A stretch of DNA of 46,403 nucleotides from a virus. The notes below the pieces were generated by a model that was given only the letters and a program-made list of their open reading frames with translations, searched no databases and had not been told where the DNA came from. Positions 1 to 46,403 of the stretch are shown here, piece after piece. The stretch spans positions 1 to 46,403 of IMG/VR virus record IMGVR_UViG_3300044591_001885. One strand, 5' to 3'. Position 1 is the first letter of the stretch. Each line of letters begins with the position of its first letter. A program made the translations under genes and the position numbers.

Positions 1-288
1 TCTTTTAAACTGCTCGTATGTCTCATAATAGGACATACTTTTTTTATGAGGACAAAGATAAAGAATGGTTCTTTTAAAGTTCTGTTTACCTAGTTCTTTT
101 ACGTCTTTAATTAGTTCATCACAAGAACCGTAATAATTTCTCCAACCGCTTTCTTTTTTTCTCCGTCTTCCAGTCTTGGGATCTTTACGTCTCTCCCAGA
201 AGTTCTTTTTTCCGATATATTTTTTATTATTGGTGTTATTTTCTATAAGATAAACAAATCCTTCCATTCCTTCTGGAACTTCATTCAT
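1..288 (-). CDS. GIY-YIG family homing-type endonuclease, 5' part only
   Basis: The reverse strand is open from an ATG at 288-286 to the window edge (96 residues visible). The N-terminus carries a GIY-YIG-like pattern: residues 11-14 read FVYL and about ten residues on comes KKYIGKK, followed by a basic stretch rich in Arg and Lys and a GWRNYYGSC segment. This arrangement matches the nuclease domain of phage Seg/I-Tev-like free-standing endonucleases, which cut DNA and spread by gene conversion. The C-terminal DNA-binding part lies outside the window. The gene runs opposite to its neighbour and diverges from the promoter at 332-360. No SD is obvious; the frame is open further upstream but without an ATG. 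Confidence 0.75.
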   Translation of the reverse strand, partial: MNEVPEGMEGFVYLIENNTNNKKYIGKKNFWERRKDPKTGRRRKKESGWRNYYGSCDELIKDVKELGKQNFKRTILYLCPHKKSMSYYETYEQFKR

Positions 289-331
289 TTCTTGTTCGTT
301 AAAGAGCCAGTCCAATTCCAAAAGTGTCCTA

Positions 332-360
332 TTGACAACGTAGACTATTTATGCTATAGT
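332..360 (+). promoter_or_regulatory. Sigma70-type promoter with consensus -35
   Basis: TTGACA (332-337), a 17-bp spacer and TATAGT (355-360) preceded by TATGC form a near-consensus host promoter. The predicted start is near 367, about 15 nt before the ATG at 382. It has no AAACTG box upstream, unlike most other early-type promoters here. Confidence 0.8.
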
Positions 361-381
361 GAGACAGATAAACAAAAAACA

Positions 382-555
382 ATGAACAAAGAACAGATTA
401 TTGAAGATCTTGTAGATTGGTGTCTTGATAGAACTGAAGAATTAACCGATGAAGACGATGAACTCTCCCTATTGCAAGAGTTTGATGAGTGGATTTGTTA
501 TAAAAATGGTGAGATTGCAACTTCCGATTTCATTTACTTGGAGTGTTTAACCTAA
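382..555 (+). CDS. Small acidic hypothetical protein
   Basis: 57 residues starting MNKEQIIEDL. The ATG at 382 is chosen because it lies just downstream of the promoter at 332-360; the frame is open upstream to 292 but that part would contain the promoter. The protein is strongly acidic (runs of E and D around residues 18-30) and contains LVDWCLDRTEE. No known domain is recognised. It precedes the endolysin gene; its stop codon overlaps a late-promoter motif (552-559), so the two genes are probably expressed at different times. Confidence 0.65.
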   Translation: MNKEQIIEDLVDWCLDRTEELTDEDDELSLLQEFDEWICYKNGEIATSDFIYLECLT

Positions 556-559
556 ATAT
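552..559 (+). promoter_or_regulatory. T4-type late promoter motif CTAAATAT
   Basis: CTAAATAT differs from the T4 late octamer TATAAATA at its first two and last bases only slightly and lies 31 nt before the endolysin ATG at 583, the same spacing as other late motifs in the window. A lysis gene is expected to be late. Confidence 0.6.
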
Positions 560-582
560 CTAGAGAGTCTTCTAGTTGTGTG

Positions 583-1848
583 ATGGAAATAGAATTAATT
601 AACTTTTTTAAATTTTTTGATGAGAAAAATCCAAATCATTTAAAAGCTGTTAGTGAATTTGCTACAGCTTTATCTAAAAAGGCACCAGATGAACTTACCA
701 ATAAATCTGGTTGGGTTATTACTTATCGTACACCAGTAATAAAAGCTCAACCTAAAAGAGTAGTTCCTTGGTATCCACAAACCGATAATTATACACAAGC
801 AGATAGAACTTGTAATAGTTCTTCTTGCGCGATGTGTCTAGAATATTATTTACCCGGCTCACTGCCATCGGGACCAAAAGGCGATGATGCATATCTTAAG
901 AAAGTTATATCTCTTGGTGATAGTACGGATCATAATGTTCAGACTAGAGCATTGACATCTTATGGTTTAAATTCAACCTGGTTGAAAAATCTGACTTTTG
1001 AACAGTTAGAAACTCATTTAGAAACTGTTGGTCCTATCGTAGCCGGTATTTTACATCGTGGCCCCAATAACAATCCAACCAAAAATAGTGGTCATATGAT
1101 TGTTATTCATACAAAACTGCCTAATGGTAATTTTGTATGTAATGATCCATATGGTGATCTGAATAAGGGCTATTCCACTTCTGTTGAGGATGGAAAGAAT
1201 GTTGTTTATGATCGCAAAGTATTAGCAAAACGTTGGACTGCTGATGGTCCAAATACTGGTTGGGGGCGGATATTTTATCCAAAAAAGCCACAACAATCTG
1301 AGATGAATTCTAATGCTTCTCAGATTGTAAGTAAAACACAACTTGCTCGTATTTGGAATTGTGGCGAATCTCTTATAGAAGATTCAGAAGTAGTAGAACT
1401 AAATCGTTGTCTTGAACAATTTGAAATAACTACCCCAGATCGCATAAGACATTTTCTTTCACAGATTTCTCATGAATCTGGTGGGGGTCGTTATAAAAGA
1501 GAGTTAGCTAGTGGTGATGCATATGAAGGAAGAAAAGACCTTGGCAACACACAACCTGGCGACGGTAGAAAATACAAAGGAGCTGGATATATCCAATTAA
1601 CGGGTAGAGCTAATTATCAAGCTTTTTCTAACTTTATGAAGGATCCAAAGGTCATGGAAGGAGTTGATTATGTCGCTGAAAATTATCCATTTACATCGGC
1701 TGGTTTTTGGTGGTCTAATAACAAAATGAATCAGTTGTGTGATAAAAATCCAACCGTTGAACAAGTAACATTACGAGTCAATGGTGGCTATAATGGACTA
1801 TCCGATCGCAAAAAATATTATTCTCGTTGTCTAGAAATAATTCGCTAG
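583..1848 (+). CDS. Bifunctional endolysin: C39-like cysteine peptidase domain plus GH19 chitinase/lysozyme domain
   Basis: 421 residues from the ATG at 583; a GTG three bases earlier is possible. Residues ~60-235 resemble a papain-like C39 peptidase: WYPQTDNY, then CNSSSCAM (nucleophile probably Cys82), GHMIVI (His171) and NDPYG (Asp188). Residues ~250-420 match glycoside hydrolase family 19, with the [12 protein letters not shown] catalytic Glu (about residue 298) and the [15 protein letters not shown] signature. GH19 phage enzymes hydrolyse peptidoglycan glycan strands; the C39-like part would cut peptides, or may be a binding module. There is no signal peptide, so export would need a holin or it acts from the virion. 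It sits just before tail genes and behind a late promoter. Confidence 0.88.
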
Positions 1849-1850
1849 AA

Positions 1851-1858
1851 TATAAATA
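1851..1858 (+). promoter_or_regulatory. T4-type late promoter TATAAATA
   Basis: A perfect TATAAATA octamer two bases after the endolysin stop and 35 nt before the GTG at 1886. It would drive the virion gene block 1886-6321 late in infection with a gp55-like sigma factor and the gp33 encoded at 43712. Confidence 0.8.
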
Positions 1859-1885
1859 GAATAAGGTGTTGTAGATTTTATTGCA

Positions 1886-2224
1886 GTGTACGAAATCAAC
1901 TCTTTACAAATTGATAAGGGTGCTGATTTTGATGAGACCTTTAAAATTTATAATGAAGATGGAACCGTTTTAGAATTAAATTCAAGTTTTAATGGGAAGT
2001 CTAAAATTAGTAAATATCCGACTTCTCCTATATCTTTTCCTTTTAATGTCTTATTAGATACCGAAAATAACGAAGTCAACATTTCTATGGCAGCGACAGT
2101 AACTGACACTTTACCGTTTTCCAATAGATGTTATTTTGATGTCGTTTTAACTTATGGTTATGTAGCACCGACTACGAAAAAAGTTCTGAGAGGAACTATA
2201 TTAGTTAACGATACGGTGTCTTAA
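1886..2224 (+). CDS. Probable virion structural protein
   Basis: 112 residues with a GTG start; no in-frame ATG occurs nearby. The N-terminus (YEINSLQIDKGADFDETFKIYNEDG) resembles small cyanomyovirus structural proteins whose first strand reads ...I.KGADF..TF.....G and which precede tail-fibre genes. Predicted all-beta, with no membrane segment. It lies directly downstream of a perfect late promoter and 2 nt before the long fibre gene. The role as a baseplate or fibre adaptor is inferred from position and resemblance. Confidence 0.7.
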   Translation: MYEINSLQIDKGADFDETFKIYNEDGTVLELNSSFNGKSKISKYPTSPISFPFNVLLDTENNEVNISMAATVTDTLPFSNRCYFDVVLTYGYVAPTTKKVLRGTILVNDTVS

Positions 2225-2226
2225 TT

Positions 2227-4785
2227 ATGAGTGACTATAAAGTAGTTCAGTTAGGAACAGTAACACCAAGAAAGTTTGATCAACTCTTAGATGTTAATAT
2301 GGCAGGAGTTGCAGACGGCAATCTTGTTGCCTATGCTGCATCAACTAAAACTTTTGTTCCGTATGTCGGAAGTGGTAATATTCCACCTAATCTTACTATT
2401 TCAAATATCAACGTTTCTGGAGTATCCACATTTGGTGGTGTTACAATTAGTAATGGTATTATAACATCTAGTAATCCGGGATTTTCTAGTGTTGTTTATT
2501 ATGGAGATGGAAGTAAGCTTACAGGAATTGTAGGTATCTCCAGTTATGTTCCGACTTCTGGATTTTCTACTTTTTCTAATCTAGCTTATAATATTTTTGG
2601 TGGTCAATCTGGAAATTTAGTTTATCAATCTGCCCCCGGTGTTACTACTTTTGTTTCAAATGGTACATCAGGGCAAGTATTGACATTCAATGGTACTTTT
2701 CCACAATGGCAATCTTTTATTGCTCCTATTAGTGGAATTAATGTTTTTGATGAAGGTAATCTTTTTGGAACAGCATTAGGATTAAATTTTGTAGGAAATT
2801 CAGTATCGGTTAGTGGTGTTGGTAGCACTGCGGTAATAACAATCAATACTGGAATATCAAGTTATGCTGCCACTGCTGGTTTTGCTACTATTTCTGGAAT
2901 TGCCAGTTATTCTAATTTATCTGGGTACTCAACAAGCTCCGGAATTTCTACTGTTTCAGGATATGCTAACATTTCTGGATATTCTACATTTTCTGCTGTA
3001 GCAGGATTTGCAACAACCTCGTCTAAATTACAAAATATTAGAACATTTGAAATTACAGGTGATATTATTGCATCTCCTCAAAATTTTGATGGAACACAAA
3101 ATGTATCTTTTGCTGCAACAATTAAACCTGATTCTGTAGGATTAGGTACCAATACTTATGGAGATTATGTAAAAAATATTACTGGTACGTTGGGTGAAAT
3201 TGAAGTTAGTGTGACTTCAGGTGAGGGCACATCGCCACAAATAGGTCTACCTGACAATGTTTCGGTGGCAAATAATCTAACTGTAGGTCGTGATGTACAA
3301 GTTAATAGAAACTTAAATGTTAATGGAAATATTACAATAGGTGGTACTTCTGCGTATATTATTGTAGATGATTTTGTTATTAAAGACAGAGATATTGTTG
3401 TTGGATTTACTACTAATATAAGCGGATTTGATAACTCTAATGACACAACAGCCAATACTGGTGGATTAGCAGTCGCATCAACTGAGGGCTCACCTCTTGT
3501 TAATTTAGTTATTGCTGGAATAGAAACCCTTCCCGCAACATACAAAAAAATTATGTGGTTCCAACAGAATTCTTTTGTTGGATTAAACACTGATGCCTGG
3601 TTATTCAATTATGCTGTTGGCGTAGGTAGTACACAGATACCTAATGGTGTTTGGTTAGCTTCAGGTAATGTTCAGATTACAAAGGATGACATCACTAGAA
3701 TCAATAATATTAATTCTAGTGGTATTATTACCGCTACTAATTTTGTCGGTAATCTTTTAGGGTTTTCTTCATCTTCCGGAATATCATCTTTTTCTGATGT
3801 TTCTGGTTTCTCATCATATTCTAATTTATCGGGTTATTCAACAACATCTGGAATAGCAACTTATTCTAATGTTTCTGGAATTGCGACTTTTGCTGCCAGT
3901 TCAGGTGTTTCAACGAATGTTTTTGGTGGGACGGGCAATCTCACATCATTAAATGTTGTTGGTATTATTACCACCGGAACAATTAATAGCTCGGTGGGAA
4001 CTATCACTACACTAGGGGTGTCTTCATCTTTTACGCTTCCTCTTAATTCACCTCCTATTCCTACAGCTAGAAATCTATATGCGACATCCAATAGTTTATT
4101 GTATAGAGATTCTGCTAATAGTGAAAGAATTCTTCTCAATAATTTAGATAATTTATCTAATCTTTCTAATATTTCTGACGCGAGAACAAATATAGGTGCC
4201 GCCGCCACTGGTCCTGTTGGTGATAGTGGTCTCACTTTTACTACCACACAGCGAGTTTTTGCGAGAAATAGTGTGGGGGTAGGCTCCGGTGAAGAAGTAT
4301 CACTTTCACAATTATTAGATTGGGGGAGTAACACCATAAATACAGTATTAGTTCGTGGAGCTTCAACGTGGAGTGGACTTGGGTTTTCCGGTGGTCTCAC
4401 AATTCAAAGTGGAAATGTAGTTCCAATTGACTATATCAAATTTGTTATAACTAATAAAGGAGAATCCGCTTCCCCCGAAACAAATCGTTCTGAAACTACT
4501 GTTCCTCGTTCTTGTATTGTAATTGGAGCATCATGGGAGTTAGCGCCCAGCGCCACTGGTAGCACTAGCAGTCAGGCAATGCTCTATGCCCGTCGCAGTG
4601 GAACGAAAACAAGTCTTCTTAGTTCCAATGCAACTTTGACATCCGGTGCTATTTTAACCGATGTCACATCCACTCTTACTGGTACCTTGACACTTGCCGC
4701 CGGAGATACTCTGGGAATTGATCTTATTGCTGTTGGTACTGGATCTTCTGGTCATATTTTCACCGTCACTGTTCGCTACATTTAA
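2227..4785 (+). CDS. Long tail fibre protein
   Basis: 852 residues, very rich in Ser, Gly, Thr, Val and Ile with few charges, as in trimeric phage fibres. An N-terminal attachment region (residues 1-60) is followed by YYGDGSKLTGI-type shaft motifs typical of cyanophage fibres. Two low-complexity tracts (about 2860-3020 and 3770-3910) repeat a short SG(I/Y)(A/S)(T/S)(Y/F)SN-like unit. The middle contains a conserved-looking KKIMWFQ...DAWLFNYAVGVG segment. The C-terminal ~200 residues, from GSGEEVSLSQLLDW onward, look globular and could be the receptor-binding tip. Several ORFs on the other strand inside it are shadows. Confidence 0.85.
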   Translation: MSDYKVVQLGTVTPRKFDQLLDVNMAGVADGNLVAYAASTKTFVPYVGSGNIPPNLTISNINVSGVSTFGGVTISNGIITSSNPGFSSVVYYGDGSKLTGIVGISSYVPTSGFSTFSNLAYNIFGGQSGNLVYQSAPGVTTFVSNGTSGQVLTFNGTFPQWQSFIAPISGINVFDEGNLFGTALGLNFVGNSVSVSGVGSTAVITINTGISSYAATAGFATISGIASYSNLSGYSTSSGISTVSGYANISGYSTFSAVAGFATTSSKLQNIRTFEITGDIIASPQNFDGTQNVSFAATIKPDSVGLGTNTYGDYVKNITGTLGEIEVSVTSGEGTSPQIGLPDNVSVANNLTVGRDVQVNRNLNVNGNITIGGTSAYIIVDDFVIKDRDIVVGFTTNISGFDNSNDTTANTGGLAVASTEGSPLVNLVIAGIETLPATYKKIMWFQQNSFVGLNTDAWLFNYAVGVGSTQIPNGVWLASGNVQITKDDITRINNINSSGIITATNFVGNLLGFSSSSGISSFSDVSGFSSYSNLSGYSTTSGIATYSNVSGIATFAASSGVSTNVFGGTGNLTSLNVVGIITTGTINSSVGTITTLGVSSSFTLPLNSPPIPTARNLYATSNSLLYRDSANSERILLNNLDNLSNLSNISDARTNIGAAATGPVGDSGLTFTTTQRVFARNSVGVGSGEEVSLSQLLDWGSNTINTVLVRGASTWSGLGFSGGLTIQSGNVVPIDYIKFVITNKGESASPETNRSETTVPRSCIVIGASWELAPSATGSTSSQAMLYARRSGTKTSLLSSNATLTSGAILTDVTSTLTGTLTLAAGDTLGIDLIAVGTGSSGHIFTVTVRYI

Positions 4786-4790
4786 TTACC

Positions 4791-5453
4791 ATGTCTACTA
4801 CTATCAATCAAACAACTGGTGTTGAGTATTATACTGATGGTCCTCTAGAGGGACAAAGTGTAAAATTGTTTGTTCCTGTCAGCAATGGTCAGGTACTCAA
4901 TCCTAATGGTGTTCGTTGGCCATTTTTGAATGGTGATGTTCATGATAAAGAAGAGGAATATTATGAAATGGTTCCGTTTGTATCAGTGAAGTTTGATCCT
5001 GAGCTATTTTTTATTGATGATACCACTTCTGGATGGGAATTACGACCTTCCCGTAATTCTAATGGACAAATTATAAATGTGCCTATCGGTCACCCAAAAG
5101 GAACTTATATTTATATTCAAAATATTAAGCGACGTTCTGTTGCTGAGTTAAAAATTTTAGTGAAGGGGTATGCAGATCGTCATAATAGTCAGTTGTGGCC
5201 TCAAGAAAATGGTTACACGGAAAAGTTACAATATGCCAAAGAGCAGATTGCAGCAAATAATCGTCTGCCACAATTTCTTGCTATTGTTGAAAGACATAAT
5301 AAGCTTCTCGCTGCATCTTTTCATAATGATGCGAGATTATCACAATTATACAATGAGATTGAAAAATCTGGTGAAACGGGTCCTATAGATTTTGTTGTTG
5401 CTCAAATGGCAACTGATGATTTTCCCAATGGTTGGGTAAATGGAGTCGCATGA
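4791..5453 (+). CDS. Virion-associated protein between fibre genes
   Basis: 220 residues, ATG start 5 nt after the fibre gene. The N-terminal half (TTGVEYYTDGPLEGQSVKLF...) is beta-like; the C-terminal half is helical with many charged residues, e.g. KILVKGYADRHNSQLWPQ. No catalytic motif is recognised. Its place between two fibre genes suggests a fibre hinge, chaperone or baseplate component. Its TGA overlaps the ATG of a 23-codon ORF. Confidence 0.7.
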   Translation: MSTTINQTTGVEYYTDGPLEGQSVKLFVPVSNGQVLNPNGVRWPFLNGDVHDKEEEYYEMVPFVSVKFDPELFFIDDTTSGWELRPSRNSNGQIINVPIGHPKGTYIYIQNIKRRSVAELKILVKGYADRHNSQLWPQENGYTEKLQYAKEQIAANNRLPQFLAIVERHNKLLAASFHNDARLSQLYNEIEKSGETGPIDFVVAQMATDDFPNGWVNGVA

Positions 5454-5521
5454 TTTTTTTCTTCCTCCTCCTTGGGTCACTCCCGCTATTGGGAAGTCAG
5501 ATAGAAAGGTATCACCAATGA
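5450..5521 (+). CDS. Candidate 23-residue hydrophobic micro-ORF
   Basis: The ORF starts with ATGA overlapping the stop of the upstream gene and ends with ATGA overlapping the ATG at 5518. It encodes MIFFFLLLGSLPLLGSQIER..., a short hydrophobic segment followed by a polar tail. Both junctions have the translational-coupling form common in this genome. It may be a real small membrane peptide or simply a ribosome bridge to the downstream fibre gene; no homology can be judged at this length. Confidence 0.4.
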   Translation: MIFFFLLLGSLPLLGSQIERYHQ

Positions 5522-6321
5522 TAATTATTCCTAGGAGAAGGATAAGTGGTTTTGATGCTGATGCTCTAGCATGGATTGCTGCAATTGAAACTGCTGATGG
5601 TTTAGCTCTTGAGGATGGAGTTAAATCCGCTTATAATGATTTTGTTGTTGGCTGCAAGGCCGACGCCAGCCTGAATGCCGGCGTCAGTAACTGGGATGCA
5701 ATGCAGCAGATTCTGATTTTGCGTGGTCCCAGAACTCTTACCGGTGCACTCTATACACCCAAAGGTCCGGTGGTAACAAATATCGGCTTTGTTACTGGTG
5801 ATTATAGCAGAAAAGTCGACCTAAAAGGTAGTGGTACTAAATATATTAACTTAAATAGAGGACCGCAAAGCGACCCGCAAAACAATACGGGCGCCTGGTT
5901 GTTTATTAACCGAGCGGCGACTACAAATAATACAAAGTATTTTGGCTCGCAGACCGCTGCTGCGGGCGTACAAACTTATATCGGTGACTTTTCTGGTGTA
6001 CTCGCTGGGCGAATAAATTCGGCAACCGGATATGGTGGCCCCGCTGGATCGGGACCGCCAACAGGTTTTGTCGGAGCAGTTAGAAATAGCTCAACAGCAA
6101 TCACCGTAAGATATAATAGCACAAACTTCGGCCATGGCAGTATATCCGGTGTGCCGACTTCAAACAACTATTTTCTGTTTGCGAGAAATGTAGAAGGCGC
6201 GGCCAATGGTCACACCGACGCTGGCATTGCAGCGTACGGATCCGGCGGAGCCGTTGACCTCGCCCTAATGCAAACCCGCGTCACCACCCTGTTGGCGGCG
6301 ATTGCTGCTGCTATTCTATAA
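5518..6321 (+). CDS. Second tail fibre / receptor-binding protein
   Basis: 267 residues. The ATG at 5518 is preferred: it has an AAAGG-type SD about 8 nt upstream, an ATGA coupling, and gives the IIIPRRRI... N-terminus known from a family of phage tail-associated proteins with the pattern DADALAWIAAIE.ADG..LE..VK.A...FV.GCK.D. An in-frame ATG at 5440 would add 26 residues. Residues 70-150 contain ARTL-like ALYTP.GP and TGDYSRKVDLKGSGTKYINLN segments. From about codon 45 on, base composition jumps to G+C-rich, ending in an Ala-rich helix, unlike every neighbour. This suggests the distal part came from another phage or host and defines host range. Confidence 0.75.
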   Translation: MIIIPRRRISGFDADALAWIAAIETADGLALEDGVKSAYNDFVVGCKADASLNAGVSNWDAMQQILILRGPRTLTGALYTPKGPVVTNIGFVTGDYSRKVDLKGSGTKYINLNRGPQSDPQNNTGAWLFINRAATTNNTKYFGSQTAAAGVQTYIGDFSGVLAGRINSATGYGGPAGSGPPTGFVGAVRNSSTAITVRYNSTNFGHGSISGVPTSNNYFLFARNVEGAANGHTDAGIAAYGSGGAVDLALMQTRVTTLLAAIAAAIL

Positions 6322-6331
6322 TTATAGCAAT

Positions 6332-6568
6332 TTAATCTTCCATTTTGGTCTTAAGAGCGATGACAGTATTCAATAACAAGAATAACGCATCATAAGCCCT
6401 TTTGTCCGATTCACTACATTTTTCATCTAATGGTTTTTTGATGTTACCATACAAAGAATTACCATAAAGAGAAAATGGTAATGAGAAATTACAGTTAATA
6501 AAATTTATTCCAATAATACAGATAAATGAAACACAGATAATAAAGATAATATTGTTAAGTTTTGGCAT
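6332..6568 (-). CDS. Small membrane-anchored hypothetical protein
   Basis: 78 residues on the minus strand. Residues 5-22 (NIIFIICVSFICIIGINF) form one strong hydrophobic segment, possibly a signal anchor; the rest is polar, ending in a helical ALFLLLNTVIALKTK stretch. It overlaps the 3' end of 6555-6770 by 14 bases, so the two are a small minus-strand operon convergent with the fibre genes. No family is recognised. Confidence 0.55.
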   Translation of the reverse strand: MPKLNNIIFIICVSFICIIGINFINCNFSLPFSLYGNSLYGNIKKPLDEKCSESDKRAYDALFLLLNTVIALKTKMED

Positions 6569-6770
6569 CTCTTTTCTTGTTTATTTGCTCTTGTTTATGA
6601 ATCCAAGATTTCAAATCAACTACATAACGTCTTAAAAAATTTGCTTGTTCATTATGAAATTCTTCACCTGATTGGAGATATAATTTGGTGTGTTGATCTA
6701 TCGCTTTTATTATAGCGTGAATCTTATCATTCCAGGGATCTCTAGTGTTATTACTCCATTCTCTAGGCAT
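6555..6770 (-). CDS. Conserved cyanophage-like helical hypothetical protein
   Basis: 71 residues, nearly all helical, with many aromatic and charged residues (DKIHAIIKAIDQHTKLYLQ... LRRYVVDLKSWIHKQE). The C-terminal LR.YV.DLK.WIH.QE pattern recurs in my recollection of small proteins of T4-like cyanophages. Function unknown. A CTAAATAAT late motif lies just upstream on the same strand. Confidence in the coding call is high, in the family moderate. Confidence 0.7.
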   Translation of the reverse strand: MPREWSNNTRDPWNDKIHAIIKAIDQHTKLYLQSGEEFHNEQANFLRRYVVDLKSWIHKQEQINKKRDAKT

Positions 6771-6776
6771 TTTCTA

Positions 6777-6785
6777 ATTATTTAG
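6777..6785 (-). promoter_or_regulatory. Late promoter motif CTAAATAAT on the minus strand
   Basis: Reading the minus strand, CTAAATAAT lies 15 nt before the ATG at 6770, implying an almost leaderless transcript. It is the same nonamer found at 14330 and 19924. Confidence 0.45.
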
Positions 6786-6801
6786 GATTGAGACGGAAAC
6801 G

Positions 6802-6847
6802 AAACTGGCACATCTGTTACCCATTTGGTGGGATGGTGTGTTATGGT
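6802..6847 (+). promoter_or_regulatory. Boxed promoter: AAACTGGCACA box plus TGTGTTATGGT
   Basis: The AAACTGGCACA box starts at 6802 and the -10 TATGGT (6842-6847), preceded by TGTGT, begins exactly 40 bp later. The ATG of the next gene follows at 6865. No consensus -35 is seen. It belongs to the promoter class described in the findings. Confidence 0.6.
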
Positions 6848-6864
6848 TGTTTTGTTGGTAGAAG

Positions 6865-7146
6865 ATGTATGTCTCCATGACACTAGAAACAGATCTATGT
6901 GATTTTGTTCATCAATTAAAGAACACTAGAGATTCCGCGTCTGATCTATGGACGTGGTTACCATCCAAAAGAAAAGCCGAACAATGTCTAGGCGACTATT
7001 ATTGTAATGTGAGACCATCCAATTCTGATATTATGAAAGAAGCTTGCGATTACATTGCAGATAAATGTGATCCTAGCAAAGAACGATTGGACTCACACTA
7101 TCTTTATCAGTGTCCTTGTAATGGTGATTGCCCTAAAGCTCAATAA
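6865..7146 (+). CDS. Cys-rich hypothetical protein
   Basis: 93 residues; a second in-frame ATG at 6877 (MTLETDLCDF) is an alternative start. Seven or more cysteines, with a C-terminal YQCPCNGDCPKAQ cluster that could bind a metal. No family recognised. First gene behind a boxed promoter and head of the 6865-8912 group, so it is probably expressed early or middle. Confidence 0.6.
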   Translation: MYVSMTLETDLCDFVHQLKNTRDSASDLWTWLPSKRKAEQCLGDYYCNVRPSNSDIMKEACDYIADKCDPSKERLDSHYLYQCPCNGDCPKAQ

Positions 7147-7158
7147 TCATTCATTAAA

Positions 7159-7488
7159 ATGTCACACCTAAATTATCTTTTCACACATTGTATTCCCACA
7201 GGAATCCATAACATCAGATACGCATTCATTTTATGGATTAAACTTCTTCAGGGTGATTATTCAGACTATCAGATTTATAATAGGCATTATCCAAAATATG
7301 ACGAACAAGAACTTTTTGAAATGCTTAGAGCTGATTTTTGGGATCGGTTAGAAGATGATGTGTTAGATAAAGATTTTTTTGAATATCTTATCCGAATTAA
7401 GAACGATGCAATTTCTGGAAAGATTGAAACCACACCATGGAACATTGATGAGTTTCTAGAAGATTTATATGAGGAGGATGAAAAATGA
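7159..7488 (+). CDS. Hypothetical protein
   Basis: 109 residues. A hydrophobic, aromatic first half (HNIRYAFILWIKLLQGDYSDYQIY) leads into an acidic C-terminus (FLEDLYEEDEK). No motif recognised. The stop overlaps the next ATG by four bases, and a GAGGA-type SD lies in its last codons for that gene. Same transcription unit as 6865-8912. Confidence 0.6.
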   Translation: MSHLNYLFTHCIPTGIHNIRYAFILWIKLLQGDYSDYQIYNRHYPKYDEQELFEMLRADFWDRLEDDVLDKDFFEYLIRIKNDAISGKIETTPWNIDEFLEDLYEEDEK

Positions 7489-7823
7489 AAAATGAAATGT
7501 GTTATAAGACAGTTTTGAATCCATCAAATAAAGGGCACACCACTTTCAGAAGAGTTTATTATCACCCGGAGACAGGTTATCAGATTGCTGTTGTTACGCG
7601 ATTTGGTATTTTGATGCCAGAAGACTGTTCTATGGGATATTGGAAACGTTATTGGGTATCTTTTCCTGCTGAAACTCCCAACGCTTTTACCTTTCGCGTA
7701 GCTAGTCTGGAGACCGCTGAGAGATATATTAGAAGAGAATATAGTCCTTCTGGTAGATTGATGAACCGGATTATTGTTACTAAGGCAAACGCTCAAGAAA
7801 AACTGCCGAGATATTATTACTAA
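7485..7823 (+). CDS. Hypothetical protein
   Basis: 112 residues, basic, with clustered aromatic residues (YHPETGYQIAVVTRFGILMP, GYWKRYWVSFP). Predicted mixed alpha/beta. ATGA coupling with the gene before, 51 nt before the AAA ATPase gene. I recognise no domain. Confidence 0.6.
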   Translation: MKNEMCYKTVLNPSNKGHTTFRRVYYHPETGYQIAVVTRFGILMPEDCSMGYWKRYWVSFPAETPNAFTFRVASLETAERYIRREYSPSGRLMNRIIVTKANAQEKLPRYYY

Positions 7824-7874
7824 CAATTTTTAAAATTTGAACACATTTTATCAACTTTTCATTGGAGACTTATT

Positions 7875-8912
7875 ATGAAAGACTTTGAACTACTTCTATA
7901 TAATGACTATGAACCGAAGATGAAGGATTCGTTTTATGCATTCTGGCTTCGTAATAAAATTCCATATGCTTCTCGGGTGATTAGTTTTTGTTGTACCGAA
8001 TCGTGGAGATCAGAAGTTTTAGAATTCTCCAAAAACATTGGAGAAAATATTATAACTACTGAACATGGTGATAGCTGGTCTGGGTTAAACCCGAATATTA
8101 TTGTCTATTCAAAAGAATATAAATTTTATATTCTATTCATTAAATCTGATAAGACGTTACGAGTTAAAATTTTAGCGGAAAATGATGTATATGAGAATAT
8201 CATAAATACTCTCTTGGAAAAATTTAATATTGAACAGAAAGGTCTTAGGGCACAATGGTTGGTGATGTCTGGTTCTGGATTAACAACTAAATCTGTTGAT
8301 ATTGATATTAATAATGAAATTCATTCAGAAATGTATCCTTTTCTTCAAGAAAGAAATACGACTTTAGATGAATATTACGATGCCTTTAAAAATTCTTCAC
8401 CTAAAATTCTTCTGTTGATGGGTGAACGAGGTACAGGAAAAACAAGTTTTATTCGTGGATTATTGAAGAGACATCGTTGGGATGCGATGATTTCTTATGA
8501 CGAGAAAGTATTAACAGATGATTCCACTCTTATTAGATTTTTAGAATCTTCTTCCGATTGTTTCGTAATTGAAGACTCCGATAATCTCATCTACAAAAGA
8601 GAGCAAGGTAATAATTTCGTTCATAAGTTTCTCAATCTAGGAGACGGTCTTATTACAAAAAGTGGTAAAAAATTGATTTTGTCTACGAATATTACTTCTA
8701 TCGATGAAATTGATTCTGCTCTTATTCGCCCTGGTAGATGTTTTGATGTTCTTCAGTTCAATAAGCTCACCCCGGATCAAGCAAGAAATTTGATTGAAAC
8801 AAGAAATCTGGATATTACGCCTCCAGATAGAGATGTTTCTATTGCCGAACTTTTTAATCAACAACCGAATTTCTCTTCTGATAAATTAAAGAAAAGAGTG
8901 GGATTCGTTTGA
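7875..8912 (+). CDS. Phage AAA family ATPase
   Basis: 345 residues with a TTGGAG SD about 9 nt before the ATG. Residues 1-170 are an N-terminal region of unknown fold. The AAA core spans ~175-330: Walker A GERGTGKT (183-190), Walker B CFVIEDSD, sensor 1 LILSTNI and an arginine-finger/sensor region ALIRPGRCFD. This layout is common to AAA ATPases of T4-like and jumbo phages, of unknown target (protein remodelling or unfolding). It ends the transcription unit: a 13-bp perfect hairpin follows the stop at once. Confidence 0.82.
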   Translation: MKDFELLLYNDYEPKMKDSFYAFWLRNKIPYASRVISFCCTESWRSEVLEFSKNIGENIITTEHGDSWSGLNPNIIVYSKEYKFYILFIKSDKTLRVKILAENDVYENIINTLLEKFNIEQKGLRAQWLVMSGSGLTTKSVDIDINNEIHSEMYPFLQERNTTLDEYYDAFKNSSPKILLLMGERGTGKTSFIRGLLKRHRWDAMISYDEKVLTDDSTLIRFLESSSDCFVIEDSDNLIYKREQGNNFVHKFLNLGDGLITKSGKKLILSTNITSIDEIDSALIRPGRCFDVLQFNKLTPDQARNLIETRNLDITPPDRDVSIAELFNQQPNFSSDKLKKRVGFV

Positions 8913-8913
8913 G

Positions 8914-8951
8914 GGTCTTATGTGCCGATGAACAAACTGGCACATAAGACC
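8914..8951 (+). terminator. 13-bp perfect hairpin after the AAA ATPase gene
   Basis: GGTCTTATGTGCC (8914-8926) pairs perfectly with 8939-8951 across a 12-nt loop, directly after the stop codon. The downstream tract TCTTTC is only weakly U-rich, so it is an imperfect intrinsic terminator. It could instead protect the mRNA 3' end. The right arm overlaps the AAACTGGCACA box of the next promoter. Confidence 0.6.
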
Positions 8952-8978
8952 TCTTTCACGAGTAAGATGTGCTACAGT
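8934..8978 (+). promoter_or_regulatory. Boxed promoter: AAACTGGCACA plus TGTGCTACAGT
   Basis: The box starts at 8934 and the -10 TACAGT (8973-8978), preceded by TGTGC, starts 39 bp later. No -35 resembling TTGACA. ATG of the next gene at 9002, 29 nt after the -10 start. Confidence 0.7.
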
Positions 8979-9001
8979 AAATTTCAACTGATGATTTAAC
9001 T

Positions 9002-9274
9002 ATGATCGAACAAGAGTTGCAGGAACTATGTGCCACAGCTTATCAAGTTGTTGGTGCTGCTGGTGGTCCAGTTGAGTTATTGGATAATCTATATGCCGCA
9101 ACCAATGGAGATGAATTACCTCATAGTCCAGATGCAGGTCTTCCTTGGGTACCTGCTTATGAAATTGCAACCGATGCCGACATTGACTTGATAAAGTCAA
9201 TGATTTCTTCTCGGATATTCACGGATGAATACACAGAAAAACTCAACAACATTCTAAAAATTATTAGCAAATGA
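9002..9274 (+). CDS. Conserved cyanophage-like hypothetical protein
   Basis: 90 residues. The segment ELCATAYQVVGAAGGPVELL followed by LPHSPDAGLPWVP is one I associate with a small protein family in cyanomyoviruses; function unknown. First gene behind the 8934 promoter, coupled by ATGA overlap to the next. The N-terminal helix plus Pro-rich middle gives no enzyme motif. Confidence 0.7.
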   Translation: MIEQELQELCATAYQVVGAAGGPVELLDNLYAATNGDELPHSPDAGLPWVPAYEIATDADIDLIKSMISSRIFTDEYTEKLNNILKIISK

Positions 9275-9594
9275 ATATGGATCGTTTCAAACTTTCAGAA
9301 CAGTCCAAACGTGTTCTAGAAAAGGATCAAATTCTGATTCCTTCTTATAACATGTTTGATATCCCAGAGGCCGTTCTTATCTCTCAAAGAGAGTGTATAA
9401 CAGATGATCTGATTCCTGTCATTGAGTATGTTATTACTGTGAACAAAGAAGCGATTAAGGATCACACTAGCTTCTGGATGCCTGTTTATAGACATCTTCA
9501 TCTTCATTTAGAAGAACAGTCAAGTGAAGCACTAAGCCGTGATATTCAATATGGTATTGCAGAAAAATTCAAAAAATACTTAACTAACTCTTGA
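9271..9594 (+). CDS. Hypothetical protein
   Basis: 107 residues; ATG at 9271 overlaps the previous stop, with a second ATG at 9277. Mostly helical with the motif DHTSFWMPVYRHLHLHL. No family recognised. Part of the 9002-10399 operon. Confidence 0.6.
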   Translation: MNMDRFKLSEQSKRVLEKDQILIPSYNMFDIPEAVLISQRECITDDLIPVIEYVITVNKEAIKDHTSFWMPVYRHLHLHLEEQSSEALSRDIQYGIAEKFKKYLTNS

Positions 9595-9596
9595 TT

Positions 9597-9827
9597 ATGG
9601 ATATTGTTATTGAACGAGATCTTAATGGTAATCCATTTGAGGTGATTTTTAAATCTGATGTTGATGGAAGAACAGCGTTTACTATTAGGGTAATAAATGA
9701 TCATACTTTAGACATTAGTGGTGGATTTACCACAAAAGATTCTGAAGGTGTATTATATTCAGAACGTCTACAGATTAAACCGAGAGCATCTAATGTGGTT
9801 CTTATTGAAAAACAGAGGTATGAATGA
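9597..9827 (+). CDS. Hypothetical beta-rich protein
   Basis: 77 residues from the ATG at 9597; a TTG two codons earlier overlaps the previous stop. Alternating hydrophobic pattern suggests a small beta sheet. ATGA overlap with the next gene. Function unknown. Confidence 0.6.
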   Translation: MDIVIERDLNGNPFEVIFKSDVDGRTAFTIRVINDHTLDISGGFTTKDSEGVLYSERLQIKPRASNVVLIEKQRYE

Positions 9828-10399
9828 TGGAACAGGAAAATTCAATTACAGTATTAGAAAAAATCGCTCGTAAACATCTTAGTATTCCAACATTAGAAAC
9901 AAGAAAAATGGATTCTTTGGATTTTTATGATGTTTCAGTGTGGGGTGTTAAAGCTGCACTGATGGAAGCTTATAATATAGATAGAATCTCTGATTCTACA
10001 GATCTTAGGATTTTATTTAAATATAGAGACGAACTCAATCAAAAAATCGCAGATTATTTCAACTGGGATCTTAATGGGTTAGAATCTATTAGTGATTTTA
10101 CTGATCTTTATTGGGTAGAATGCGACGATTGTATTTTTTGTGATGATAAAATAGAAGATTTTGATAATCCTATTATCATACCTCTATTATCCAAATGTTT
10201 TACTGAAAGAAATGAGTTTATCGCCGTTACGAGTTGTATTTTATATCAAGATCAAAAACAAGATAATACTGTGGTAAATCATTTGATTGGATATCCTAGT
10301 TGTACTGAATATATAATTTTGGATAAAAATAAAAAAATTGATAAGGATGTCGCTGACCTTAGAAAAGAATTTAGCATGGTCTTGAAGTACGAAAAATAA
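9824..10399 (+). CDS. Hypothetical protein
   Basis: 191 residues; two consecutive ATGs (9824 or 9827). Contains LEKIARKHLSIPTLETRKMDSLDFYDVSVWGVKAALMEAY near the N-terminus, a pattern seen in small phage proteins that accompany DUF-type partners, and a Cys pair (ECDDCIFCDDK, about residues 102-112) that may bind metal. No catalytic signature is recognised. Last gene of the 9002 operon before the DUF551-like gene. Confidence 0.6.
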   Translation: MMEQENSITVLEKIARKHLSIPTLETRKMDSLDFYDVSVWGVKAALMEAYNIDRISDSTDLRILFKYRDELNQKIADYFNWDLNGLESISDFTDLYWVECDDCIFCDDKIEDFDNPIIIPLLSKCFTERNEFIAVTSCILYQDQKQDNTVVNHLIGYPSCTEYIILDKNKKIDKDVADLRKEFSMVLKYEK

Positions 10400-10403
10400 C
10401 AAC

Positions 10404-10883
10404 ATGACTTATTCCACAACACATACATCAACAAACTATTGGCAACCGATCCGCACCGCACCAAAAACTGAGAATTATGATTGTATTCTATTAGGATTTA
10501 CCCAGGATGAAGAAGGATACGATCTACCATCAAGAGAAGGATTTTGGAATTGTAGACTTAATAGATGGGTCTGCGCACTGGATCCAGAAGATTCCAATTC
10601 AGCACAACCGACTCATTGGCAACCTTTACCAGAACCACCAAAACCTTCATATAAAGTACACTTAACTTACTTCAAAGCCAGCGGTAAATATTATTGTGAA
10701 GGTGAACTGATGGCGTCTTCTCAATTGATGCCTTATCAAATTGGTGATGTTATAAGAAAAAGACGCGCTAACGGCGCTCTTCCCGGCTTAATTCAAGGTC
10801 ATACTCTTAACCATTATACCATCCATGTTGACATCCCAGAGCATCCATCTAATGTACCATTTTTAATAATAGCAGATGTATAA
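10404..10883 (+). CDS. DUF551-domain protein with a C-terminal extension
   Basis: 159 residues. Residues 12-80 follow the DUF551 pattern of phage proteins: WQPIRTAPK..., a central FWNCRLNRWVC and a terminal THWQPLPEPP. Function of DUF551 is unknown. The C-terminal ~80 residues (YKVHLTYFKASGKYYCEGE... to HYTIHVDIPEHPSNVPFLI) are a separate beta-rich module. The last 71 bases are repeated with 63 identities at 12846-12916, where no complete gene exists. Confidence 0.7.
   Translation: MTYSTTHTSTNYWQPIRTAPKTENYDCILLGFTQDEEGYDLPSREGFWNCRLNRWVCALDPEDSNSAQPTHWQPLPEPPKPSYKVHLTYFKASGKYYCEGELMASSQLMPYQIGDVIRKRRANGALPGLIQGHTLNHYTIHVDIPEHPSNVPFLIIADV
10813..10883 (+). repeat. 71-bp direct repeat, copy A (gene 3' end)
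   Basis: Identical at 63 of 71 positions, without gaps, to 12846-12916. This copy is the intact 3' end of the DUF551-like gene. Confidence 0.85.
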
Positions 10884-10940
10884 AAGAGAAATAACAACAG
10901 ATTTACTCAATAAGAAATTTACGGATTACAAAATGATATT

Positions 10941-11072
10941 ATGAACCAAAAAGAAAAAAGCGAAAGCCCTAAAACATTGTACGATCCACAAAAACCCATT
11001 TTACCTATGTTACCGATTTTTCGGAATACTAATTCTAGTCCTTACGATGCCAGCGGGAGGTCAAAAGTATGA
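10941..11072 (+). CDS. Small Pro-rich hypothetical protein
   Basis: 43 residues beginning MNQKEKSESPKTLYDPQKP and containing a PILPMLPIF segment. The stop overlaps the next ATG (ATGA at 11069), and a GGGAGG SD for that next gene lies inside its end, which supports it as a coupled reading frame. Function unknown. Confidence 0.5.
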   Translation: MNQKEKSESPKTLYDPQKPILPMLPIFRNTNSSPYDASGRSKV

Positions 11073-11359
11073 CTGATCAAGAACGAATAGATGAATATAA
11101 CAAAGAAGTGTTCGGTAAATATTATTCTGAGCGTGTGTCAGAGTCCCATTTTACGGTTGAAAAACTTATTGAACAATCTCGCGCACATAGGAAACAAAAC
11201 TCTGAGGCAGGAAAAATCTACAAAAATGCATTTACGGAAGGGCTAAAAAATGGATACGAATTTGCTAAAAAGGAGGCTGCAGAAAATACTATTATGTTAC
11301 AAGATCTTCGTAATATGACCTTTCAACAGATAGCTAATTTGATTGGGACTGATGATTGA
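11069..11359 (+). CDS. Hypothetical helical protein
   Basis: 96 residues with a strong GGAGG SD about 9 nt upstream, unusual among the neighbouring genes. Highly helical and charged, e.g. AYKNAFTEGLKNGYEFAKKEA, ending FQQIANLIGTDD. No domain recognised. It closes the 10404-11359 group before a 116-nt gap holding a boxed promoter. Confidence 0.6.
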   Translation: MTDQERIDEYNKEVFGKYYSERVSESHFTVEKLIEQSRAHRKQNSEAGKIYKNAFTEGLKNGYEFAKKEAAENTIMLQDLRNMTFQQIANLIGTDD

Positions 11360-11405
11360 AACTGAAGTAATTAATAACACAACTGAATAGATGTAGACAC
11401 TTCAA

Positions 11406-11450
11406 CAACTGTCTACTGTGTAACCTAAAAGTCCAATCCTGTGCTACTCT
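11406..11450 (+). promoter_or_regulatory. Boxed promoter: CAACTGTCTAC plus TGTGCTACTCT
   Basis: Box starts at 11406 (first base differs from AAACTG), -10 TACTCT at 11445-11450 with TGTGC before it, 39 bp apart. ATG follows at 11476, 31 nt after the -10 start. A late motif overlaps its end. Confidence 0.65.
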
Positions 11451-11457
11451 TAAATAG
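11450..11457 (+). promoter_or_regulatory. Late-type motif TTAAATAG overlapping the early -10
   Basis: TTAAATAG begins at the last base of the early -10 and is 26 nt before the ATG at 11476, within the range of late motifs here. It may give the 11476-12798 operon a second, late start. Confidence 0.35.
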
Positions 11458-11475
11458 TCCACAACAAAATCTGCA

Positions 11476-11682
11476 ATGTACGAAATCGCTATTACTACTC
11501 CTTTTGGAGAACTTGGAACAAAAGCTTTTACCGAAGACGAAAAAAATCAGATAGAAGTACATCTTCTAGAGAAAATCGGAACTTTACAATATATTAGTTT
11601 CGTACTTGAAGATGGAAACACTCTTTACCTGAGCAAAGAAATGATCGGTCGCTCAGTCTTTATTCTTCGTAAGATCTCATGA
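11476..11682 (+). CDS. Hypothetical protein
   Basis: 68 residues with beta-strand pattern (YEIAITTPFGELGTKAF... TLQYISFVLEDGNTLYLS). First gene of a four-gene operon with ATGA overlaps through to 12798. No family recognised. Confidence 0.6.
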   Translation: MYEIAITTPFGELGTKAFTEDEKNQIEVHLLEKIGTLQYISFVLEDGNTLYLSKEMIGRSVFILRKIS

Positions 11683-11939
11683 TTTTTGAGTACGGAAATT
11701 CTTGGAATTCACCAAGATTCTGGTTAAAACCTAATATCGGAGAAGTCGTTAATCAACTTTCTCTTTCTCACGGTCTTGCTCTTGTTGAATATACGCAAGA
11801 TCTTTCATGGACACGTTCCGTTGGTTCATTTTTGGTCAGTGGAGAATTTGAAGATGTCAAACTCTTCGGCCAAAGAGTAGAACTAGACTATAACAATTAC
11901 CTAACTCTTAAAAACACTGACTGGAATTTTTATCAATGA
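11679..11939 (+). CDS. Hypothetical protein
   Basis: 86 residues, aromatic-rich (MIFEYGNSWNSPRFWLKP ... NTDWNFYQ). Overlaps both neighbours by four bases. No known motif. Confidence 0.6.
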   Translation: MIFEYGNSWNSPRFWLKPNIGEVVNQLSLSHGLALVEYTQDLSWTRSVGSFLVSGEFEDVKLFGQRVELDYNNYLTLKNTDWNFYQ

Positions 11940-12589
11940 TTATTGAAACTCTTCTCTCCACTGTTATTGCAACAAGCAATCCTGTTATCCATCAACCGAT
12001 TTCTTCAAACGTAATTATCGCTGCAACTTATAGGTCTTCTGGATCGTCTTTTAGGTCATCTTCCGGCTCATCCTTCCGATCAAGTTCTTCTAGTAGCTTT
12101 AGATCTTCACCTTCTACGTCATATCGTTCCACTCCTTCTTCTTTTAGATCTACTCCGGCACCTACACCCAAAGTGGTTATTAATTCTTCACCGAGAGTTG
12201 CACCATCTATTCCTACACCTTCCAATAACATCGTAAGAATTAACAAGCAAGTCACAGCTCCAGTAGTAAAATCAACTCCTGTGGTAAAATCAACTTCAGT
12301 AGAAAGAGAATCCGCCCCTGTTATTACCAGAGAGCGTTATGTAGAACGATATAACGATTCTGGAATTACAGGTAACCCTTGGTTTTGGATGTATATGTTT
12401 GATAACAATCGCCAACAAGTACAACAACCAGCGCAGGTTATCGTAAGAGATTCTGATAATAAAACTGTAACAGTTCCTGAGACTCAGATGATTGTTCGTA
12501 AGTATAGTTGGTCACCAATTCGTGAGTTCTTTGTTTTTGCTCTTGGGGGTGGAATTGGAATTCTGTTTGGTCGTAAAACCGCACTATGA
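11936..12589 (+). CDS. Ser/Arg-repeat protein with C-terminal membrane segment
   Basis: 217 residues. A possible signal or anchor at residues 1-30 is followed by tandem SSFRSS-type repeats (about residues 32-72), a Pro/Val/Thr-rich linker with a duplicated VVKST unit, a WFWMYMFDNN aromatic patch, and a final hydrophobic FFVFALGGGIGILFGRK helix. The layout suggests a membrane- or envelope-associated protein with a disordered cationic arm. Low-complexity Ser/Arg tracts can bind nucleic acid or surfaces; which applies is unknown. Coupled to the small membrane protein downstream, so both may work in the envelope. Confidence 0.65.
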   Translation: MIIETLLSTVIATSNPVIHQPISSNVIIAATYRSSGSSFRSSSGSSFRSSSSSSFRSSPSTSYRSTPSSFRSTPAPTPKVVINSSPRVAPSIPTPSNNIVRINKQVTAPVVKSTPVVKSTSVERESAPVITRERYVERYNDSGITGNPWFWMYMFDNNRQQVQQPAQVIVRDSDNKTVTVPETQMIVRKYSWSPIREFFVFALGGGIGILFGRKTAL

Positions 12590-12798
12590 GTAAATCATCT
12601 TTATTGACGCTTACGATTTCAGGGTTGACAATTGCCGGAAGTATCATTTTTCCGGTGATTGTTGTCCGCTTTATTCTTTGTTTACTTTTGGTTTCACCAT
12701 TTGTAGTAGGAATATTTTTATTAAATCTGGCTATTAGTTTTCTATTAAAAGAAAAGTCTTGGGTTGATCGTATTGATGAATATTTTAAGAGGCGTTAA
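12586..12798 (+). CDS. Small two-helix membrane protein
   Basis: 70 residues with two long hydrophobic stretches (about 6-32 and 35-55) and a basic C-terminus DRIDEYFKRR. No holin family can be assigned, although size and topology would allow it. ATGA overlap with the Ser/Arg-repeat gene. Confidence 0.65.
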   Translation: MSKSSLLTLTISGLTIAGSIIFPVIVVRFILCLLLVSPFVVGIFLLNLAISFLLKEKSWVDRIDEYFKRR

Positions 12799-12832
12799 TC
12801 ATGTCGGCTTTTTTAGCGAGTTTCAGTATTTT

Positions 12833-12916
12833 CATAGTCTCAATTATTATACCATCCATGTTGACATCCCAGAGCATCCGTCCAATGTTCCATTTTTAAT
12901 AATGAGTGATGTTTAA
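12833..12916 (+). pseudogene. 3' remnant of a second DUF551-like gene copy
   Basis: In frame, HSLNYYTIHVDIPEHP onward to the stop at 12914-12916 matches the C-terminus of the 10404-10883 protein (HTLNHYTIHVDIPEHP). Most of the DNA differences are synonymous (CCA/CCG, TCT/TCC, GTA/GTT), with I/M and A/S replacements, so it derives from a once-functional diverged homologue. The frame upstream is open only to 12779 and has no ATG. A 32-codon ORF in another frame starting at 12801 is probably accidental. Confidence 0.75.
12846..12916 (+). repeat. 71-bp direct repeat, copy B
   Basis: Second copy of the sequence at 10813-10883, with 8 mismatches, located in the gene remnant. The pair flanks the 11-12.8 kb segment and could recombine. 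Confidence 0.85.
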
Positions 12917-13157
12917 ACGAGGACTAATTCAAACGGCGGTTACTAAAGATAATACCTTTAAAATTATATTGGAAGGTATTCCTGTACGTGATTCTTTTTA
13001 TTTTGTATCAAAAATATTATATTCTAATTCAAGTGAGTTGAGTAGTTGTATGTTGTTAGATAATCAATATAAAAAGATAAGAGAATTGTCTTTAGATTTT
13101 AATTTTACAGATCAAGAAATTTATGATCTTTATTGTGAACTTCAATTAAAGAACTGA
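12909..13157 (+). CDS. Hypothetical protein
   Basis: 82 residues from the ATG at 12909; a GTG one codon earlier is possible. Its start overlaps the end of the gene remnant by 8 bases, as if it had once been coupled to that lost gene. Contains TFKIILEGIPVRDSFYFVSKIL and a helical C-terminus. No family recognised. Confidence 0.55.
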   Translation: MFKRGLIQTAVTKDNTFKIILEGIPVRDSFYFVSKILYSNSSELSSCMLLDNQYKKIRELSLDFNFTDQEIYDLYCELQLKN

Positions 13158-13213
13158 ATTTGCGTTTTGTACAAGACGGAAATAATCTGCTGAATCTCTC
13201 TATGCCACTTTAG

Positions 13214-13259
13214 AAACTGTCACATCTTTGTGAACATTCATTCTATCATGTGCTACTCT
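13214..13259 (+). promoter_or_regulatory. Boxed promoter: AAACTGTCACA plus TGTGCTACTCT
   Basis: Box at 13214, -10 TACTCT at 13254-13259 with TGTGC, 40 bp apart. A weak TGAACA (13231-13236) sits at -35 with a 17-bp spacer. TCACA/TGTGA inverted repeat overlaps the box (13220-13233). ATG at 13282. Confidence 0.7.
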
Positions 13260-13281
13260 AATAAAAATTGCGAACAAACTA

Positions 13282-13482
13282 ATGACAGCAATTATTTTAA
13301 GCATTGCACTTGTAGTCCTCGTTCCACTATCGGTTCAAAGAGGTAAAGAAGATGCTACACCCGAAGTGAGAGACGAAACCATTATCAGATGCAATAAAGA
13401 ACCCAAATGGTGTAAAGAACAATATACATTTTTGATGTTGAAAGAAAAGTTTGAAAGAGAACAAGCAAAGAGAAATCCATGA
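13282..13482 (+). CDS. Small membrane-anchored hypothetical protein
   Basis: 66 residues. Residues 2-18 (TAIILSIALVVLVPLSV) form an N-terminal membrane anchor or uncleaved signal; the remainder is charged with a Cys pair around residues 37-44. ATGA overlap with the next gene. Function unknown. Confidence 0.6.
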   Translation: MTAIILSIALVVLVPLSVQRGKEDATPEVRDETIIRCNKEPKWCKEQYTFLMLKEKFEREQAKRNP

Positions 13483-13997
13483 GTAGATGTAATTATTGGG
13501 ATTGTGGCTGGTGTTATGCACCCGATATTGTTGAAACTAATGCAGAAAAAAGTTCTGCTTGTACTAATCCATCGGAGTGTCCTTATTTGAAGACTATTAT
13601 GAAAAATATTCCAAATCCAAGATTTTATAATCACGAAAATGTTGCACCCGATTCTTCTTCGGAAAGACCGAAAAAATTTAAACCTCAGCCAACAGGACCG
13701 AGACTTATTGAAGAATCTTTTCTTCCAACAAAAAAAGATAAATTAAAAATGAATTGGAGAATTAAGAAGTTCTATCACGCCGAAAACAATAAAATTTATT
13801 ATATTATTCAAAAGAAAAACTTTTTCGGTTTCTGGTACGATCACAATTTTAATTACTGCTATTTTACTTCTTATAAACAAGCTAACGCGGTTCTGTTTAG
13901 ACAATTAAATCCTGAGCACACCAAAATAGAATATTTTGAACCCGATTTTGATCATCTTGAAATTGACGAATGTTTACCACCACCGAAAAATCCTTGA
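13479..13997 (+). CDS. Hypothetical protein with N-terminal cysteine cluster
   Basis: 172 residues. The N-terminus has six cysteines in 34 residues (CNYWDCGWCYAPD ... CTNPSECPYLK), a likely metal-binding or disulphide knot. A Pro/Lys-rich linker follows, then a basic aromatic domain (KKFYHAENNKIYYIIQKKN..FGFWYDHNFNYCYF). No family recognised. Second gene behind the 13214 promoter. Confidence 0.6.
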   Translation: MSRCNYWDCGWCYAPDIVETNAEKSSACTNPSECPYLKTIMKNIPNPRFYNHENVAPDSSSERPKKFKPQPTGPRLIEESFLPTKKDKLKMNWRIKKFYHAENNKIYYIIQKKNFFGFWYDHNFNYCYFTSYKQANAVLFRQLNPEHTKIEYFEPDFDHLEIDECLPPPKNP

Positions 13998-14000
13998 ATT

Positions 14001-14326
14001 ATGAACCCTGAAGTAAAAAATTGTGGATAGAAGCTCTACGTTCTGGTAATTATAAACAATCTCGCATTTATCTAAGACATAGAGAGGGATACTGCTGTCT
14101 TGGAGTTTTGTGTGATTTACATCCCGATGTAGATTGGAGTAAAAATACTTCTGGGGCAGTATTTTATCCCTTTGGAGTGGAGGAGAGAGATTTGGGAAAC
14201 CTTCCAGATATAGCATCTTCTTGGTCTGGTTTAACGAATGAACAAAAAAATATTCTTATGAGTATGAATGACGGTGGTAAATCTTTTGAAGAAATTGCGG
14301 ATTATATTGAGAAGAATATTGATTAA
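14001..14326 (+). CDS. Conserved phage protein (CCLGVLCDL family) with a start-proximal frameshift
   Basis: The main frame is open from a TTG at 14021 to 14326 and reads LWIEALRSGNYKQSR..., then YCCLGVLCDLHP and a C-terminal MSMNDGGKSFEEIADYIEKNI. These match a phage protein family that normally begins MNPE(V/I)KKLW.EALRSG. Here ATG at 14001 gives MNPEVKN, then a stop; a single extra A in the run of six at 14015-14020 would restore the family N-terminus. So the gene is a -1 frameshifted allele, a sequencing error, or uses slippage (six A are few for that). Function of the family is unknown. Confidence 0.7.
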
Positions 14327-14329
14327 AAT

Positions 14330-14338
14330 CTAAATAAT
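14330..14338 (+). promoter_or_regulatory. Late promoter motif CTAAATAAT
   Basis: CTAAATAAT 23 nt before the ATG at 14353. It places the downstream basic protein in the late class, in contrast with its early-type neighbours. Confidence 0.6.
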
Positions 14339-14352
14339 CCAAAAGCAAACTA

Positions 14353-14589
14353 ATGAAATCATTCAAACAATTTCTCTTTGAAGCTAAGAAAAAAAAGAAA
14401 GAGAAACTTTTTAAGGAGATTCGTAAAAGTGTTAAGAAACAAGGGGATTCTCCTGTGGTAAGAATTGATATTGGTTCTAAGCCTAATTCAAAAGAAAGAA
14501 AAGCTGAAATTGAATATATGATGAAGCATCATGGAGTTAGGGCCTTGAAACGACAGTTGGCCAATAATCAAACTGCAAATCAGGAATAA
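14353..14589 (+). CDS. Basic protein with T4-type capsid-targeting N-terminus, candidate internal head protein
   Basis: 78 residues, very basic. The N-terminus MKSFKQFLFEA closely resembles the capsid-targeting sequence of T4 internal proteins (MKTYQEFIAEA). It also contains L-F-E followed by A, matching the (L/I)xE cleavage rule of the gp21 prohead protease. Cleavage would release a Lys-rich peptide starting AKKKKKEK. T4 internal proteins are packaged in the head and injected with DNA, where some block host defence. The late promoter at 14330 fits. Function is inferred from the N-terminus only. Confidence 0.6.
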   Translation: MKSFKQFLFEAKKKKKEKLFKEIRKSVKKQGDSPVVRIDIGSKPNSKERKAEIEYMMKHHGVRALKRQLANNQTANQE

Positions 14590-14590
14590 A

Positions 14591-14707
14591 ATGGAAAAAT
14601 GCAAGAGTGAAATAGAATCTTGGAGTTGCCCGAATATGTTACCTCTTGATGGTGATGATGATTTGGAATATGAGCATTATCGTTGCGAAAATGTGGACGC
14701 ACCATGA
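14591..14707 (+). CDS. Small acidic Cys-containing hypothetical peptide
   Basis: 38 residues, MEKCKSEIESWSCPNMLPL... with a run of acidic residues and three cysteines. It follows the candidate internal protein after one base. No family is recognised; coding status rests on position and plausible composition. Confidence 0.35.
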   Translation: MEKCKSEIESWSCPNMLPLDGDDDLEYEHYRCENVDAP

Positions 14708-14755
14708 AACTTTGTTATGATGATATGAAATGAATTTGTTATTAGGCCAATAATC

Positions 14756-14801
14756 AAACTGTCCACTGACGCTACCGCCAGCCCATTTCTTTCACTACTA
14801 T
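14756..14801 (+). promoter_or_regulatory. Boxed promoter: AAACTGTCCAC plus TACTAT
   Basis: Box at 14756, -10 TACTAT at 14796-14801, 40 bp apart; the TGTGC extension is replaced by TTCAC. TTTCAC (14790-14795) and GTGAAA (14804-14809) form an inverted repeat around the -10. ATG at 14823. The 17 bases 14745-14761 also occur at 14559-14575. Confidence 0.55.
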
Positions 14802-14822
14802 TGGTGAAAATTCAACTTCGTT

Positions 14823-15419
14823 ATGAGAGAACAAATCTATCTCGCCTTGGATCTGGAGTACAATTGCGACGGTAAAAATCCAACTGAAGATATTATTCAA
14901 GTTGGTATCGCAATCGGATCTCCATCTAACAACGTTTTCTTGCAAGAATCGTATCTTGTGAGACCCAAAGATAAAACTGTAACTCTTCATCCTTTTATCA
15001 CAGAACTTACTGGAATTACTCAGGAGACATATGATCAAGAAGCCGTCTCTTGGGAAGTGGTTGTTGATCGTATTGCTAAACTTCATACTCATTACCATCC
15101 ATTTGTGAATCCTGTTACTTGGGGATTGACCGATGCAAGCGATTTAATCAGCACTGTTAAGAGAGAAGGAATTGATTTTCCATTCTTCGGTCGCAGAATT
15201 ATTGATGTTAAGCACTTCTTTCTTTTTATTGAGGCGGCGAAAGGTCGTTCAATGTGTGGTGGTCTTAGAAGCGCAATGAAAAAACATCATCTTAAGTTTA
15301 ATGGAACTCCACATAGAGCTGATGTGGATGCCAATAATACTCTTAGATTCTTCTTTCATCTACTTGAAAGACAATCAATACTAGAAGAAACCGTTAATAA
15401 CATGAAAACCTTGTCATGA
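14823..15419 (+). CDS. DEDDh-type 3'-5' exonuclease (DnaQ-like)
   Basis: 198 residues. Exo I is at LALDLEYN (Asp10, Glu12), exo II is probably around the HPFITELTGIT/WGLTDASDL segments, and exo III reads HRADVDANN (His164, Asp169), the DEDDh signature. Such enzymes trim DNA or RNA 3' ends using two metal ions. In phages they occur apart from the polymerase and may process RNA or degrade host nucleic acid. It is alone behind its own promoter and 78 nt before the RNA ligase, so a role in RNA end processing is possible. Confidence 0.75.
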   Translation: MREQIYLALDLEYNCDGKNPTEDIIQVGIAIGSPSNNVFLQESYLVRPKDKTVTLHPFITELTGITQETYDQEAVSWEVVVDRIAKLHTHYHPFVNPVTWGLTDASDLISTVKREGIDFPFFGRRIIDVKHFFLFIEAAKGRSMCGGLRSAMKKHHLKFNGTPHRADVDANNTLRFFFHLLERQSILEETVNNMKTLS

Positions 15420-15431
15420 TGGACACTTTTG

Positions 15432-15476
15432 AAACTGACCAATAACACACCCACTTCCACCGATCTGTGCTAAACT
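15432..15476 (+). promoter_or_regulatory. Boxed promoter: AAACTGACCA plus TGTGCTAAACT
   Basis: Box at 15432, -10 TAAACT at 15471-15476 with TGTGC, 39 bp apart, no -35. ATG of the RNA ligase at 15498, 27 nt after the -10 start. Confidence 0.7.
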
Positions 15477-15497
15477 AATTCTAGTTATCTTTAAAAC

Positions 15498-16847
15498 ATG
15501 TCACTAAAAATTTCCGAAAAAGCAAATAAAAATTATCTCGCAAAAATCATCCGGCTTGATAATCTGCGTAAACATCCAAATGCTGATCGTCTTCAGATCA
15601 CAACTGTTGACGGTAACAATGTTATTACCGGACTGAATGCCCGTGAAGGAATGTTGTATGTGTACTTTCCTCTGGAGTGTGCCATCAATAAAGATTATCT
15701 GAAGTACAGTAATTCTTTTCAGGATAGTAATCTTAATAAAGATACCGAAGTAAAAGGTTATTTTCCTTCTACTGGACGAGTAAGAGCGACACGTCTTCGT
15801 GGTCAGAAGTCGGAAGGTTATGTTGTTCCGGTAAGTGATATCATGGATTGGTTTTTTAATACTTATGGATCTTCCGTTGAAATCACAGAAGAAGATGTAG
15901 ATCGGGAATTTGATTTGATTCAAGATCTACAAATCTGTAAAAAGTATGTTGTTAAGTATGTGAGAGAGCAATCTACACAGAAGAATCAGAAGAAAAAAGC
16001 GAAAGTCAGCCGTCTTGTTGATGAACAATTCCACTTCCATATTGATACTCCTCAACTAAGAAAGTTTATTAGTGAAGTCCATCCAGAAGATTATATCTCT
16101 ATTACTAGAAAACTACATGGAACTTCCGCAGTGTTCAGTAAAGTTTTATGTGTGAAACCACTCAATAGGCTTGAAAAACTTCTGAAGTGGCTGGGTGTGA
16201 ATATCGTAGATACCCATTATGATCTTGTCTATAGTAGCCGGAAAGTTGTGAAGAATGGCTATCTGGATCCTTCGGAAGCCAATTATAATCACTTCTACTC
16301 TAGTGATATTTGGGGTCAATGTGCTCGCAAGTATGATTCCTTTATGAAGAATGGAATTTCACTTTATGGTGAGATCGTTGGTTATACTCCCGAAGGAGCC
16401 GAGATTCAGAAAGGTTATGACTATGGTTGTGATCCCAATACTTTTGATTTCTACGTCTATCGTGTAACAATTACTTCTGTTTCGGGCGATGTCTATGAAA
16501 TGTCACCTAGAGAGATGAAGACCTATTGTGATCGTTATGGTATCAAAACGGTTCCTGAGATTTATTATGGAAAGGCTAAGGATTTTTATGATCTTTCTGT
16601 AAATGACCACTGGCATCAGAACTTTCTTGAGAAACTCAGTGATGATTATCTTGAAAAAGACTGTGATCTTTGTCAAAATTCAGTACCCGATGAAGGTATC
16701 TGTCTTCGTGTAGATAAACCTCTTGATATTGAAATCTACAAATTGAAGTCCTTTGCTTTTCTTGAACGTGAAACTAAGATGTTAGATCGTGGTGAAGTTG
16801 ACATGGAAACAGTAGAATCTGAAGAGGTTGAACCAAATGAAAGTTGA
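15498..16847 (+). CDS. RNA ligase with N-terminal OB-like domain
   Basis: 449 residues. Residues 12-115 (NYLAKIIRLDNLRKHPNADR onward) look like the OB-type N-terminal module seen in Deinococcus-type (Rnl5/DRB0094) RNA ligases. The adenylyltransferase core starts about residue 195: motif I TRKLHGTS with the nucleophile Lys205, motif III ISLYGEIVGY, motif IV DEGICLRVD and motif V YKLKSF. Family members seal 3'-OH/5'-PO4 RNA nicks, consistent with repairing tRNA cut by host anticodon nucleases. Behind a boxed promoter; the next gene overlaps its end by 11 bases. Substrate is inferred. Confidence 0.85.
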   Translation: MSLKISEKANKNYLAKIIRLDNLRKHPNADRLQITTVDGNNVITGLNAREGMLYVYFPLECAINKDYLKYSNSFQDSNLNKDTEVKGYFPSTGRVRATRLRGQKSEGYVVPVSDIMDWFFNTYGSSVEITEEDVDREFDLIQDLQICKKYVVKYVREQSTQKNQKKKAKVSRLVDEQFHFHIDTPQLRKFISEVHPEDYISITRKLHGTSAVFSKVLCVKPLNRLEKLLKWLGVNIVDTHYDLVYSSRKVVKNGYLDPSEANYNHFYSSDIWGQCARKYDSFMKNGISLYGEIVGYTPEGAEIQKGYDYGCDPNTFDFYVYRVTITSVSGDVYEMSPREMKTYCDRYGIKTVPEIYYGKAKDFYDLSVNDHWHQNFLEKLSDDYLEKDCDLCQNSVPDEGICLRVDKPLDIEIYKLKSFAFLERETKMLDRGEVDMETVESEEVEPNES

Positions 16848-17064
16848 ATTGTGCCCAAAATGTTCATCTCGTGTTTGGAGAGATTCAGTGGATGTGGGAG
16901 TCGGAGTGATTCACGGGCCTTATGGATGTCCTCAATGTGGTTGGTCTGAATCAGAAGAATATGATCTTAGTAATGGACCTTCACCGGCTCAATTAGAAAA
17001 TCCACTGCATAAGGTAGATCAATGGGGAACTCTTTATCCTAATGCCAATAAAAAACTTTTCTGA
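16837..17064 (+). CDS. Zinc-ribbon protein
   Basis: 75 residues from the ATG at 16837. LCPKCSSRVW and GCPQCGWSE form two CxxC knuckles 24 residues apart, a classical zinc ribbon. The remainder is Pro/Asn-rich. Probably a small nucleic-acid- or protein-binding adaptor; target unknown. Translation overlaps the end of the RNA ligase gene, suggesting co-expression. Confidence 0.65.
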   Translation: MKVELCPKCSSRVWRDSVDVGVGVIHGPYGCPQCGWSESEEYDLSNGPSPAQLENPLHKVDQWGTLYPNANKKLF

Positions 17065-17075
17065 AATTTAAACTA

Positions 17076-17312
17076 ATGAAACTTTATTGCGTAAAAATCA
17101 CACGTTCAGCATATGTTTTAGCTAAAAATGAAGACCGAGCTAGTGACTATGAATGTGAAATTGAAGACTGTGAAGACTCCGATACTGAAATTTATGAGAC
17201 TCATTCTAATGAATTGGGGTGGGATAAAGATTGTTTTGTCTATCATTCAGGAGAAAATGATATTACCCTGAGTGAGGCATTACAAATTGTGAACGAATCT
17301 ACGTCTTGTTGA
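17076..17312 (+). CDS. Acidic hypothetical protein
   Basis: 78 residues, rich in Glu and Asp (CEIEDCEDSDTEIYE) with three central Cys. Begins MKLYCVKITRSAYVLAKNEDRA, a beta-like N-terminus found in small phage proteins. Function unknown. Lies between the zinc-ribbon and NAMPT genes. Confidence 0.6.
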   Translation: MKLYCVKITRSAYVLAKNEDRASDYECEIEDCEDSDTEIYETHSNELGWDKDCFVYHSGENDITLSEALQIVNESTSC

Positions 17313-17360
17313 TATTACTTTTTGTCTGATATCGTTATCGTAAACTCTTAATTTTTCATC

Positions 17361-18779
17361 GTGAACAAAACTTCTTTCACCGAAACCGAACTTCAAATTC
17401 TTGAAAATTCCATTCTTATTGATACGGATGGATATAAATTTTCTCATCCTTACATGTTGATTCCTGGCACCACAAACGAGAGTGCATACATCGCACCTCG
17501 CGGTGGAGATTGGGAACAGATTGTGCATTTTGGTCCACAAATGTTCTTCAAAAAATATCTAACTCGTAAAATTACAAACGAGGAGGTAGATGTTGCTACT
17601 AAATTTGCATTCATGCAAGGAACCAGTTTCAACACTGAAGGTTATAAGTACATCGTAGATCAACATGGCGGTAAACTGCCGATTAGAATTAAATCTCTTC
17701 CAGAAGGAACCGTTGTTAATCCAAAAACAATCGTTGGTAATATTGAAGTTACGGATCCAAAGTGTGCCTGGCTAGTGAGTCCTCTTGAGTCTCCACTTCT
17801 TCGTGCATTTTGGTATCCTTCTACTGTCGCAACCCGATCGTTTAATGCAAAAAGAATTATTAAACAATATCTGATTAAAACTGGAGATCCCAATCTTCTG
17901 GATTATAAAGTCTCTGATTTTGGTCTAAGAGGTGTAAGTAGTAAAGAATCTGCTGGTATCGGTGGTGCTGCACATTTATCTTCTTTTAGAATCACCGATA
18001 ATAATACCGGCGCTCTATGGGCGATGATGTATTATAACGAAGATGTTACGAATACAACTATTGATGCAACTCAACACTCTATTTCTTGCCAATGGAAACA
18101 AGATAAAGAAGAAGATTATATTCGTCACATTCTACGAGTTTGTGCTAAAGATGGCGGTTTATTCGCCATGGTTGCCGACACTTATAACGTTTATGATTTT
18201 TGTCATAAAGTTGGTGCATTAAAAGAAGAGATTGAGATGACCAATGCAACACTCATCATTCGGCCTGATAGTGGATTTCCACCTGAAGTTGCACTTGGCT
18301 GTCTTAACATTTTGGAATCCTATTTTGGTTCTACTCCCAATGGCAAGGGCTATAAGGTTCTCAATACCGTTCGGATGATTTATGGTGACAGTATTGACTG
18401 TTCCATGATTGATCGTGTTCTTTATAAGCTTACCAGTAATGGATTTTCTGCCGATAACATGACTTTCGGATGGGGCCATAAGCTGCTTCAAGAAGCCGCC
18501 CGCGACGACCACCAGTACGCTCAGAAGACCTCTGCAATGGAGCGAGATGGTCAATGGATCGGTCAACAGAAAAAGCCCATCACAGCGGCAGGAAAGGGTT
18601 CCCTAGAAGGCCGCTACTCCGTAGTTCAGAACGAAGACAGAACATTCTCCAACGTCAGAAACGATGATGGTAAGATTATTTCTGGAGATCTTCTACTGCC
18701 CCATTTTGAGAACGGTGAACTTTTGATTGATTATGATCTTTCTGAAGTTCGTGAAACCATTAACTCTTATTTGCCCTGA
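17361..18779 (+). CDS. nadV: Nicotinamide phosphoribosyltransferase (NAMPT)
   Basis: 472 residues, GTG start since no in-frame ATG is near. It makes NMN from nicotinamide and PRPP, the rate-limiting step of NAD salvage. Visible signatures: DTDGYKFSHPYMLI near the N-terminus, DFGLRGVSSKESAGIGGAAH with Asp187, the catalytic ATQHS motif (His239) and RPDSG (301-305). Length matches the family. Known phage NAMPTs replenish NAD after host defences deplete it. No NMN adenylyltransferase partner is visible in the window. Bases ~18470-18690 are much richer in G+C than the rest of the gene. Confidence 0.92.
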   Translation: MNKTSFTETELQILENSILIDTDGYKFSHPYMLIPGTTNESAYIAPRGGDWEQIVHFGPQMFFKKYLTRKITNEEVDVATKFAFMQGTSFNTEGYKYIVDQHGGKLPIRIKSLPEGTVVNPKTIVGNIEVTDPKCAWLVSPLESPLLRAFWYPSTVATRSFNAKRIIKQYLIKTGDPNLLDYKVSDFGLRGVSSKESAGIGGAAHLSSFRITDNNTGALWAMMYYNEDVTNTTIDATQHSISCQWKQDKEEDYIRHILRVCAKDGGLFAMVADTYNVYDFCHKVGALKEEIEMTNATLIIRPDSGFPPEVALGCLNILESYFGSTPNGKGYKVLNTVRMIYGDSIDCSMIDRVLYKLTSNGFSADNMTFGWGHKLLQEAARDDHQYAQKTSAMERDGQWIGQQKKPITAAGKGSLEGRYSVVQNEDRTFSNVRNDDGKIISGDLLLPHFENGELLIDYDLSEVRETINSYLP

Positions 18780-18831
18780 TTATTAGTCTTATGGAAGAGA
18801 TTAACATTCGTATTTTAGGGAGCAGAGTTTA

Positions 18832-19017
18832 ATGAACGACTTTATTTGCATCACAAGTAGCGGCGGCTATATCGGTCGTTTTGCTTGGTGTAACACCGGA
18901 TCATCTGCTGCTGCTGCTGCTTACGGATGGGGAAGTGTTGTATTCTTCCCTGTTACCATTCTTGGTGCATGGGCCGGATCAATTCCGCTGGTTCGCAGGA
19001 TGGTCACATGGCATTGA
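18832..19017 (+). CDS. Small hypothetical protein with hydrophobic Ala/Gly core
   Basis: 61 residues: MNDFICITSSGGYIGRF... then five consecutive Ala and a hydrophobic FFPVTILGAWAG stretch that could be a membrane segment. A 13-codon ORF (18791-18832, MEEINIRILGSRV) ends in TAATG with this start and may couple to it. Codon choice resembles real genes nearby. No family recognised. Another overlapping frame (from 18881) is judged a shadow. Confidence 0.45.
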   Translation: MNDFICITSSGGYIGRFAWCNTGSSAAAAAYGWGSVVFFPVTILGAWAGSIPLVRRMVTWH

Positions 19018-19061
19018 ACCCACTAGCTTATTAACATTCACATATATTCGGAGATTTTATT

Positions 19062-19214
19062 ATGAAAACATTAGGCATTGCACTCGCCATCAATCTTTCA
19101 TCTGTTGCTGCCGTAGTTTGCGCTTTGTTGGCCGCAATTCATGGTGTAACTGGTTGGGGGTGGTTTTTATTGATCGCTGTATTGGTTTCTAAAACTTATC
19201 AGGAAAATGATTAA
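19062..19214 (+). CDS. 50-residue two-helix membrane protein
   Basis: Starts at the ATG at 19062 with a CGGAG SD about 10 nt upstream. Residues 4-27 (LGIALAINLSSVAAVVCALL...) and 31-43 (WGWFLLIAVLV) are hydrophobic, separated by a short HGVTG turn. Very small two-helix membrane proteins of this kind are frequent in cyanomyoviruses; function unknown. Confidence 0.6.
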   Translation: MKTLGIALAINLSSVAAVVCALLAAIHGVTGWGWFLLIAVLVSKTYQEND

Positions 19215-19265
19215 AACTATTTGTTGTCATAACATCTATCATTTACCTAATCCATTAAAATTCTC

Positions 19266-19532
19266 ATGAAAAACAAACTTCCAAATATTGAAAATCTTTC
19301 TCGCATTGAGTTAGTGCAATTAGAGAGCGAAGTGAAAAAACTTCTATCAGAAAAGAAGAGGGTTATTGAGTTTAGTGTTAGGATTGTGTCTAACACTGGT
19401 CGCTTCACTGATCACGATCTTAGTTTCGATGAAACTGCAGAATCACTTGTTGATACAATCACCGATTATTATGACCTTCACCAAGATGAATCTGTGGAGA
19501 TTTTTGATCTAAAAGAAGTGGACACACCCTAA
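19266..19532 (+). CDS. Hypothetical protein with N-terminal coiled coil
   Basis: 88 residues. Residues 8-35 (ENLSRIELVQLESEVKKLL) have a heptad pattern; the C-terminal part is acidic (DYYDLHQDESVEIFDLKEVD). No family recognised. ATG seven bases after a run of weak sequence; monocistronic appearance. Confidence 0.6.
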   Translation: MKNKLPNIENLSRIELVQLESEVKKLLSEKKRVIEFSVRIVSNTGRFTDHDLSFDETAESLVDTITDYYDLHQDESVEIFDLKEVDTP

Positions 19533-19577
19533 ACCGTCACATCACCCGACCATCTTCAAGCCAGGAACCACTAAGAT
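19531..19577 (+). promoter_or_regulatory. Possible weak boxed promoter
   Basis: AAACCGTCACA at 19531 and TAAGAT at 19572-19577 are 41 bp apart. The box has one change (T to C), the TGTGC extension is absent and the -10 overlaps the first ATG of the next gene. It works only if that gene starts at 19600. Confidence 0.35.
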
Positions 19578-19824
19578 GATAGAGTCCCAACGAGTTCTAA
19601 TGAAACACTTAACATATCTAGGAAGAGGAGTCATTTCTAGTCTTAACTTCCACAAAGCACCATATGGTGCCCTTACACTATTCATATGGAATATTTTCTG
19701 GTTCATTATTATTGATAGTATAAGCGATTATGAAGTGTATGGAATAAAATTTGTAACGAGTTTACTGTTATTGTATTATCTCTTTCTATGTTATCTTAAT
19801 GGTAAAGCCGAGCTAAAAGAGTGA
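19576..19824 (+). CDS. Small membrane protein
   Basis: 82 residues from 19576, or 74 from the ATG at 19600 (MKHLTYLGRG), which I slightly prefer because of the promoter position. Two hydrophobic segments: about residues 30-47 (ALTLFIWNIFWFIIID) and 58-76 (FVTSLLLLYYLFLCYL). Function unknown. Ends 7 nt before the tRNA-Leu gene. Confidence 0.6.
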   Translation: MIESQRVLMKHLTYLGRGVISSLNFHKAPYGALTLFIWNIFWFIIIDSISDYEVYGIKFVTSLLLLYYLFLCYLNGKAELKE

Positions 19825-19831
19825 TTTTCGT

Positions 19832-19915
19832 CGGAGCATGGCGGAATTGGTAGACGCAACGCACTTAAAATGCGTAGGTCGTAAGGCTGTGGGAGTTCAA
19901 GTCTCCCTGCTCCGA
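19832..19915 (+). tRNA. tRNA-Leu (anticodon UAA)
   Basis: Full cloverleaf: acceptor CGGAGCA (19832-19838) pairs with 19908-19914 and A19915 is the discriminator. The D arm is GCG...CGC with GGTAGA in the loop. The anticodon stem ACGCA/TGCGT carries loop CTTAAAA. There is a long variable arm, as in class II tRNAs, and the T arm is GGGAG-TTCAAGT-CTCCC. It reads UUA codons, which are common in this A+T-rich genome. CCA is not encoded. Confidence 0.95.
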
Positions 19916-19923
19916 TCTTCCTT

Positions 19924-19932
19924 CTAAATAAT
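19924..19932 (+). promoter_or_regulatory. Late promoter motif CTAAATAAT
   Basis: CTAAATAAT directly after the tRNA gene and 19 nt before the ATG at 19943. Confidence 0.55.
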
Positions 19933-19942
19933 CCATCAAATA

Positions 19943-20200
19943 ATGATGGATATTATGGAAGAACTAAGAATACTCTGCAAATGCTGCAACACCGAAATCG
20001 TAAAAACTGGTACTTGTGGATGTCCCAATATGGCATCAATTCGTAACGATAGAATTTCTGCAGTTGACATGACTCAGATTGTTTTATTAACACCAATCAA
20101 ATCTAAGACTTACAGCAGCATCTTCTCTCCAACCGAGCTGGCCGATCAAGAATCCAGAAGAAAGAGAAAAGTTCGTAAGCTAGAATTTGAAGTTCGCTAA
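19943..20200 (+). CDS. Cys-rich N-terminal hypothetical protein, probably late
   Basis: 85 residues; ATG at 19943 or 19946. CKCCNTEIVKTGTCGCPN (about residues 12-29) is a compact potential zinc site. The rest, SAVDMTQIVLL and a basic RRKRKVRK tail, resembles a small protein family I recall from cyanomyoviruses with CGCPNM...D.I.A.D. Function unknown. Late motif upstream. Confidence 0.65.
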   Translation: MMDIMEELRILCKCCNTEIVKTGTCGCPNMASIRNDRISAVDMTQIVLLTPIKSKTYSSIFSPTELADQESRRKRKVRKLEFEVR

Positions 20201-20217
20201 TCTCTTCACCTAAACTT

Positions 20218-20370
20218 ATGGACGACCGAATCAAACAAAACTGGCAAAAAATTAAAGAAGCACTTGAGGCTTCAGGTAAAACAGACTGCCTCTTTTATCG
20301 TAGAGCGGTTTCTATTGTTAACACTGGTCATGATCCGTTTGAATCCGTTTTGAATAAAAATGAACCCTGA
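20218..20370 (+). CDS. 50-residue helical hypothetical protein
   Basis: MDDRIKQNWQKIKEALEASGK..., all helical, ending FESVLNKNEP. The last 11 bases overlap the start of the LRV gene at 20360, so an LRV cassette appears to be coupled to it. No family recognised. Confidence 0.55.
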   Translation: MDDRIKQNWQKIKEALEASGKTDCLFYRRAVSIVNTGHDPFESVLNKNEP

Positions 20371-20863
20371 AGAAAAGGATTGGGATGTTCGTTTGCGAGT
20401 AGCAGGACATCCAAACACATCACCAGAAACATTAGAACTATTAGCGACCGATGAGGAATATAATGTTCGTTGGTCAGTAGCAGCAAATCCCAATACGCCA
20501 CCGAAATCTCTAGAATTACTAGCGACCGATGAGGATCCTGATGTTCGTTATGAAGTAGCAAGAAATCCAAACACTCCACCAAAAGTTCTAGAACAACTAG
20601 CGACCGATATGGATTATCGTGTTCGTTGGCGGGTAGCAAGATCACCAAATATACAACCAAAATTATTAGAAATCTTAGCTACCGATGAGAATCCATATGT
20701 TCGTTGGAACGTAGCATATAATCCAAACACTCCACCAGAAATCCTAGAACATCTAGCAGCCGATGATATATTGGATGTTCGTTATTTTGTATCAAAAAAT
20801 CTAAACACACCACAATACATCAAGAAATATATTAAAATTCAAGAACAACTTCAAAAATTATGA
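20360..20863 (+). CDS. LRV-repeat protein 1
   Basis: 167 residues made of about six 26-residue units of the form NPNTPPxxLExLATDEDxxVRxxVAx, the leucine-rich repeat variant (LRV) pattern, which folds into a right-handed alpha/3-10 solenoid. It begins in mid-repeat (DWDVRLRVAGHPNTS) and lacks the EQAxDPN N-cap of its paralogues. The C-terminal cap NTPQYIKKYIKIQEQL matches the other copies. The most variable positions are the two to four residues between LATD and VR and the two after VR, i.e. one face of the solenoid. TTATGA at the end hands over to the next start codon. Function unknown; protein binding is the usual role of such scaffolds. Confidence 0.85.
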   Translation: MNPEEKDWDVRLRVAGHPNTSPETLELLATDEEYNVRWSVAANPNTPPKSLELLATDEDPDVRYEVARNPNTPPKVLEQLATDMDYRVRWRVARSPNIQPKLLEILATDENPYVRWNVAYNPNTPPEILEHLAADDILDVRYFVSKNLNTPQYIKKYIKIQEQLQKL

Positions 20864-20991
20864 CGACTTCCTTTGACGATAACGATCCACCACAGCTTAA
20901 CTTTGATAAGCTATACGAACGAATAAAACAACAAAGAATGGAAGAACTCTTTTCTGAACCCTATGACGGTGATATGGAAGAAGAAGATTGA
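20860..20991 (+). CDS. Small acidic hypothetical protein
   Basis: 43 residues, MTTSFDDNDPPQLNFDKLYE..., acidic C-terminus with MEEED. Its ATG overlaps the LRV stop. Ends 9 nt before a tRNA gene. No family recognised. Confidence 0.55.
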   Translation: MTTSFDDNDPPQLNFDKLYERIKQQRMEELFSEPYDGDMEEED

Positions 20992-21000
20992 ATTTTATTC

Positions 21001-21073
21001 GCTCGTCTAGCAATCTGTTGAATGCAACGATCTCATAAATCGTAGGAGGTGGGTTAGATTCCCGCGACGAGCA
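21001..21073 (+). tRNA. tRNA with CAU anticodon (Met, or Ile if lysidine-modified), atypical elbow
   Basis: Acceptor GCTCGTC (21001-21007) pairs with GACGAGC (21066-21072) and A21073 is the discriminator. The anticodon stem ACGAT/ATCGT carries loop CTCATAA, so the anticodon is CAU. The variable loop AGGAG is class I. The T stem GTGGG/CCCGC has loop TTAGATT instead of TTCRANY. The D stem is only three clean pairs and the D loop has a single G followed by T where GG is expected. The changed position 56 (A) could pair with the changed position 19 (U). Confidence 0.75.
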
Positions 21074-21089
21074 TCGTGTGACAGTCAAT

Positions 21090-21135
21090 AAACTGTCCAC
21101 AATTATCAACACTCTTTGGTGTTGTGTGCTAGTAT
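21090..21135 (+). promoter_or_regulatory. Boxed promoter: AAACTGTCCACA plus TGTGCTAGTAT
   Basis: Box at 21090, -10 TAGTAT at 21130-21135 with TGTGC, 40 bp apart. CAACAC (21107-21112) and GTGTTG (21119-21124) form a 6-bp inverted repeat over the -35/spacer region. The ATG lies further away than usual, at 21192. Confidence 0.7.
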
Positions 21136-21191
21136 AAAAACGACCAAAAGACCAATTGTTCCTTTATCTATTTTTCTCATAATCAATCACA

Positions 21192-21419
21192 ATGACAACT
21201 AAACCATTTGACGGTAAGTTCAGTAAGGATCTTCATATTCTTACTTGTGCAACCAAAGGAGAAGTCTATCTTGGAGAATATCCTAAACTCGTCAAAAAAC
21301 TTAAACGGTATTTTACTGAGCGATATTCAGATGTTGAGTTTTATAATGAACCCGAATCTGATAATCTGTATCTGTTGGACCTGATTCGGAATGAACTAAA
21401 AATTGACGTTGCAGTGTGA
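21192..21419 (+). CDS. Hypothetical protein
   Basis: 75 residues: MTTKPFDGKFSKDLHILTCATKGEVYLG..., then a basic helix KLVKKLKRYFTERYSD and an acidic end. First gene behind the 21090 promoter. No family recognised. Confidence 0.6.
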   Translation: MTTKPFDGKFSKDLHILTCATKGEVYLGEYPKLVKKLKRYFTERYSDVEFYNEPESDNLYLLDLIRNELKIDVAV

Positions 21420-21422
21420 ATT

Positions 21423-21854
21423 ATGGACACAAATCTTTTTTGGAATTTAAGAGGTAGCTACTCGGAACGTAAAGAAAAACTTTCTAAGATGTCTCGTGTG
21501 TATTTGGAGGCTGCTATCTTAGATTCATGTTATAATAACTTCATCACCAATATAGAGGAAAATAATACTACTGGCGTAAAGAGAATTCCTTATATTGGAT
21601 GGTATTGGCGCCATGTAACATTTAGCGATTTGACCAGTATCCGTATTGGTGATTGTGGTAAATTTGTTGGATTTATGGAAAGCAATAAGTGGGATCATCC
21701 AGAAAGATATCTTACCGAAGATGAGGGGTGTAGTATTATTGCATTTATTGATAGTGCAATGAGAATTCAAGAGGGAGCTAGTTCCGAGACAACTCTTGAC
21801 ATTATTCTTCAAAATCTATGGGATTATATGCAAACTTTGAAAATTGAAAGATGA
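21423..21854 (+). CDS. Hypothetical protein
   Basis: 143 residues, mostly helical, with RIPYIGWYWRHVTFSDLTSIRIGDCGKFVGFMESNKWDHPER in the middle. That segment looks like a conserved phage core of unknown function, with the pattern of a small protein found in T4-like cyanophages. Overlaps the next ATG by four bases. Confidence 0.6.
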   Translation: MDTNLFWNLRGSYSERKEKLSKMSRVYLEAAILDSCYNNFITNIEENNTTGVKRIPYIGWYWRHVTFSDLTSIRIGDCGKFVGFMESNKWDHPERYLTEDEGCSIIAFIDSAMRIQEGASSETTLDIILQNLWDYMQTLKIER

Positions 21855-22216
21855 CTACTCTATTTGTTGGTGAATCCGATTTCCTAGAATGGTTGGAAGC
21901 TAATAATTTTTGGATTTATTCCTCATATAAAGATGATCCATGGAATGAATGTAATTGGTATGCCTGTCGGCGGTTTGCCCAGGAAAGCCGAAGATGTGAG
22001 TGTAATTCTGATAAACCCGGATTACAACTGGTAATTAGACCATACCATTCCACAGATATTACTAATTCTAGAACTGCTACATTTGAAATTATCGGGAAAA
22101 CAAAAGGAATTTGGTATAATCTAAAAGCTTATTCTATCAACATAGATGATGTTCCCGAAAAACTTGATGAAGTTTCAGAATCACTTGTTCGTGCCTGGGA
22201 GGCTCTTGTTCCATGA
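21851..22216 (+). CDS. Hypothetical protein
   Basis: 121 residues, aromatic-rich (FWIYSSYKDDPWNECNWYACRRF), probably alpha/beta with a C-terminal helix KLDEVSESLVRAWEAL. The layout recalls small phage single-domain proteins of unknown role. Coupled at both ends by ATGA overlaps. Confidence 0.6.
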   Translation: MTTLFVGESDFLEWLEANNFWIYSSYKDDPWNECNWYACRRFAQESRRCECNSDKPGLQLVIRPYHSTDITNSRTATFEIIGKTKGIWYNLKAYSINIDDVPEKLDEVSESLVRAWEALVP

Positions 22217-22365
22217 TACCAGAATTAATGATTCTTGGATTCCTATTGATTATTGCTTCTTTTTCTGGTAACGGAAGTAGTTCAATATCTTTTGAAAATA
22301 AAAATAAGCCAAAAGGTCCACCACCACTAAAATTTAAAAAATTCACAAAGGAGAAAATTAAATGA
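22213..22365 (+). CDS. 50-residue membrane-anchored peptide
   Basis: MIPELMILGFLLIIASFSG is an N-terminal hydrophobic anchor; the tail is Lys/Pro-rich (NKPKGPPPLKFKKFTKEK). Overlaps both neighbours by ATGA. An AAAGGAG SD for the downstream gene lies in its end. Confidence 0.55.
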   Translation: MIPELMILGFLLIIASFSGNGSSSISFENKNKPKGPPPLKFKKFTKEKIK

Positions 22366-22649
22366 GTAATACATTACATGTCTATGCACAATCGGCACCA
22401 CACGATAGCGTTTTTATCTGTGGAACTAAAGAATCACTAGAAAAACTAAGAGAAACTTTAGATAATATTCTTACTGAAGATCTTAAGTTCGGTGCTTATG
22501 ACGAGTTTACTAATGACGGTGAAGGTTACAACGTACACATTGATTTGTTATCTGAAGAGAAAATGGAACAGATGGCAGTTCCATATAGTGATGAGATTTT
22601 CCGGAATAATGAATCCAACAAAACAAAAGTGTATCCTTGGTATCTTTGA
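22362..22649 (+). CDS. Hypothetical protein
   Basis: 95 residues with good AAAGGAG SD. MSNTLHVYAQSAPHDSVFICGTKESLEKLRETLDNIL suggests a beta-alpha-beta fold; a conserved-looking FTNDGEGYNVHI segment follows. Function unknown. Followed after 31 nt by LRV gene 2. Confidence 0.6.
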   Translation: MSNTLHVYAQSAPHDSVFICGTKESLEKLRETLDNILTEDLKFGAYDEFTNDGEGYNVHIDLLSEEKMEQMAVPYSDEIFRNNESNKTKVYPWYL

Positions 22650-22680
22650 ATAATCACCAACAAATAATGAATTTGGTACT

Positions 22681-23016
22681 ATGGATTACGGATTAATGTC
22701 ATATTCTTTAGTAAGAAATCCAAACACACCACCAAAAGTTCTAGAACAACTAGCTACCGATGAAGAATGGGATGTTCGTTGTTGTGTAGCAAATCATCCA
22801 AATACTCCACCAAAAGCCCTAAAAATTCTAGCGACCGATGAAAATTATTGGGTTCGTGAAGAAGTAGCAAATAATCTAAACACACCATCAACAATATTAG
22901 AACAACTAGCGAGCGATGAGGATTTGATGGTTCGTTATTGGGTCACAAGAAATCTAAACACCCCTCACTACATCAAGAAGTATCTTAAAATTCAAGAACA
23001 ACTGGCAACGTTATGA
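22681..23016 (+). CDS. LRV-repeat protein 2
   Basis: 111 residues with three full LRV units between a short non-repeat N-terminus (MDYGLMSYSLVR) and the cap NTPHYIKKYLKIQEQL. Variable residues again sit beside the VR dipeptide (EEWDVRCC, ENYWVREE, EDLMVRYW). TTATGA overlap with the next gene. Inserted between genes with no evident relation to it. Confidence 0.85.
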   Translation: MDYGLMSYSLVRNPNTPPKVLEQLATDEEWDVRCCVANHPNTPPKALKILATDENYWVREEVANNLNTPSTILEQLASDEDLMVRYWVTRNLNTPHYIKKYLKIQEQLATL

Positions 23017-23333
23017 ACATCATGGAAAAGGAAGAACAATTTCAAAGATTAGAATCATATTTTGATCGTATTAAAAACACTCTTGAATTACGTGGTCCAA
23101 GTCAAGGGTTTATTGAAGAGGTGAGAGAACTTTTAGGATTTTCTCATGTAATAAGTGGAGTTGCTTGCTCAGAATGTGATGGATCAGGATATAAAGTCTA
23201 TGGTTCTACTGCAGGATGGGCCGGAGGCATTGGTGGACAGGTAATAACGACGAGTGTGTGCGATTGTTGTTGGGGGAGTGGAAGAAGTGATAGAAAATTC
23301 GGAGATTTAAGAAAACTTAGATCCATGTCTTAA
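23013..23333 (+). CDS. DnaJ-type CxxCxGxG zinc-finger protein
   Basis: 106 residues. CSECDGSGYK and CDCCWGSGRS, about 27 residues apart, are two CxxCxGxG knuckles as in the DnaJ central zinc domain. No J domain is present. The N-terminal 50 residues form a coiled-coil-like helix. Could be a small chaperone or assembly factor. Its ATG overlaps the LRV 2 stop; a second in-frame ATG (MEKEEQF) lies three codons in. Confidence 0.65.
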   Translation: MNIMEKEEQFQRLESYFDRIKNTLELRGPSQGFIEEVRELLGFSHVISGVACSECDGSGYKVYGSTAGWAGGIGGQVITTSVCDCCWGSGRSDRKFGDLRKLRSMS

Positions 23334-23337
23334 ATAG
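23330..23337 (+). promoter_or_regulatory. Late-type motif TTAAATAG
   Basis: TTAAATAG overlaps the preceding stop and is 30 nt before the ATG at 23360, the usual late spacing. It could drive the glycosylation cluster. Confidence 0.45.
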
Positions 23338-23359
23338 TTAAAACGTGTATAATGGAAGA

Positions 23360-23584
23360 ATGGACCGTTCAACTTTTTTACGCTACATAGGTAACATTTT
23401 TCTTATCGTTGGCTATTTCATTCTTCTTCATGTTGATATGACGGCTGGTCTTTTGATAAAATGCATTGGTGGTTTCTTGACTGTTCCTTTTGCTGTTAAA
23501 TACAAACTGTGGGATGTTGTCTTTATATGGGGATTCTTCAGCTTTATTGAAATCGCCAAAATTATTGAATTGCTTACTAAATGA
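23360..23584 (+). CDS. Small membrane protein
   Basis: 74 residues from the ATG at 23360 (MDRSTFLRYIGNIFLIVGYF). Two to three hydrophobic helices cover most of the length, with conserved-looking aromatic residues (LWDVVFIWGFFSF). Short integral proteins of this type occur in cyanobacteria and their phages; function unknown. Two bases before the glycosyltransferase cluster. Confidence 0.65.
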   Translation: MDRSTFLRYIGNIFLIVGYFILLHVDMTAGLLIKCIGGFLTVPFAVKYKLWDVVFIWGFFSFIEIAKIIELLTK

Positions 23585-23587
23585 ACT

Positions 23588-24385
23588 ATGTTAGCTAATA
23601 ACTCATTGGGAAATCTCGGGAGACTCGGTAATCAAATGTTTCAATATGCTGCTCTTAGAGGATTGGCAGTGAAACATAATTATGATTATCGTCTTCCACC
23701 AGAAGATTTCATTGCAACACAAGATCCTAATTGTGCAACTAGCGATTGCACTATTTTTGATTGTTTTATGTTACCCGAAGCACCAAGACGACTGCTTTCT
23801 GGACCGATTCTAGAAGAATCTTCTTTTGAGTTTGATAATAATCTATGGAATTCGTGTCCTGATAATGTTTCTCTTTATGGTTATTTTCAGAGCGAAAAAT
23901 ATTTTAAACATATAACAGAAGATATAAGAAACTCTTTTCGGTTTAAAGAAACTTCTGAAATATCTTATGCTTCTAGTTTTTTTGATGAAGAATTCAATAA
24001 TACTTCAGTGATTTCTTTACATATTAGACGAGGAGATTATCTTAAATACACTCATCATCCAACTCTTCCGATGAGCTATTATGAAAACGCTCTTAGTCAG
24101 TTACCTGATGTTCCAGTTTTTGTTTTTTCGGATGATGTAAATTGGTGTAAACAAGAAGTGTCATTTCGTTCGGATAGATTTTATATTTCAGAATCTAATA
24201 GTACAGCAGTTGATCTTTATCTTCAATCCAGATGTAGTCATCATATTATCGCAAACAGTTCCTTTAGTTGGTGGGGGGCATGGTTAGCTAAAAGCCAAAA
24301 AGTTATCGCACCAAAGCAATGGTTCGGCCCACCACTAACACATAATACAAAAGATCTTTACTGTGAGGATTGGATTCAATGCTAA
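23588..24385 (+). CDS. GT11-family (alpha-1,2-fucosyltransferase-like) glycosyltransferase
   Basis: 265 residues. GRLGNQMFQYAALRGLA at residues 10-26, SLHIRRGDYLKY in the middle and IIANSSFSWWGAWLA near the C-terminus are the three signatures of GT11, enzymes that add fucose or a related sugar from GDP-sugar. First gene of an eight-gene overlapping cluster. No signal peptide, so it acts in the cytoplasm or at the inner membrane. Confidence 0.85.
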   Translation: MLANNSLGNLGRLGNQMFQYAALRGLAVKHNYDYRLPPEDFIATQDPNCATSDCTIFDCFMLPEAPRRLLSGPILEESSFEFDNNLWNSCPDNVSLYGYFQSEKYFKHITEDIRNSFRFKETSEISYASSFFDEEFNNTSVISLHIRRGDYLKYTHHPTLPMSYYENALSQLPDVPVFVFSDDVNWCKQEVSFRSDRFYISESNSTAVDLYLQSRCSHHIIANSSFSWWGAWLAKSQKVIAPKQWFGPPLTHNTKDLYCEDWIQC

Positions 24386-24996
24386 TTTCATTATCTGAAA
24401 TGATAACAAAATATAAGATGAATATTACGGGTGTTATTCATATTGGTGCTCATTATGGTGAAGAGATTCCCGAATACATTAAAAATGGAATTTCTGAACT
24501 TCATCTGTTTGAACCTTTATCTGAAAACTATAAAATTTTAAGAAATAATCTTCAAGACCTAGAGATTAATTGGGCAAGTTATAACACTGCATTAGGAAGT
24601 AAAAACGAAAGAGTTACAATGTTCGTCAGTGATAATGAACAACAAAGTAGCTCAATTCTTACACCGAAAGATCATCTAACACATCATCCAAATGTAAGAT
24701 TTCCTACAACAGAAGAGGTTGTGGTTGATACTCTAGATTCTTTTGAAATCGAAAATTGTAACTTCATTAATATGGATGTTCAAGGTTATGAGCTAGAAGT
24801 TCTTAAAGGTGCTACTGAAACTTTAGAACATATTGATTATGTTTATTGTGAAGTCAATAGAGCTGAAGTTTATGAGAATAATGCTTTCGTAGAAGAGATT
24901 GATGAGTTTCTTTCTCAATACAATATGATCAGAGTGGAAACAGATTGGGCAGGAGAAATTTGGGGTGATGCACTTTATGTGAGAACCGAAAGATGA
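24379..24996 (+). CDS. FkbM-type SAM-dependent methyltransferase
   Basis: 205 residues from the ATG at 24379, overlapping the previous gene by 7. VIHIGAHYGEEIPEY is the SAM-binding motif I, ELHLFEPLSENY motif II, and FINMDVQGYELEVLKGA the FkbM signature. FkbM enzymes O-methylate sugars or small molecules, so it may cap a glycan built by the neighbours. Confidence 0.85.
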   Translation: MLISLSEMITKYKMNITGVIHIGAHYGEEIPEYIKNGISELHLFEPLSENYKILRNNLQDLEINWASYNTALGSKNERVTMFVSDNEQQSSSILTPKDHLTHHPNVRFPTTEEVVVDTLDSFEIENCNFINMDVQGYELEVLKGATETLEHIDYVYCEVNRAEVYENNAFVEEIDEFLSQYNMIRVETDWAGEIWGDALYVRTER

Positions 24997-25631
24997 AAAC
25001 ATTAAATGATTATTTTGATGAGATTTACTGTATTAATCTTGATAGACGTGTAGATCGTTGGAATTTAGTAGAACAAGAATTTATCAAACATTCAATAACG
25101 GTTAATCGTTATTCTGCTATTGATGGAAAAGAACTCAATATAGAAATGTTTTCTAATTCCGAAAACTTTGAAACCCGAGGTCAATTAGCGTGTCTTATCT
25201 CACATTATAATATCATTAAAACTGCAAGATATAAAAATCTTTCTTCTGTTCTTATTCTTGAAGATGATGCAATGTTTTGTGGTGATTTTAATTTTCAATT
25301 AGAACAGAAGATGTCAGATGTTCCCGAAAATTGGGATATGCTTTTCTTTGGTGCCAATCACATTAGTAGTCCCATCAAAATTACCGATAACATCTACAAG
25401 ATGACAAGAGCATATTCGGCTCATTGTTATGCGATTAAGAATACGATGTATGATGTTCTTTTGGAATCTCTTTGTAAATTCCAAGAACCTTTAGATGTCG
25501 TTTATGCTAATTTACAATCATCTATCAATTCTTATGTTCTTAATCCTCATTTAGTATGGCAGAATCCTGGCTATTCTGATATTTGCGAACAAGAAGTAGA
25601 TTATACACACGTTCATAAAATTTCATTTTGA
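24993..25631 (+). CDS. GT25-family glycosyltransferase
   Basis: 212 residues. IYCINLDRRVDRW at the start, GQLACLISHYNIIK, and LILEDDAMFCGDF (the E-D-D metal site) are typical of the GT25 lipooligosaccharide/collagen glycosyltransferase family, which usually adds galactose. ATGA overlap at the start. Confidence 0.82.
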   Translation: MKTLNDYFDEIYCINLDRRVDRWNLVEQEFIKHSITVNRYSAIDGKELNIEMFSNSENFETRGQLACLISHYNIIKTARYKNLSSVLILEDDAMFCGDFNFQLEQKMSDVPENWDMLFFGANHISSPIKITDNIYKMTRAYSAHCYAIKNTMYDVLLESLCKFQEPLDVVYANLQSSINSYVLNPHLVWQNPGYSDICEQEVDYTHVHKISF

Positions 25632-25633
25632 CT

Positions 25634-26278
25634 ATGTACGATAACGTAACACTCGTTTTAACAAGTTGTGGAAGATTGGATCTTCTAGAACAAACTATCA
25701 ATTCAATTAGTAAAGGTGTATTGGATAATATTCCAACAAAAATTATTGTGGATGATTCTATAGATCCCGAAGTTTATAAAAATATCAAAAAAGCTTCTTA
25801 TTTAAAAGGATGGAAGAAAATTCTAAACAAAGAAAAATTGGGACAAGCTGCTTCCATTGATAGTGCATATGCTCATGTCAAAACAGATTATGTCTTTCAC
25901 TGTGAAGATGATTGGTATTTTGATGACTTTGATTTTGTTGGCCCTTCGTTACACATTTTAGAGAAATACGATAATCTGGTTCAAGTGACCTTCAGAAAAG
26001 ATTCACCTCATCCTACACATGAAGAGATTTACGAAAAAGAAGATAATCCTTTTAAGGTTCTGATTCCGGGATATAATGGGTGGCCAGGATTTACTTATAA
26101 TCCAAATATCTTTCGTTTTTCTGCATATAAACAATTAGGTAGGTGTGCAGGAATGTCTGAAAAAGATGTTGGAATCTTTTATAAAGATAATCAACTTTAT
26201 ACTGCTGCACTTGAGACTCGTGTTGTCTCTCATCTTGGTGATGGCAGACACGTTTATGATACAATTAGCGGAGTTTGA
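25634..26278 (+). CDS. GT2-like glycosyltransferase
   Basis: 214 residues from the ATG at 25634; a TTG two codons earlier overlaps the previous stop. TLVLTSCGRLDLLEQTINSI and KIIVDDSID are the GT-A nucleotide-binding start, and VFHCEDDWYFDD contains an E-D-D metal motif. Specificity cannot be read. Confidence 0.75.
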   Translation: MYDNVTLVLTSCGRLDLLEQTINSISKGVLDNIPTKIIVDDSIDPEVYKNIKKASYLKGWKKILNKEKLGQAASIDSAYAHVKTDYVFHCEDDWYFDDFDFVGPSLHILEKYDNLVQVTFRKDSPHPTHEEIYEKEDNPFKVLIPGYNGWPGFTYNPNIFRFSAYKQLGRCAGMSEKDVGIFYKDNQLYTAALETRVVSHLGDGRHVYDTISGV

Positions 26279-26281
26279 ATT

Positions 26282-27037
26282 ATGAAAAAGGTTGCAGCCT
26301 TGATGATGGTAAAAGACGAGAATGATATTATTGAACAAAATATTCACTATCTTTTAACTCAAAACTTAGATTTTGTGTGTGTCTATGATAACGGTTCAAC
26401 CGATGGAACACGACAGAAGTTAGATGACTTAGCTTATTTTTACGAAGAAGAATTATTGGTATTTGATGATCCAGAAACAGGATATTATCAATCAACGAAG
26501 ATGAATAATTGGGCAAACGAACTCTTTCAAGATGATGTAGATGTTGTTATTCCTATTGATGCTGATGAGATTTGGTACTCAAAGAATCCAAATTATACTC
26601 TAGGTGAAATCATAAGAAATACTGATGCAGATATTTTTGTTGCAGATTCGGTGGATTATATTCCAACTGTTTTTGATGACTTTAATGAAAGAAATTTTAT
26701 TAAGAGAATGAAATACCGAAAAGTTAATTCAAATTCTTTTTCTGCCGTTGCATTCAATTATAGTCCAGGATTTCATCTTGAAATGGGAAATCATGATGTC
26801 CATAATCATCCAGGAAAAAGAGTTCACGAAAAAATAGGTATTCGGCATTATCAATATCGCACTTTTGATCAATTTGCAAAAAAAGTTCGCAATGGGAAGA
26901 AAGCATATGATGCAACAACTCTTCCTGATTTTATGGGTAGCCATTGGAGAAAACTGGGTGCTATGGATGATTCGGAACTCAGAAAATATTGGGTAGATTA
27001 TTGTTCGGTAGAAACTGTTGAGGATCCAGTTGCATGA
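26282..27037 (+). CDS. GT2-like glycosyltransferase (Glyco_tranf_2_4 type)
   Basis: 251 residues. MMVKDENDIIEQNIHYLL followed by VYDNGSTDGT is the hallmark of this subfamily; PIDADEIWY supplies the DxD-like metal motif. The C-terminal half includes H-rich NHDVHNHPGKRVHEKIGIRHYQYRTFDQF, also seen in family members. Two bases after the preceding stop, ATGA overlap with the next gene. Confidence 0.82.
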   Translation: MKKVAALMMVKDENDIIEQNIHYLLTQNLDFVCVYDNGSTDGTRQKLDDLAYFYEEELLVFDDPETGYYQSTKMNNWANELFQDDVDVVIPIDADEIWYSKNPNYTLGEIIRNTDADIFVADSVDYIPTVFDDFNERNFIKRMKYRKVNSNSFSAVAFNYSPGFHLEMGNHDVHNHPGKRVHEKIGIRHYQYRTFDQFAKKVRNGKKAYDATTLPDFMGSHWRKLGAMDDSELRKYWVDYCSVETVEDPVA

Positions 27038-27735
27038 CTAGATTATCAATAGCTATTCCAACATATAATTATCATGGTAAAGGAGAACAGTTTCTTGACG
27101 ATCTACTTAGAACCATCCAGATACAGACTTTTAGAGAATTTGAAGTAGTCATATCAGACCATAGCGAAGACAAAAATATCAAAAACAAGGCAGAGGAGTA
27201 TTCAGATTTTTTCACCGTCAAATACCTTGCAAACACTGAAAAGCGTGGTAATAGTCCAGCTAACTTGAATCATGCGATTTCTCATTGTTCGGGAGAAATT
27301 ATTAAGCCGATGTTTCAAGATGACTTCTTTTATGATGATGAAGCATTAGCCAAGATTTATTATAATCTAGCCGGAGATCGCAATAAATTCTGGCTTCTCA
27401 ATGGAACTAATCATACGAGAGATAACGGCCACACGTTTTTCTGGAATCTTTTTCCGAGATTTAATCCGAATCTTCTAACAGGAGTAAACACAATAAGTTC
27501 ACCATCTGTTGTTGCATATAAGAGAGAAGTTGAAATTAAATTTGATGAAGATTTAGTCTATCTGATGGATATTGATTTTTATTATAATATGAGAGAGACT
27601 TATGGTGAACCAATTTATTATGATGATATCTTGGTAACAAATAGAATCCATCCTGATAGCATCTCTAGCACATTAAAAAACAGAGATGAATTACTCCAAA
27701 AAGAATCCATTTATTGTAAAGAAAAATATGATTGA
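27034..27735 (+). CDS. GT2-family glycosyltransferase
   Basis: 233 residues. LSIAIPTYNYHGK...FLDDLL, FEVVISDHSEDKN, GNSPANLNHAISHC and IKPMFQDDFFYDD reproduce the GT2 sequence of nucleotide-sugar and metal motifs (D-D near residue 102). A later YLMDIDFYYNM segment fits the acceptor side. Acceptor unknown. Confidence 0.82.
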   Translation: MTRLSIAIPTYNYHGKGEQFLDDLLRTIQIQTFREFEVVISDHSEDKNIKNKAEEYSDFFTVKYLANTEKRGNSPANLNHAISHCSGEIIKPMFQDDFFYDDEALAKIYYNLAGDRNKFWLLNGTNHTRDNGHTFFWNLFPRFNPNLLTGVNTISSPSVVAYKREVEIKFDEDLVYLMDIDFYYNMRETYGEPIYYDDILVTNRIHPDSISSTLKNRDELLQKESIYCKEKYD

Positions 27736-28312
27736 TTTTATTGTACCTAGTATTGGGCGAGAAACAATTACCCGTTCATTAAATTCGTTGATTCAACAAA
27801 CCGATTCAGATTGGAGATGTTTTGTTGGATTTGACGGTTTATCAAAAGATCAGATTGATTCTAAGCTTCTGATTGATGATTCAAGAATTCACTATCTCTA
27901 TTTGGAAGAAAAATTGGGAACCTCTTCTTTTCATGGTAATGCGGGAAGAGTGAGAAATAAGATTATTGAATCTATTGATACTCCATCTGAATGGATCGGA
28001 TTTCTGGATGACGATGACTCTCTTTCATCATATTATGTTGAAATTTTAAAACAACAGATGACATTAGATGAATCAGATTGTTATGTGTTTCGTATGAATA
28101 ATAAGGGTGTAGTTATTCCTTCTTATGATATGAATGAACTGCGGCAGAATCATGTCGGTATTTCCTTTTGTCTTAAAAGCTCATTCTTGAGACAAAAAAA
28201 TCTTCAATTCCAGAATGATAATGCCGAAGATTTTCTGTTTTTACAGAACATTAAAGAACAAGATGGTGTTATTAATATTCTTCCTTATGTTGGTTATTTT
28301 GTAGGAATCTAA
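27728..28312 (+). CDS. GT2-like glycosyltransferase
   Basis: 194 residues from the ATG at 27728, overlapping the previous gene by 8; a longer start at 27686 is less likely. MIDFIVPSIGRETITRSLNSL begins a GT-A fold, FLDDDDSLS provides the metal motif. Shorter than typical GT2 enzymes and missing an obvious C-terminal acceptor domain. Confidence 0.75.
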   Translation: MIDFIVPSIGRETITRSLNSLIQQTDSDWRCFVGFDGLSKDQIDSKLLIDDSRIHYLYLEEKLGTSSFHGNAGRVRNKIIESIDTPSEWIGFLDDDDSLSSYYVEILKQQMTLDESDCYVFRMNNKGVVIPSYDMNELRQNHVGISFCLKSSFLRQKNLQFQNDNAEDFLFLQNIKEQDGVINILPYVGYFVGI

Positions 28313-29100
28313 TGGACAGAAATAAAGCAGCCTATAAACTTCAGGGATTTGGTCCAGTTTATTATATTAATCTTGATGATCAAGAAGATCGTAGAACTTT
28401 TATGGAAGCTCAGTTTAACTACTGGGAGATAAAAAACTATGAGAGAATTTCGGCCTTTGATGGTAGGAATAGTGATCTGAGTGAATATATTGTCGGAAAA
28501 TATCCAGAAGGAATCACAACAGCGGAACTTGGTTGTACTCTTTCACATTTGAAAGCTATTAAACATTGGTATGAGACTTCTACGAGTCCTTATGCTATTA
28601 TCTGTGAAGATGATACTCTTATTGACATTTCAAAATATTGGAATTTTACCTGGCAAGAATTTATCTCTAGAGTTCCTTATTGTTGGGATTGTTTGCAGCT
28701 AGCAATAATCTCAACAGGGAATATTTCGGTGAATATTCATAATCGCTTCGTTAATAGTTTTTCAACTGCGGTATATTGTATTAACCGTCGTTATGCAGAA
28801 AAGTTGATTCATTTTCATTGTAGAGGTGATAAATTTATCTTGGATCAAAATATTAAACCGAGAGCTGTTGCCGATGATTTAATCTATAATGGTGGCTTAA
28901 CATTTTCAACACCTTTATTTCTTTATGAAATTCGTCTTGGTAGTTCTATTCACGATGAACATATTGAAGTCTTTCATAAAAATTCTTATAATGGAGTTCT
29001 TGCTTTCTGGCAGAATGAAGGAAAAGAATTAACGATAGATCAGATCACTAATTTTGATCCTTACTTCAATAAGATCAGCAATCCAACGCCAACCGAGTGA
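28312..29100 (+). CDS. GT25-family glycosyltransferase
   Basis: 262 residues, ATG sharing one base with the previous stop. VYYINLDDQEDRRTFMEAQF, TTAELGCTLSHLKAIKHWY and AIICEDDTLIDI carry the GT25 signatures, so it is a distant paralogue of 24993-25631. Last gene of the glycosylation cluster, followed by a 186-nt gap. Confidence 0.82.
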   Translation: MDRNKAAYKLQGFGPVYYINLDDQEDRRTFMEAQFNYWEIKNYERISAFDGRNSDLSEYIVGKYPEGITTAELGCTLSHLKAIKHWYETSTSPYAIICEDDTLIDISKYWNFTWQEFISRVPYCWDCLQLAIISTGNISVNIHNRFVNSFSTAVYCINRRYAEKLIHFHCRGDKFILDQNIKPRAVADDLIYNGGLTFSTPLFLYEIRLGSSIHDEHIEVFHKNSYNGVLAFWQNEGKELTIDQITNFDPYFNKISNPTPTE

Positions 29101-29120
29101 CAATTCGTAAACTGGACTGC

Positions 29121-29149
29121 TTGACAAACGGTTGTTCTTATGCTACGGT
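29121..29149 (+). promoter_or_regulatory. Promoter with consensus -35: TTGACA, 17 bp, TACGGT
   Basis: TTGACA (29121-29126) and TACGGT (29144-29149, preceded by TATGC) with a 17-bp spacer. An AAACTGGACTG sequence at 29109 lies 35, not 40, bp before the -10. Transcription from here would leave a leader of about 130 nt before the ATG at 29287. Confidence 0.7.
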
Positions 29150-29173
29150 GTACCCGAACCTTAAAAGTTCAAA

Positions 29174-29181
29174 CTAAATAC
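29174..29181 (+). promoter_or_regulatory. Late promoter motif CTAAATAC
   Basis: CTAAATAC lies in the leader 113 nt before the ATG at 29287, farther than the other late motifs. The spacing makes it less certain. Confidence 0.35.
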
Positions 29182-29286
29182 TTATTCGTAATGAATGAGT
29201 GAAATCTAAGAGCCGTGGATGTTGGCCTTCTGGGAAGTTGGCAGTGACACCTCATCTAACACGGATGCCGAATTCTATTCAAATTA
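29182..29286 (+). other. Long untranslated leader, possibly structured
   Basis: No ORF is present. The stretch 29211-29275 holds several complementary segments: CCGTG with CACGG, and CTTC/GAAG closing a small hairpin. It is unusually G+C-rich for an intergenic region here. It may fold into a regulatory RNA for the lytic genes downstream. I do not recognise a named riboswitch; the conserved core of c-di-AMP riboswitches, which often precede such genes, is not evident. Confidence 0.3.
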
Positions 29287-29754
29287 ATGCTTTTTAACAA
29301 AACAATCTCATCTCTTCTTGCTTGTGGTATGGTTGGAGCCGCAACGATGACTCCCACAATTTCACAAGCAATTTCAGTATCTACCTATATTCCCGAGCAA
29401 TACACTCAGGATTCAAAATGGGAGAAAAGATTTATTCCGCAACAACCAACTTATAAAGTTCCTCTTGCAAGTGTTTATTATGGCCAAGCGAGTTGGTATG
29501 GTCCTGGATTTTATGGTAACCGAACTGCCAATGGTGAAGTTTATCGTCCAGGAAGAATGACGGCAGCACATAGATATCTTCCATTTGGAACTCGCGTAAG
29601 AGTAACTAACCGTTATAATGGTAGAAGTGCTATCGTTAGAATCAATGATCGCGGCCCCTATGTGGGTGGTCGTGTTATTGATCTTTCTGAAGCTGCAGCT
29701 AATGTTCTAGGTGTTGATGGTATTGCATCTGTAAAACTGGAAGTGTTGGATTGA
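29287..29754 (+). CDS. rlpA: Secreted RlpA-like double-psi beta-barrel protein
   Basis: 155 residues. Residues 1-29 form a signal peptide (basic MLFNK, hydrophobic SLLACGMVGAATM, ending ISQA). Residues 65-155 are the RlpA domain: ASWYGPGFYGNRTANGE, MTAAHRYLPFGTRVRVTN, INDRGPY and RVIDLSEAAANVLG, including the His and Asp used by lytic transglycosylases of the family. RlpA cleaves denuded glycan strands in the cell wall. An export signal on a phage wall enzyme is unusual and suggests action from the periplasm during infection or lysis. Confidence 0.88.
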   Translation: MLFNKTISSLLACGMVGAATMTPTISQAISVSTYIPEQYTQDSKWEKRFIPQQPTYKVPLASVYYGQASWYGPGFYGNRTANGEVYRPGRMTAAHRYLPFGTRVRVTNRYNGRSAIVRINDRGPYVGGRVIDLSEAAANVLGVDGIASVKLEVLD

Positions 29755-29755
29755 G

Positions 29756-30211
29756 ATGTTTTATCAAATAGAAGACGTAAAATTTATTGAACCTGATTAT
29801 TATCAGGTCTTTACTGAAAATAGAAACAAATTTATTCAATTCAACGGTTATCGCAATAACTGCGCTAACACCGTAAAAACTTATCTTTCTCTTATTGGTC
29901 TGGATACATCAAAAGTGACTGCCTGGGCTGATTCTGTTCGCAATCTTGGTGAAGTTCTTTATGATCCAGATAAACTTCAAGAAGGTGATGTTGTTGCAAT
30001 GGGACGGCCAGGCAATACATGGCATGTGGGAGTTTATTTGGGAGAAGGAAAGATTCTTCATCAATCTGCAATGAGAGGATATGTTGTCGGAGTATTCAAA
30101 GATCTCAATGCCTTCATTCGTGATCGCCGAGGTTTTTATATCGTAAGACCCTATAATTCTTATAATAACATTCTACAAGGTCAATTTTACTTATTTCCCG
30201 AACTAACATAA
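29756..30211 (+). CDS. NlpC/P60- or CHAP-like cysteine peptidase
   Basis: 151 residues. NNCANTVKTYLSLIG (Cys about residue 40) and WHVGVYLGEGKILHQS (His about 91) sit in the order and spacing of NlpC/P60 or CHAP domains, with EGDVVAMGRP between them. These enzymes cut peptidoglycan peptides. No signal peptide. One base after the rlpA-like gene, so the two probably act together on the wall. Confidence 0.75.
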   Translation: MFYQIEDVKFIEPDYYQVFTENRNKFIQFNGYRNNCANTVKTYLSLIGLDTSKVTAWADSVRNLGEVLYDPDKLQEGDVVAMGRPGNTWHVGVYLGEGKILHQSAMRGYVVGVFKDLNAFIRDRRGFYIVRPYNSYNNILQGQFYLFPELT

Positions 30212-30733
30212 ATGATAGAAGCAACATTATATACATTAAATACAAGAAAAGTTATAGTGGGTTCGGAGAGTTCTATCCGAACCTACATCACACGGAGCGG
30301 CTGTCATATTGGTTCAAATATGGTTAGCCTTGATGAAGATAACGTAATGGTTGATTTTAACCCACAAGAAATATCATTGCCACTTTATAAGATTACTAGA
30401 GTATTAAAACCTGTTGATCCTCTTATTAATCCTCTGCCCTATGATGATTTAAGAATCAAAGAATTTTATTTTGCTATTGAACCTGCTCTTGCTGATATTT
30501 TAGAACAACCCTATATTGATGAAAATTCTCGTTTAGAAAACGATTTGTACGATCTTGATGTGAGGTATAAAAAATCCACTGAAGAATGTGAATTTTGGAA
30601 GAGTGAGTGTGAAAGAATTAAAACACAATCACATAAAGAAATTGAAAAATTAAACTCCCAAATTGAAGCTCGTAAAAACCAATCACTTAAACAAAAACTC
30701 GTTTCTTTAGTGAGACGGATTTTCAATAAATAA
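30212..30733 (+). CDS. Hypothetical protein with C-terminal coiled coil
   Basis: 173 residues. The first 110 residues are mixed alpha/beta; residues ~108-160 (SRLENDLYDLDVRYKKSTEECEF... EKLNSQIEARKN) form a coiled coil, ending in a basic amphipathic SLVRRIFNK helix that could touch membrane. Starts on the base after the peptidase stop, so it may be a lysis or structural partner. No family recognised. Confidence 0.6.
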   Translation: MIEATLYTLNTRKVIVGSESSIRTYITRSGCHIGSNMVSLDEDNVMVDFNPQEISLPLYKITRVLKPVDPLINPLPYDDLRIKEFYFAIEPALADILEQPYIDENSRLENDLYDLDVRYKKSTEECEFWKSECERIKTQSHKEIEKLNSQIEARKNQSLKQKLVSLVRRIFNK

Positions 30734-30751
30734 GAAAAACGTTTCTTGTTT

Positions 30752-31039
30752 ATGATCGGCTTTATTACAAAGGATGGATATGCAGCAGTTCCTTATGGAA
30801 AACAATTAATGATAATCTTTAACAACGAACAGCTAGAAGTTGTTAAGACTATTAAACAAGCAGAGTTATTCATTAACAATCATAAAGCCGGTCAACAAAC
30901 TGTCACACCAAAACCCAAAACATCTAAAAAATCTGCTACCGTAGATGTAGTTGGGATAAAAACTCAAAATGGAAAAGAAAAGAGTAGTAAAACTAAGGCA
31001 AGCAAAAGCAACAGAACAGGACGTGAAAGATCTGGTTGA
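30752..31039 (+). CDS. Small basic hypothetical protein
   Basis: 95 residues from the ATG at 30752 (MIGFITKDGYAAVPYGKQLM). A folded N-terminal ~50 residues is followed by a disordered Lys/Thr/Ser tail (PKPKTSKKSAT...). The tail coding sequence contains a boxed promoter for the next gene, and the last 71 bases overlap that gene. Confidence 0.55.
   Translation: MIGFITKDGYAAVPYGKQLMIIFNNEQLEVVKTIKQAELFINNHKAGQQTVTPKPKTSKKSATVDVVGIKTQNGKEKSSKTKASKSNRTGRERSG
30897..30942 (+). promoter_or_regulatory. Boxed promoter inside a coding sequence: AAACTGTCACA plus TCTGCTACCGT
   Basis: Box at 30897 and -10 TACCGT at 30937-30942 (preceded by TCTGC) are exactly 40 bp apart, although they lie inside the gene 30752-31039. 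The ATG of the next gene is at 30969, 32 nt after the -10 start. Confidence 0.55.
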
Positions 31040-31322
31040 GTTCTTTAATATGATTGATGGGGTCCTAACTTGTGGAACCTATACATTGGAAGATGGTGAA
31101 GAGATGGAAGTTAGTAGCTATGAAAGATTCACCGAACTTATTGAGCAATTTTGGAATGGTGATCTTATTAATAGAACAACTGGAATCTCTAATTTGTGGC
31201 AGAGAATTGTTTTTGGATATGTGACACTTTTGGACAATGCATGTGATCCGAATTCTAAATTTCTAGAGTGGAGAGAAGACATCGCAAAATTTCTTGAGAA
31301 TAAAAATGACGATACCAATTGA
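30969..31322 (+). CDS. Hypothetical protein
   Basis: 117 residues: a basic first 18 residues, then helical EQDVKDLVEFFNMIDGVLT and LIEQFWNGDLINRTTGISNLWQRIVFGYVTLLDNACDPNSKFLEW. The latter looks like a conserved helical core of unknown function. Overlaps the upstream gene by 71 bases and the downstream one by 17. Confidence 0.6.
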   Translation: MEKKRVVKLRQAKATEQDVKDLVEFFNMIDGVLTCGTYTLEDGEEMEVSSYERFTELIEQFWNGDLINRTTGISNLWQRIVFGYVTLLDNACDPNSKFLEWREDIAKFLENKNDDTN

Positions 31323-31509
31323 AGAATATCACGCTCTTTCTAATACCATGAGACTTCTTTATGAACTCGTTGATCCCAAAAAATCTCCTGATGTTCCAAA
31401 AAATATTAGAAACAAAGCTGCTCTTTGTTTGAGACATTTTCCAACACCTGTAAGACTTGATGAGATTTATCAATTTGAGTCTTACAGTAAAATTCCAAAG
31501 AGATACTAA
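31306..31509 (+). CDS. Hypothetical protein
   Basis: 67 residues from the ATG at 31306 (MTIPIEEYHALSNTMRLLYEL); the frame upstream has only a TTG. Contains SPDVPKNIRNKAALCLRHFPTPVRLDEI, a pattern of small helical phage proteins of unknown role. Overlaps the preceding gene by 17 bases. Confidence 0.6.
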   Translation: MTIPIEEYHALSNTMRLLYELVDPKKSPDVPKNIRNKAALCLRHFPTPVRLDEIYQFESYSKIPKRY

Positions 31510-31510
31510 A

Positions 31511-31672
31511 ATGGAATTTCTTTTAGCAACGACTATTACCTGTGCTCATCTTAATGCCATTCTGATTCGTTTATATCGGAATTTGGATCTAACACCGATT
31601 CAGAAAATGGAAGTCGCTAAAGAATTAAAAAGCTACATCAAAATCTGCCCTATAGAAATCAAAAAAGACTAA
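31511..31672 (+). CDS. Small helical hypothetical protein
   Basis: 53 residues from the ATG at 31511 (MEFLLATTITCAHLNAILIRL); an upstream ATG at 31457 in the same frame would overlap the previous gene and is less likely. One base (TAATG) is shared with the next gene. Confidence 0.55.
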   Translation: MEFLLATTITCAHLNAILIRLYRNLDLTPIQKMEVAKELKSYIKICPIEIKKD

Positions 31673-31920
31673 TGCACACACTCTACTATTATGGCCTTCT
31701 GTTTGTATTTTGTGTTGTTGCCTATATGATGGTAGTAGATAAAAACGTTGCGGATTATATTATTCTTTCATATAAACTTTTTCTTATTAATGTTGAAAGA
31801 TTGAGGTGGCTGATCATTTATCATCCTAAAAATCCTATTACGAGATGGTGGATGGATCGTAAGTTCAAAAAGTTTATCAAAGAGATGCAGGACAATTCAC
31901 AAACTGGACCATCTGAGTGA
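31672..31920 (+). CDS. Membrane-anchored hypothetical protein
   Basis: 82 residues. Residues 3-24 (TLYYYGLLFVFCVVAYMMVV) are one membrane helix, and 28-47 weakly hydrophobic; the C-terminus is basic (RWWMDRKFKKFIKEM). No family recognised. The AAACTG box of the next promoter lies in its last codons. Confidence 0.6.
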   Translation: MHTLYYYGLLFVFCVVAYMMVVDKNVADYIILSYKLFLINVERLRWLIIYHPKNPITRWWMDRKFKKFIKEMQDNSQTGPSE

Positions 31921-31946
31921 GTTCCGGATCTGTTCTGTGCTACTAT
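31901..31946 (+). promoter_or_regulatory. Boxed promoter: AAACTGGACCA plus TGTGCTACTAT
   Basis: Box at 31901, -10 TACTAT at 31941-31946 with TGTGC, 40 bp apart, no -35. TGTTC (31931-31935) and GAACA (31947-31951) exactly flank the 11-base extended -10 as an inverted repeat. ATG at 31967. Confidence 0.7.
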
Positions 31947-31966
31947 GAACACAGTTGAGCAAAACC

Positions 31967-32566
31967 ATGACTGATAGTTTTGATATGAGCGGTCTTCTTG
32001 AACGCATCAACAAGATCAAGAAACAGGGAGAAAAATCAACTGAGTTTACTCTAGAATGCTTACAATGTCTTCTTGAACGCCACGATCTAAAGTATTCAAT
32101 TCATCCCGATTTTGAAGTTGATGATGTTCCCGTTGTTATTCTAGAATCACTAAGACAAGGAATTCTACCAACAAAAGAACAGATTTGTCTGTTAGATGAT
32201 GAAGTTCAATGTAACTTTATTGCCGAAATGATCTGGGTTTGTGGAATGAATACCATTTCTTATTATACCAGAGACATTCCACCAGATGAAGATGGAGAAA
32301 CAGTTCTTGATCAGTTTTTGGTGATGTTAGAAGTTAGTCAAAGTCATTTTGTTGGATGTTATTTGATTGCTGCACTAACACTTCTTATGGGAAATATTCC
32401 ATCTATTGAGATGATTGAAACCATTACCGATAACTTCAATGACAACCCACAACATATAGCAAAAAGTCAAGAAATGTTTTTTGAATTCATCAGAGCAATT
32501 CACTCTCGGTGGAAAGAAGATAAACTCAACTACGAATTATTCACACAAAATTTTAACGAGGAATAA
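31967..32566 (+). CDS. Hypothetical helical protein
   Basis: 199 residues from the ATG at 31967; a TTG 12 bases earlier is too close to the -10. All-helical (SGLLERINKIKKQGEKST..., LECLQCLLERHDLKY), with EIWVCGMN-like and LIAALTLLMG hydrophobic cores. No motif known to me. Followed by the gene at 32568 after one base. Confidence 0.6.
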   Translation: MTDSFDMSGLLERINKIKKQGEKSTEFTLECLQCLLERHDLKYSIHPDFEVDDVPVVILESLRQGILPTKEQICLLDDEVQCNFIAEMIWVCGMNTISYYTRDIPPDEDGETVLDQFLVMLEVSQSHFVGCYLIAALTLLMGNIPSIEMIETITDNFNDNPQHIAKSQEMFFEFIRAIHSRWKEDKLNYELFTQNFNEE

Positions 32567-32567
32567 A

Positions 32568-32780
32568 ATGGCACTATCAAAATCTGTTGAAGAAAGTCTA
32601 AACGAAGCACAATCACAACTCAAAAATGCATTATCCTATGCGGCCCGACAAGAAGCATCTTATGTAATGGTTGGTATTGCTAGAATGATTAATGATATTG
32701 ATATGATTAAAAAGACTGATGCTATGCAAGATCAAGTCCAGAATTTTATTAACCAAATCAATCCCGACATTCAACTTTGA
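32568..32780 (+). CDS. Conserved cyanophage-like helical protein
   Basis: 70 residues from the ATG at 32568. MALSKSVEESLNEAQSQLKNALSYAARQE is an N-terminus I associate with a small protein widespread in T4-like cyanophages (ALSKSV..SL.EA...L.NAL.FAAR.E). Function unknown; helical throughout. The LRV gene downstream overlaps its stop if it uses TTG at 32777. Confidence 0.7.
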   Translation: MALSKSVEESLNEAQSQLKNALSYAARQEASYVMVGIARMINDIDMIKKTDAMQDQVQNFINQINPDIQL

Positions 32781-33202
32781 TTCTTTCACTTCTACCTAGC
32801 CGTCTTCGTGAAGAGATGACACTAAATCCAAACACACCACCAAAAGTATTAAAAGTTTTAGCGACCGATGAGGATCCTAATGTTCGTTTGTCAGTAGCAA
32901 GAAATCCAAACACACCACCAAAAGCATTAGAACAACTAGCGACTGATGATGATTATTCTATTCGTTATTGGGTAGCAGAAAATCCAAACACACCACCAAA
33001 AGCACTAGAACAACTAGCGACTGAGGAGAATCCTTATGTTCGTTATTATGTAGCAAACCATCCAAACACACCAATAAAAATCCTAGAACAACTAGCTACC
33101 GATAAGGATTCTCTGGTTCGTCGTGGTGTTGTACAAAATCCAAACACACCACCCTATCTCAAGAAGTATCTTAAACTTCAAGAACATCTAAAAACATTAT
33201 GA
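32777..33202 (+). CDS. LRV-repeat protein 3
   Basis: 141 residues from a TTG at 32777, or 128 from the ATG at 32816 (MTLNPNTPP). Four full LRV units plus the cap NTPPYLKKYLKLQEHL. Units 1-3 are nearly identical at DNA level. Bases 32903-32994 are identical to 39654-39745 in LRV 9, a 92-bp perfect match over 6.7 kb. Ends in TTATGA, the ATG starting LRV 4. Confidence 0.85.
   Translation: MILSLLPSRLREEMTLNPNTPPKVLKVLATDEDPNVRLSVARNPNTPPKALEQLATDDDYSIRYWVAENPNTPPKALEQLATEENPYVRYYVANHPNTPIKILEQLATDKDSLVRRGVVQNPNTPPYLKKYLKLQEHLKTL
32903..32994 (+). repeat. 92-bp perfect repeat, copy A
   Basis: Identical base for base to 39654-39745. It covers just over one 78-bp LRV unit. Confidence 0.9.
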
Positions 33203-33450
33203 ACAAATTTGAACAAGCTGGAGATCCAAACACACCACCAGAAGTTCTAGAACAACTAGCGACCGATGAGGAATATTGGGTTCGTCGTGGTGTAGCGTGT
33301 CATTCAAACACATCACCAAAAGCACTAGAACAATTAGCGACCGATGAGCATTATGGTGTTCGTTATAATGTAGCACAAAATCCAAATACACCATGTTACA
33401 TCAAAAAGTATATTAAAATTCAGAAATATCTATCATGTCTACATTTTTAA
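33199..33450 (+). CDS. LRV-repeat protein 4
   Basis: 83 residues with the N-cap MNKFEQAGDPNTPP shared with other copies, two LRV units (EEYWVRRG, EHYGVRYN) and a cap NTPCYIKKYIKIQKYL. Instead of ending at Leu-TGA it reads on into the glutaredoxin start, overlapping it by 16 bases. Coupled to LRV 3 by TTATGA. Confidence 0.8.
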   Translation: MNKFEQAGDPNTPPEVLEQLATDEEYWVRRGVACHSNTSPKALEQLATDEHYGVRYNVAQNPNTPCYIKKYIKIQKYLSCLHF

Positions 33451-33674
33451 TTTATTCAAAACCGGGCTGCCCTTATTGCGTTAGAATTAAACAAGTAATG
33501 GACCTCAAAGAACTAAAACATGTTCTTTATACTCTAGATCAAGATTTCACTAAAGAAGAGTTTTATAATAAATTCGGCAATGGATCCACCTTTCCTCAGG
33601 TAGTCTATAATGATCAAAATCTTGGTGGTTGTGTTGACACGATCAAATATTTAAAAGAAAATAATATAATCTAA
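33435..33674 (+). CDS. Glutaredoxin
   Basis: 79 residues. FLIYSKPGCPYCVRIKQVM holds the CPYC dithiol active site (about residues 12-15). FPQVVYNDQNLGG carries the cis-Pro and the GG glutathione-binding motif. It is a typical small phage glutaredoxin supplying reducing equivalents to ribonucleotide reductase, which is not in the window. Confidence 0.9.
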   Translation: MSTFLIYSKPGCPYCVRIKQVMDLKELKHVLYTLDQDFTKEEFYNKFGNGSTFPQVVYNDQNLGGCVDTIKYLKENNII

Positions 33675-34037
33675 ATGGATGAAATTTATTACGATCTCCA
33701 ACAAGCAATTGATTTTGCTTTCGTGCAAAATAAGTATGTGTTAAATTCTTTTTCTTATCTAAAAGTCAAAGATGTAAGACGAGTTGATGCACAAGAATTG
33801 TTAAGATCATCCTTAATCAGGGAACTATATTCCTATATTAATGATCTTAATCTCTATCAGAAGAATAACCAAGATCCAGATGTTCTTTATGCAGAAGAAG
33901 CTTATGGTTTTCTTACCAAAGCCGATGCCAAAAGAATTTCCACTTATTTTGATAACATTATAGAAGGAATAAAAAAGTACATTCAAGAGAGAAAAGGTGC
34001 AACAAAAAAACCAAAACCCAGAACCAAATCTAAATAA
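33675..34037 (+). CDS. Hypothetical protein with basic tail
   Basis: 120 residues starting on the base after the glutaredoxin stop. Helical with a Lys/Pro-rich tail (KGATKKPKPRTKSK) that may bind nucleic acid. No family recognised. Confidence 0.6.
   Translation: MDEIYYDLQQAIDFAFVQNKYVLNSFSYLKVKDVRRVDAQELLRSSLIRELYSYINDLNLYQKNNQDPDVLYAEEAYGFLTKADAKRISTYFDNIIEGIKKYIQERKGATKKPKPRTKSK
34030..34037 (+). promoter_or_regulatory. Late promoter motif CTAAATAA
   Basis: CTAAATAA at the end of the preceding gene, 30 nt before the ATG at 34060. The TTGACA at 34040 next to it has no matching -10. Confidence 0.5.
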
Positions 34038-34059
34038 AGTTGACAGGGGTTTAGTTTTC

Positions 34060-34191
34060 ATGCTCCAACCCAAGCAAAAGGAGGGCTCAATCTTTAGCTT
34101 AGTATGGTACAAGATGGTCGCTCTTTTCAACAAGGAATACCATCTTCGTTTTGAGTTTCAAGTTAAACCAAAAGGAGGATTAAACAAATGA
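34060..34191 (+). CDS. Small basic hypothetical protein
   Basis: 43 residues from the ATG at 34060 (MLQPKQKEGSIFSLVWYKMV); the open frame continues upstream into the preceding gene. Ends Lys/Gly-rich and overlaps the next ATG by four bases. An AAAGGAGG SD for that gene lies in its last codons. Confidence 0.5.
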   Translation: MLQPKQKEGSIFSLVWYKMVALFNKEYHLRFEFQVKPKGGLNK

Positions 34192-34430
34192 TTACGTTCG
34201 CAATAATCACACTTAGTATTCTTGTTCTTGTTGCATTCTTGGGTATTGGTGTTATCGCCGGTTATCTTGTTCGCCAATATTTTGAAGAGAATAAACCAGT
34301 TTATGCTACACATCCCGAATTATGGGATAGAGAAACCGGAAGACTTATTGTAGATTCAGAAATTCTTGCTATTAGACTTGAAAACGAAAGCGGTGTTGAA
34401 ATCGCTCCTGACGAATTAGAAGATGTTTGA
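34188..34430 (+). CDS. Membrane-anchored hypothetical protein
   Basis: 80 residues. Residues 2-27 (ITFAIITLSILVLVAFLGIGVIAGY) are a strong membrane helix, followed by an acidic cytoplasmic or periplasmic tail. SD AAAGGAGG about 9 nt before the ATG. Function unknown. Confidence 0.65.
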   Translation: MITFAIITLSILVLVAFLGIGVIAGYLVRQYFEENKPVYATHPELWDRETGRLIVDSEILAIRLENESGVEIAPDELEDV

Positions 34431-34442
34431 AAATAAACAATT

Positions 34443-35006
34443 ATGACAACAGAAACAACAACAAAACCAAAGACTACCAGAGCTAAACCAATTGAAAAGC
34501 TCTCATCTAATCCTTTTATGTTTGAGATTTTAGATCTGGTTCTTAAGCAAAAAACGAAAGCCAAAAAAATTGAAGTTTTAAATGAATATCGTTATGATGG
34601 AATGCTGATGATCTTTCTGTGGAATTATGTTCCCACACTGGAGTCCGCTCTGCCTCCTGGGGATGTTCCCTACTCCACACTGAAGGAGTTGGAGCTGGGT
34701 AACGACACGCTCTCAGAGACGGTCAGAAAGCAGATTGACGCTGATCAGATGGTGGACGCTCTAGGATCCAACATGAGAACCAGCATTCGTAGAGAGCATC
34801 AGATTTTTTACAACTTTCTTAAAGGTGGTAATCCAAGTCTGGCTAGTATCCGGAGAGAGACAATGTTTATCAATCTTTTAGAAGGTCTTCATCCAAGAGA
34901 AGCTGAGATTCTTATTCTTACGAAAGGTAAGAGACTCACAGATAAGTATCCTATTTCTTTTGAACTTCTCCGTGAAGCTTATCCTGATGTGAAGTGGGAC
35001 CGATGA
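34443..35006 (+). CDS. Conserved T4-like cyanophage protein (DUF6433-like)
   Basis: 187 residues. A Thr/Lys-rich N-terminus is followed by a helical core with conserved-looking LIFLWNYVPTLESALPPGDVPY, FYNFLKGGNPSL and REAEILILTKGKRLTDKYP segments. I associate these with a protein found in most T4-like cyanophages; the DUF6433 name is from memory and not checked. Function unknown. Bases ~34638-34800 are much more G+C-rich than the flanks. Overlaps the next gene by four bases. Confidence 0.7.
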   Translation: MTTETTTKPKTTRAKPIEKLSSNPFMFEILDLVLKQKTKAKKIEVLNEYRYDGMLMIFLWNYVPTLESALPPGDVPYSTLKELELGNDTLSETVRKQIDADQMVDALGSNMRTSIRREHQIFYNFLKGGNPSLASIRRETMFINLLEGLHPREAEILILTKGKRLTDKYPISFELLREAYPDVKWDR

Positions 35007-35308
35007 TGTGGACTGATGAAGAGAGAAAAAGTGTTCCTTCTCAATATAATTGTGAACTTCTTTTTCATAATGTCAATGATGAGCTAATAAAGAATCCAGA
35101 GCTTCCAAGTGATGCTTATATCGTGGAGTATAATACTGATAGCGGTTCTTTTATTGATCTTTGTAGATCTAGCAAAATGTCCAATATTTTTGATTTATAT
35201 TATGATAAAGTGGGTAATAAAATCCGCCGCATTGATTTTGGTTATGGGCGGATGAATCCAAGACTTTGGGGTAACCCAGTTCCAGAACAGACTAGGAGAA
35301 AAAGATGA
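35003..35308 (+). CDS. Conserved phage hypothetical protein
   Basis: 101 residues from the ATG at 35003 (MMWTDEERKSVPSQYNCELL). The pattern YN.ELLFHNVN.ELIKNPELP followed by VEYNTDSGSF and a C-terminal FGYGR.NPRLWG resembles a small protein family of T4-like cyanophages; role unknown. ATGA overlaps at both ends. Confidence 0.65.
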   Translation: MMWTDEERKSVPSQYNCELLFHNVNDELIKNPELPSDAYIVEYNTDSGSFIDLCRSSKMSNIFDLYYDKVGNKIRRIDFGYGRMNPRLWGNPVPEQTRRKR

Positions 35309-35493
35309 GTGAAGGATTTAATAAACTAAGAGTTAATATTAATAAAGAGGAATTTAATAAGATTATCCGAAAATATAAAAACGCTAAACGTTATATGAAA
35401 TCTGGAATTTTTGCTGTCAGAACGATGAATGGTACTGAAGATTATATTTCCAGTCTGCTTAAAGAAAATAACAATTCTTCACCGATGAATTAA
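35305..35493 (+). CDS. Small hypothetical protein
   Basis: 62 residues, basic, helical (NKEEFNKIIRKYKNAKRYM). ATGA overlap with the preceding gene and directly abuts speD. No family recognised. Confidence 0.55.
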   Translation: MSEGFNKLRVNINKEEFNKIIRKYKNAKRYMKSGIFAVRTMNGTEDYISSLLKENNNSSPMN

Positions 35494-35820
35494 ATGGGCA
35501 AGCATTATCTACTGAATCTTTATGGTTGTGATCCGCTTCTTCTTAATGATATGGATTTTATTGTTAAGATGTTGACTGATGCAGCTTTATTTTGTAATGC
35601 GACTATCTTAAATGTTGCATCGCATAAGTTTGAGCCTTGTGGTCTTACAGTAGTTTTAATGCTTGCCGAATCACATATTAGTATGCACACCTGGCCCGAT
35701 AGACATACAGCAGCATGTGATGTTTATACTTGTTCTAAGACCGATCCAAAGATTGGATGCGATTTTATTATTGAAAAACTTCGTCCTATTAAAAACGATT
35801 TGATTTTTATTCAGAGATAA
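35494..35820 (+). CDS. speD: S-adenosylmethionine decarboxylase (prokaryotic class 1B)
   Basis: 108 residues. LAESHISMHTWPD holds the self-cleavage site: Ser60 becomes the pyruvoyl group, and His65 and Cys80 occupy the positions of the proton donor and catalytic Cys of the Thermotoga enzyme. It makes decarboxylated AdoMet for spermidine synthesis; polyamines neutralise packaged DNA. speD is a known auxiliary gene of cyanophages. Slightly shorter than bacterial SpeD at the C-terminus. Followed after 19 nt by LRV 5. Confidence 0.9.
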   Translation: MGKHYLLNLYGCDPLLLNDMDFIVKMLTDAALFCNATILNVASHKFEPCGLTVVLMLAESHISMHTWPDRHTAACDVYTCSKTDPKIGCDFIIEKLRPIKNDLIFIQR

Positions 35821-35839
35821 ATTATTGTGTTATTTTATT

Positions 35840-36319
35840 ATGGACAAACTTGACTTAGCAGAAAATCCAAACACATCACTAGAAATCCTAGAACAACTAG
35901 CAACCGATGAGTGTTATAGGGTTCGTTCCAGAGTAGCACAAAATCCAAATACACCAATAAAAAAACTAGAACTTCTAGTGACCGATGAGGATTGTGGTGT
36001 TCGTTGTTGTGTAGCAAATAACCCAAACACTTCACCAGAAATCCTAGAACAACTAGCGACTGATGATGAATGGTATGTTCGTTATTATGTATCATATAGT
36101 CCAAACGCATCACCGACAACATTAGAAGTTCTAGCGACCGATGAGGAATATTGTGTTCGTGAATGTGTAGCGTATAATCCAAACACTCCAATAAAAACTC
36201 TAGAAATTCTAGCTACCAATGAGGATTATTATGTTCGTCGTAGGGTAGCAAATCATCCAAACACTCCACACTACATTAAGAAGTATCTTAAACTACAAGA
36301 ACATCTGGCGGCGTTATGA
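35840..36319 (+). CDS. LRV-repeat protein 5
   Basis: 159 residues from the ATG at 35840 (MDKLDLAENPNTS). Five to six LRV units and the cap NTPHYIKKYLKLQEHL. Variable residues next to VR include ECYRVRSR, EDCGVRCC, DEWYVRYY and EEYCVREC. Cys and Tyr are frequent there. TTATGA end coupled to the next gene. Confidence 0.85.
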   Translation: MDKLDLAENPNTSLEILEQLATDECYRVRSRVAQNPNTPIKKLELLVTDEDCGVRCCVANNPNTSPEILEQLATDDEWYVRYYVSYSPNASPTTLEVLATDEEYCVRECVAYNPNTPIKTLEILATNEDYYVRRRVANHPNTPHYIKKYLKLQEHLAAL

Positions 36320-36576
36320 ACAAAAAGAAACTAATACTTCATCTTAATAGTATTCAAAATCTTATTGATACCATAAGACTTGAATTAGAAGAGGATGAAA
36401 ATGTTATTGATTCTCAACCAAATAATACCATAAGTATTCCAGATTTTATTAGATCCGCTAATGTTGATTTAGAAGATGATGTTCAATATGCAGAAGAATC
36501 CGATGATGGACCACCAATACTGTTGAATAGTAAGGCCGAGCGAGATTTTTATGAGAGATTTAGATTGGGTGATTGA
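36316..36576 (+). CDS. Acidic hypothetical protein
   Basis: 86 residues: an N-terminal coiled-coil-like helix (KKLILHLNSIQNLIDTIRLELEEDE) and an acidic C-terminus. Its ATG comes from the LRV 5 TTATGA junction. Function unknown. A 50-nt gap with several TATAAT-like words follows. Confidence 0.55.
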   Translation: MNKKKLILHLNSIQNLIDTIRLELEEDENVIDSQPNNTISIPDFIRSANVDLEDDVQYAEESDDGPPILLNSKAERDFYERFRLGD

Positions 36577-36626
36577 TTGAGATATAATATTTGTGTTTAT
36601 AAAACTTGACTGTATAATAAATTATT

Positions 36627-36920
36627 ATGACCAAATCGTATCTTGACCAACAACATAATAAATGGAAAGAATATTATAATAAATTTCTTTTAGCAAAAAA
36701 TCCAAACACGCCACCGAAAGCACTAGAACAACTAGCGACCGATGAGAATTATTATGTTCGTGTAGGAGTAGCAAGAAATCTAAACACCCCACCAAAAACA
36801 CTAGAACTTTTAGCGACCAATGAGTATTCTAATGTTCGTTGTGAAGTAGCACAAAATCCAAACACACCTCACTACATCAAAAAGTATCTTAAAATTCAAG
36901 AACATCTAAAAACATTATGA
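36627..36920 (+). CDS. LRV-repeat protein 6
   Basis: 97 residues. A unique N-terminus of ~28 residues (MTKSYLDQQHNKWKEYYNKF) replaces the usual cap, then two LRV units and the cap NTPHYIKKYLKIQEHL. TTATGA overlap with LRV 7. Confidence 0.82.
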   Translation: MTKSYLDQQHNKWKEYYNKFLLAKNPNTPPKALEQLATDENYYVRVGVARNLNTPPKTLELLATNEYSNVRCEVAQNPNTPHYIKKYLKIQEHLKTL

Positions 36921-39136
36921 GCAAACTTGAACAAGCTAAAGATCCAAACTCTTCACCCAAAACTCTAGAGCTTCTAGCGACCGATGAGGATTATCGTGTC
37001 CGTATTGTTGTAGCAGAAAATCTAAACACTCCACCAAAAATCCTAGAACAACTAGCGACTGATGAGGATTATTGGGTTCGTTATAATGTAGCGAGTCATC
37101 CAAACACATCATCAGAAACTCTAACACTTCTAGCGACCGATGAGCATTATCTTGTTCGTCGTAGTGTGGCACGAAATCCAAACACACCACCAAAAACACT
37201 GGAACTTCTAGTGACCGATGAGGATTGGGCTACTCGTTCGTATGTGGGAAAAAATCCAAACACAACACCAGAAATTCTAGAACAACTAGCTACTGATGAA
37301 AATGGACGTGTTCGTGAGGATGTTGTGGTTCACCCGAACACACCACCAACAGCATTAGAACTTTTAGCTACTGATGAGCTTTCTGATGTTCGCAGAGGAG
37401 TAGCACAAAATCCAAACACTTCAACAGAAATCCTAGAACAACTAGCGACCGATAAGTATTATTCTGTTCGTTGGAGAGTAGCAGAAAACCCAAACACTTC
37501 ATCAGAAATCCTAGGAGTTTTAGCGACTGATGTAGATTGTATTCGCGTAACTGTGGTAAGACATCCTAACACTTCATTAAAAATATTAGAGAAACTAGCG
37601 AGCGATGAGATTGCTTGGGTTCGTGAAAGTGTAGCAAGAAATCCAAACACACCACCAAAAGCCCTAGAACTTCTAGCATCCGATGATGAACTTGATGTTC
37701 GTAAGAATGTAGCACGAAATCCAAACACTCCACCAGAAACTTTAGAACTTCTAGCGACCGATAGGTATTATTCTGTCCGGCGGAAAGTGGCACAAAACCC
37801 AAACACTTCATCAGAAATTCTAGAACAGCTAGCTACCGATGTAGATTATTCTGCTCTTCGGGCCACAGCATCAGATCCAAACACTCCACCAGAAATTCTA
37901 AAAATTCTAGCAACCAATGAGGATTCTTTGGTTCGTGAAGAGGTAGCAAGAAATTCAAACACACCATCAGAAACTCTAGAAATCCTAGCGACCGATGAGT
38001 ATTTGGGTGATAGTGTGTATCTTCGGATACCGGGTTATTGTAATCCATCTGAGGGTTTAATGGGTGAATTATTGAAAAAAAATAGGAAAGTGAATCTAAT
38101 AAAAGTGGTTCGTTATTATGTCACACAAAATGAAAATACTGCAATGGATACATTGGAGAAGCTTTCTTTTGATGATGATAGTAGGATTAGATCTTGTATC
38201 GCTAGGAATTGGAATGTAAATAATACTATCTTAAAACGGTTATCGTTTGATACTGATCCTGTTGTTAGAGCATTTGTAGCAGAAAATCCTAACACTGATG
38301 TTGAGTGCTTAGATAGTTTATGGAATGATGATAATGTTTCTGTCAGATCCAATCTTGCAAGAAACCCAAATATCTCTAAAGGTACTCAATACAAACTTTC
38401 TTATGATAGTGCGAAAGAAGTTCGTCTTAGTCTTGTTCGGAATGAAAATATTGCTACTAAAATTCTATACCGAATGTATCACTATTTTAGTGGTGAAATT
38501 AGATATTATATTGCACTTAATCCTAAAACTCCATTTGATCTTTTAAATCTCCTCATTAAAGAATATCCAGAAGAAGTAGCAAAACATCCAAATGCTTCTT
38601 TGGGAATGTTGTATCATTTATCCAAGAATGATTATGGTTATGTTAAGGAAAATGTTATGCAGAATCCAAGCACTCCAGATTATCTAAAAAAGGAGATAGA
38701 AGAAAATAGGAGATTATTTATTAAAAAACTTAGGCAGTCAGAGAATCCGAATACTCCACAAGATATTTTGGAACAATTGGCAACTGATAAGAATTCGGTT
38801 ATTCGTTACAATGTGGCAAAAAATTCAAGCACCCAACCAAAAACATTAGAATTATTAGCGTCCGATGATGTTTACAGAGTCCGTAAAAATACAGTACGAG
38901 ATCCGAACGCACAACCAAAACCTCCAATAGAACAAGCTAAAGATCCAAACTCTTCACCCAAAACTCTAGAGCTTCTAGCGACCAATGATGATCCTATTGT
39001 TCGTTGGGGTGTAGCACAAAACAGACACACTCCACCAAAAACATTAGAACTTTTAGCATTAGATAAAAACCACATGGTTCGTGCTACGGCAATAAACAAC
39101 CCAAGTTGCCCGATTAATTGGAAACTAGAGATTTAG
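36917..39136 (+). CDS. Giant LRV-repeat protein 7 (about 25 units)
   Basis: 739 residues. Residues 1-360 carry ~13 regular 26-residue LRV units; unit 8 has one residue fewer. Around residues 370-405 an insertion (YLGDSVYLRIPGYCNPSEG...) interrupts the pattern. Residues 405-600 hold older, diverged units ending in NPSTPDYLKKEIEEN, a degenerate internal C-cap. Then fresh units resume, including an internal EQAKDPNSSPKTLELLAT identical to the N-cap. The protein ends INNPSCPINWKLEI without the usual cap. It appears to be a fusion of at least two LRV genes. Long solenoids of this sort bind proteins; target unknown. Confidence 0.85.
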   Translation: MSKLEQAKDPNSSPKTLELLATDEDYRVRIVVAENLNTPPKILEQLATDEDYWVRYNVASHPNTSSETLTLLATDEHYLVRRSVARNPNTPPKTLELLVTDEDWATRSYVGKNPNTTPEILEQLATDENGRVREDVVVHPNTPPTALELLATDELSDVRRGVAQNPNTSTEILEQLATDKYYSVRWRVAENPNTSSEILGVLATDVDCIRVTVVRHPNTSLKILEKLASDEIAWVRESVARNPNTPPKALELLASDDELDVRKNVARNPNTPPETLELLATDRYYSVRRKVAQNPNTSSEILEQLATDVDYSALRATASDPNTPPEILKILATNEDSLVREEVARNSNTPSETLEILATDEYLGDSVYLRIPGYCNPSEGLMGELLKKNRKVNLIKVVRYYVTQNENTAMDTLEKLSFDDDSRIRSCIARNWNVNNTILKRLSFDTDPVVRAFVAENPNTDVECLDSLWNDDNVSVRSNLARNPNISKGTQYKLSYDSAKEVRLSLVRNENIATKILYRMYHYFSGEIRYYIALNPKTPFDLLNLLIKEYPEEVAKHPNASLGMLYHLSKNDYGYVKENVMQNPSTPDYLKKEIEENRRLFIKKLRQSENPNTPQDILEQLATDKNSVIRYNVAKNSSTQPKTLELLASDDVYRVRKNTVRDPNAQPKPPIEQAKDPNSSPKTLELLATNDDPIVRWGVAQNRHTPPKTLELLALDKNHMVRATAINNPSCPINWKLEI
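36929..36982 (+). repeat. 54-bp perfect repeat, copy A (N-cap of LRV 7)
   Basis: Identical to 38930-38983 in the 3' part of the same gene. Confidence 0.9.
38930..38983 (+). repeat. 54-bp perfect repeat, copy B (internal N-cap)
   Basis: An N-terminal cap sequence now lies inside LRV 7, in frame, following a Pro-rich joint (AQPKPPIEQAK). It marks where another LRV gene start was fused. Confidence 0.9.
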
Positions 39137-39153
39137 AAACAATCATGAATATT

Positions 39154-39477
39154 ATGAATAAACTTGAACAAGCTAACGATCCAAACACTTCACCAGAAAT
39201 CCTAGAACTATTGGCGTCTGATGATGATTATTGGGTTCGTTGGAACGTAGCATATAATCCAAACACTCCTCTACATATTCTAGAGCAACTAGCGACAGAT
39301 GGGTATTATGGTGTTCGTTATTGGGTAGCAAGAAATCCAAACACACCACCAAAAACACTAGAACTTTTAGTGACCGATAAGAGTTCTGATGTTCGTTTGA
39401 TGGTAACACGAAACTCAAACACACCTCACTATCTCAAAAAGTATATTAAAATTCAAGAACAACTGGTAACGTTATGA
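39154..39477 (+). CDS. LRV-repeat protein 8
   Basis: 107 residues from the ATG at 39154, which gives the N-cap MNKLEQANDPNTS as in paralogues; an ATG at 39145 is also possible. Three LRV units and the cap NTPHYLKKYIKIQEQL. TTATGA handing over to LRV 9. Confidence 0.82.
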   Translation: MNKLEQANDPNTSPEILELLASDDDYWVRWNVAYNPNTPLHILEQLATDGYYGVRYWVARNPNTPPKTLELLVTDKSSDVRLMVTRNSNTPHYLKKYIKIQEQLVTL

Positions 39478-39770
39478 GCAAACTTAAACAAGCTAGAGAT
39501 CCAAATACACCACCAAAAGCCCTAGAACAATTAGCGACTGATAAGAGTTCTCTTGTTCGTTGTAGAGTAGCAAGAAATCCAAACACACCACCAAAAGTCC
39601 TAGAACAACTAGCGACTGATGATGATTATTCTATTCGTTATTGGGTAGCATGTAATCCAAACACACCACCAAAAGCATTAGAACAACTAGCGACTGATGA
39701 TGATTATTCTATTCGTTATTGGGTAGCAGAAAATCCAAACACACCCCCACTATCTTTAAAAGTATATTAA
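39474..39770 (+). CDS. LRV-repeat protein 9 with degenerate C-terminus
   Basis: 98 residues with N-cap MSKLKQARDPNTPP and three LRV units, of which the last two are almost identical in DNA. The reading frame is lost in the cap: an extra C in the run after AACACA (39740-39747) shifts the frame. Even with that removed, two substitutions create a TAA in place of the Lys codon, and the final TTATGA has become TTATAA. The intact cap would have run to about 39798. Possibly a decaying copy; the repeats themselves remain open. Confidence 0.75.
   Translation: MSKLKQARDPNTPPKALEQLATDKSSLVRCRVARNPNTPPKVLEQLATDDDYSIRYWVACNPNTPPKALEQLATDDDYSIRYWVAENPNTPPLSLKVY
39654..39745 (+). repeat. 92-bp perfect repeat, copy B
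   Basis: Identical to 32903-32994 in LRV 3. Confidence 0.9.
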
Positions 39771-39823
39771 ACTACAAGATCATCTAAAAACATTATAAAC
39801 ACATTAATCAGGAGAATATTTAA

Positions 39824-41098
39824 ATGCTCGGTAAACTGCTAGATTCTATTAATAAGCTTCTACCAAAAAAACAAAATAGCAAAAGTGATCCAGAACTACC
39901 AAAAGTAAAACTCGTCTCCATTACTCAAGGTGCAGGAGATCTTATGCATACTAGCGCCCAAGAAGTTATTTCATATATTGCCAGAGTGAGTAATCCAAAT
40001 AATCAACTCAATTTTGATACAGCAGAGGGTCTTATTCGTTATTGCATTAAAAACAAACATGTGAGCATTTTTGAACATGCTTATATGACTCTTGAGATTA
40101 ATACAACGAGAGCTATTGCGGCTCAGATTTTGAGACATAGAAGTTTTACATTTCAAGAATTTTGTATGGTAGGAAGTACAAATGTTTATTTTGATCTTCC
40201 TGCAACATTAAAGGATAATAAAAGAAGACTTTATAAGTCTACTCTAGAAGAACTTTATAGAAAATGGACCAAAAGTGAGTATCATCGGAATCGTGTAAAA
40301 AAAATGAATGTGAGGATTTTCGATGAAAAAACTCGTACCTTCACTAATTCACACATCAAAGAAGTTTTTAAGACCGGGGTTAAAGAAATTTTTGAATTTA
40401 CCTTAGAAAATGGTAAAGTTATTCGTTGCACCAAAGAACATAAGGTTCTTACGCAAGATGGATTTAAATCCTTAGAAGAACATCTTGGGTTAAAATTAAT
40501 TGATAATATCGCAGTAATCTCAAATAATGACTATATTGGCTGTAGCGGAGTATCAGAGAATACACTATCAGTAAAATGGTCTAAGGTTAAATCCGTAAAG
40601 TATCTTTGTCAGCAAATGACTTATGATCTAGAGGTAGACCATGATTCTCATAATTATGTTGCAGATGGTGTTGTTGTTCACAATAGCCAACGGTATATGG
40701 ACATAACCGCTCTTTCCGATAATCCATTAATTCCTGAACTAAGACGACAAGATAATAAGAATCGGCAAAATTCTATTGATGATTTTTCCGAAGATGAACA
40801 ATTAAAAATACAAAAAGAGATTCAGCAGTATTTTGATACTGGTATGAAGCTCTATGAAAAATTACTCTCAAACGGTGTCGCAAAAGAGTGTGCAAGATTT
40901 ATTCTGCCATTATCAACTCCAACAAGAATTTATATGACTGGTAACGTAAGATCTTGGATAACTTATATTGCTCTTAGAGAAAAGAATGGAACTCAGAAAG
41001 AACACATGGACATTGCCAAGGCATGTAAAGAAATCTTTGCGGAGCAGTTTCCAACCTGTTATGAGGCTCTCGGAGGAGACGAAGAATGGTCAATCTAA
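39824..41098 (+). CDS. thyX: Flavin-dependent thymidylate synthase ThyX containing an intein
   Basis: 424 residues before splicing, about 250 after. An AGGAG SD precedes the ATG. ThyX makes dTMP from dUMP with methylenetetrahydrofolate and FAD. Residues 1-113 and 288-424 are the enzyme; the signature RHRSFTFQEF-SQRY is interrupted after EF by the intein (residues 114-287). Other ThyX features are HVSIFEHAYMTLEI and the C-terminal ARFILPLSTPTRIYMTGNVRSW. A TATAAACA word 30 nt before the ATG may be a late-type promoter. The gene directly follows the degenerate LRV 9. Confidence 0.93.
   Translation: MLGKLLDSINKLLPKKQNSKSDPELPKVKLVSITQGAGDLMHTSAQEVISYIARVSNPNNQLNFDTAEGLIRYCIKNKHVSIFEHAYMTLEINTTRAIAAQILRHRSFTFQEFCMVGSTNVYFDLPATLKDNKRRLYKSTLEELYRKWTKSEYHRNRVKKMNVRIFDEKTRTFTNSHIKEVFKTGVKEIFEFTLENGKVIRCTKEHKVLTQDGFKSLEEHLGLKLIDNIAVISNNDYIGCSGVSENTLSVKWSKVKSVKYLCQQMTYDLEVDHDSHNYVADGVVVHNSQRYMDITALSDNPLIPELRRQDNKNRQNSIDDFSEDEQLKIQKEIQQYFDTGMKLYEKLLSNGVAKECARFILPLSTPTRIYMTGNVRSWITYIALREKNGTQKEHMDIAKACKEIFAEQFPTCYEALGGDEEWSI
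40163..40684 (+). mobile_element. Mini-intein in ThyX (174 residues)
   Basis: Begins with Cys114 after RHRSFTFQEF and ends VVVHN, with Ser as the +1 extein residue. Block B reads GKVIRCTKEHKVLT (T..H) and block F TYDLEVDHDSHNYVADG. The length and absence of a LAGLIDADG or HNH motif mean no homing endonuclease. Block A (CMVGSTNVYFDLP) is atypical compared with the usual CLxGDT-like start. Confidence 0.9.
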
Positions 41099-41102
41099 AT
41101 AA
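41095..41102 (+). promoter_or_regulatory. Late promoter motif CTAAATAA
   Basis: CTAAATAA overlaps the thyX stop and lies 29 nt before the ATG at 41124. Confidence 0.55.
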
Positions 41103-41123
41103 CGTCACATATTATTGAATCTT

Positions 41124-41366
41124 ATGGCAATTTATCCTATTAAAAATAAAGAAACGGGTGAAACAAAAGTGATTGAAATGAGTGTTCATGAGATCACACA
41201 ATGGTACAAAGACAATCCTCAATGGCAACGAGATTGGTCACAAGGATGCGCAACACCGGCCGAAGTTGGAGAATGGCGAGACAAACTCGCTAAGGCTCAT
41301 CCTAGTTGGAATGAAGTTTTAGGCAAAGTCAGTAAAGCACCAAATTCAAAAGTAAAAAAGATCTAA
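41124..41366 (+). CDS. Conserved cyanophage-like small protein
   Basis: 80 residues from the ATG at 41124; a TTG three codons earlier is unlikely. MAIYPIKNKETGETKVIEMSV...DNPQWQRDWSQG...VGEWRDKLAKAHPSWNEVL resembles a small cyanomyovirus protein with an FmdB-like N-terminal layout that has lost its cysteines. Probably late, judged by the upstream motif. Function unknown. Confidence 0.65.
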   Translation: MAIYPIKNKETGETKVIEMSVHEITQWYKDNPQWQRDWSQGCATPAEVGEWRDKLAKAHPSWNEVLGKVSKAPNSKVKKI

Positions 41367-41371
41367 TCTCT

Positions 41372-42124
41372 ATGGCAAGAAAAAGAAAGGGTTCACAACA
41401 AGTCGGCATTAGTACAGCATATAAGAATAGAAGAAAACCACAACAAATCACACTGGATCAGATGGTTGAATTGCAGCCATTGACCGATAATCAAGAAAAA
41501 CTTTTTGACTCTTACGATAAAGGTAAATGTATTGTCGCTCATGGAGCCGCTGGTACGGGAAAGAGTCTTATTACCATCTATAAGGCTCTTGAAGAAGTAT
41601 TGGATCCATCAACACCTTACGAAAAAGTTATTATTGTTCGCTCTATTGTTCCAACAAGAGATATTGGTTTTCTTAAGGGTTCTATTGAAGATAAACAATC
41701 AGAATACGAAAAGCCGTATAAGTACATGATTAAAAAGCTTTTCAATCTGAATTCCGATGAGGAATATGAGCTTCTTTATGGCAATCTGAAAGCACAAAAG
41801 TCATTCTACTTCATGTCAACAAGCTTCATTCGCGGAATGACTTTTGATGATTGTATTATTATCGTAGATGAATTTCAAAATCTTTCTGGACATGAACTTG
41901 ATTCAATAATCACTCGTATTGGAGAAAACTCCAAGATTATGTTCTGTGGTGATGCCACACAATCTGATTTGATTAAAACAAACGATAAGAATGGTATTAT
42001 TGATTTCATGAAGATTTTGAGAGAGATGCCATCGGTTGATATTATTGAATTTCAACTGGAAGATGTTGTGCGCTCTGGATTTGTTAAAGAATATCTCACC
42101 GTTAAATATAGTCTTAATTTATGA
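41372..42124 (+). CDS. phoH: PhoH-like ATPase
   Basis: 250 residues. GAAGTGKS (58-65) is Walker A; IIIVDEFQN is Walker B, followed by GDATQSD and the VVRSGFVKEYL end, all typical of PhoH. The N-terminus (residues 1-25) is basic. PhoH is an RNA-helicase-like ATPase of uncertain role that is common in cyanophages and other marine phages. Confidence 0.93.
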   Translation: MARKRKGSQQVGISTAYKNRRKPQQITLDQMVELQPLTDNQEKLFDSYDKGKCIVAHGAAGTGKSLITIYKALEEVLDPSTPYEKVIIVRSIVPTRDIGFLKGSIEDKQSEYEKPYKYMIKKLFNLNSDEEYELLYGNLKAQKSFYFMSTSFIRGMTFDDCIIIVDEFQNLSGHELDSIITRIGENSKIMFCGDATQSDLIKTNDKNGIIDFMKILREMPSVDIIEFQLEDVVRSGFVKEYLTVKYSLNL

Positions 42125-42175
42125 TAGCAGATTTCTTGGAGAAGTAGTCGATAATTATTCCACCTCAAAACCCAC

Positions 42176-42204
42176 TTGACAAAACCGGCTTCCTGTGCTA
42201 GGCT
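42176..42204 (+). promoter_or_regulatory. Consensus promoter with a palindrome around its -10
   Basis: TTGACA (42176-42181), 17-bp spacer, TAGGCT (42199-42204) preceded by TGTGC. CGGCTTCC (42186-42193) and GGAAGCCG (42205-42212) form a perfect 8-bp inverted repeat exactly flanking TGTGCTAGGCT. ATG at 42228. Confidence 0.8.
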
Positions 42205-42227
42205 GGAAGCCGTTTCAAAAAGAACTC

Positions 42228-42539
42228 ATGGACAATAATTACTACGAAAAACGAATTTCTTATCATTTTAGGCCTTCAGCATACAACCATATTTGTTTTG
42301 AAATAGAAAAAATTGAAGACCGTAATACTAAATCTTGCGTTTTAATATCTGCTTATTACTGTAGAAATGAGAAACAAGAAGAAATTTATATCTTTGATAA
42401 TGAATTAAAAAGATGGAAAGGCGAGAGTAATTATCCAGTATTTGATGATGCCCTTTCCATTAAAGGTATTACTGATTTAGTTTTAAATTACTTAAATGAC
42501 CACGGAACACCTTTTGATGATATTATTTTTGCAAGCTAG
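42228..42539 (+). CDS. Hypothetical protein
   Basis: 103 residues from the ATG at 42228 (MDNNYYEKRISYHFRP); upstream open frame lies inside the promoter. Beta-rich first half (HICFEIEKIED, CVLISAYYCRN), helical end. No family recognised. First gene of the 42228-45895 replication/late-control unit. Confidence 0.6.
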   Translation: MDNNYYEKRISYHFRPSAYNHICFEIEKIEDRNTKSCVLISAYYCRNEKQEEIYIFDNELKRWKGESNYPVFDDALSIKGITDLVLNYLNDHGTPFDDIIFAS

Positions 42540-42586
42540 AAAAGAGTTAATATTAAATGAATAATTCAATACCTCTCTGAAAGATA

Positions 42587-42724
42587 ATGAAAGTTCCACT
42601 AACATCACTGATGAAGAAGCTTCTTCAAGATAAAGAAGAAAGTAAACAGTTCCAACAAGCTCTAATAGATCACAATAAAACAATAACATTTGACGGAAAG
42701 TCCTATAAATTAAAATCTATTTAA
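42587..42724 (+). CDS. Small hypothetical protein
   Basis: 45 residues, MKVPLTSLMKKLLQDKEESK... ITFDGKSYKLKSI. The TAATG overlap with the nuclease gene downstream and a plausible helix-strand composition support coding. The role is unknown. Confidence 0.55.
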   Translation: MKVPLTSLMKKLLQDKEESKQFQQALIDHNKTITFDGKSYKLKSI

Positions 42725-43740
42725 TGGAAAGAAAAATATTCAACCACAATCCAATAACACTACCAAAATTAAAACAAGTTAATGTTCCGGGACTTCGTTA
42801 TTATACAACAGAAAGTAGTAAAAACAAGTTCGTCTCAATTACGTCTATTATTTCTCATAACACTAAACATAAATTCGTCAAATGGCGAAAAGATGTCGGA
42901 GAAAAAGAGGCCAATAGAGTCACTAATCGTTCAACACTGAGAGGAACCAAAACCCACTCGCTTATTGAGGCATATGTTGGAAATGAAGAACAACCTCTTT
43001 TAGAAAGCATCTTTAAACCAGAAGAAGACGAAAAAATTGAAAGACTTCTTAATCCTTATGATAGAATCTGCGCTCTGAATAATAAGCTGGTCATAGAGAT
43101 CTTTAAAAATAGCGAAAATCTATTGAGAGTTAAAATCTCAGGAAACAATAAATCAGCTAATCTTTTTCTAGATCTCATTCACGACCAATTCGGTGAGATT
43201 CTTTTTGAGCCTGGTACTAATCCAGATGGTTACAATAAACACATTTTAGTTCAGACAGAGTATCAAAATTTTATTGATTTTTCTCTTGAATCTATTGATG
43301 GTGCCATACTCTATCCCGAGACAGTAGAATCTTATAAAAATCTGCCTTTTAGGCTCTTTGATAATCTTAGACCGGAACTCAATAAAATTGATAACGTTTT
43401 AGGTATTGAGATTCCTCTTTATAGTGAATACTTTGGAATCGCCGGAACTTCTGACTGTATTGCAGAATATAATGGAATTCTTAGTATCATTGACTATAAG
43501 ACTTCCGATTATATCAAACGTAAAGATTGGATTCTAGATTATTTTGTACAGGCTGTTGCTTATCGCTATATGTTAAAAGAGCGAACGGGATTAGATGCAC
43601 AGCAACTTGTTATTTTTATGGCAGCGGAAAACGGAGAAATCAAGCCTTTTATTGAGACGGATTTCACTCCTTATTCTAAGAAACTTGTTCAATATATCAA
43701 TAATTACAAAAATGAAAAAATCAAAGAAGTTGAATCTTGA
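42724..43740 (+). CDS. RecB/Cas4-like PD-(D/E)XK exonuclease
   Basis: 338 residues. The N-terminal part has FVSITSIISHN and STLRGTKTHSLIEAYV. The nuclease core is IAGTSDCIAEYNG-LSIIDYKTS (D, D and K of the PD-(D/E)XK site), followed by the YFVQAVAYRYM helix with the RecB-type Q..AY. Relatives in T4-like cyanophages have these blocks close together. Here about 95 residues (roughly 98-210) of unrecognised sequence separate the RGT.xH...E motif from the LPFRLFDNLRPELNKI segment. Probably processes DNA ends in recombination. Overlaps gp33 by 29 bases. Confidence 0.8.
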   Translation: MERKIFNHNPITLPKLKQVNVPGLRYYTTESSKNKFVSITSIISHNTKHKFVKWRKDVGEKEANRVTNRSTLRGTKTHSLIEAYVGNEEQPLLESIFKPEEDEKIERLLNPYDRICALNNKLVIEIFKNSENLLRVKISGNNKSANLFLDLIHDQFGEILFEPGTNPDGYNKHILVQTEYQNFIDFSLESIDGAILYPETVESYKNLPFRLFDNLRPELNKIDNVLGIEIPLYSEYFGIAGTSDCIAEYNGILSIIDYKTSDYIKRKDWILDYFVQAVAYRYMLKERTGLDAQQLVIFMAAENGEIKPFIETDFTPYSKKLVQYINNYKNEKIKEVES

Positions 43741-43993
43741 TCAGGAACTAGAGAAAGAGTACAATAAGAAGTTCATCTCACAAGAAAAGTTTGCAGAACA
43801 GATTGAACAATACTGTCATGACAATGGTTATGAGAATTACATTTCTGCAATAGCAGATTATTGTGAGCTTAATAACATTGATATTGATTCTGTTCCCAAG
43901 CTAATATCAAAACAATTCAAACAGAAGATTCAACATCAGGCAACGAAACTGAATTTTCTAAAGATTAAACCGCTACCCGAATTACCAATTTGA
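43712..43993 (+). CDS. 33: gp33-like late-transcription co-activator
   Basis: 93 residues from the ATG at 43712; the frame is open upstream but that is inside the nuclease gene. The core YENYISAIADYCELNNIDIDSVPKLISKQFKQKIQHQA.KLNFLK matches the T4-type gp33 pattern (ISY.DA...CE...LE...V..LI....K..L..EA..LNL). T4 gp33 bridges RNA polymerase beta-flap and the sliding clamp for late promoters, which the window contains. Its neighbour gp59 is adjacent as in T4. Confidence 0.75.
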   Translation: MKKSKKLNLDQELEKEYNKKFISQEKFAEQIEQYCHDNGYENYISAIADYCELNNIDIDSVPKLISKQFKQKIQHQATKLNFLKIKPLPELPI

Positions 43994-44586
43994 AGCCGAC
44001 ACCATATGAATGTTACACAATATATCTTGCCCTAAAACAACATTTCTCCAATGAGAATTACGACTTCTTTCAATACAATGGAAAAGTCAGAACATCAATA
44101 AAAACTTACAACAAAAGAAACGACCGATATTTTTTTGAGAAACTGAGCAGAAAATACGACAAACAAGAAATCATTGAGTATTTTGTTGCATCATTTATTA
44201 TGGCTCCCGATCCGGGAAATTTATGGATCGGAGATCTAAGAACAAAAGGTGAAGAAAATTATAATACCTGGAAAGCTAACACATCATCGCTCACTTATAG
44301 ATTCAACGAAGAGTTAAAGAGTCTCACTGAATCAAAACATCTATATGAGTGTGTGAAGTTTATTGATAATAAGCATCCGCAGATTATCAAAGCTTTTCTG
44401 AGAAACGAAGTGTCATTAGAGACTTTGTTTATACTTGAAGATATTTTACATTTTATGAAAAGTTCTGATTATGATCCGATTCTAAAATTGATTGAATTTA
44501 AGATCAAAAAATATCGTCCGTTCTTTGAATATAACAAACCATATTTCATAGAACAGATGAAGACCATATGCTTTCAGACGAGTTAG
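43990..44586 (+). CDS. 59: gp59-like loader of DNA helicase
   Basis: 198 residues with a TTG start overlapping the gp33 stop; no nearby ATG. It matches T4 gp59 along its length: Y..YL.LKQHF...YD.F.YNGKVR.S...Y.KR.DRYFFEKLSRKY, then FIMAPD...WIGDL and the C-terminal helical domain (NEVSLETLFILEDILHFM, KIKKYRPFFEY). gp59 loads the gp41 replicative helicase at forks and D-loops. Confidence 0.85.
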   Translation: MKPTPYECYTIYLALKQHFSNENYDFFQYNGKVRTSIKTYNKRNDRYFFEKLSRKYDKQEIIEYFVASFIMAPDPGNLWIGDLRTKGEENYNTWKANTSSLTYRFNEELKSLTESKHLYECVKFIDNKHPQIIKAFLRNEVSLETLFILEDILHFMKSSDYDPILKLIEFKIKKYRPFFEYNKPYFIEQMKTICFQTS

Positions 44587-45152
44587 TAGAAGAGATAGAA
44601 AGACGAGTAAGAGATCATCATAAACTGTACGATTTAAGTGTAAAAGGTGAATATTGGGAAGAGATTTTAGCGAAGTCAATAATTGTAACCGGAGGACAAT
44701 CAGATTGGCTAGCGGAAAGAACACACACAATCGGTAAAGATCAGATCTGCAGTTGGGGATCCTACGAGAACAAAAGAATATCAAACAAAAGCGGAGTCTA
44801 TACGATTTCCTCAAATACATTAAAAATCAATGGTTCAAGAAGCACCACTTATTCAACAATAGAAGATAAGATCGCTTATTTTTCAGATAAAAAAGAAGAC
44901 TTCTATTTTTGCCTTGCTACATCAACACTCAAGAAAGATTTAAATTATTATCTATTTTGTTTTGAGACAAATATTCTTGATTATAAAAAAGCCGATTGGC
45001 AAGAGCATTACAATGATAAAAAAGAGCTTATGGGTTGGAAGTGTACAACACCAATCTACAATGCCTGGATTAAACGTAATATGTCAGATCAATTATGGAC
45101 ACACATAAAATTGGATGTCGCTAATATTAAACCCACATGCATAACACGATAA
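44568..45152 (+). CDS. Candidate type II restriction endonuclease
   Basis: 194 residues, overlapping both neighbours (19 and 16 bases). EYWEEILAKS (Glu28/31/32), SDWLAERTHTIGKDQI (Asp58) and KRISNKSGVYTISS (Lys74) reproduce a PD-(D/E)XK arrangement with a NKSG tail seen in several type II enzymes. It is encoded next to a DNA methyltransferase, which supports the idea. It could instead be an orphan phage nuclease that degrades host DNA. The family call is by pattern only. Confidence 0.5.
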   Translation: MLSDELVEEIERRVRDHHKLYDLSVKGEYWEEILAKSIIVTGGQSDWLAERTHTIGKDQICSWGSYENKRISNKSGVYTISSNTLKINGSRSTTYSTIEDKIAYFSDKKEDFYFCLATSTLKKDLNYYLFCFETNILDYKKADWQEHYNDKKELMGWKCTTPIYNAWIKRNMSDQLWTHIKLDVANIKPTCITR

Positions 45153-45895
45153 GATTATTCCACGGTGATTGTCTAGATTTATTACCTCAGATAGAAGATA
45201 ATTCGGTTGATATGGTGATGTGTGATCTTCCTTATGAGAAAACCATCTTATCCTGGGATTCCATTATTGATCTGAATAGATTATGGCCGGAATACAACAG
45301 AATCTGTAAGATCAATGCCGCCATGGTCTTTACCGCAGTACAACCATTCACTTCATTATTAGTTCAATCCAATGTTGCTAATTTTCGTTATGAATGGATC
45401 TGGGAAAAACCACAAGGAACCAATCCTCTCAATAAGGATTCCATGCCTTTGAGATCACATGAAAATATTTTGGTCTTTTATCGCAAACCACCTATCTACA
45501 ATCCACAGATGGAAAAGGGTAGTCCCTACAAGGGTTTCAGCTCACAGAAATCCAAAATCGGGGAAGTCTACGGTTCAGCCAAAAGTATGCACCGAGACAA
45601 TGAAGAAGGCTCAAGATATCCAAAAACCGTTCTTAAGTTTAAACAAGAAAAAGGATTACATCCAACTCAGAAACCAGTTTCTTTGATGGAATATCTGATT
45701 AGAACCTACACCAATGAAAATGCTGTTATTCTAGATAATACAATGGGAAGTGGAACAACTGGAGATGCAAGTCTTAGAAGTGGCAGAAACTTTATAGGAA
45801 TGGAGAAAGAACTAGAATACTACAATATTGCAGAAAAGAGACTGAAAGAACAATCCATAAGATCCCAGATGAATATTATGGATCTTTTAACCTAA
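45137..45895 (+). CDS. DNA methyltransferase, amino-methylating (N6A or N4C), beta-class
   Basis: 252 residues. Motif IV is CDLPYEK (residues 29-35, a DPPY variant). Then comes RYEWIWEKPQGTNPL, followed by HPTQKPVSLMEYLIRTY and motif I LDNTMGSGTTG (199-209), so motif IV precedes motif I, as in the beta class. It would protect phage DNA from host restriction or from the adjacent candidate nuclease. Recognition sequence cannot be read. Confidence 0.85.
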   Translation: MHNTIRLFHGDCLDLLPQIEDNSVDMVMCDLPYEKTILSWDSIIDLNRLWPEYNRICKINAAMVFTAVQPFTSLLVQSNVANFRYEWIWEKPQGTNPLNKDSMPLRSHENILVFYRKPPIYNPQMEKGSPYKGFSSQKSKIGEVYGSAKSMHRDNEEGSRYPKTVLKFKQEKGLHPTQKPVSLMEYLIRTYTNENAVILDNTMGSGTTGDASLRSGRNFIGMEKELEYYNIAEKRLKEQSIRSQMNIMDLLT

Positions 45896-45912
45896 TAACA
45901 TCACAAAAAATT

Positions 45913-46403
45913 ATGCAAGAATTTACACCAAATCAGGCGATTGTTGATCCTGAAACACACGAAAAAGTAGTTAAACTATTTGATAAGATTAAAGAAGAGG
46001 CAGAAAAATCCAAGTGGGTCTGGGAAGATGTTCCACCGGAGGAAGAAGAATATATTGAATCATATAATATTAGTTTTGATTTTGACGCATCAGCAATTTT
46101 AGCGAAAGAGATTAGAATTCGGGAAAATCCAACACCATGGAAAACTGTTATAATAAAACATGAGAATTCTGTTAGATCATATTATAGGCAATTTAAAACG
46201 GAAGAAAGTTATAAAAATTATCTAAGTGAATGTAAAAAATACACTAAAGAAATTGTGCCCTATATTTTTGGTTATTGTGGGGCTGCGCATGGAATCTATA
46301 AAAACAAGTTATTAGAATTTCAGTCGCTCAATTTTAAATCTTTTGATAATCTGATTACACATCTTAAAAAATTAACTGAAGATAAAAATATCATTCTAGT
46401 AAG
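45913..46403 (+). CDS. Hypothetical protein, 3' end outside the window
   Basis: An ATG at 45913 opens a frame that runs to the window edge (163 codons). It starts MQEFTPNQAIVDPETHEKVV. An acidic Trp-containing segment (SKWVWEDVPPEEEEYIESY) is followed by a basic domain with YYRQFKTEESYKNYLSECKKY and GYCGAAHGIYKN. No family recognised. Just downstream of the methyltransferase. Confidence 0.65.
   Translation, partial: MQEFTPNQAIVDPETHEKVVKLFDKIKEEAEKSKWVWEDVPPEEEEYIESYNISFDFDASAILAKEIRIRENPTPWKTVIIKHENSVRSYYRQFKTEESYKNYLSECKKYTKEIVPYIFGYCGAAHGIYKNKLLEFQSLNFKSFDNLITHLKKLTEDKNIILV

Follow-up and report, generated by a model that had tools for sequence, protein, structure and literature searches.

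A probable internal head protein bearing a T4-type capsid-targeting sequence in a T4-like cyanophage

The locus and its relatives

The window analysed here is the whole of a 46,403-nucleotide stretch of viral DNA (IMG/VR record IMGVR_UViG_3300044591_001885, positions 1 to 46,403). One of its small genes encodes a 78-aa protein, called P0001 below, which begins MKSFKQFLFEAKKKKK and reads MKSFKQFLFEAKKKKKEKLFKEIRKSVKKQGDSPVVRIDIGSKPNSKERKAEIEYMMKHHGVRALKRQLANNQTANQE in full (Table 1). The part behind the N-terminus had been described as Lys-rich in a first-pass annotation made from the letters alone, and indeed the protein contains 17 Lys and has a pI of 10.3. The open reading frame is a real coding gene. 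Homologues were found in two uncultured phages, G001 (179.5 kb) and G002 (100 kb), with 95 and 67% amino acid identity, respectively. Comparison of the window with G002 gave dN of 0.21 and dS of 1.43, that is, dN/dS of about 0.15, which together with the conservation rules out a non-coding or chance reading frame. In both genomes the homologue directly precedes the same RNase_T exonuclease gene, and the window and G001 share long aligned stretches with about 87–95% DNA identity. In G002, the linker that follows the N-terminal tag is variable; the core behind it is kept. This core is helical in an AlphaFold model, run with three sequences, whose confidence is low (pLDDT 70.8, pTM 0.32).

Table 1. 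Features of the window around P0001, with other genes mentioned in the text
Feature	Position	Strand	Basis or remark
Late-promoter-like motif CTAAATA	14330..14336	+	16 nt before the start codon, with no change in G001
CDS of the CTS-bearing basic protein (P0001)	14353..14589	+	Translation, relatives, dN/dS against G002
Capsid-targeting sequence (CTS) propeptide MKSFKQFLFE	14353..14382	+	Matches MKTYQEFIAE of T4 IPII/IPIII; gp21 cut predicted after E10
Mature protein as predicted, 68 aa, starting at A11	14383..14586	+	pI 10.3, net charge +12
Conserved core, residues 36-69 (VRIDIGSKPNSKERKAEIEYMMKHHGVRALKRQL)	14458..14559	+	30/34 residues the same in G002
RNase_T-type exonuclease gene (context only)	14823..15419	+	Next 3' neighbour; next downstream in all three relatives
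739-aa leucine-rich-variant (LRV)/HEAT repeat protein	36917-39136		
Shorter stretches similar to the LRV gene at the DNA level	20386-20863, 22717-23055, 32825-33393, 35856-36321, 39179-39800		
ThyX thymidylate synthase split by an intein-like splicing domain	39824-41098		Pfam and PHROG matches

More distant relatives were reached only with the core alone as query, and then with a profile; when the phage collection was searched by tblastn with the full-length protein, there was no match. The three-sequence profile detected an 85-aa protein of Synechococcus phage S-SRM01 (QPX48083.1, MITFRQFLNLVEGKKKEL...; E=1.3e-9) and gp228 of Synechococcus phage B23 (E=2.3e-5). QPX48083.1, annotated as hypothetical, resembles P0001 in its MITFRQFLNLVEG start with an LxE site, its K-rich stretch and its PNSPER...MM core, but it is diverged and its tag is two residues longer. 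B23 gp228 has the core but lacks the tag, and therefore the core can be made without it. No relative of P0001 was found in cellular genomes, and sequence searches of Pfam, PHROGs, NCBIfam and PDB returned nothing usable; PHROG matches at E 0.03-0.08 were treated as chance. The family is unnamed in Pfam, PHROGs and NCBIfam, and is of a kind already known from T4. G001 and B23 share 71.5% identity in the major capsid protein, which identifies the phage as a T4-like cyanophage near Kyanoviridae, and the host of the window phage would be a cyanobacterium.

Elsewhere in the window, the ThyX reading frame matches Pfam Intein_splicing at residues 138-287 and then Thy1, with PHROG thymidylate synthase families on both sides. 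Genes similar to the LRV gene are scattered throughout G001 and G002.

The capsid-targeting sequence, its surroundings and the prohead protease

The first-pass annotation aligned MKSFKQFLFEA of P0001 with MKTYQEFIAEA of T4 internal proteins and saw in it an LxE cleavage site. The alignment holds, as both IPII and IPIII in the T4 reference genome begin with MKTYQEFIAEA, and the site is present as L8-F9-E10|A11. In T4, residues 4 and 7 of the CTS matter most for targeting, and residues 8 and 10 for processing (PMC9026906). The corresponding residues F4, F7, L8 and E10 are invariant among the relatives of P0001, so that the protein has an N-terminal CTS of about ten residues with the four key residues and a terminal LxE. 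Between the window and G002, 9 of 11 tag residues are kept, and only positions 5 and 9 are changed. The site reads LFE|A in the window protein, LAE|A in G002 and LVE|G in S-SRM01. Of the 344 ATG-initiated reading frames in the window that reach 40 aa or more, one matches a strict version of the motif, as against about 3e-6 matches expected (0.04 for a looser version), both expectations being rough because the motif definitions were drawn up with the P0001 sequence in view. Another CTS-like N-terminus, MKTLNDYFDE at 24993, matches only the relaxed motif and is likely a false positive; the residues that follow it in this 212-aa reading frame (IYCINLDRRVDRW) recall glycosyltransferases, and it was set aside.

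T4-type internal head proteins are expected to be small and basic when mature, and predicted mature P0001 fits this description. IPII and IPIII share with it the tag (MKTYQEFIAE|A) with the LxE site, small size, basic charge and a gene located off the head cluster. However, no similarity is detectable past the tag, and the P0001 profile finds nothing in T4. IPI is likewise short and basic with a CTS-like N-terminus (MKTFKEF), and its gene adjoins tRNA genes, but IPI* has a mixed alpha/beta fold (PMC3012670), whereas P0001 is predicted, at low confidence, to be all-helical.

It had also been observed that a late promoter motif precedes the gene although the surroundings are of early type. The CTAAATA motif is indeed there, and TAAATA is found upstream of the homologue in G002 as well. 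In G001, TAAATA stands before 9 of 14 virion genes, which were picked by hand, as against 27 of 153 other genes (P=0.0004; P=0.01 for the stricter CTAAATA). The other CTS genes of G001 have no TAAATA directly upstream, so that the motif is supporting but not decisive. The early-type surroundings are no anomaly, since in T4, too, the ip genes are found away from the head cluster, with tRNA genes, e and other small genes around them.

Cleavage of such a tag calls for a prohead protease, the lack of which in the genome had been named as evidence against the proposal. G001 encodes gp21 (PF03420, E=1.9e-32), the gp22-type scaffold protein and gp23 in the usual order, and its gp23 reads LTE|S at the position equivalent to LTE|A of T4 gp23. 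No gp21 gene was found in the 46-kb window. This is uninformative because the window is a genome fragment, and its counterpart in G001 starts some 40 kb away from gp21.

Tagged proteins in other phages and in cyanophage virions

The first-pass annotation had proposed a search for other proteins with the same N-terminus, and four more CTS proteins were found in G001. One, at 71427, is NMNAT/cytidylyltransferase-like (MKSFRQFLSEA); the contig start encodes a metalloprotease-like protein (MKKYTEFLTES) and two others beginning MKTYREFMAEA and MKTFRQFITEA. The three adjacent CTS proteins at this contig end (L005 1-1221, minus strand) include a small HELVH metalloprotease-like protein, and a similar pair of CTS proteins is present in B23 at about 123 kb.

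The specificity of the tag was seen with a DNA pattern for the CTS in nine phage genomes including T4. In T4 it matches exactly ipII and ipIII and nothing else, and seven of the eight cyanophages have one to four matches each. Two further phage genomes behaved in the same way, and the reversed pattern, used as a control, had no match in the 11 phage genomes. In viral contigs at least 81 matches were obtained, and all 81 listed are open in frame with no stop before 40 aa. Among the matches listed, 44 are NMNAT-like, and the other 33 proteins (at least 40 aa) are varied; 28 of these 33 have a pI of 9 or more, as against 23 of 178 background reading frames. Such basic charge is as expected of internal head proteins. 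gp21 was found in 8 of the 13 longer contigs with matches (again among the matches listed), many of which are fragments.

Several proteins, including those encoded at L008 10407-11417, L005 1205-1783, L140 3926-4384 and L142 41127-41747, share a module of about 35 aa (..YLI.E.F..SE..A..IM..MSEEW..SIL.E), and four of these proteins are encoded beside CTS genes. It may be a further module linked to the head. When it was considered as an additional virion tag, no copy was found in S-CREM2.

The tag can be calibrated with cyanophages whose virion proteins are recorded. The virion proteome of S-CREM2 includes non-structural proteins (PMC10665884). All three strict-motif reading frames of this phage, SAM hydrolase gp6 (MKDFDSFLEE), kinase gp14 (VKRFDAFLTE) and NMNAT gp154 (MKNFSSFLTEA), were detected in the virion by mass spectrometry, as compared with 52 of 219 proteins overall (P=0.013). 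With the relaxed motif, which was defined after the S-CREM2 data had been seen, the count is five of six (P=0.003). S-SCSM1 has two motif proteins: NMNAT QFG06348.1 (MKSFLQFLKEA) is annotated as a virion protein, and the other has no virion annotation. QFG06348.1 and gp154, both NMNAT/cytidylyltransferases, have the same N-terminal tag as P0001 and are themselves virion-detected, but they are large enzymes unrelated to it in the rest of the sequence. The authors of the S-CREM2 study warn of possible co-purification (PMC10665884); this caveat aside, detection in the two virions calibrates the CTS within the same phage family.

Cas9 of S-CREM2 (gp12; L169 7704-10313), also virion-detected, contains a displaced CTS-like sequence, RFASFMAEA, which lies close to the N-terminus but away from the annotated start. 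This Cas9 is possibly packaged in the phage head.

Packaging and possible roles of P0001

The most likely reading of P0001 is that it belongs to the T4-type internal head proteins, in a T4-like, Kyanoviridae-related cyanophage, and is cleaved, associated with DNA and probably ejected. The T4-type head targeting suggested at first reading is well supported by the conserved functional positions, gp21 in G001, the sibling CTS proteins and the virion detection in cyanophages. The first ten residues would attach the precursor to the scaffold core within the prohead. Once gp21 had cut behind LFE10, the head would contain a helical, strongly basic protein of 68 residues. With its charge of +12, the mature protein would associate with the packaged DNA, and by analogy with T4 it may then be ejected into the host together with this DNA. 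Cleavage and DNA association are predicted here from sequence; P0001 is very probably packaged, because the same tag is borne by many unrelated proteins of relatives, several of them virion-detected.

It could be argued that P0001 acts early inside the cell as a regulator and is not packaged, its N-terminus being CTS-like by chance or descent. The surrounding genes are early or metabolic, and the core relative in B23 lacks the tag, in line with this possibility. However, relatives with 67% identity keep the tag at precisely those residues that matter for its function, the CTS pattern is specific, G001 has four sibling CTS proteins, and a late motif precedes the gene; such a regulator is thus quite improbable. 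Another explanation is a component of the core or scaffold stage, like T4 gp67, which aids head assembly or DNA condensation and is not sent into the host to act there. P0001 is very basic and helical with a late-type promoter motif, and in T4 loss of IPIII slows head assembly (PMC9026906). Against it, T4 proteins bearing the CTS are ejected, and the gene is far from the head cluster, beside nucleotide-metabolism genes, just like the T4 ip genes. We regard a purely assembly-related role as doubtful.

If P0001 is an ejected internal head protein, the question is what it does afterward, and one special case is an injected anti-defence protein; the first-pass annotation had suggested that P0001 may be a pre-loaded anti-defence or DNA-handling factor. 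T4 Ip1, Ip2 and Ip3 each inhibit a GmrSD-type (Type IV) restriction enzyme (PMC12373910), and P0001 shares tag, size class and basic charge with the T4 internal proteins. As all three T4 proteins act on GmrSD enzymes, P0001 may have such a role, too. Searches with the mature protein for known inhibitors gave no match in Pfam, NCBIfam or PDB, no useful one in PHROGs and nothing in the T4 genome. A sequence match to Ip1-3 was not expected, since these share only the tag with one another (PMC12373910). The core evolves slowly (dN/dS as above); in T4, by contrast, the internal proteins show little conservation from one related phage to another. Thus P0001 does not look like a fast-evolving arms-race inhibitor, as judged from its sequence, and defence inhibition appears unlikely. 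A core conserved in this way points instead to a target that is itself stable, for example DNA or host machinery. For the time after ejection we therefore tentatively favour DNA handling or early modulation of the host over defence inhibition.

Beyond P0001, which extends the internal proteins by a hitherto unnamed family, the CTS may well serve T4-like cyanophages as a general label for cargo, by which a varied load would travel into the host with the DNA and act ahead of any phage gene expression. The proposed cargo would comprise SAM hydrolase, kinase and NMNAT-like enzymes, and possibly Cas9, metalloproteases and small basic proteins like P0001. In the open-access literature searched, capsid targeting in combination with cyanophages led only to a review on T4, and general CTS use in cyanophages seems to be undescribed within that literature. 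If true, this reading would explain why non-structural proteins are repeatedly found in cyanophage virions by proteomics. The CTS offers a simple rule, readable from sequence, for predicting which proteins are carried in the heads of T4-like cyanophages, and this rule accounts for the virion enzymes of S-CREM2 and S-SCSM1 that the authors could not distinguish from contaminants. The rule makes pre-loaded host takeover directly testable in an ecologically major group of phages.
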